Shown here one piece after another: positions 1-33,647 of a DNA stretch of 33,647 bases (positions within the stretch are counted from its first letter, which is position 1; each line of letters opens with the position of its first letter). The notes under the pieces were generated by a model. That model was given only the letters and a program-made list of their open reading frames with translations, did no database searches and had not been told where the DNA came from. The stretch comes from an uncultured Ectothiorhodospiraceae bacterium (GTDB lineage Bacteria > Pseudomonadota > Gammaproteobacteria > S012-40): positions 1 through 33,647 of the forward strand of contig CALZJE010000046.1 of the NCBI GenBank assembly GCA_945787715.1, given 5' to 3'. The translations under genes were made by a program, and so were the position numbers.

Positions 1-2
1 AC

Positions 3-155
3 TTTAATGAAGTTGATGAAAAGGAGTATCAATTTTGGATAACTTGTATGAACTTGAGGTTGAGAAAAAAATTAGGATTTATTACGCCAGATGAAGTATA
101 CTTTGATAAAGAAAGTATCAGGAAAGACAGTAAAGTGATTTCCTTCGTAGGTTGA
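3..155 (+). pseudogene. IS30-like transposase C-terminal fragment (enters from left edge)
   Basis: The frame is open from the window edge to a TGA at 153-155. Its translation contains the stretch NLRLRKKLGFITPDEVYF, which resembles the conserved C-terminal end of IS30-family transposases (pattern N-x-R-x-R-K-x-L-G-[FY]-x-T-P-x-E-V-F). It reads through to the left edge, so I cannot tell whether the gene is intact upstream. A separate IS30-like N-terminal remnant lies at 14376-14641 on the other strand. An IS3 or IS481 integrase tail is the main alternative. Confidence 0.45.
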
Positions 156-215
156 ACTCAGCAATAATGAGATAACGCGACCATTAACTTGCAATGGATC
201 TACATAAAGTAGAAT

Positions 216-243
216 AAAAACCAAAAACCAAAAACCAAAAACC
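216..243. repeat. Heptanucleotide tandem repeat, four copies of AAAAACC
   Basis: Four perfect head-to-tail copies of AAAAACC end 24 bases before the ATG of the outer-membrane protein gene at 268. The run lies in the 5' untranslated or promoter region, upstream of the ribosome binding site. Short repeats of this kind change copy number by slippage and can alter promoter spacing or the 5' leader. Confidence 0.9.
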
Positions 244-267
244 AATGATGAGTTTAAAGAGAATTAC

Positions 268-1056
268 ATGTATTATTTTAAAAGTTGCTCCATCTTATTC
301 GCCCTTTATTTTGTGACTTCATCAAATCTTTTTGCTGATGATTTGGTGGTGTTACCTAGAGTGTCAGCGGGATTAACGTCCTACGAGCTGTCGATTCCAA
401 AAATTGAAATCGGCTCCGGACCTAATCAAACATTACCTTCTCGAGAATTCTCTGCAAGTGTTTTTGTCTATGGTGTAGGTATTACAACGGTCAAAAATAA
501 TTACTTTGTTGACGTTTTTATACAGAGATCGACTTCAGATAAAACAACTGGTGCAATTCCGGAGGTGGGATATATTGAGGAATTTGATGCTACGCGTAGT
601 GATTTTTCGTTATCAGTTGGAACAAGCGTGTGGAAGATGCTTAAAGTTTTTGTTGGATATAAAAACGGAAGTACAGATGCAGAAGGGGATTTAGGTTCAA
701 CAACAAGTTTTTATGAAACAGGGTATTATATCGGCACGAGTTACAGCTGGTTGGTCACAGATAATGGATTTCTTAGTGTAAATGCTGCTATTGCCGATTT
801 AGATGGGGAATTGGTATTTCGTGTGCCAGCTCTTGCAGATTTAGATTTAAAAATTCTTTCTGAGGCAATTGGTGCCAGTGCGGGAATTGCGTGGTCTACA
901 ATTTTAACAAAGTCTCTTGGCTTGCGAATATCAGTTGATGCAAATTATTATCAATTCGACACTGGAGTGGATACTAAATTAGGAAAACTTCCTGACCATG
1001 GAGATGTCATTGAGAAAATTATTATGGGGAGAATGAATCTAACGTATAAATTTTAG
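268..1056 (+). CDS. Predicted outer-membrane beta-barrel protein
   Basis: This 262-residue protein starts with a signal peptide (about residues 1-23, hydrophobic core then LFA before DD). The mature part is built of alternating amphipathic strands rich in Tyr, Phe, Thr and Ser (for example VFVGYKNGS and YYIGTSYSWLV). It ends in Phe (LTYKF), the usual C-terminal signature recognised by the Bam assembly machinery. The length would suit an 8-12 strand barrel. The ATG at 268 is preceded by AAAGAGA. No specific function is recognisable. The AAAAACC repeat just upstream suggests variable expression, which is common for surface proteins. It stands alone, with no co-directional neighbour. Confidence 0.75.
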   Translation: MYYFKSCSILFALYFVTSSNLFADDLVVLPRVSAGLTSYELSIPKIEIGSGPNQTLPSREFSASVFVYGVGITTVKNNYFVDVFIQRSTSDKTTGAIPEVGYIEEFDATRSDFSLSVGTSVWKMLKVFVGYKNGSTDAEGDLGSTTSFYETGYYIGTSYSWLVTDNGFLSVNAAIADLDGELVFRVPALADLDLKILSEAIGASAGIAWSTILTKSLGLRISVDANYYQFDTGVDTKLGKLPDHGDVIEKIIMGRMNLTYKF

Positions 1057-1129
1057 ATTATTAGAACTCATATAATAGTATATTATGGGCTATTTTCTGG
1101 TTTGTGGTTAATCACTTGTTGTAACCATT

Positions 1130-1249
1130 TTAAGAAATAATCCACTTTATCTTTCCTACGGATTCGACAATATAGGCCTGTATTAGGGCATGAAAACAAT
1201 AAACTGCACCACATCGTTTTGATAATAACCAATTGATTGTTGATGGCAT
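1130..1249 (-). CDS. Possible small protein of 39 residues
   Basis: A longer frame runs from 1330, but within it a strong Shine-Dalgarno (AAGGAGGT, 1261-1254) sits just before two consecutive ATG codons. The second ATG (1249) has the better spacing. The product, starting MPSTINWLLSKRCGAVYC, is mildly hydrophobic and has no family I recognise. No homology evidence supports it, so this could be chance. I report it only because the ribosome binding site is near consensus. Confidence 0.3.
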   Translation of the reverse strand: MPSTINWLLSKRCGAVYCFHALIQAYIVESVGKIKWIIS

Positions 1250-1384
1250 CATTACCTCCTTATGTAGAATGGTATAGGACTTTGCATTGTCGACGTTGAA
1301 TATGAATTTATGTCTGTCTCTGTTTCTCAAGTTATTTGCATTATATACTGTTAAAAAGGTGTCAACTGAAGAAAGATCTTAACC

Positions 1385-1447
1385 GGGTCGTGCCTGTAAT
1401 GTTGTATATTATTAAAGTCCAAAATGCAGTTATGCAGGCGCGCCCCC
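1385..1447. repeat. Palindromic dispersed element, copy A
   Basis: About 63 bp with imperfect inverted ends (GGGTCGTGCCTG at the left, CAGGCGCGCCCCC at the right). It aligns along its length with copy C (11792-11855) and partly with copy B (10738-10791). Shared blocks are the GTCGTG end, TTGTAT, and the right-hand CAG-x-x-ATGC-x-GGC. It lies just downstream of the lipoprotein gene that ends at 1481, as expected for a REP/MITE-like intergenic element. Confidence 0.6.
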
Positions 1448-1480
1448 ATTTTTCTTAGCTACCAAAAAATAGATAATGTG

Positions 1481-2239
1481 TTATTTGACAAGCAACAGCT
1501 CTGGAAGGGATTCCACAACTACAGTTTTAGATACATTGTTATTTACAGCTAACTCAATAGCTGACTGTATCTCATTTAGGAGACTTATAGGAAACTCAAA
1601 CCGATAGCTGTTATTGGTATTTATAAGCGCACTCGGTTGCTCGTCTCCAACATTATAGGTAGTAGGTGCGGATTTTTTCTGGACATAAATCTCTGATTGC
1701 CCATATTCATTTCGTAACATACTGCAGGCAGTGTTATAAGAAAGTAAACTAATGTCTGTAAATATTGTTTCTTTAAATAATTCAATGACGGGAGACTCTA
1801 TCAATCCGTCTTTTTTATCGAGCAACTGTTTTGAGCGGAAAAGAATTTTTAACTGCGCCTTTGATTCTCTTTCTGAATTACGCATGACTTCATCATTAGA
1901 TAACTCTCGCATAATAACCAACTCTGCATCAGTCTTGGCAATATAGTCTTTACCATTGTTGGGGGAATAAATATCTAAAGAACGGTCAAGATATAAATTT
2001 ACTGAACATTGATAGCGACCTTGATTATTAACAATATGTATCCCTAACGCATGTAGTCCATCGCTCAACTTTGAACTTTTACTCAGGCTTAGTCCAAAAT
2101 GCTTGGCAAACATCTCATCATAAACAAGAAACATATGCTCTGAAGTATCACTTTTCATCGCATCCACTTTTTTCTGTTCAACACAAGCGATTAGAACTAG
2201 AAATAAAGAAGCGATTAAATATTTGGTTAGTTTAGTCAC
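1481..2239 (-). CDS. Predicted lipoprotein next to a lipase (candidate immunity protein)
   Basis: This 252-residue protein has a lipoprotein signal peptide: MTKLTKY, a hydrophobic stretch, then the lipobox LIAC with Cys19. Val at +2 does not signal inner-membrane retention, so the outer membrane is the likely destination. The rest is a mixed alpha/beta soluble domain I do not recognise. The gene starts with GTG only 15 bases after the stop of the lipase gene and lacks a clear Shine-Dalgarno, so translation is probably coupled to the lipase. A lipase followed by a periplasm-facing lipoprotein is the arrangement of type VI lipase effectors (Tle) and their Tli immunity lipoproteins; that role is inferred from context only. 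Confidence 0.7.
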   Translation of the reverse strand: MTKLTKYLIASLFLVLIACVEQKKVDAMKSDTSEHMFLVYDEMFAKHFGLSLSKSSKLSDGLHALGIHIVNNQGRYQCSVNLYLDRSLDIYSPNNGKDYIAKTDAELVIMRELSNDEVMRNSERESKAQLKILFRSKQLLDKKDGLIESPVIELFKETIFTDISLLSYNTACSMLRNEYGQSEIYVQKKSAPTTYNVGDEQPSALINTNNSYRFEFPISLLNEIQSAIELAVNNNVSKTVVVESLPELLLVK

Positions 2240-2254
2240 AATCAGAATAGAATC

Positions 2255-3028
2255 TTATTCAAAATTTAATGGTTGATTATAATGCCATTTTGATTGCAAA
2301 CTCTCCACCATATTTTCAATGCTATGCTGTGCTAAATGACGGGATGAACCTAAAACTTTTCTATCTCCCCAGCTATCCACATATACCTTTTCTACCTTGC
2401 CCATGTGTGTGCCTGTGCCAACACTTATTGGATCACCAGTCGCTCTGATGTGTATCATTTTTGAAGTATCTAGCTGGCGGTAATTAATATGGCCGACAGT
2501 TGCTGACCAAAAAGAATCAATATAACTCCTATACATGCCGGGTGCATTAAAAGTCACTGTTGGTAAAACACCATTTTTAACAGAAACAAGTGATGCTAAT
2601 CCGCCACCTAGTGAATGGCCAGATAATATGATTGAATGACGACGGCCAAACTCTCTGCGAGCGATGACCTGGGCATCATGAAAAGTTTGTTGAGCAGAAT
2701 CAAATTGATGAGGTAATTTGCCCATAAAAATTTGTACATCTGCAATCAGGTCATTCCAGTCCTGGTTTTCCCCATCAGTACCACGAAAACACACTGCGAT
2801 TTGTCGTTTATGGGGGTTTTTGTATATTTCAGAATAAAACCCTTTTCCGCTCGGATTACCACGATAAGTAATTCGAGACCAAGTACGAAAATGTTTTACA
2901 TCATTACGGTATGCTATCGCTGACAATTTAGCCAATTCATAAACTGTTGCCACTGAATATTCCTTATTTGCTGTTTTTATTGCTCCATAATACGCCATTG
3001 GATGAATTCTAGCAGTGAGGTAAATCAC
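2255..3028 (-). CDS. Class 3 lipase-like hydrolase (GHSLGG)
   Basis: This alpha/beta-hydrolase has the lipase_3 layout: FRGTDG at residues 81-86, the nucleophile elbow GHSLGG (Ser139), a likely catalytic Asp199 in ATGDP, and His231 or His235 in RHLAQHS. There is no signal peptide, so if the protein acts outside the cytoplasm it would need a specialised secretion route. The annotated start is GTG at 3028; ATG at 2998 (MAYYGAIK) is an alternative, and neither has a good Shine-Dalgarno. Expected activity is hydrolysis of phospholipid or acylglycerol esters. The downstream lipoprotein suggests an effector/immunity pair. No T6SS structural genes or VgrG/PAAR are visible in the window. Lipase family is well supported; effector role is inference. 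Confidence 0.8.
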   Translation of the reverse strand: MIYLTARIHPMAYYGAIKTANKEYSVATVYELAKLSAIAYRNDVKHFRTWSRITYRGNPSGKGFYSEIYKNPHKRQIAVCFRGTDGENQDWNDLIADVQIFMGKLPHQFDSAQQTFHDAQVIARREFGRRHSIILSGHSLGGGLASLVSVKNGVLPTVTFNAPGMYRSYIDSFWSATVGHINYRQLDTSKMIHIRATGDPISVGTGTHMGKVEKVYVDSWGDRKVLGSSRHLAQHSIENMVESLQSKWHYNQPLNFE

Positions 3029-3174
3029 AAAGATATACTAAAATTTACTATTAATATCTACATTTCCCGATAAATCACGTAAAACACCTCCCTTTCTCAA
3101 ACTATCCTGCTAAAGGAGCTTCACCATGCGCACTGGTCGGCATTATTATGGGATTCACCTCATGGGGAAATAGG

Positions 3175-4744
3175 GGACAGACCAGAATGGCACTAACTTA
3201 AGCCGCTTTAGCACGGTATCGACTCCGATGTTTAATCTCCTTCATTTCCTTTCTTGGTTTGTTGAGTAACTGATAAGGCTTAGGCCTACGTTTGACACAT
3301 CTTGGTTCACTTCTCTCTGGTCGTTCGGGAACAATTTTGTCTGCAATTGAGTCATACAATTTTGAAAGCAATTGCTTAGATTCTTTGGTCGTTATTTTCA
3401 CGTTGTTAATATGAGGCTCCCACTGTCTCACCGCTTACACACTTCCTTTAAAGCTGATTCGACGAACAGAAACTTCCTGTTTAATTGATGCTTCGACCAT
3501 TAAACGACGAATACAATTATAGGCAATGAAATGCATGGTGATTTCTTTCTGAACCATCAATGGTGTTTTACATCTCAGCACATCCATACCCATTGTGGTT
3601 TTGATATCTCGAAAAAACAGCTCAACATCCCATCGCTGCAAATAAAGCTCGGCAATTTCGTGTGCGGGATAAGTAATTGGATCAAGTAATGTGGTAATAA
3701 TATAGAGGGATTCTGTTCGGAAACCGGGTTCATTAACCGTCACTTTAATTTGACGTAATATTAACTTCTCAGGAAGTTGTTGCCACTCTTCTTCGGAGTA
3801 ACTTAAATTTTTGTGTTTCTTTGGCTTCTTCCACTCAATTAACAAATCATCTTTACCGAGTATTTTGATCGCTGTTGTTTCTGTTTTTGGTATACGCCGA
3901 GCTAAGGTAATCACGGAATCAACTTCGCGATCTTTAAACACAGAAATGTCATAATAGCTGCAAAAACCCTTATCCCCGAGGAGAATATCGCCGGACCGAA
4001 ATGTATGAGTTTGTTTTCTTAATAGCGGCAGCTCGTGGTTCTTTTTGTTTCCCAATTCATAACTGAGTAATGCGCCTGTATGAAGAGAAAAGCAGGCACA
4101 AATGCGTGCTTGAGGAAATCCACAACCCGATTTTTGTGGGCTTGCTGTGGCCAAACTTCTTGATTCTCTGGAGTGTTAGGCATGCTCACTCCCGTTCCAT
4201 CGACAACAATCACTCGCCGATCATTGAGTAGTCCCGATGACAGGTTATGGTCGAAGTTATCAGACGTGAATTTAAAAATTTCGCTTAGGTCGTCTAACAT
4301 CAGCTTTAGTCGAGCTTTGCAATACGATGCCGTTGAAGAGGATAACGTAATCGATTTCAATGCCGCAACAGCTTGTATTTTTCGAACGACCTCTTGGCAC
4401 CCGCCATCCGCATCTAAAACTTGAGAGAAAAATGCCCAGAAGGTGTTTTCTTTGCTATATGCCCGATAACGACTCCAATCACCCTGTTTTTCTGTTTTCA
4501 AAACATCTGTCGGAATAAAGTGTCGAAAAAACTCATTGAGTTGAGTTAAGGAATTTTCCTTGAGCTTTTCGATTTTCTCTAGAAGTTTTTGCTTCTCCGT
4601 TTTCGGTTTCCGGCGTAAGGTAGGTAAGTGAAATCCGGGGAACATTGGAGTGGGATTGCCATGTTTAAGTGCCATGTTATGAAAGAAATTACACCCTATT
4701 TCACATGCTAAAGCGGCTTAAGTTAGTGCCATTCTGGTCTGTCC
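3175..4744. mobile_element. IS4-family insertion sequence, degenerate
   Basis: The element is bounded by 39-bp perfect inverted repeats at 3175-3213 and 4706-4744 (outer end GGACAGACCAGAATG). Inside is one leftward transposase reading frame broken by a frameshift and a stop. The flanks (AAATAGG on the left, TCCAATACC on the right) do not form the 10-13 bp direct duplication normal for IS4 insertions, so one flank was probably rearranged. The right terminal sequence continues into a RAYT transposase remnant. Confidence 0.85.
3198..4675 (-). pseudogene. IS4-family DDE transposase, frameshifted and with an in-frame stop
   Basis: Three pieces form one protein. The first (4675 to about 4120) carries an N-terminal region and the first catalytic Asp in VVDGTGVSMP. 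The second (about 4140 to 3435) carries the second Asp region (ILLGDKGF) and the YREK signature (YLQRWDVELFFRDIK). The third (3431 to 3198) is the basic C-terminal tail and ends inside the left inverted repeat. A one-base frame change near 4120-4150, just after NQEVWPQ, joins pieces one and two. A TAA in the sequence KGSV-stop-AVRQW (about 3432-3434) separates two and three, which share a frame. With both lesions the element is unlikely to transpose by itself. The frame change site is not a classical slippery heptamer, so I favour decay over programmed frameshifting. Confidence 0.85.
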
Positions 4745-4756
4745 TCCAATACCTGC
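4735..4756. repeat. 22-bp direct repeat, copy 1 (TGGTCTGTCCTCC...)
   Basis: A 22-bp sequence beginning TGGTCTGTCCTCC spans the right end of the IS4 element. It recurs identically at 5035-5056, so the two copies flank the RAYT remnant. A partial inverted version (GGGGACAGACCA) occurs at the left IS end, 3173-3184. Confidence 0.85.
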
Positions 4757-4781
4757 AACAAGCAGACATGTTTTCTCATCA

Positions 4782-5034
4782 AGAAATGATCTTTTGATGC
4801 TCCATGAACAATATTTAAAGATTGCTCGAAATGATGGTGAGAGAAGAATGGATAACTGAACCCTTTTTAAAGCACATATTGATTATAACTTTGATGATTA
4901 AGATAAGGGGAGCGACGAATGGAATGACGTACTTGGAAATAGCCGATTCCAGAAGGAAATGGATAAGATGTTGGGAAGGCGGATTATGAAAGGTAATGCT
5001 GAGCGGCCTAAAAATAAGAAAGTTGAAAAAAATG
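4782..5034 (+). pseudogene. REP-associated tyrosine transposase (Y1/IS200-like) C-terminal remnant
   Basis: In one frame (codons beginning at 4794) the translation reads LHEQYLKIARNDGERRM, stop, TLFKAHIDYNFDD, stop, then DEWNDVLGNSRFQKEMDKM and LGRR. This is the characteristic C-terminal region of RAYT-type Y1 transposases, where the family pattern is YR-x-LF-x-A-H, then LGNSRF and LGRR-x-x-x-G-x-x-GRP. Two in-frame stops (TGA and TAA) and the absence of the catalytic HUH/Tyr part show that it is dead. It is flanked by the 22-bp direct repeats at 4735 and 5035, the left one shared with the IS4 end. Confidence 0.75.
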
Positions 5035-5056
5035 TGGTCTGTCCTCCAATACCTGC
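5035..5056. repeat. 22-bp direct repeat, copy 2
   Basis: Identical to 4735-4756. It follows directly after the end of the RAYT remnant. TGGTCTGTCC-type sequences are often found at the edges of such transposase units in gammaproteobacteria (from memory, not searched). Confidence 0.85.
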
Positions 5057-5087
5057 CATAGATTGGAAATTACCGTGCTCCCTTAAT

Positions 5088-6000
5088 TTATTGATGAGCG
5101 CTAGATGGCATTGACCAATATCTTACTTTGCCCTCACGACTTTTCCTATCATCAATGGTACGAAACAGCAGCTGCGTCTCATCACCAGCCAATTCAATAA
5201 TACGGCCGGCTTTGAGGCTGATAGTAAAAAGTGGCAGGCCTTGTGGTTGAGCTTCACTAACAAACACAACATGGCTATAGGTATTTAGAAACCTTCCCAC
5301 ACCCCATGGCGTATCCTTGAGGTGATAGCTCACCCAATGCGAACCAAAGGCAATGGCGAAAGAGTCGTTTGTTAGGGGGGTGACGAATAAGTATTGGCTG
5401 TCTTCCCTGTGAGGTAAGCGCTCTATTGCTGTTGGTTCTACGCCTTCAGGACCCAATTTTTGATTCATTAAGGACCACGCCAAGTAGATGGTTATTGAGG
5501 CCTTTGATCTCATGGTAACCTTGATAGCCGCGTCTTGATAGATCTTTTACAAAGGATTCATCTAAGAAAGGCCTTATTTCAGCATCAGCCAAGGATTCAC
5601 CCGCTTGTACAATCCAAACCTCTGCTGGATCACCATGAAGAAAATACAAGCTCTTATCAGAACAGCTGTAGCGATAGCCAAATCTCCAGCCTTCGGGTGG
5701 ATCGTATATGTCAGCATCATGAACGGTTGCTGTAGTTGGATCAACTCTGATTTCAGTCACCTCACAACTCTCTGAAGGATGCTTGACGAGATGATTAGAC
5801 CACTCTTGCAGCTCGGCTGGTTGCGAAGCGTTGTTTTGATAAAATGTAAACCTATCCTGTTTGGCAAGTTTGGCATCACTGGTAGCCGCTCGAATAAGAT
5901 GCGCGTTCATCATGTATAATACGAAAGCGATCCCCAAAATAAAGGTAATACCAAAAAAAGCGACAATGTAAGTCAGCAAAGATTTTCCCCTTGGAATCAT
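5088..6000 (-). pseudogene. Membrane-anchored hypothetical protein, apparent single-base frameshift
   Basis: Two overlapping frames make one plausible protein. The first (6000 to 5446) begins MIPRGKSLLTYIVAFFGITF, with a single N-terminal transmembrane helix (about residues 8-30) and a periplasmic domain. The second (open from 5513 to 5088) continues the domain and ends MPSSAHQ. In a run of five A residues (sequence CAAAAATTGGG, complement of about 5457-5467), dropping one A joins LGVVLNESK to LGPEGVEPTAIER without a break. The second frame also has an ATG at 5513 with a weak upstream AAGG, so two overlapping genes remain possible. No family is recognised. It lies 39 bases downstream of the 1228-residue gene in the same direction, so it is probably co-transcribed. 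Confidence 0.6.
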
Positions 6001-6039
6001 TTAATTTATTGCACCCATCGCGTTAGGTAAAACTGGTGT

Positions 6040-9000
6040 TTATCGTTTTTCTTTATCAAGCTTGGTTGTATTCATCAGCGCTTTAAAATCTTCATCTTCC
6101 CAATATGCCTTAAAGTCTGAATCGGATAAAAATGACTCGACTGGCTTTCCGAGAAACAGTGCTTGCCTGATGGCAGGTAATAATTTTTTCTTATCATTAT
6201 GCGTCGCATAGTAGCAGGCTATATTAAACAAAAGTATCTCATTATCAATTGAATGAATTTGAAAATCAGAACCCAGTAGTTTATCGAATATTGTATGATT
6301 TAGCGCCTCATCTTTTGATAGAAGACCAAGAACGAGACCATTGCTTGCGACATCAGTGCTTTTACGGTCATCACCTGCCAAAGGAAGAAGATTGTTAATA
6401 TAGTGATAAAAGATTTTTTTGGCATTGACGAAGTCATTTTCTTTTATATTTTGTATCATAATTTTAGTTGTATAATCTGCAAACCTAAATGCATATTCCT
6501 TGACATGCTGACTCTTTTCAGCAAGCTTTTTCGTGTAGTTTAAAAAATCTTCTAAAGGGATTTGCTTTTTGTAGGCTTTATTGTATTCTGTGCGCAAAGC
6601 ACTACTTTCCCATTTTTTAGCTTCTTCACGCTTTTTTATCTCATTCAGGCGTCTTTTTTCTGCTTGTTCTTTTAACGCGAATTCTCTGCTTTTACCGGCA
6701 TAAACTGCTTTGACTATAGCCATCAGGTCGTGTAAGTATTCCCGCTTATCGTTATCGATTTCTTCAAACCAGGAAAAAAGTTCAAATGTGTTTCTTTTAA
6801 ATCGAGAAGATCTTTTAATATCTACGATCAATCTGTCTTCTAATCTTTTTGCATCATATTCAGCGAGAAGATCAAACAAACCGTGTTTTATTCCTTCGTA
6901 GCCACCGTAATTATCGGTGATTAGTTTTTGTAACAGTTCATAGAACAGATCAAAATCGATTTTTCTGTAATCAATACTTCTGCCATTTTGTCGAAGTACC
7001 TCAGAGCTAAACTGTATCGAAGAGAGCTCATCTTTATCCATCTTGTGGATCATTCTATTAAGTAGTTTTCTAGTTGCTCTTATGTCTGAACGTTTGATCT
7101 CTTCCCATGCCTCAAGCAGGTCTCCTTTTAGTGTATCAACGAGGGGGGAGGCCACCTCAGAATTCTTGTTTTCTCCAAGCTTTTTAACAAGTCTGTAAAT
7201 ATGTTGTCCATGCCAAAACTCTTCAACTTCTGGGACCTTGTAGTCCTTATAGTCCATATGCTCGTCGTAATACTTATGCATCTCTTCAAAGGCATAAGCC
7301 TTAAATTTTCCAATGACTTTTTTTGCTTGTTCTAGGTCTTTAGCGTCCGTCAGGTAGGCAAAAAACAGGTGTCCTATATCGTTTTTGTCTGCATTAATAG
7401 ACATATTCCATTTTGTCGCGGCAAGTATCAGCGTAACAATAACGTCTTCTTCAAAACGAGGAAAGTATTCGTTTATCAAGGCGTCATGGAAAATTAAGTT
7501 TGTGCCAACCGACGTGGGGCCTGATTGTGTTGATAAGAAGGCCTCAGCAAAAGCTGCTTGAAGAGGGAGGGACTTCCGTTTAATGATCTCTTCTGCCAGT
7601 AAGAAGCTAAAAGCATAGTTGTTTGAAGCATTGTCATTAAAAAAGCTCAAGTCTATAAGATGTGTCATTGTCTCTGGCGAAAACTTAGAGATGTTTGCTT
7701 CTACCATCGTATCAAAGGGCGCTATACTATCTCTCTCTCCCTTAATTTCAGGCCTTTTTAAAAACTCAGAAAAAGTGTTTTCTATGTAAATTATACTTAA
7801 AATCGCTTTTTCAATACTCTCTAGTTTTTCGTTTTTATAATTTTCGAAAATCGCAAATATTTTCTTCTTGTCGGGAGAATTATCATACAGTTTTCCATCA
7901 CTGTTTTGCATTAGTTGATGTCTGAGGAAATCTAATTCATTTCTTAAATTTGGAAATTTATCTTTATCAATACGGTAAGCCACCTCAGCGTTTTCTTTTG
8001 CATTATAAATGATAATCGTGTCTTCAAAAATTTTACTCAGGCCCAAAGAAAAAGCAGGATCCAGAGTCAAGACATGCCTGGTAGAGTTAACGGTTAGGTC
8101 AGCACTGTCAAAGGATCTAAAAAAATTGAAAAAATCTTTTACTCTGACTTCTTTCGCGAAAGTAATATCATCAAGGCACATAGAAAAAGTCACTTCTTTT
8201 GGAAACATTAACTCGCCTGAATTTATTTTTTTGTTAAGTTCTTCATCTCTCCTACTACTATCCTTATAAAAACCCCAGGCTCTTTCACTACTAGCGTCAA
8301 GAGTTAGATCCTCTTTTCCTTCTCGTTTAAAAGTGACTTCATACTTGATGTTTGTAATAGGGATAAGTTTTTTTATCCCTGCAGGTAGATTAGGTTTATC
8401 ATGGATTTTCAAATATGTTTCGCCATGATAATCTTTCCACATTTCATCAAAATCCGTACGCAACATCTCGAGATCTTTCTGTATCTCTTTATTTTTTGGA
8501 TTAACAGTGAGCTTTTCAATCATTTTATAAAATGCATCGTCGCTCAGTTGATCTTTCACGAGATCTGACATGAAGCTTCGAAATCTCCGAATAATGCGTT
8601 GAGAAAGCTCCGGGTTGTCAGTCATCTCAAAATAAGCATAAAAGAGTTCATTTATTGTATCTTCATAGTAAACTTCTCTGCTAAGTCTCAGGTTTATTCC
8701 CAAAAGAAGCTTTGCCAGGACGGCTTCGTCAAAGTCATAAAAATATTTATTAACCAAAATCATTGAGATAGGTGTGGCAACTTGACACTCACCCATAAGA
8801 AAACACGCTTGCGAGTTCATAAAAGCATCAGCTATAGCTGTCTGTAAGCGCACTGATTGCCTTTTTATCGCTTCTTTGATGATTAAGGAAGTAAAGACAA
8901 AACTTTGGTTAGCGTTTTCTATAGAGAAACTTATTGTGATCAAATGTAAAAGCGTTTCTTCATTTAGCTCGGATATTTTTGAATTAAGTATCTCGTCTAG

Positions 9001-9726
9001 TACAGGGATTTCTTGTAATTTCTTGTTGTCCATCCTTGTTCTTGTAAGGTAAGAAGTGCTTGCTATATTCAACAAGGAATTTTGAAGACTTTCTATGCTT
9101 TCGTTCTTATGGTTTTGTAGCGTGTTTAATGTCGTTTCTTTAACATCATCACCTTTTTCACTTTTTTCTATCTTGCTCATAAGCGTATCAACACGTTCTA
9201 CAAAGTCTACAAACTGCTCAAAAAAATATTCCCTGTCGCTACGATAGGCCTCTGATTTTTTAAATACCTTTGCATGGGAGTCTCTTTCATTATAAAAAAT
9301 GATTTTTCCCTCGCCTAGGTGTCGAATGCCCAGTTTAAAGTTCTTGCTTAAAGTTGAAAGTGTTCGTTGTCCATAGTCAGCCAGTATCGTACTTGATATG
9401 ATGGCCCGTAAATATTCTGATATATCTTCCACTTGGACATTAAGAAATATAGGCTTAGTGAGGTAGCCGTCCGAGGTAGACATACTCCATCTATATTCTT
9501 TTATATGTCGTAGCTCATCACTAGGTATTTCTTTGAGTTTAGATATCCAATCCGTATCATTACTTTTAAATGTAAGTATTCTTTTTGGTGAAAAAACGAT
9601 ACTAAGTTTGAATGAGATATTTTTCATATCCTTTATCACGAAAAAGCTCTCTTCACTTACTTCTTGAGCCGCAGCCACAGATCCAAAAATTAATGACATC
9701 AGGATTGTTAATATTTTTTTTATCAT
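6040..9726 (-). CDS. Large secreted protein with internal duplication and TPR-like C-terminus
   Basis: This 1228-residue protein has a signal peptide (MIKKILTILMSLIFGSVAAA, then QEVSEE) and is predicted periplasmic or exported. Residues about 30-435 and 459-876 are diverged copies of one another. The best-matching segments, about 256-306 and 685-735, are identical at roughly 23 of 51 positions by eye (shared HLI, SF, NA, IKR, LQ, AF). A charged, probably coiled-coil stretch follows around 1000-1045. The end (about 1170-1222: NIACYYATHNDKKKLLPAI, then SDSDFKAYWEDEDFKALM) resembles the terminal motif of tetratricopeptide proteins. The ATG at 9726 has AGGA five bases upstream. It is very Lys/Glu-rich and mostly helical. 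It is the middle gene of a leftward cluster with 9758-10324 and the broken 5088-6000 gene. Function is unknown; a helical scaffold is likely. Confidence 0.75.
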   Translation of the reverse strand: MIKKILTILMSLIFGSVAAAQEVSEESFFVIKDMKNISFKLSIVFSPKRILTFKSNDTDWISKLKEIPSDELRHIKEYRWSMSTSDGYLTKPIFLNVQVEDISEYLRAIISSTILADYGQRTLSTLSKNFKLGIRHLGEGKIIFYNERDSHAKVFKKSEAYRSDREYFFEQFVDFVERVDTLMSKIEKSEKGDDVKETTLNTLQNHKNESIESLQNSLLNIASTSYLTRTRMDNKKLQEIPVLDEILNSKISELNEETLLHLITISFSIENANQSFVFTSLIIKEAIKRQSVRLQTAIADAFMNSQACFLMGECQVATPISMILVNKYFYDFDEAVLAKLLLGINLRLSREVYYEDTINELFYAYFEMTDNPELSQRIIRRFRSFMSDLVKDQLSDDAFYKMIEKLTVNPKNKEIQKDLEMLRTDFDEMWKDYHGETYLKIHDKPNLPAGIKKLIPITNIKYEVTFKREGKEDLTLDASSERAWGFYKDSSRRDEELNKKINSGELMFPKEVTFSMCLDDITFAKEVRVKDFFNFFRSFDSADLTVNSTRHVLTLDPAFSLGLSKIFEDTIIIYNAKENAEVAYRIDKDKFPNLRNELDFLRHQLMQNSDGKLYDNSPDKKKIFAIFENYKNEKLESIEKAILSIIYIENTFSEFLKRPEIKGERDSIAPFDTMVEANISKFSPETMTHLIDLSFFNDNASNNYAFSFLLAEEIIKRKSLPLQAAFAEAFLSTQSGPTSVGTNLIFHDALINEYFPRFEEDVIVTLILAATKWNMSINADKNDIGHLFFAYLTDAKDLEQAKKVIGKFKAYAFEEMHKYYDEHMDYKDYKVPEVEEFWHGQHIYRLVKKLGENKNSEVASPLVDTLKGDLLEAWEEIKRSDIRATRKLLNRMIHKMDKDELSSIQFSSEVLRQNGRSIDYRKIDFDLFYELLQKLITDNYGGYEGIKHGLFDLLAEYDAKRLEDRLIVDIKRSSRFKRNTFELFSWFEEIDNDKREYLHDLMAIVKAVYAGKSREFALKEQAEKRRLNEIKKREEAKKWESSALRTEYNKAYKKQIPLEDFLNYTKKLAEKSQHVKEYAFRFADYTTKIMIQNIKENDFVNAKKIFYHYINNLLPLAGDDRKSTDVASNGLVLGLLSKDEALNHTIFDKLLGSDFQIHSIDNEILLFNIACYYATHNDKKKLLPAIRQALFLGKPVESFLSDSDFKAYWEDEDFKALMNTTKLDKEKR

Positions 9727-9757
9727 ATTCCTATATAACTTTACGATTCGGATTGAT

Positions 9758-10324
9758 TTAAAGTGATTTACACATCATTAAATTTACGGGATAGAGCATT
9801 TTTACTATTTCTTTTAGGCGCTCATCTGCCATGGTTTTTCGATTCGTTGCTTCTTCAGCGTTCACACCATTTGGGTGAGCGTTCAAATATCCATTTATTT
9901 CCCTTAGTACTTTTTCTAAATAGCGCTGCTGCAATGTGAGTTTAGTAGTGCCTTCATATTCTTCCCAAGCTTTTTGAGCGTATGTGTAGTCTGAATTATC
10001 TTTTTCCGCACTCGCTACTTTCTGCCATTCGATCAGCAAAGTATTTAATTTCTCATTATTAGGGTACTTATTAACTACACCCTCCAATTCTGGTAATGCC
10101 GCATATGCTGGCTGGCTCATATCGGAAAATACATTAACAAGCGAACTCTCAATATCACCTAGCGCAATGATGCCGATTCCGTGTTTAAATGCTGCATAGT
10201 TGTATATAGTCAAAAGAGTTGCTGAAGGAACTGATTCTGAATAGACGCCCCTATACATATCTTTTTTACCCGGTATGGGTGAGATGTCAAACTCGATTGG
10301 CTCATTTGACGCAATAATATGCAT
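9758..10324 (-). CDS. Hypothetical protein, possibly truncated at its N-terminus
   Basis: This 188-residue reading frame from ATG 10324 has no recognised family. The C-terminal half is helical (from about residue 100, QKVASAEKDNS onward, through LQQRYLEKVLREINGYL). The frame stays open 25 codons upstream of the ATG to a TAG at 10400-10402, with protein-like sequence (EKAFNQGDWGYKNRP) but no ATG, GTG or TTG. The true start may therefore have been lost, and the gene may be a 5'-truncated remnant. It is 31 bases upstream of the 1228-residue gene and in the same direction, so the two are probably co-transcribed. Confidence 0.5.
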   Translation of the reverse strand: MHIIASNEPIEFDISPIPGKKDMYRGVYSESVPSATLLTIYNYAAFKHGIGIIALGDIESSLVNVFSDMSQPAYAALPELEGVVNKYPNNEKLNTLLIEWQKVASAEKDNSDYTYAQKAWEEYEGTTKLTLQQRYLEKVLREINGYLNAHPNGVNAEEATNRKTMADERLKEIVKMLYPVNLMMCKSL

Positions 10325-10715
10325 GGGACGATTTTTATACCCCCAGTCTCCCTGATTAAAAGCTTTTTCCTTTTCATTAACTAGTACTTCACACCATAAC
10401 TAAGCAAACTATTGGCCTAAATTACCGATAGCGGCGTTGCGCGCACACTAAAACCCAATCCCCAAACACTTTGGGTATAGCAAACAATATATCGCATTAT
10501 ATAAAAAATGAATGAAATCTACTACATAGAACGAGAATTGCGATCTGATTAATGACCCATTTGTTTTTCAAGAATCTAAAGGGCACCTCCGGTTGTGATC
10601 TTTTCCGGAATAACTCGGTGGAGAAATAGGAGGGAACCTGGATCGACACTTTAATCTTGGTCGACTTAGACCCTAGATAACTTGAGAGGATAGAAGTTTT
10701 GGGCAAAAGTATATC
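10325..10715. other. Intergenic, no supported gene
   Basis: About 390 bases between the leftward cluster and the RAYT remnant. A 69-codon frame on the minus strand (10497-10706) and short plus-strand frames show no recognisable family or good ribosome binding site. The region may include degraded mobile DNA, and any promoter for the 10324-5088 cluster should be here, but no convincing -35/-10 pair was identified. Confidence 0.5.
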
Positions 10716-10737
10716 ATGTGTCTGCAGTTAGGAAACG

Positions 10738-10791
10738 GAGTCGTGCCGACATTGTTGTATTTTATGATATGCAACAATGCAGACCTTGCGC
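10738..10791. repeat. Palindromic dispersed element, copy B (diverged)
   Basis: Begins GAGTCGTGCCGACATTGTTG, matching the left end of copies A and C. It contains a perfect 8-bp inverted repeat (CATTGTTG ... CAACAATG, 10750-10778) and then AATGCAG as in copy A. The right-hand GC-rich end seen in A and C is degraded. It lies immediately before the RAYT C-terminal remnant. Confidence 0.45.
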
Positions 10792-10796
10792 TAACA

Positions 10797-11030
10797 TATA
10801 TTCCAGATGAAAAGGATTTGAGTGAAATACCACAGCTTCAAAAACGACCGATTGTTAAACCGTTAAGGGATCACAGTGCTAACTCTAATAATCGAGATGA
10901 GGCCATTTTAAAAGTGTTTGAAAGTGGTGGTTATAGTTTGAAGGAAATTGGTGACCATTTTGGATTGCACTATTCTACAGTGAGTCGAATAGTGCGGCAG
11001 AGAGAAAAAATAGCACGGAACGAGACCTAA
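10797..11030 (+). pseudogene. RAYT-type transposase C-terminal remnant with helix-turn-helix tail
   Basis: The in-frame sequence includes KRPIVKPL, NNRDEAI, then GGYSLKEIGDHFGLHYSTVS and RIVRQ. This is the C-terminal helix-turn-helix tail found on a subgroup of REP-associated Y1 transposases (pattern GGYS-x-K-x-IG-x-x-F-G-x-HY-x-x-VSR). The frame nominally opens with an ATG at 10716, but the first 27 codons run through palindromic element B and are not transposase-like. The catalytic domain is absent. The last codons belong to the first copy of a triplicated 44-bp repeat. This remnant differs from the one at 4782-5034, so at least two RAYT insertions left traces here. Confidence 0.75.
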
Positions 11031-11146
11031 CCCTCAAAGACTCAGAGAGAAAAAATAGCACGGAACGAGACCTGACCCTCAAAGATGTGTATGAAAGATG
11101 GGCAGAGAGAAAAAATAGCACGGAACGAGACCTGACCCTCAAAGAT
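10998..11146. repeat. Three direct copies of a 44-bp sequence
   Basis: The unit starts CAGAGAGAAAAAATAGCACG and ends GACCTGACCCTCAAAGAT. Copies start at 10998, 11043 and 11103; the first has one difference (CTAACCC for CTGACCC). Spacers are 1 and about 16 bases, and the second is GTGTATGAAAGATGGG-like. The array joins the RAYT tail to the truncated barrel gene, so it probably arose by repeated slippage or recombination at the transposon end. The spacing is too short and irregular for a CRISPR array. Confidence 0.85.
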
Positions 11147-11151
11147 GAAAG

Positions 11152-11580
11152 ATGCTCAAAGATGCTTTAAACAACCTAAATGTTGGAGTAGTCGCAATGC
11201 AAATAAGGATTCCAGAAGACATGTTTGACGAATATCCTGATGCTGAAGGTAAAGGTTGGAAGGTAGATGTAAAAGGCGTGAAGTTGTTCTTTGATTATCG
11301 CTTTTCAAACCCCGATGAAGGATTAACTTCTGGCCTGTATTTATCTTATGAAGAAATGGAGCTGCAGCGTAGCGGATCTTCTTCCACCATGTGGCAATTG
11401 GGAGAGGCTCTGCGAGTTGGATATGTGTGGCGCCCTAGCGATGGAGGATTTTATTTTATGCCAGCGCTGGCATTTTTAAACAGTCATCGTGTTTCAGGCA
11501 ACAATGAGGTTCGAGGGGAGAAGTTCGATGCTGACTTCACAGGCTTCCAGCCTTCTATTAACTTAGGTTATAGTTTTTGA
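11152..11580 (+). pseudogene. Outer-membrane beta-barrel protein, C-terminal fragment
   Basis: The 142-residue frame has no signal peptide but shows outer-membrane strand patterns (GVKLFFDYRFS, SGLYLSYEEM, ALRVGYVWRPSDGGFYFMPAL) and ends in Phe (SINLGYSF), the usual barrel terminus. It begins right after the 44-bp repeat array, with no Shine-Dalgarno. I read it as the 3' part of a barrel gene whose 5' end was lost when the RAYT-related sequence arrived. It is not closely similar by eye to the intact barrel at 268-1056. Confidence 0.6.
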
Positions 11581-11791
11581 GTTCTACCAAATTCCTTGAG
11601 GAAGGGGGCATGTGAAACAGCTATAATGTTTTTCATTTGTGGATATCCTAGTATTTTAAGTTAATAAAACAAATTAAAAATTGATCAGTTTGGGAATATT
11701 ATGACCCTTATGATGGATTATTAAAACGTCTGGTATTTACGCGGATTCTCCGAACACACTCAAAGAATTCGCGTAAGATTGCAGGGGAATG

Positions 11792-11855
11792 GGGGTCGTG
11801 GCTGCACTATTGTATTTAAAGAACGTCATATATACAGTAATGCTGGCACGACCCC
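11792..11855. repeat. Palindromic dispersed element, copy C
   Basis: 64 bp with perfect 9-bp outer inverted ends (GGGGTCGTG ... CACGACCCC) and further pairing inward (CTGCA with TGCTGG, imperfect). It aligns with copy A through the GGGTCGTG start, CTG, TTGTAT, and CAGTxATGCxGGC near the right end. It lies in the intergenic space between the barrel remnant and the convergent NTF2-like gene. Transcribed, it could form a long hairpin. Confidence 0.7.
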
Positions 11856-11928
11856 GGTGCGCAGTTATTCCATACACTAAAGTTATGATTCTGCACGAGC
11901 TGTACGTAACATCAGATAATGCTATATA

Positions 11929-12360
11929 TTATAAAAACTTAATATCGAGTGCAGCAGCTTGCCATAACTTCCATTCTCCAAACTCTTTTTTAAATATGTA
12001 TATAGTGTTTGTAATATTATCTTGAAACAACGGACCACTGACTTTTACCATTTTTTGTTCAACTCTTGTAATGGCATAATCACCATCTAATGCAATAAAT
12101 CTAAAATTAAGTATTTCACTTTTCACATCAAATACTGGAAACATCTGCTGCATCATCTGAGAGATCTGCATTAAAGCTGGGGATTGGCTATGAAGTGACT
12201 TGATAACTGCTTCATTATTTTCCTTATCCATCGCTACAATGTGCTTTTCAAAAACCTTCTTTAACTCATGTCCAAGCCCTTCAGTAGCCCCAGCAATACC
12301 CGAAAAGAACAAATTTAAACCAAAAATAATACTTACCAAACCAATTGAGTGCTTTTTCAC
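11929..12360 (-). CDS. Secreted NTF2/SnoaL-like protein
   Basis: The product starts at GTG 12360 (VKKHSIGLVSIIFGLNLFF), preceded by TTAAGG at good distance; the frame could open at ATG 12402, but that adds residues before a normal signal peptide. After the signal peptide (cleavage near GIAGA-TEG), the roughly 120-residue mature part has the helix-then-curved-sheet pattern of the NTF2-like fold: HIVAMDKENNEAVIKSLHS, then DYAITRVEQKMVKVSG, and a final strand with EWKLWQAAALDIK. Such domains bind small ligands or act as enzymes, and the sequence does not say which. It is periplasmic or exported and stands alone. Confidence 0.65.
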   Translation of the reverse strand: MKKHSIGLVSIIFGLNLFFSGIAGATEGLGHELKKVFEKHIVAMDKENNEAVIKSLHSQSPALMQISQMMQQMFPVFDVKSEILNFRFIALDGDYAITRVEQKMVKVSGPLFQDNITNTIYIFKKEFGEWKLWQAAALDIKFL

Positions 12361-12402
12361 TATTTTAACCTTAATATATAACGTAAAAATAAACACTAAC
12401 AT

Positions 12403-13180
12403 ATCATTAGGGGTTTAACCAAGTATATTGATAACGGCCAGAATGCATCATAATATATAAAGCTATAATGACATAGCCACTAGGACTATTTGATTTTCGC
12501 ATTAATAAAATAACAATACCCCGATAGTTAAAATAAGGAAGAGCATAAGTATTGCTGCTTATTAAAAATATATCTAACAATGAAATAAACGAGATTGTTT
12601 ACGTTGTCGATTGGCTGTATCGAGAGAGCAACGAAGTTGTTCGTGACTTTAAAAAAGATGAGGGACGCTCCCTCGTAATCGCCTAAAAGGAGGAGATTAC
12701 AAACCACCCAATGCTGCTGAGGTAAAAAGCCTTGGCGGTGAGTGAGCTGGGAAAAGTAGATGGATAATGTACCTGGAAAAGGTGCCTGGCCTGCATAATT
12801 GTTTTTTTAGCAACATTAGGTGATGAATCACGAATTTTTATCCATACGGTCGTCATCTCCTGGCCGGGTGTACTAGTTCAGTAACTGTAATTGAATGTCC
12901 ACAATTCGCGCATTGCTGCCACTCGAAACTCCAAACTGAATATCTCATTCGAAACAATTCCGACCTTACGCGGTCTTTTAGAAAAAGCTTGCGTAGACTT
13001 GAAAAAAACACTGAAAGCGGACATTAGAAAATTGAAAATGAGATCGGAAATATATCATTAATACTAACGATCATTACAATATTTAGGGTGCCCCAAGTTC
13101 AGATTAGTTTGAATATGGTACAACTCACCTGACTCTAAATCTTACGACCCTAAATCTCCCAATATCAGCTAAACCCTTGG
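12403..13180. other. Intergenic, no supported gene
   Basis: About 780 bases. There is a short hairpin at 12660-12674 (GAGGGA-CGC-TCCCTC) without a T-tract, and a coding-like stretch at about 12571-12684 (NEINEIVYVVDWLYRESNEV) lacking a start. Nothing here is long enough or similar enough to a known family to call. It may hold degraded gene or mobile-element sequence. Confidence 0.5.
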
Positions 13181-14011
13181 TCAAGGCTGATCCGGCAGTC
13201 CAATTTCGATGATTGAGGTTCCCCTAGACAAGAAGTTCGCCATGATCGAGATCTGATCAGGTGTAAAATGTTTATTTTGTAGCTCAAGAGATCTCATGTA
13301 CTGTAATCGGCTATGTATGTCCGGTATCCAGATCTGTTCATCAGGATAAATCAAGTGCGGATCACCGCTTCTGAGCAGGTCGCGATTGCGTCTGCCGTCT
13401 TGTCCTCGAAAATCATAAAGTGTTCGCCAAGTCCCAACAGGTGGTCGGAAGCCAATGCGATCAGCGATCCCAGATAGAGTATCTCCTCTTCGGATCTTGT
13501 ACCAAATGGTTCGTTGCTGATCTTCCAGCATTGGCCGATAATTATGGTGAAGGGAGTTGATGAACATGAAATTTCCAGGATCGCCAGTATGGCCAGAACC
13601 ATCCTGGCCACCGTTTATCACGCCGAAGAGGTGGGCGGCCTCATGAATCGCCGTGACACTGATCGTTTTCCCTAATTCATGTGAAATTTCTCGACACACA
13701 GGCTCGCAGGTCCGACAACTCCCTACATCCAGACAATAGTTTCGCCTTCTCAACGCTTCGACATTTACTCTCCCTGTAACCCCTGCAATTCCCGGCCGAT
13801 ACCAGCAACGATCTCGATTAAACTGGTTCCAGTTATAGCTCCTGAGAAATGTCAGGTTATATAAACTGGTACTTGTACCACTCCAATCAATGCTAAGCGC
13901 ACCCGACTGAATTAGACTCGAGAAACCGGCCTCGATTTGCTGACGCACATAATTGGGAAAGGGAACGTATGAGAAATTTTGTATGTTTAGGATTCTAGTC
14001 GTCATCATCAT
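13181..14011 (-). CDS. Zinc metalloprotease-like domain fused to LysM domain
   Basis: A 276-residue protein. Residues 1-150 form a zincin-like domain with HEAAHLFG (His123, Glu124, His127); His141 or Asp144 in SGHTGDPGNFM could complete the zinc site. A cysteine cluster precedes it (C93, C99, C102, C106). Residues about 160-210 are a LysM domain (WYKIRRGDTLSGIADRIG ... IYPDEQIWIP), which binds N-acetylglucosamine-containing glycans such as peptidoglycan. There is no signal peptide or membrane helix. Three ATG codons occur in a row; GGGAG spacing favours the third (14005). The gene seems more GC-rich than its neighbours and lies alone, suggesting transfer. It could be a cell-wall-targeted protease or an injected effector. 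Confidence 0.75.
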   Translation of the reverse strand: MMMTTRILNIQNFSYVPFPNYVRQQIEAGFSSLIQSGALSIDWSGTSTSLYNLTFLRSYNWNQFNRDRCWYRPGIAGVTGRVNVEALRRRNYCLDVGSCRTCEPVCREISHELGKTISVTAIHEAAHLFGVINGGQDGSGHTGDPGNFMFINSLHHNYRPMLEDQQRTIWYKIRRGDTLSGIADRIGFRPPVGTWRTLYDFRGQDGRRNRDLLRSGDPHLIYPDEQIWIPDIHSRLQYMRSLELQNKHFTPDQISIMANFLSRGTSIIEIGLPDQP

Positions 14012-14375
14012 CTCCCGTAGTGAAACTGCAATATCATCTCTCGATTATGGGATTCATGATTTCCGTTCTATGGAAATCGACAAGGTTTCTTCTAAGACTT
14101 GAATGTCGAACGCACGACTGAAGTGAATTGCAGACGTGTGAATCAATCAGATATCAAGTTTGCCATCATTGGTAGATTGATCATCCAAATTTATGTCTGT
14201 ACATCAATAGGTTTAAGAGCAGGATTGCGTTGAAAAATAAACAGAAAAAATTGCAGATTAAATCTAGTGTCTGTCGATATCACTATGCTCTTTTTATATA
14301 TTATAGTTCAATCTGAGCAGATGATAGGTAAAATTGATTTGTATAACTCACGAGGCAAAATATTTGCTTGGTCGT
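14012..14375. other. Intergenic, no gene seen
   Basis: AT-rich stretch between the metalloprotease gene and the IS30 remnant. No reading frame with a ribosome binding site or recognisable family was found. Upstream signals for the metalloprotease gene must lie here but no clear promoter was identified. Confidence 0.5.
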
Positions 14376-14641
14376 TTAGGGACAGCGCCCTAGTTTATTT
14401 GAAACAGTGCGTAAAGATAAATGACTAGCAATATCTTTTGATATTTCTTCAAGCTCTGAAAGCGCTGACCTTGATCGCTGCCGAGTGAAAGAACTAAATC
14501 CTCCGTTAAGGGGGGTAACTGGTAAAAACATCAAGGATGACAGTTTTCAAATTCTTGACCAATTTAGTTTAGAGATTCTCCACGTCGCCAGCGATCCCAC
14601 ATCACATATTTCTGTTCAGCGATATGTTTCAAACTTGACTC
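14376..14641 (-). pseudogene. IS30-family transposase N-terminal remnant
   Basis: Minus-strand translation gives AEQKYVMWDRWRRGESLN, stop, IGQEFENCHP, stop, CFYQLPP, and after a one-base shift at a run of six C residues GGFSSFTRQRSRSALSELEE, ISKDIASHLSLRTVSNKLGR. This matches the N-terminal helix-turn-helix region of IS30-family transposases (pattern W-x-RW-x-x-GESL-x-x-IG, then GGI-x-x, then L-x-x-x-EREEIS-x-x-I). Two stops and a frameshift mark it as dead, and the catalytic DDE part is missing. Confidence 0.7.
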
Positions 14642-14794
14642 GTTAATAAAGAAATGCGATATTTATTTAATGCGCTCCTCATGCGCAACTCATCCGCAGA
14701 AAGGGCAGAGCCCAACGAGGAATTAACACTTACATTGCAATCGTAAATACGATTTTTTGACCGTTAGGCGGGTACGGTAATTAAGGAGAATCGT

Positions 14795-16309
14795 ATGTCA
14801 CACAACAACGACACCATCGTTGGTCATTTAGCTTCGCATGAGTTGTATCAAAGTAATTTAGAAAATGCTAAACAGTTATTAAAAGACTACTTTGAAGGTA
14901 GATCCAGTGCTATTGAGCAATTCAAAGAGAATCATCCATTCGGTAAACAAGCAGACTTTACGCCGAATTTGCAAGATGCCCATTTACTCATTGCGGGAAA
15001 AAATGTACGAATCAAAAAACTTTCATTAGAAAAACTCAAGAAAGAAGCGAAAGACCTACTCAGGGCAATTAAGTCACAATCACCAACGGCAATAACCCGC
15101 ATAAAGAACAACCACCCCAGGGGAGAAAACTGTCAACTTTATACAATAAAACTTGCCGATGCTCAGTCTATTATCGCTCGAGAAAACGGGCTATCCAGCT
15201 GGGCTAAGTTAAAACACCATTTCAATATCATTGAACTCGCACAAACGCATTTAAAATCTCCGCACCTTACTTTAGATCATGATATGAAAACACTACATAT
15301 TCGTTGTGGTGACGACATCCGAAAAGCCATCGAGGATAGTGGTTTTAGTGGTGACTTTCTAGAGATTACAAACCCTTTCTCCCAAGGGCCTGTTCCTCAT
15401 TTTGAACCGTTAGACGAGTTTATCGAAACGCGCGCACAATTTGTATTAGAAAATTATGCACCAGATATTCCCAAAGAATTTGGTGATCGAGCACAAAACT
15501 CTGCCACAGAATTCCGCGAAATAGAAAAGCAGCTACGGCAGTTACCCAATGACTACCGACGTATTACAGTTTGGTTTGAACACGATCCTTTTGATCAACT
15601 TTGCCTCGCTTATATTCTGGCTCATTTATCAAACCAGAATTTGAACGGCTGCAAAGTCGAGCTAATTCAAGCAAGTAAATTCCCTGGTATTAAGAAATTT
15701 GTCAGCATTGGCTATTTAGGTGAATATCCTGAAGGGTTGATCATGTTGTGGCAACAGCGTGTAACTGTTACCCCGGCAATGATTGCATTTGGCACACGTT
15801 GCTGGGATGCTTTTACCTCTAAAACACCTCATGAGATTTATCAGCTCACTCAGGAAAAATCTCCACTACCAGTTCTGCAATCCGCATTAATACGAACGCT
15901 ACAAGAACTCCCTTGGAAGGGAAACGGACTCAGCTTAACCGAACACCTTACTCTAGAAATTGTTAAACGAGAATCACAGATCAACTTAGCTAAAACTTTT
16001 CATTTTCTCAACACAGAAATCGAACCAATGCCTTATCTCGGAAACATTATGTTCTTAGCCATTGCGAAAAACTTATGGAAGTATGATGTAAACGCGTTAG
16101 ATATTGTATCAACAGATGAAAGCGAGCCAGCCATGTCGCGAGAAACTCTTGTGATAAATGAGCTAGGGAATAAGCTGTTAAAGAATAATGCAAACTGGTT
16201 AGAGGTTTGTGATAAAAAGTACCAACGATGGATAGGTAACACGCGAATCTCACCCAACAAAAAGAACTGGTATTGGTGTGATAAGACCAAACAACCGATA
16301 TTTAAATAG
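14795..16309 (+). CDS. DUF1835-domain protein with duplicated N-terminal helical motif
   Basis: A 504-residue cytoplasmic protein. The central part, from about residue 166, is DUF1835-like (LHIRCGDDIRKAIEDSGFSG, then DFLEITNPFSQGPVP). It has the family-typical WFEHDPFDQLCLAYILAHL around 260-280 and a C-terminal region of the DUF3658 sort. The N-terminal 150 residues contain two copies of one motif: about 24-72 (AKQLLKDYFEGRSSAIEQFK, NHP ... LQDAHLLIAGKN) and 85-141 (AKDLLRAIKSQSPTAITRIK, NHP ... LADAQSIIARENGLSSWAKL). The ATG at 14795 follows TAAGGAG. The biochemical role of DUF1835 is not established to my knowledge. The gene stands alone and is intact. Confidence 0.75.
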   Translation: MSHNNDTIVGHLASHELYQSNLENAKQLLKDYFEGRSSAIEQFKENHPFGKQADFTPNLQDAHLLIAGKNVRIKKLSLEKLKKEAKDLLRAIKSQSPTAITRIKNNHPRGENCQLYTIKLADAQSIIARENGLSSWAKLKHHFNIIELAQTHLKSPHLTLDHDMKTLHIRCGDDIRKAIEDSGFSGDFLEITNPFSQGPVPHFEPLDEFIETRAQFVLENYAPDIPKEFGDRAQNSATEFREIEKQLRQLPNDYRRITVWFEHDPFDQLCLAYILAHLSNQNLNGCKVELIQASKFPGIKKFVSIGYLGEYPEGLIMLWQQRVTVTPAMIAFGTRCWDAFTSKTPHEIYQLTQEKSPLPVLQSALIRTLQELPWKGNGLSLTEHLTLEIVKRESQINLAKTFHFLNTEIEPMPYLGNIMFLAIAKNLWKYDVNALDIVSTDESEPAMSRETLVINELGNKLLKNNANWLEVCDKKYQRWIGNTRISPNKKNWYWCDKTKQPIFK

Positions 16310-16676
16310 GCAATGAATTTTTTTTCCGAGAAAACTCCCCAGTGTCACTGGGGAGAAATGTTAAACAAATAGAAGAAAGGCATGTTGTTATAATTAACAA
16401 CTTTTAGTGCAAGCGCATCTTGTTGCACATTATCTTTTTCTAAAAACGCGCTCGGATCCGTAGGCACAATCCCCATTGGATTTAGCGCTTTTATGGAATA
16501 CTAGCCTTGTTTAAGATGAATATTGACTGTCTTCGATATTCCATCAATACTCGATCAATGGGGTGATACCTTGGCCAAGCTAGATACCTGCTAACTATGA
16601 TTTAAAAAAGTTTTTCGAGATAATGATGACATGGAATATCGAATCGAAAATATTACTGATCACATAATACCTTCAA
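16310..16676. other. Intergenic region between convergent genes, with one strong hairpin
   Basis: Between the stops of the DUF1835 gene and the beta-helix gene. Apart from the hairpin at 16335-16355, no gene or repeat is evident. Confidence 0.55.
16335..16355. terminator. Perfect 10-bp hairpin, probable terminator
   Basis: CTCCCCAGTG, one base, CACTGGGGAG. On the minus strand it is followed by TTTT; on the plus strand by AAATG, with a T-tract only upstream of it. It is 25 bases beyond the DUF1835 stop and about 320 bases past the leftward beta-helix gene. It probably ends one or both transcripts. A structural repeat is an alternative. Confidence 0.6.
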
Positions 16677-17882
16677 TCAGCGTTTGCAGTGAACATCTCC
16701 ACGCGATAAAGACGTGCGATCGCATAGCGCCAAGCCAATCATATTAGCTGTGACTTCGCCTGCGTTATCCACCTCTTGATTAAATGAAATACGAGAGCCA
16801 AATGTTACCACGACATCAGCAGGTCGGTTATTATGTTTATCCTCATTATGATCATTATTGCGAGGTAAGAAACCATTGTTGCTATGAATCTCACTGCGTT
16901 GAAGTACAGCACTGCTGCCGTCATCTAATCTAACACCTGACGAACCATTGTGATGGGAAGCAATTGAGCTATTCCTGCCAATGTCTAGTTTGCTTGTAGA
17001 CTCAACCATAATACCGTTGTTAGTGTTAGCATGAGAAACTATCCGTGGAAAACCCGGTTTTGTAGAGAAAAACCCAAACATGTTAACTATGCTATTATCG
17101 ATACTAATACCATCACGGCCATTATTTTCACTGATGATTTCGGATTCACCATCCACTTCAAGATTTGCAGCTGAAACCACATCCAGGCCATCAAGCCCAT
17201 TATCATGTGTGTGTATGTTTGCGTTAAATAACATGGCTGTTGAACCCGTATTAATGGATAAGCCAATGGTCTGATTATCTGCAACTATGATATTTGCACC
17301 TGTGGTTGCAAACAATGTGGAGTTAATGGAAATTTGTGAACCAAGAAAATTATTGAGGATATTACATGTTGCGTTCTCCTCGATAATCAGTTTGGAACCA
17401 GTTAGCACCTGCAAGCCAAATACCTGGCTGTTATTTACATTCACTTCACCAAAAAAAGAAACAGTAGAGCCATTGGTGAATTCGACACCAAGTACATTGT
17501 TGATGACATCAACATCGGTGAGAGAGAAACTGGCGCTGTTCATACTCCTAACACCAAATACACCATTTTCAATGACAAAACCAGTAATGTTTACGCGAGT
17601 CGCGCCATCAATGATTATACGATCTTGCGGAAAAAAACCGGAAATGACAGCCTTGTTAGCACCACTGTTTCCAACCAGGGTAAGGTCGTTTGTGGTAATT
17701 GTTACTGCTTCATTACACGTGCCTGTAACATTGATAGTGGTACCGGGTGCAGCTGCTGCAATAGTATTGGACAAGACACCGGAATTCCCACCCGTACAAT
17801 TTACATCAATTACCACGGCATATGCACTAAACAATGCACTGGATGCCATAAGTAAACATACACTCTGCAATAATTTTTTCAT
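16677..17882 (-). CDS. Secreted right-handed parallel beta-helix protein
   Basis: The ATG at 17882 is chosen because GGGAG lies eight bases upstream; the frame extends seven codons further without support. The 401-residue product has a signal peptide (MKKLLQSVCLLMASSALFSA-YA). The rest is a chain of short repeats of about 20-25 residues with Asn/Gly turns and hydrophobic strands (ITGFVIENGVFGV, SLTDVDVINNVLGVEF, SEIISENNGRDGISIDNS). This is the parallel beta-helix or PbH1-type pattern of pectate-lyase-like and NosD-like proteins. No catalytic residues of a specific lyase family were identified. Cysteine pairs (C36/C63 in this numbering, approximate) may form disulphides. It is probably periplasmic or extracellular, binding or cutting polysaccharide; substrate unknown. 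Confidence 0.75.
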   Translation of the reverse strand: MKKLLQSVCLLMASSALFSAYAVVIDVNCTGGNSGVLSNTIAAAAPGTTINVTGTCNEAVTITTNDLTLVGNSGANKAVISGFFPQDRIIIDGATRVNITGFVIENGVFGVRSMNSASFSLTDVDVINNVLGVEFTNGSTVSFFGEVNVNNSQVFGLQVLTGSKLIIEENATCNILNNFLGSQISINSTLFATTGANIIVADNQTIGLSINTGSTAMLFNANIHTHDNGLDGLDVVSAANLEVDGESEIISENNGRDGISIDNSIVNMFGFFSTKPGFPRIVSHANTNNGIMVESTSKLDIGRNSSIASHHNGSSGVRLDDGSSAVLQRSEIHSNNGFLPRNNDHNEDKHNNRPADVVVTFGSRISFNQEVDNAGEVTANMIGLALCDRTSLSRGDVHCKR

Positions 17883-18283
17883 GTGAATCTCCCTATTATT
17901 CAATTGACCATCCTGGAAAAGAAGAAATCTTTACCTTTTGTGTCAGTAAAAGTAGACAAAGTAATTTATTATTAACAATTATTCAGATACGCAATGTGTA
18001 AGCGTAGTACATGATATTCAGTCATCAAGTAACTTAACTAGGGATCGCGAGGATTTACATCACATATGAGATTTCCAGAGAAACAAATAAAATTATGTCA
18101 ATTAGAAAGTACAAATAAAGGATTGGGACTTTTAAAAATGCGCTATTTAACACACCTGGCTATGGATGAAATTATGCCTGAGTATTAATTAAATTTGAGT
18201 AGATTGACACAATCCGCGGAGCGACAAATTTTTTTGACAGCAAAGTCTGCTTTATAGTGTTAACTTATGCTTTCTTACACAAT
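17883..18283. other. Intergenic, no supported gene
   Basis: About 400 AT-rich bases between the beta-helix gene start and the thpR stop. A 40-codon plus-strand frame at 18066-18188 has no Shine-Dalgarno and no recognised family. TTTTTTGACAG at 18228-18238 resembles a -35 box but has no well-spaced -10. Confidence 0.5.
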
Positions 18284-18799
18284 TTATAATAATGGCCATT
18301 GTTCTATCACATCATAAATTGCGCCCTTAGTGTCTAAAGTAGAGCGTACTAATACAAAATGCTTTACTTGCCAGTCGACCGGCTTAAACTGAATGCACCT
18401 TGGTTTTGATCGTGATTTTCTCATCAATGTCATATGAGGTATATAAGAGCGTTGATCGATTTCAAATTCTTTTTCTTGGAGTTTTTTTTGCAGCGTAGCT
18501 TCTAACTCTATCAATGATTTGGGTACTATGTTTGGTGCTATCCAAACGACTTGTGGCTTTTTCCAAAATCCCAAACGATCTAATGTCAAGGTAAAGCAAT
18601 CAGTCTTTATTGACCCTGCAATGTGTCTTACCATTTCGAGTTGTTTGTCATTTAACTCTCCAAGAAAAGACAACGTAATGTGTATATTTTGGGTGGGAAT
18701 AAATCTGCCCGCTAAATTATCCAAATGTTGGTGAGCAAATTTGGCATATTGTTGCTGAAGTTTTTTGTCAGGCCAAAGTGCAAAAAAATAGCGTTGCAT
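18284..18799 (-). CDS. thpR: RNA 2',3'-cyclic phosphodiesterase (2H phosphoesterase)
   Basis: The 171-residue product from ATG 18799 begins MQRYFFALWPD, the standard opening of this family (often annotated as 2'-5' RNA ligase LigT). An upstream TTG at 18841 would add 14 residues and is less likely. It has the two His-x-Thr/Ser-x motifs of the 2H superfamily: HITLSFLGEL (about residue 45) and HMTLMRK (about 127). These catalytic histidines hydrolyse 2',3'-cyclic phosphate ends of RNA to 2'-phosphates in the cytoplasm. The length matches the family. The gene is alone. Family assignment is secure. Confidence 0.92.
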   Translation of the reverse strand: MQRYFFALWPDKKLQQQYAKFAHQHLDNLAGRFIPTQNIHITLSFLGELNDKQLEMVRHIAGSIKTDCFTLTLDRLGFWKKPQVVWIAPNIVPKSLIELEATLQKKLQEKEFEIDQRSYIPHMTLMRKSRSKPRCIQFKPVDWQVKHFVLVRSTLDTKGAIYDVIEQWPLL

Positions 18800-19322
18800 A
18801 ATTTTCTTCGTGGTTAAGTGATGCTCGGAATTCCTGTCCAATATACTATCCTATAATGATCGATTCTTTGGGATCGGCTCTAATTCAGCCGTGATACATA
18901 TGTTGCTTTCGCTGTGGATCTTTTACTAGTAATAGTTCAGTCATATTTTTTATCCATTCATTATTAAAAATATAAATGGGAATTTAACATCATTATAAAT
19001 TAGTTTTAGTAATTTCATTAGGCGAGTTTCATGTAATGTTGATATTTAAAAAGCTTTTTCGTATTAATCGAATATAAAATTCTTGTAACAATCTAAATTA
19101 TATAGTCTTTTCAAATTCGGAATTTCCTTTTCTTTTTCAGCCATAAAATTTCATTTTTTCAGATGAAATAGGGCTGATAATTATAACTAAATCCTTACTT
19201 ATATCCTCAAGTATATTCATAAAAAACATATACTTATTTGTCTAGATAAATAAATTCTGATGATCTATACTTTCAATAGCGGTAAGAAATAGTAAAACAA
19301 TTGATGAGTTAGGAGGAATACC
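18800..19322. other. Intergenic region upstream of two divergent genes
   Basis: AT-rich, about 520 bases. It must contain promoters for thpR (leftward) and the zinc-ribbon gene (rightward). A 12-bp palindrome AAAAAGCTTTTT is present near 19047-19058. No other gene or repeat was found. Confidence 0.5.
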
Positions 19323-19622
19323 ATGAAAAACAAAATATGTACTGAATGTGGTCATATCGGAAAACCAATACCTCAAAAAAAATCCAGCTTTGCAGTCGAT
19401 GCTGTTATATGGATGATATTTGTTTTCGGTGCAGGGATGTCACAATTTTTACCCTTGCTGCTAGTACCTCTTGCTTGGTCAATATATCATATCGTTCGGT
19501 TTAACTCAGTAAAATGCCCTGCATGTGAAAGTTTGGAAATGGTTAGTTTAAATAGCCGCAGAGGTAAAGCAATGGAACGGGATCCACATCCAATGCATAT
19601 TATCTATAAAGCTGGAGAGTAG
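19323..19622 (+). CDS. Small zinc-ribbon membrane protein
   Basis: A 99-residue protein behind an excellent ribosome binding site (TTAGGAGGAAT, then ACC, ATG). Residues 6-9 (CTEC) and about 65-68 (CPAC) are two CxxC pairs that can form one zinc ribbon. Between them lie one or two transmembrane helices (about residues 24-59: VDAVIWMIFVFGAGM, then FLPLLLVPLAWSIYHIV). The membrane segment thus sits inside the zinc-binding unit, with both Cys pairs presumably on the cytoplasmic side if it is a hairpin. I do not recognise a named family. It faces the gerW-like operon convergently. Confidence 0.65.
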   Translation: MKNKICTECGHIGKPIPQKKSSFAVDAVIWMIFVFGAGMSQFLPLLLVPLAWSIYHIVRFNSVKCPACESLEMVSLNSRRGKAMERDPHPMHIIYKAGE

Positions 19623-19712
19623 TTGAGTATTACGTTTTATTTTTTAATATTATTATATAGTTGTGTGAGTGAAAGCGTACTTTATAGGGTAGAATGAAAT
19701 AAAGTAAACTAA

Positions 19713-19764
19713 GAGATCTGATCATTGAAGCTGATTGCACCTAATGCCGTATTGATCAGGTCTC
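19713..19764. repeat. Inverted repeat, 12-bp arms
   Basis: GAGATCTGATCA (19713-19724) and TGATCAGGTCTC (19753-19764) are inverted copies with one mismatch, separated by 28 bases. They lie in the 235-base gap between two convergent genes. No T-tract follows either arm, so this is either a weak bidirectional terminator or a small mobile-repeat remnant. Confidence 0.5.
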
Positions 19765-19857
19765 GATAGATGTAAAGAAAAAATAAGTCCTGTGTATTAT
19801 CTGAAATCCCTCTGAATCTAGAAGTATAAAATCCTAAGTAATATTATCTTCCGCCTA

Positions 19858-20097
19858 CTATATGTAATTCTGTAGTTGCCCGACTTTTTCTACTAATTCC
19901 TTCATATCTATTCTATTACCAGATGTATTAATTGCACGAACTCCTGTTGAGTCTTTGATGACAATAGCTTCTGTATTTAGAGAGACAGAACACCAAAACA
20001 TTTTGTTAGAAGGAGTAGATGTTGTTGTAATGTTTTCCACAACGATAAGAGTTAGCTCAGAAGTTTCACTAACTATTTGCAGTCGATATTGATTCAT
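19858..20097 (-). CDS. Small hypothetical protein, last gene of gerW-like operon
   Basis: A 79-residue protein whose ATG overlaps the stop of the DUF2953 gene (4-base overlap, ATGA type), so it is translationally coupled. It is soluble and beta-rich (MNQYRLQIVSETSELTLIVV), and has one Cys and no signal peptide. I recognise no family. The tight overlap with a conserved gene pair argues that it is real and functionally linked. Confidence 0.6.
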   Translation of the reverse strand: MNQYRLQIVSETSELTLIVVENITTTSTPSNKMFWCSVSLNTEAIVIKDSTGVRAINTSGNRIDMKELVEKVGQLQNYI

Positions 20098-20714
20098 TCT
20101 GAAGATGCCACTATGCCAGATTTAACACTGCGCCAAAGCGTTGGAGAAATCAATAAACAAAAAATCAAACGAACGTAATCGAGCGGAATAACACGAATTT
20201 TTGCTGATGCTGTAAACCGGAAAATCAAATGATAATAATCTGCTTCAAATGTAGCGTTGGATATGGGGCCCAATCGCAGCCATAAAAATATTGGTGCAAG
20301 TATCGCAACAATATTGCCAGTATCTGCAGGATCACCTAACCCGACAAGCACGCTAATTTGTGTATCTCGAAACCGAATTGATTTAATACAGTCTGATATA
20401 AACTGAATGATTCGTTTTAAAAATCCTTTACTTTTTATCATTGCCAAAATAAAACGTCTAGCATTTCCATTATTTGACGGTTTTTTCTTTTTTTTATATT
20501 TACGGGTTTTTTTTGTTTTTCTTATTCCCTTATTTGTTTGCTCTCCTAGTTTGAATTTTGAAGATTGAAAAGTCACCAAGCCATATAGCCATTTAGTACG
20601 AAATTGCAATTTATTTGTCGAATTAGTATCAATAGTTAGATTTATTTCAATAGGCACAGACAATAGCCAGATTACTATTAAAAAGAACAGTATAAGTACA
20701 ATTAAAATGCTCAT
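20094..20714 (-). CDS. DUF2953 family membrane protein (YtfI-like)
   Basis: A 206-residue protein with an N-terminal transmembrane helix (residues 2-22, SILIVLILFFLIVIWLLSV) followed by PIEINLTID. It has a very basic linker around 66-80 (KTKKTRKYKKKKK), and a C-terminal part with TQISVLVGLGDPADTGNIVA (about residue 118), the GLGDPA-x-TG motif typical of DUF2953. A further hydrophobic segment near 180-195 may re-enter the membrane. In Bacillus the DUF2953 gene ytfI lies next to ytfJ/gerW; here it follows the GerW-like gene by 24 bases in the same direction. Family assignment is by motif and gene order, from memory. Confidence 0.7.
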   Translation of the reverse strand: MSILIVLILFFLIVIWLLSVPIEINLTIDTNSTNKLQFRTKWLYGLVTFQSSKFKLGEQTNKGIRKTKKTRKYKKKKKPSNNGNARRFILAMIKSKGFLKRIIQFISDCIKSIRFRDTQISVLVGLGDPADTGNIVAILAPIFLWLRLGPISNATFEADYYHLIFRFTASAKIRVIPLDYVRLIFCLLISPTLWRSVKSGIVASSE

Positions 20715-20738
20715 TATTAAATTTCACAATGAGTTTGA

Positions 20739-21116
20739 TTATTCGCTCTTACTTTTTTTCGTGCTTGCTTCCACTACCTTGCCAATAACCGATCCAAGCG
20801 ATTCTACTGCCGATGCGGTGGTTCCTTTAATGGGCTCTATCCGCACACCATTGGCGTCGATGATAATCATGGCTATGGGTTTCACACCTCCGCCACCACC
20901 CACACCAGCTCCCACGCCTTCACCTGAACCTGCTTCTCCAGATGACATTTCCCCTTTGCCGGAACCGCCACCAGCGCCGAATCCAAAACCAACACTGAGT
21001 AACGGTATTAGAATGGTATCTCCTATTGCGATTTGTTCACCAACAACGGTTTTTGTGGCAAGGATTCTCTCTAGTTCTGCCAACGAAGTTTTAAGTAGTT
21101 TTTCTACGTCTTCCAT
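20739..21116 (-). CDS. GerW/YtfJ family protein
   Basis: The product from ATG 21116 (AAGGAG nine bases upstream; a TTG at 21140 is disfavoured) is 125 residues. It begins MEDVEKLLKTSLAELERIL, then has GDTILIPLLSVGFGFGAGGG (residues 32-51), the signature of the sporulation-linked YtfJ/GerW family. A Gly/Ser/Glu-rich loop (about 50-77) and the C-terminal strand PIAMIIIDANGVRIEPI (80-96) complete the family pattern. In Bacillus subtilis GerW is needed for activity of the germination lysin SleB. The family also occurs in bacteria that do not sporulate, with unknown role. It is the first gene of a three-gene leftward operon with DUF2953 and a small protein. Confidence 0.85.
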   Translation of the reverse strand: MEDVEKLLKTSLAELERILATKTVVGEQIAIGDTILIPLLSVGFGFGAGGGSGKGEMSSGEAGSGEGVGAGVGGGGGVKPIAMIIIDANGVRIEPIKGTTASAVESLGSVIGKVVEASTKKSKSE

Positions 21117-21153
21117 CTTGCATTCTCCTTTGTTGAGCAATTTACTTACAGTG

Positions 21154-21200
21154 CTATTTATTTACAGACCTATTTATTTACAGACCTATTTATTTACAAA
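21154..21200. repeat. 16-bp tandem repeat, about three copies
   Basis: Units of CTATTTATTTACAGAC start at 21154 and 21170, with a third, near-complete unit at 21186 (CTATTTATTTACAAA). The array lies 38 bases upstream of the GerW-like start and downstream of the TolC-fusion stop. It thus falls in the presumed promoter region of the gerW-like operon. It could vary in copy number or bind a regulator. Confidence 0.85.
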
Positions 21201-21227
21201 CCAATTGGTCTACAGTATCAAGTATAG

Positions 21228-23582
21228 CTAAATATTTTTACCTTCAGTAGCAATGTATAGTTTCAAACGTTCAAATAAATCATCGCGATCATTTTTGCCA
21301 AGTAGAAAATCAAAATGTCCGGTACTTCGCTCGAGATTCATGAGATCAATAAGAAAATCAAACACGGCGTTAGCAGCAGATTCCTCGGCAATCAGCGCTG
21401 AATTTTGCGCATCAAGTAGATCTAGAATCGATATTGCCCCCCGTGAATAGGAGTCAACCACTAAATCCAGATTTTTACGTGCGGATTTTTCTGCTTCCTG
21501 GGATAACTGAATAGAAGGGTGGGAAGCTCGAATCGCATGCATATTATTTCTGATATTCTGTTCGATTCGTTCTTTAATCGCGTGGAATCTTGCCTGATGT
21601 TGATTTAACTCAAACCGAGTTCCTGAAACCCGGGATGATCTTCCACCTCCCTCATAAAGCGGCAGTGAAACATTTAAGCCTACTCTCCAATCAGTGGTTC
21701 CTTCGCTAGACAATCCCGCACTACGGCTTTCTTGTAACACATTAAAAACTTCTCCCTGTAAAGTAACAACGGGAGACCAATAACTGCGTTTATTTGTTTT
21801 AAGTTCTCGTTTTATTGATGCGATTATGGCTTTAATGCTGTTCAGTTCCGGTGAAGAATTTAAGCCTTCTATTACTAAAAAATCAGCCAGTAAATTGAAG
21901 GATTTGTCATTATTGACAAAATCGAAAAGTTCTTTTCGACTGATCAATAAATTGGGATCATCTAGCGTCGCAGGTTGGGTTACAAATTGCTCTTTGAGTG
22001 GGCGATGTAGAATTCTGTTGAGTGCCTCTTTTGCTTGTCTAAGTCTTGACTGAGCAGCGAGCAGCTCTCGACGAGATGTTGCCAATTCACTTTCCCAACG
22101 ATATCCCTCAGCAGGACTAGCAACACCCAGGTGCCAGCGGTCTCTCGCTATTTCAAGGCTTTTACGTGTTAGGTTTAGATTATCTTTTTGAACATGTATT
22201 AAGGTTTGTGCTTTAAGCACATTAAGATAAGTGACGGTTGCTTCCCTAACAATGTCAAGCTCCAATTGGCGAGATAATGCTTGCCGGTTATTTTGCAGAT
22301 ACTCTTGAATTTCTATTTCGGCATTCACTTTATCTGCATAGATTAACTGGTTAAGTGTTAGTGCAGCTGTGGTGGATTTTTCTGCAAATGCACCACTATT
22401 TACCATTGCGCTGTCATTATCAATTTGAGTGTAGTTTAAACCTGCACTTAATGATGGAAATAATTTCGCATTTGATTCTTCCATGATTGTTTCGCCTGCC
22501 TGCAGGCCTAGCGATGAAGCTTTTAAATCCAGGTTGGCTTTAACTGCATCCAAAGCCACCATGGATAGTGAAATTTTTCTACCTTGCGCTTCAGGCTCTT
22601 CATTAAGTAGAATTGCTTCTGTTAAAACATCTAAACGCGGTGATAAGCCAATAGCACGAGCAGTAGCCATATTTATGGTTAAACGACGTTTCTCTTCGAA
22701 CAAAATAGGTTGGGTTGAAGTGAGTTCTCCGCGCATGACCGCATGCATATTGAGTGCATTACGACGGGCGATTCGCGGCCAGTCGGAAGTCGGGGATTCA
22801 GCCATAAGTACACCTTGCTCCACAAGGTGTGTCCCCATCAAATTGAAACTTGGTAAACGTTTGGAGATTAAGGTCTGGATAAGCTGTTGCATTCCAGCCT
22901 TGCTTTGTCGTGGTAGGCTGGTCAGGATAACAGCATCAGTATCCGGAGGCATTTTCTCAGCTAAATTTTCATCTTTTTCTGTTTGTAGAACGAAACGAAT
23001 ATCAATGTCTGCTGCTTTTGCCACTTTTCTCGCTTGTTCAATCAGCCCGGGCAACGCGCTGTAGGATGTTTTTTCGATGAGTACGGTAAGATTTTTAAAA
23101 GAAACGATATTGCGAAAAACAGCAAGATCTTGAACAAAATCTGCTTTACCCGTTAGATAGTTTAAGAATCGAACACCGCTGCTGTTTCCTTTTCTTGGTA
23201 GCGCCATGAGTTTTGCATCCATTACTAGTGGCGAGAATGTTGGTTTTTTACGATTTATATTCATTGCAGCAAGTGAGCTGGAAACATATCCCAAAGCAAG
23301 CACCATATCAACCGAAGGATCATCTTGTAATCGCTGGAGCGCGGCTCTAATATTTTTCGTATTCCAACCACCATCGAGTTGCTTTTTAAGAGGAAATTGA
23401 ACGTCAAATTCGCCCTTAGTCAATACCTTTAGTTCATTCACAAATAACTCAGGTGACCAACCTGCTTGTTCGACGGGGCCATCGGTAACAATTCCGATAT
23501 TGACTATCTTTGCTGAGTGAGCCGTCACAGGGACGAATAAAATAAATAAGCTCAGTATTTGCAATATCAAAATATTTTTCAT
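21228..23582 (-). CDS. ABC_sub_bind-type periplasmic binding domain fused to TolC-type outer-membrane channel
   Basis: The ATG at 23582 (GAGG upstream) gives 784 residues; five further codons to a TTG at 23597 are unlikely. It has a signal peptide (MKNILILQILSLFILFVPVT-AHS). Residues about 25-310 resemble the ABC_sub_bind/TrpX-like periplasmic binding family (KIVNIGIVTDGP, VDMVLALGYVSSSLAA, then GTHLVEQGVLMAES). Residues about 340-775 are a TolC/OEP channel with two homologous halves and long coiled coils (LSAGLNYTQID, TTAALTLNQLIYA, TYLNVLKAQTLIHV, then LNVSLPLYEGGGRSSR and GAISILDLLDAQNS). TolC alone is about 450-490 residues, so the extra domain is a true fusion. It begins 11 bases after the permease stop, so it is in the exporter operon. 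Substrate unknown. Confidence 0.85.
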   Translation of the reverse strand: MKNILILQILSLFILFVPVTAHSAKIVNIGIVTDGPVEQAGWSPELFVNELKVLTKGEFDVQFPLKKQLDGGWNTKNIRAALQRLQDDPSVDMVLALGYVSSSLAAMNINRKKPTFSPLVMDAKLMALPRKGNSSGVRFLNYLTGKADFVQDLAVFRNIVSFKNLTVLIEKTSYSALPGLIEQARKVAKAADIDIRFVLQTEKDENLAEKMPPDTDAVILTSLPRQSKAGMQQLIQTLISKRLPSFNLMGTHLVEQGVLMAESPTSDWPRIARRNALNMHAVMRGELTSTQPILFEEKRRLTINMATARAIGLSPRLDVLTEAILLNEEPEAQGRKISLSMVALDAVKANLDLKASSLGLQAGETIMEESNAKLFPSLSAGLNYTQIDNDSAMVNSGAFAEKSTTAALTLNQLIYADKVNAEIEIQEYLQNNRQALSRQLELDIVREATVTYLNVLKAQTLIHVQKDNLNLTRKSLEIARDRWHLGVASPAEGYRWESELATSRRELLAAQSRLRQAKEALNRILHRPLKEQFVTQPATLDDPNLLISRKELFDFVNNDKSFNLLADFLVIEGLNSSPELNSIKAIIASIKRELKTNKRSYWSPVVTLQGEVFNVLQESRSAGLSSEGTTDWRVGLNVSLPLYEGGGRSSRVSGTRFELNQHQARFHAIKERIEQNIRNNMHAIRASHPSIQLSQEAEKSARKNLDLVVDSYSRGAISILDLLDAQNSALIAEESAANAVFDFLIDLMNLERSTGHFDFLLGKNDRDDLFERLKLYIATEGKNI

Positions 23583-23593
23583 ACTAGTAAACC

Positions 23594-24718
23594 TCAAGAC
23601 ATTGTTAATGTCACTGTTTTTCTAAACCGAAGTAGGGCAGTGAAAAAAAATACCGCGCCAATAACAGCAGCGGCGAGAAAATCAGGCCAGACTACGTCTA
23701 TTCCCGCATCACGAAATAGGATTGCCTGCGCCATGCTGACGAAATGAGTTGATGGTACAAATTGCATAATGAATTGCAATCCTTCGGGCATACTTTCCAA
23801 GGGGGTGTTTCCGCCAGATAATAACAGCATGATGACAAACACTAACATGGTGAGTAAACCAAATTGAGGCATAGAGCGGGCGAGAGTTGCTAGAAAGATT
23901 CCCAGTGATGTGACAGAAAACAGGTATATAACCGCCCCAGTTAAATATAATGGAATTGAACCAATAAGTGGAACCGCGAGTGCACCTTGCACTACTGTTA
24001 ATAGAGATAAACTAGCAGCGACGATGACAACCAAACCGTTAGCCCATACTTTTGCAAGCATTATTTCAATAGGTCTTAAAGGCATGACGAGTAGGTGTTC
24101 AATTGTGCCATGTTCGCGTTCACGAATTAATGCAGCACCCGTTAACAGGATTGCCAACAGCGTAATATTATTGGTTAAAGACATGGTACCTTGAAACCAG
24201 GTTGTTTCCATATTAGGATTAAAGCGCACGCGTGTGACAACATTAACCATTTGTGGGAATTCATCTTTCTTCAAGAAAGCCATGACCTCCTGGGAGATTA
24301 TTTGCTGGATATACCTCGTTCCTGTGCCAGCTAAACTCATGGCAGTGGCATCCACATTCAACTGGATGACGGGTTTCCGGCCTGCAAGAATATCAGCTTG
24401 AAATTTTGGTGGAATATCAATAACAAAGCTATAACGTCCTTTTTCCATGACGCTATCAACGTCATTAATATCTATTAATTTGGGTTCTTGGAAGTGGGGT
24501 GGTAATAATGCATCATTAATACGCAGTGAAAGTTGAGATCTATCCTCATCAACAATGGCGATAGCCGCGTTGTTTACGCCTATGACTGCATTTTGAGCTT
24601 CTTGAAATACCGCCAAAGAAAACATGTAGACGATCAAGAACATCATCACTGGATCATAACGCAAGCTAAAGAGTTCTTTTTTACCGAGCTGTAGAATATT
24701 AATAATACTCCGGTACAC
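23594..24718 (-). CDS. yhhJ: ABC-2 type transporter permease (YhhJ-like)
   Basis: A 374-residue inner-membrane protein (Escherichia coli YhhJ is about the same length). It has one N-terminal helix (about 25-42), a large periplasmic loop (45-170, AAIAIVDEDRSQLSLRIN ...) and five helices at the C-terminal end, the ABC2_membrane_3 pattern. The helix-linking REREHGTIEHLLVMPLRPIE (about 200-220) is the usual coupling motif. It starts with GTG two bases past the stop of the RbbA-like gene and is followed closely by the TolC fusion. It should supply a membrane pore with the fused permease half of the RbbA-like protein. Confidence 0.85.
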   Translation of the reverse strand: MYRSIINILQLGKKELFSLRYDPVMMFLIVYMFSLAVFQEAQNAVIGVNNAAIAIVDEDRSQLSLRINDALLPPHFQEPKLIDINDVDSVMEKGRYSFVIDIPPKFQADILAGRKPVIQLNVDATAMSLAGTGTRYIQQIISQEVMAFLKKDEFPQMVNVVTRVRFNPNMETTWFQGTMSLTNNITLLAILLTGAALIREREHGTIEHLLVMPLRPIEIMLAKVWANGLVVIVAASLSLLTVVQGALAVPLIGSIPLYLTGAVIYLFSVTSLGIFLATLARSMPQFGLLTMLVFVIMLLLSGGNTPLESMPEGLQFIMQFVPSTHFVSMAQAILFRDAGIDVVWPDFLAAAVIGAVFFFTALLRFRKTVTLTMS

Positions 24719-24720
24719 TA

Positions 24721-27459
24721 TTATCGCTCCTGCGTTTTTAAAAAAACGAGACTAAGCGTCAAATACACAGCGATCAACAACGTTAGTATCATGAAATTTT
24801 GTGTTAGATCTTCAAGTCGTAGTGATTTTGTAAAAGTACCAATACTAATTTGCTGAAAATAGTGGCTGGGAAAGCTATGGCTAAATATTTGAGCGCCTTC
24901 GGTAAGGGATGCTACGGGCGAAAACAGACCAGAAAAATTAACAGCGGGTGTTGTTGTAATAATCGCAGCACCAAATATTGCAGCAATTTGTGTTTTCATG
25001 AACGAAGATATCAATAACCCCAATCCTGTGGTCGCAATTACGTAAAACAATCCACCCAGGAGTAACGTCATTACACTACCTTTGATCGGGACTTGAAATA
25101 AAAGCAGTGCTAATAGTATAAAGCAAGCGAAATTCATGAGAGCAATAATGATATAAGGAAATTGTTTTCCCAAAAGAAATTCCAATCCGCTTACCGGTGT
25201 GGCATAAAGGTTGGTAATAGACCCCATCTCTTTTTCACGAACCACACCGGCGGCAGTCATCATTGCGGGTATCCAAACCAGCAACATCATAATGGTACCG
25301 GGAACAATGGCATATACACTCTTAAAGTCTTGATTATAGCGGAACCGGGTTTCGACACGATAAGCGGACTGAGGTTGTTGGCCATACTCATTGTGAGCTA
25401 GTTGCTCAAGGTAGAATTGATGTATGGCTAAAATATATCCGCGGGCATTATCGGCACGCGCTGGGTTTGTACCGTCTATCCATATGCCAACTTCTGCTGG
25501 TCGACCTCGTTTTATATCTTTACCAAAATCCGGAGGGATTTCGATGCCAAACGAAAGTTGTCCTTTTCGTAAACGATCATCTAAATCTGTGTAACTACTG
25601 ATAGGGATTTGTTGTACAAAGTAACGGGAACCTGTAAAATTTTCGAGATAATTTCGGCTTTCAGGCGTTTGATCTCGGTCGAGTACAGCATAGCTTAAAT
25701 TTTCCGTATCGAAGGTAATTCCGTAACCAAATGCTATCATTAATATAATTGGTCCGAGTAGCGCAAAACCGAGTCGTATAGGATCGCGCTGTATTTCCAT
25801 TCGCTCTCGTCGAGCGTAGGCCCAGGCTCGTGTTAGATTAAAAATAGAATTTGATGGCTCTTTATTCTTTACTTCTAATTCAGAATTTTCAAGCGCGACT
25901 TTACTGGTTTTGATTGAATCCGTTTTGTCACTTACAGATTCCTGGAGGTAAGAAATAAAAGTTTCTTCGAGGCTTTCACTACCGTGCTCCTGTACCAATT
26001 GCTCAGGTACGCCTTGTGCCAAAACCTTGCCTGCATGCATTAGTGAAATTCGATCACAGCGTTCTGCTTCATGCATAAAATGGGTTGAAATAAATATTGT
26101 GACACCATCTTCACGTGAAAGCTGAATCAATAATTCCCAGAACTGATCTCTAGCTATGGGGTCAACACCCGAAGTAGGCTCATCAAGAATCAACATCTCC
26201 GGCTGGTGAATTACCGCTACAGCTAACGAAAGACGTTGACGTATCCCCATGGGTAATTTTTCCGTCAATTCATCAATGACATTGGTGAGACCAAATCGTT
26301 GTACCATTTCCTCTACACGTTGTGGGATGAGCTGTTTAGGAATATGAAATATTCGGGCATGTAATGCTAGATTTTGACGAACAGTTAACTCAGTATATAA
26401 GGAAAAGGATTGAGACATATAACCAACACGTTTCCGCGTTTTAATATCATTAACATTGACGGTTTCGCCAAAAAGCAATGCATCGCCTTCTGACGCAGGC
26501 AGCAGTCCGGTAAGCATTTTCATGGTTGTCGTTTTCCCACAACCATTAGATCCCAGGAAGCCAAAAATTTCACCGCGTTCAATTCGAAAGCTGACATTAT
26601 CGACAGCTGTGAAGCTATCAAATTTTCGTGTAAGATTTCGTGCTTCTATTGCGGTGTTTTCACTATGTTGCTTCCGCTGAGGAATGGTAAGCGCTTTATG
26701 TTTGCTGCGTTTTTCTATGGGTAGTAAAGCAATGAAAGCCGCTTCAAGATTATTTTTATTGGTTTTCTGTTTTAGTTCGTCAGGAGTTCCATATGCCAGA
26801 ATATTGCCGGCATCCATGGCTATTAACCAATCGAATTTATCCGCTTCATCCATATAAGCGGTTGCTACAATAACGCTCATGTCAGAACGTCGGCTGCGAA
26901 TCAGCTCAATAAGTTCCCAGAATTGACGTCGGGAAAGAGGGTCTACTCCTGTGGTTGGTTCATCAAGGATTAGTAATTGAGGATCATGGATAAGCGCACA
27001 GCATAAACCCAGTTTCTGTTTCATACCGCCAGAGAGCTTTCCGGCGGGACGATCTATGAAAGGTAAAAGCCCTGTGCTTTCCAGTAGCTCCTGAATGCGC
27101 CAGGTCCGTTCATCTTGCGATAGCCCGAACAGTCTGCCAAAAAAATCTACATTCTCGAACACAGACAAGGTCATATAAAGATTATGTCCCAGGCCTTGCG
27201 GCATATAAGCGATACGTGGACATATTTTTTTTCGAAATCGTTTATGAGCGATGTTGCCATCAAGTACTGTGACGGTGCCCTGTTGAATTTTTCGTACCCC
27301 TGATATTATTGCCAACAATGTTGACTTGCCAACCCCATCAGGACCTATTAAGCCAACCATACATCCCGAAGGAATATCAAGATTCACATTGTTGACAGCA
27401 TTGGTTTTACCGTAACAATGTGAGAGTTCTGAAATTTGTGCGATGTATTGTTGGTTCAT
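24721..27459 (-). CDS. rbbA: RbbA-type fused double ABC ATPase and ABC-2 permease
   Basis: A 912-residue protein, the length of Escherichia coli RbbA/YhiH. Domain 1 has Walker [10 protein letters not shown] (38-46), signature [10 protein letters not shown] (about 145) and Walker [14 protein letters not shown]. Domain 2 has Walker [10 protein letters not shown] (about 306), a degenerate signature [11 protein letters not shown] (about 405; family-typical, lacking SGG) and Walker [14 protein letters not shown]. After a linker, residues about 550-905 form an ABC-2 permease with an N-terminal helix, periplasmic loop and five C-terminal helices (including [17 protein letters not shown]). In E. coli RbbA was described as ribosome-associated; gene order with an HlyD adaptor and YhhJ points to export. 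It starts two bases after the adaptor stop. Confidence 0.9.
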
Positions 27460-27461
27460 TA

Positions 27462-28439
27462 TTAGTTAGCTTGTTGTAAATGTTCTGGCCAATCTATGTT
27501 TGAATCCAAACGTAGAATGGCAACACCGGGTATACCCGTCTTGCCAAGCTCAGCGTGAGTTCTGAGCAATTCAGTGTCAAGCTTGACTTTTATCCGAAAA
27601 GTTAATTTTTCTCGCTCTGTACGAGTCTCAACTTCTTTAGGTGTAAATTGCGCGCGAGGAGCAACGAAAGAGACGTTCGCAGGAATGACTAAATTTTCTA
27701 AACTATCAATAATGACACGTGCGTCAGTTCCCACGCTTACCTTAGTTGCCTGCTGTATGGGTAAAAAAATCGTCATATAAACATCTAATGGATTTAGGAC
27801 TGTTAGTACTTTTCCGCCATTTGGTAAAACTTCACCTGGCTCCACAAGTCGATATAATACCCGTCCGGAAATTGGCGATCTAAGAACACTTTCGTCGAGC
27901 TGAGCTTTGAGGAATTCAGTGTTCGCTATGGCGGCTTCGATAGCAGCATCAGCATTGGAGAGCTGGGCACGAGACGCCGCTAAAGTGGCATTGGCAGTTT
28001 GTACGAGTGTTTCAACACGCTGTAATTGTTCGAGGGAAATACTATCGTTTTCATAGAGTCCTTTTGAGCGAGTGAGGTCTTTTCTTGCTAGCATAAGTTC
28101 ACTTTTTCGTTGTGCTATTACCGCTAATGCGTAAAACCGTTGTTGTTGAGCGCTGCGAACTTCAGCCTCTGCCCTTCGTACTTGTGCGCTCAGTTCTTTG
28201 GTATCAATACTTGCGAGCACTTGATTCGCTTCAACCTTATCGCCTTCTTTAACAGTAATGTTTTTAAGTCGGCCGCCTATTTTTGTTGTAATGTCAACTT
28301 CAACTGCTTCGAGTCTGCCATTGCTTGATGCGAATCCTGCTGGCAGTTCGGGTTCTTGAGTGACTTGCAGAATATAACCACCACCAACAATGATTATAAT
28401 CAACAATACGGCGGGTATTTTCCAAGGTTTTTTATGCAT
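27462..28439 (-). CDS. yhiI: HlyD-family membrane fusion (adaptor) protein, YhiI-like
   Basis: The ATG at 28439 gives 325 residues ([10 protein letters not shown]); a TTG at 28454 would add five. It has one N-terminal transmembrane helix (about 8-25), then a biotinyl/lipoyl-like strand region with [19 protein letters not shown] (about 55-73) and a long coiled-coil hairpin (about 85-190, [18 protein letters not shown]). A second lipoyl half ([22 protein letters not shown]) and a beta-barrel domain with [20 protein letters not shown] follow. This is the adaptor that joins an inner-membrane exporter to a TolC channel. It precedes the RbbA-like gene by two bases and follows glgP by 18-33 bases. 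Confidence 0.9.
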
Positions 28440-28472
28440 CTCAGTCACTGTCAAACTCCAGTATTTTTTGGT

Positions 28473-31001
28473 TTAATTCGACCACCAAAGAATTAAATTA
28501 CTTTCCGTTGGCACAAATGCTTGTGGATGATAAGGAATAATACGCGGTGTAAAATCAGTCGCCGGCCGTTGTGTGGTTAGCTCAATACTATAGAGATAGC
28601 CATTTGTGGCGCCTGGGATTTCAACGCCGCGCGACATTATCTGACAAGTCATCTCATTATCATGGTTCGCATCAGCATATAATTGTACTTGAATGGCTTC
28701 AGGAGAAATGTCACCGAGATATACTTGTATCTCCATGTTTATTAAATCCGCTTCTCTACGAATCTCTCTGTTTCCCCAATGCATACCTTGCCAGTGATGA
28801 TTTAAATCAAGTTCCCAATTGCTTAGCTCAATTGCTAACTGTGCATTTTTTTCACTACGTTGGTGAAAGCTTGTAGAAGCGGGAAGATACAGTTGATCGA
28901 TGTATTCACGCACCATACGATTTGTACTGAATTTTGGCGCTAGTTGAGCCATACTCGCGCGTATGCGAGCCACCCATGCTTGGGGAATCCCTAAGTTATC
29001 GCGGTCGTAAAATAGGGGAATAATTTGATGTTCTAACAAATCATAAAGCCGTTCCGATTCAATCTCATCCCAGTTTGATTCATTTTGCTGATTGCCATCG
29101 CTCAGCGCCCATCCAACATCTTCGGAGTAAGCCTCGGCCCACCAGCCATCTAGCTCCGAGAGGTTGAGTCCTCCATTTACTAAAACTTTCATGCCGCTGG
29201 TACCACATGCTTCCCATGGTCGGCGTGGTGTGTTAATCCACACGTCCACACCTTGTACCATTTCTTGAGCAAGGGAAATATCGTAATCCTCAACAAAAAC
29301 AGCATGCATTCGAACATTAGCACAGGTAACAAACTGCTCCCATTGTTGTATGAGTTTCTTGCCGATATTATCGTGTGGATGTGCTTTACCGGCGACAATA
29401 ATCTGTACGGGGCGTTCTGAATTAGTTAGTAAACGGGTGAGACGTTGCACATCTTGTAGTAATAAATTAGGACGTTTGTATTCAGCAAAACGACGAGCAA
29501 ATCCTAAGGTTAATGTATTTGGATCCAAAACATCTTGTGCTTGAGCAATGACGTCAGGTTTTTCACCACGCTGGCCAAGTTGTCTTGCAAGCCGGTTACG
29601 CGCATGATGAACGAGATCTGCACGTTCTTGTCCACGAAAGGTCCAAAGTGTTTCGTTACTTAAATCTTCAATAGCATTACTCAATCCTTCTTCAGTACCA
29701 AGCCAGCGCTCTTTGCCACAAGCTTTCGTCCATATTTTGTCAGCCCAGGACGAATCCCAGGAGGGAACATGAACACCATTGGTAATGTAACTGATCGGGA
29801 CTTCATACAGTGGCCAACGTGGATAAATATTTTGGAAAATGTGACGGCTGACTTCGCCATGCAAACGACTGACACCATTACTTAAAGCACAGGTACGTAT
29901 GGCTAAGTAAGCCATATTAAACGGTTCACTATTGTGTTCCGGGTTCAAACGACCCAGCGCGCCCAATTGTTCTGGTGTAACATCCACTCTTTGCGCAAAA
30001 ACAGTCGCATACTTCAGAATTAAATCAGTATCGAAGGTATCGAAACCTGCTGTAACAGGTGTGTGAGTTGTAAATACGTTACCAGCTCGGGTGGCCCATA
30101 GCGCTTGCCAAAAGCTAACATTATTTTTATTCATAAAAAATCGAGCGCGTTCCAAGGTTACAAAGGCAGCGTGTCCTTCATTTAGATGACAAACGTCTAT
30201 ATCTAGATTCAGCGCTTCTAGTACTCGCCAGCCACCAATGCCTAATGCTATTTCTTGCACTAACCGTGACTCCTGGCCACCGCCATACAATTTACTCGTG
30301 ATGCCACGATCACCCGGGTTATTCATCGGATCATTGCTATCCAGTAAATATAATGTAATTCGTCCAACTTGAGCTTGCCAGACACGTAAACGTACTGAGC
30401 GGCCGGGGAAATCCAGCACGACATGTAGCCATGCCCCAGATTTTGCTTGTACTGGTTGAATGGGTAAACTACTTGAGTCGTTGTATGGATAGACTTCCTG
30501 TTGCCATCCGTTTTTGTCTAATATTTGACGGAAGTAACCTTCCTGATAAAGCAAGCCGATAGCAACAATGGGTACACCCAGATCACTGGCTGCCTTGAGA
30601 TAGTCACCGGCGAGTATACCTAAGCCACCTGCATACAGTGGCAAGGAACTACCAAGGCCAAACTCCATACTGAAATAGGCGATTTTTTTTAGTTTGGTGT
30701 GTGAATGATTTTCATCATACCAAGTCGATTGGGAGGTATATTCTTCATGAGCATTTGCGAGGTGTTGAAGGCGCTGTATAAATGTTGCGTCGTTTGCCAG
30801 ATCGTCTAAACGTTGCTGGCTAAGATTTTGTAAAACAGCATGAGGATTCTCTGTTTGTTCCCATATTTCAGAGTCCATAGTATTCCATATTTCATCCCCA
30901 ACATGACTCCAAACCCATCTTAAATCTGTTACCAGATCAATAAAAGGCACAAGTTCATTTGGAAAATTTCTCGTAGGAAAATGGCTACTATTATTTTTCA
31001 T
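28473..31001 (-). CDS. glgP: Alpha-glucan phosphorylase
   Basis: An 842-residue cytoplasmic enzyme of the GT35 phosphorylase family, in the subgroup with an N-terminal DUF3417-type region (residues about 15-110, PFIDLVTDLRWVWSHVG). It cleaves alpha-1,4-glucan with phosphate to give glucose 1-phosphate. Motifs seen: AYFSMEFGLGSSLPLYAGGL (about 108), CHLNEGHAAF (about 267), THTPVTAGFD (about 313), GFARRFAEYKRP (about 495) and the PLP-binding region WEACGTSGMK (Lys about residue 606). The ATG at 31001 follows GGCGGAG. It lies 18-33 bases upstream of the HlyD gene on the same strand, so it is probably co-transcribed with the exporter operon, though function does not obviously link. Confidence 0.92.
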   Translation of the reverse strand: MKNNSSHFPTRNFPNELVPFIDLVTDLRWVWSHVGDEIWNTMDSEIWEQTENPHAVLQNLSQQRLDDLANDATFIQRLQHLANAHEEYTSQSTWYDENHSHTKLKKIAYFSMEFGLGSSLPLYAGGLGILAGDYLKAASDLGVPIVAIGLLYQEGYFRQILDKNGWQQEVYPYNDSSSLPIQPVQAKSGAWLHVVLDFPGRSVRLRVWQAQVGRITLYLLDSNDPMNNPGDRGITSKLYGGGQESRLVQEIALGIGGWRVLEALNLDIDVCHLNEGHAAFVTLERARFFMNKNNVSFWQALWATRAGNVFTTHTPVTAGFDTFDTDLILKYATVFAQRVDVTPEQLGALGRLNPEHNSEPFNMAYLAIRTCALSNGVSRLHGEVSRHIFQNIYPRWPLYEVPISYITNGVHVPSWDSSWADKIWTKACGKERWLGTEEGLSNAIEDLSNETLWTFRGQERADLVHHARNRLARQLGQRGEKPDVIAQAQDVLDPNTLTLGFARRFAEYKRPNLLLQDVQRLTRLLTNSERPVQIIVAGKAHPHDNIGKKLIQQWEQFVTCANVRMHAVFVEDYDISLAQEMVQGVDVWINTPRRPWEACGTSGMKVLVNGGLNLSELDGWWAEAYSEDVGWALSDGNQQNESNWDEIESERLYDLLEHQIIPLFYDRDNLGIPQAWVARIRASMAQLAPKFSTNRMVREYIDQLYLPASTSFHQRSEKNAQLAIELSNWELDLNHHWQGMHWGNREIRREADLINMEIQVYLGDISPEAIQVQLYADANHDNEMTCQIMSRGVEIPGATNGYLYSIELTTQRPATDFTPRIIPYHPQAFVPTESNLILWWSN

Positions 31002-31350
31002 ACTCCGCCGGACTCTTTTTCAAACTTTCAAGGTGAGGCCATTTATTTTATTCTTTAGATGAATACTTATTATAGTATAAGCATAGACCATCGAATCAAA
31101 AACATATATTAAGTTAATTATTGGAAGTCGATTAGTGAAGTATGTTTGGTGTCAATAATTTAACGATTCAGGTTTTTGTAGGAAATTGTATCACCATGGA
31201 AAGGATTATTTTTCGACGTTATTTTTAATAACGTAGCAGTTACGTCAGGCATTACTAGCACTTGATAAAAAATGATTTCTACTCTATTACATATATAGAG
31301 AATAATATAAATAACTGGCATAAAAGAGAAAGAAATTCAGGATAGCAGTT
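31002..31350. other. Divergent intergenic region upstream of glgP
   Basis: AT-rich leader between the leftward glgP operon and the rightward genes. It holds a small inverted repeat CTTAT-TATAGT-ATAAG (31066-31081) that may overlap the glgP promoter, and the promoter-like block at 31261-31300. Confidence 0.5.
31261..31300 (+). promoter_or_regulatory. Promoter-like 40-bp block, copy 1
   Basis: Starts CTTGATAAAAAATGATTTCT and continues ACTCTATTACATATATAGAG. It matches 32339-32378 at about 33 of 40 positions. Both lie 24-90 bases upstream of rightward reading frames. TTGATA and TACATA/TATATA could serve as -35 and -10 boxes, with a somewhat long gap. The conserved TTTCTACTC centre might be a regulator site. 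Confidence 0.5.
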
Positions 31351-31449
31351 GTGCCATCGCACGCTATTAAAATGAATACCGAGCAACGAAATGGCATGTT
31401 GAAGATGTTTCGTAGCATGCTCAATGAAATTGAGAAAAAATATGGCTAA
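31351..31449 (+). CDS. Possible small protein of 32 residues
   Basis: GTG start, sequence MPSHAIKMNTEQRNGMLKMF then RSMLNEIEKKYG, with CAGGAT about 12 bases upstream. It is amphipathic and helical. No family recognised. Its support is position, just downstream of the promoter-like block and 116 bases before the flavodoxin gene. It could be a leader peptide or a chance frame. Confidence 0.3.
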   Translation: MPSHAIKMNTEQRNGMLKMFRSMLNEIEKKYG

Positions 31450-31565
31450 TTGGTGAACTTAAAGGTTTTATCATTTTCATGGCACTTCTTGTTTCTCACC
31501 TGAGTTCCCCGCCAGGTTAAGAGATGATTACGCAGTGTATAGGACTCACCGGGAAAAATTAAGTA

Positions 31566-32117
31566 ATGACTATACTTATTCTTTATGGAACATTAGAAGG
31601 GCAAACGGCCAAAGTTGCAGAGCGTATGGCAGACACCCTCCGTAACAAAGGTCAACAAGTTACTACGCTATCTGTTGAACAATTGCCTACCAACTTTGAA
31701 GTAAATAACTTTGACGCCACCATCATCGGTGGCTCTATACACATGGGAGATTATCCTAACCAGTTAAAAAAGTTTGTTATGACAAATTTAGATTGGCTTA
31801 ATAATGTGCCATCCGCTTTTTTTACCGTGTGTATGGGTATACATAGCCAACATGTAGAAACGAGGGAAGAAGCAGGGCACTTTGGTGAGGATTTTGTCGC
31901 ACAATCTGGTTGGCATCCAAAGCTCATTGAAACCTTCGCAGGTGCAGTGAAATATACCCAGTATAACTTCGTTACGCGCTTCATTATGAAACTGATTTCC
32001 AAACGAGAAGGCGGTAGCACTGATACTTCACATGATCATGAATACACAGACTGGGAAACGGTAGATTGTTTCGCCGAAAAATTTATGGCGGTGATAGCAG
32101 AGCTGGAAAGGATTTAA
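31566..32117 (+). CDS. hemG: HemG-like flavodoxin (menaquinone-dependent protoporphyrinogen oxidase family)
   Basis: A 183-residue long-chain flavodoxin-like protein. The FMN phosphate loop is YGTLEGQTAKVAE (residues 7-19). It also has the HemG-type stretches IIGGSIHMGDYPNQLKKFV (about 53-71), VPSAFFTVCMGI (about 80-91), FAGAVKYTQYNFVTRFIMKL (about 124-143) and GGSTDTSHDHEYTDWETV (about 148-165). These follow Escherichia coli HemG in order and spacing, with nearly the same length (181). HemG oxidises protoporphyrinogen IX to protoporphyrin IX for haem synthesis, passing electrons to respiratory quinone at the inner membrane. Some family members have other roles, and no other haem gene is nearby, so the physiological substrate is likely but not proven. 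Confidence 0.8.
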   Translation: MTILILYGTLEGQTAKVAERMADTLRNKGQQVTTLSVEQLPTNFEVNNFDATIIGGSIHMGDYPNQLKKFVMTNLDWLNNVPSAFFTVCMGIHSQHVETREEAGHFGEDFVAQSGWHPKLIETFAGAVKYTQYNFVTRFIMKLISKREGGSTDTSHDHEYTDWETVDCFAEKFMAVIAELERI

Positions 32118-32144
32118 TTAAGGGAAAATCATAGAAGGTGAGCT

Positions 32145-32322
32145 ATGAATTTTAACTGCACTTTTTAGTCAAGCTCTGGAAAGTTTCTGGTTAGTGGTCG
32201 GTGTTCTTTTTACTCTTGGTGGCATGTGGGGACTATAAAACGTAAACATTGCATTGACGCCGCTTATATTGGTAAAAGTAGGGCTGTTTCTTCTTATATC
32301 TGCGTTGAAGCGTAAGAAGTGA
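32145..32322 (+). pseudogene. Decayed small two-helix membrane protein
   Basis: An ATG at 32145 with AAGGTGAG upstream hits a stop after seven codons. The +1 frame from 32149 reads ILTALFSQALESFWLVVGVL, FTLGGMWGL, stop, then NVNIALTPLILVKVGLFLLI and SALKRKK before TGA. Joined, this would be a protein of about 57 residues with two transmembrane helices and a basic tail (positive-inside). One frameshift and one in-frame TAA break it. It lies 27 bases after the hemG-like stop and probably was its downstream partner. Confidence 0.45.
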
Positions 32323-32338
32323 AGAGAAATAACCGCCG

Positions 32339-32378
32339 CTTGATGAAAAAATATTTCTACTCAATTACATCTATAAAA
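32339..32378 (+). promoter_or_regulatory. Promoter-like 40-bp block, copy 2
   Basis: Starts CTTGATGAAAAAATATTTCT and continues ACTCAATTACATCTATAAAA. It is a near copy of 31261-31300. It ends 23 bases before the ATG of the TusA/DsrE-type lipoprotein gene, the distance expected for its promoter and leader. Confidence 0.5.
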
Positions 32379-32401
32379 ATCTGTGCATGAAGGAGAGGGA
32401 G

Positions 32402-33142
32402 ATGAAAAAGATTTTATCGATTGCTTTGTTCTTGTGCCTCATCGGGTGCGCGACAAAAAATGTTGTTTATAAGCCTGTACTGGAAGGTACAAGATCAGCG
32501 AATTTGACCCTCGACGTTCGCGGGAAAACAATAACTACCTATATGGCTTACCACGCAGAGAAACGTTTATCTTCAATGAAAAATGGTGAAATATTGGAAC
32601 TGGTGACGGGTAACTACGAAGCGTTTGAAAGTGATTTGAGAGCATGGACGCGAAAAAGAGGTTATCCCATACTGGAGGTGGAAAAGAACTCAGAATATGA
32701 ACGCTATTACATCGAAAAAGCCACACCAAAGAAAAATCCCACTAAAGTTGCGATGATCATTTCTGATCCTGGATTGACTACATTACTTTCACCACTGGGA
32801 TTCTCTTTGGCCGCGGCTCTGGAAGGCGCTGAAGTACATATTTATTTTCAGGGGCCTGCAGTCAAAATGTTTGAGCAAGGATTTAAAGCCCAGCTGAGCG
32901 GATGGTCGCGCCCTTTTAGTATGTTTGCACGTGATGAAATAGAAGCGACAGGGCATAGCCCACCTCAGGAAAAGTTAAGGCAATTGCGTAGTCTTGGTGC
33001 GAAATTGTATATATGTGCACCGTCACTCGATTACTTCGGTACTGATAGAAGTAATTTTATATTTGAAGATATACCAGTCGTCGCATATCTTACCTTTATG
33101 GAAATAGTCAGTGAAGCGGATGTACAATTTTTTCTGCAGTAG
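32402..33142 (+). CDS. Lipoprotein with TusA-like and DsrE-like domains
   Basis: The ATG at 32402 is chosen over 32387 because AAGGAGAGGG sits just upstream and MKKILSIALFLCLIGC is a typical lipoprotein signal (lipobox LIGC, Cys16, Ala at +2, so outer-membrane sorting expected). Residues about 36-105 follow the TusA fold (LTLDVRG ... LSSMKNGEILELVTGNYEAF ... DLRAWTRKRGYPILEVE), but the usual Cys-Pro after LDxRGLx is Ile-Thr (44-45). Residues about 113-246 resemble DsrE/DsrF (VAMIISDPGLTTLLSPLGFS, EGAEVHIYFQGPAV, GAKLYICAPSLDYFG) and keep one Cys (205). TusA and DsrE normally relay sulfur in the cytoplasm; a membrane-anchored exported version would be unusual. A role in envelope thiol or sulfur chemistry is inference. 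Confidence 0.75.
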   Translation: MKKILSIALFLCLIGCATKNVVYKPVLEGTRSANLTLDVRGKTITTYMAYHAEKRLSSMKNGEILELVTGNYEAFESDLRAWTRKRGYPILEVEKNSEYERYYIEKATPKKNPTKVAMIISDPGLTTLLSPLGFSLAAALEGAEVHIYFQGPAVKMFEQGFKAQLSGWSRPFSMFARDEIEATGHSPPQEKLRQLRSLGAKLYICAPSLDYFGTDRSNFIFEDIPVVAYLTFMEIVSEADVQFFLQ

Positions 33143-33356
33143 ATTTGGTGAAAAATAAACCATTGACGAAATCTATGTTTCGGTTGACTATATATGTTGT
33201 GGGGTAATTCACTGAGATTTGAATGTTTTAACTAATTTATTCTCGGATAGGCTCTCAGTATTATAAAAGTAGGTTTCATAATTGCTTAAATTATTCTTGT
33301 TAAATCATATATATGTTTTATGACGTTAGGGCTTACTTTAAAAGAAGCAAATTACT

Positions 33357-33647
33357 ATGACCGAATTTAAAGAATCGATATCATCAACGCTTTGCCAGCA
33401 ATTTGGGTTTTATGAAGAACAAAGGCTGCAACGGCTTAGGTTATTGGATTTAACAGATGATGAGAAGGTCAATGCTGAAACACTTATCGAAGAAGTAATA
33501 GCGCCGAACATTACAGATATTGTTGATGAATTTTATTCAAAACTCATTGAAGATCCAACTGCCCAAGAGTTTATCAGTGATGCTGAATTGCTAAATCGAC
33601 TTAAGAAAATCCAATCAAACTATCTACTAAATCTTGGTATAAATTTT
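33357..33647 (+). CDS. Globin-coupled sensor, N-terminal part (runs off right edge)
   Basis: 97 codons from ATG 33357 (AAGAAG upstream) to the window end. The sequence RLRLLDLTDDEKVNAETLIE, then EEVIAPNITDIVDEFYSKLI and FISDAELLNRLKKIQSNYLL, matches the first helices of the protoglobin/sensor-globin domain of globin-coupled sensors. That domain binds haem and senses oxygen. The proximal His would be further along than the visible part. The output domain (commonly GGDEF, EAL, methyl-accepting or kinase) is outside the window. Confidence 0.8.
   Translation, partial: MTEFKESISSTLCQQFGFYEEQRLQRLRLLDLTDDEKVNAETLIEEVIAPNITDIVDEFYSKLIEDPTAQEFISDAELLNRLKKIQSNYLLNLGINF

Follow-up and report, generated by a model that had tools for sequence, protein, structure and literature searches.

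Sulfur relay by TusA and DsrE proteins is regarded as a cytoplasmic business; what, then, would a single polypeptide carrying both folds behind a lipoprotein signal be doing at the cell envelope? The question is posed by one gene in a 33,647-nucleotide window, the whole stretch of DNA analyzed here, which, judging from the locus around the gene, comprises an entire contig (C46). The reading that we favor, with a rough probability of 0.4, is that the product is a lineage-specific, envelope-tethered carrier that would hold sulfane sulfur or thiosulfate on one cysteine, and that its TusA lobe would serve for docking or structure and not for catalysis.

The open reading frame at 32402-33142 on the forward strand, TAG stop included, is intact and encodes a 246-residue predicted lipoprotein with a TusA and a DsrE domain. 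A Shine-Dalgarno-like AAGGAG (32391-32396, +) lies ahead of the ATG at 32402, and the sequence directly 5' of this codon, AAGGAGAGGGAG, forms a strong ribosome-binding site, making 32402 the likely start. An alternative in-frame ATG 15 bases upstream, at 32387, was rejected on the same grounds, and the start given in the first-pass annotation was kept. Both GC content and GC3 of the gene are similar to those of the neighboring genes.

The neighbors themselves encode a HemG-like flavodoxin and a protoglobin, and no sulfur gene adjoins. A relative in the same family encodes a flavodoxin of 73% identity, without the lipoprotein gene beside it; this match supports, while not proving, the assignment of the contig to the genome, and contamination is therefore unlikely. 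Between the flavodoxin and lipoprotein genes, at 32118-32386, lies a stop-broken frame resembling what is left of a small membrane protein (FWLVVGVLFTLGGMWGL and, after the stop, NVNIALTPLILVKVGLFLLISALKRKK), and the protoglobin domain at 33357-33647 (+) is cut off by the contig end and may begin a globin-coupled sensor. Elsewhere the window holds a full-length match to the Rfam model group-II-D1D4-2 (12660-12776, +; 82.1 bits), two overlapping ORFs, each in its own frame, resembling a frameshift-split transposase (3435-4675, -), a protein that has a zincin-like HEAAH motif and matches LysM below threshold (13181-14011, -), a 504-residue protein with a DUF1835 domain (14795-16309, +), and another predicted lipoprotein (MTKLTKYLIASLFLVLIAC) with no Pfam match (1481-2239, -).

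The N-terminus of the TusA-DsrE protein, MKKILSIALFLCLIGC, combines a basic n-region and a hydrophobic core with a match to the core lipobox [LVI][ASTVIG][GAS]C, here L13-I14-G15-C16, a pattern that also arose in 167 of 100,000 sequences made by shuffling residues 2-35. The predicted signal peptide thus spans residues 1-15 (MKKILSIALFLCLIG; 32402-32446, +) and the putative lipidated residue is Cys16 (32447-32449, +). Under the +2 sorting rule, Asp at this position is a retention signal; the protein has Ala at +2 and no such signal. The stricter G+LPP and PROSITE-type lipobox patterns do not match, deviating at position -4 only, which is occupied by Cys12. The lipoprotein call is a good one on the strength of the core motif, from which we infer export and lipidation at Cys16, whereas the "strong" lipoprotein signal claimed at first was slightly generous given the mismatch at -4, which also weakens the carrier reading. 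Residues 17-32 (32450-32497, +) form a predicted tether that was modeled mostly at low confidence, with pLDDT below 50 for mature residues 1-13.

Profile searches placed both folds in the one polypeptide, as had been proposed, with each Pfam match above its curated cut-off. The TusA domain comprises residues 33-107, approximately (32498-32722, +), and the Pfam TusA match (PF01206) covers residues 52-106 with E=4.1e-8 and 33.4 bits against a gathering cut-off of 28.6. This match begins at model position 17, leaving the CPxP region outside it. When the protein was aligned with four TusA proteins from dsrE-tusA pairs, their CCPMPM faced TITTYM, confirming the earlier observation that Ile-Thr stands in place of the TusA Cys-Pro and showing that the catalytic cysteine and both prolines are lost. 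With ITTY where a TusA sulfur carrier has CPxP and its catalytic cysteine, the domain is therefore a TusA fold but not a TusA carrier.

The situation in the second half of the protein is the reverse. The DsrE domain, at about residues 115-246 (32744-33139, +), gave a Pfam match (PF02635) over residues 116-240 with E=2.1e-9 and 38 bits against a gathering cut-off of 22.7. The whole protein contains cysteines only at positions 12, 16 and 205, and in an alignment with five DsrE proteins Cys205 (33014-33016, +) is the only one that coincides with the invariant cysteine of the nearest relatives; the same residue aligned in a second alignment of four relatives and faced the cysteine of the DsrE2 that this genome encodes. 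In the model of the mature protein, strand E186-190 ends at Cys205 and a helix follows. As judged from these alignments, then, the catalytic site is gone from the TusA half and preserved in the DsrE half. Cys205 had been described as the one cysteine remaining in the DsrE-like half, and while it is the sole cysteine of the mature domains, its conserved active-site position indicates that it is no leftover. The same placement makes sulfur or thiol chemistry likelier than a purely structural role, favoring one side of the original suggestion of a structural or redox module at the envelope.

Together, the two above-threshold domains and the invariant position of Cys205 argue for the carrier reading. 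An envelope lipoprotein that reuses both sulfur folds for a non-sulfur role, in structure or in ligand or protein binding, with Cys205 simply carried over, seems to us rather unlikely, as it would have to explain why the one cysteine that the mature domains retain sits exactly at the active-site position. It would nevertheless accord with the loss of the TusA motif, the lack of a nearby sulfur gene, and the orphan character of the sequence, which is about 23-29% identical to its relatives. A further point in its favor comes from DsrE3A of Metallosphaera cuprina, which has two cysteines arranged as Cys-X7-Cys (PMC4175335); in the lipoprotein the corresponding residue 213 is Gly and the second conserved cysteine is absent.

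Structure prediction of the mature protein with AlphaFold2, using a small alignment of eight single-domain relatives, yielded a mean pLDDT of 77.8 and a pTM of 0.60, the latter leaving the relative placement of the two modeled lobes open, with low confidence at mature residues 1-13. The TusA half adopted a beta-alpha-beta-alpha-beta-beta order. Foldseek searches of the PDB returned DsrE-family structures first (2qs7, 3pnx, 3mc3 and 1jx7), with 2qs7 and 3pnx matching the DsrE domain, followed by TusA-family structures (the YeeE-YeeD entry 8k1r, 3lvj_C and 3hz7), with TM-scores by target of 0.77 for the DsrE structure 2qs7 and 0.80 for each of the TusA structures 3lvj_C and 3hz7. The match to both structural families favors the carrier reading, but the alignment already presupposes both homologies, so this model serves as a consistency check only. 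When predicted without an alignment, the TusA half kept most of its strand and helix order (the first short strand was missing) at a block pLDDT of about 58-80. The DsrE half was poorly predicted at low confidence, which counts against the carrier reading.

Searches for a full-length homologue returned none in the 13 genomes of the organism's own family (all those sampled of the order), in 369 genomes of the class, 398 of the phylum and 385 of another class of the phylum, or in 31 genomes of the order holding the best single-domain match; these samples overlap, and the whole-genome search covered the organism's own phylum. Single-sequence exact-pattern scans of genome and viral contigs returned none either, nor did plasmids or phages, and an alignment-based scan of genome contigs, run with just two DsrE patterns that divergent orthologues can escape, returned dsrE-tusA pairs only. 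As pattern scans depend on short conserved stretches, the absence of a homologue means absence within what was searched. The matches that did emerge were DsrE and TusA proteins of one domain each, whose genes are often adjacent, with dsrE preceding tusA. The notion of an undescribed family thus found no second full-length member in the family, class, phylum, contig, plasmid or phage searches; the TusA-DsrE lipoprotein is a lead from one known sequence, and "family" overstates it.

The want of an orthologue, like that of an adjoining sulfur gene, weakens the carrier reading, and it could also indicate that an old pair of dsrE and tusA genes gained a signal sequence and is now decaying, with little or no function. 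The degraded-looking stretch just upstream (32118-32386) and the mobile elements elsewhere in the window fit such a history. We regard it as very unlikely, however, in view of a frame that stays open over 246 codons behind a good ribosome-binding site, a composition like that of the neighboring genes, and a divergence from single-domain relatives so large that the frame has probably been open for a long time.

Does the genome offer the proposed carrier a metabolic setting? On another contig (C61) it encodes SoxX, SoxY, SoxZ and SoxA, all scoring above the NCBIfam cut-offs, along with tusA and dsrE2, near which lies a gene for an ETHE1-like metallo-beta-lactamase-fold protein. DsrE2 and the TusA-DsrE lipoprotein are the only two PF02635 proteins in the genome. 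The Sox genes make it probable that the organism uses Sox to oxidize thiosulfate and that SoxYZ holds sulfane sulfur in its periplasm, and together with the separate, ordinary TusA-DsrE2 pair they indicate a host that handles periplasmic sulfane sulfur. A link between the lipoprotein and sulfur oxidation is consequently plausible, although the genes are not physically linked. The PF04143 (YeeE/SoxT) transporter family had no match in the genome, and in H. denitrificans the route by which Sox-bound sulfane sulfur enters the cytoplasm has been called unknown, with SoxT proposed (PMC11582611); both points favor a carrier.

The same genomic context bears on a different role, in which Cys205 would scavenge reactive sulfur or thiols at the envelope as a protection factor independent of Sox. 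A predicted exported position with one reactive cysteine would suit this role, and the ETHE1-like protein near tusA-dsrE2 suggests exposure to persulfide. Yet nothing points to it specifically, and the flavodoxin neighbor is not accompanied by the lipoprotein gene in the relative, so that we consider protection quite unlikely.

Under the carrier reading, the signal peptide would be cut before Cys16 and the lipidated residue would anchor the protein to a periplasm-facing membrane (the outer one, should sorting follow the E. coli +2 rule), with the short flexible tether presenting the two folded lobes. A donor in the periplasm would load Cys205 of the DsrE lobe with a persulfide or thiosulfate group, which an acceptor thiol would then receive. 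Having lost CPxP, the TusA lobe would carry no sulfur; its contribution would lie in docking or structure, as a vestige of the usual DsrE-TusA partnership. Among possible donors here, the most obvious would be SoxYZ, the carrier that the Sox pathway uses in the periplasm. The fully specified version, in which SoxYZ gives up its sulfane sulfur to a DsrE-type carrier that sits in the outer membrane or faces the periplasm, in a cell with no detectable YeeE/SoxT importer, and the dead TusA lobe does the docking, is a long shot; if true, it would be a periplasmic extension of a supposedly cytoplasmic relay.

How, finally, does the protein compare with known systems? The long form of YedF (TIGR03527, selenium_YedF, 194 positions), which we take to be a cytoplasmic TusA-then-DsrE fusion, was considered and rejected as its identity, as the lipoprotein gave no TIGR03527 match at E up to 10 (cut-off 110 bits). 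At E 1e-10 the model had no match in this genome or in 184 other genomes of the class, and a literature search on TusA/DsrE fusions with YedF found nothing. The literature that we consulted held no direct precedent for an exported or lipoprotein DsrE. A single-domain DsrE protein with an apparent signal peptide is, however, encoded near a dsrE-tusA pair of another genome, at L006:506-1000 (-), providing a second apparently exported DsrE fold; it differs in having neither a TusA domain nor an evident lipobox, and its position adjoining that pair favors the carrier reading. DsrE2 (NF047629) and TusA of the same genome share the folds of the lipoprotein, and the DsrE2 cysteine aligns with Cys205, but they are separate proteins without an export signal, and the lipoprotein scores 14.2 bits against a DsrE2 cut-off of 210.

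Closest in content are the cytoplasmic DsrE-TusA gene pairs (such as L005, L006, L016-L019, and DsrE3A/TusA of M. cuprina), which have the same two folds and the same DsrE cysteine position. They differ in being two genes, dsrE then tusA, in lacking an export signal, and in a TusA that retains CPxP, at about 23-29% identity to the lipoprotein. In M. cuprina the cysteines of DsrE3A and TusA bind thiosulfate from tetrathionate, and DsrE3A hands thiosulfate to TusA (PMC4175335), a transfer that, together with SoxXYZA and the DsrE2 and TusA of the genome, favors a carrier here. The architecture is real and unusual and its parts are well known, making the protein a variant of known sulfurtransferases. 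If this lipid-anchored fusion works with its TusA cysteine lost and its DsrE cysteine kept, a familiar relay would be in use beyond the cytoplasm, at a point where the transfer of Sox-bound sulfur still lacks an explanation.
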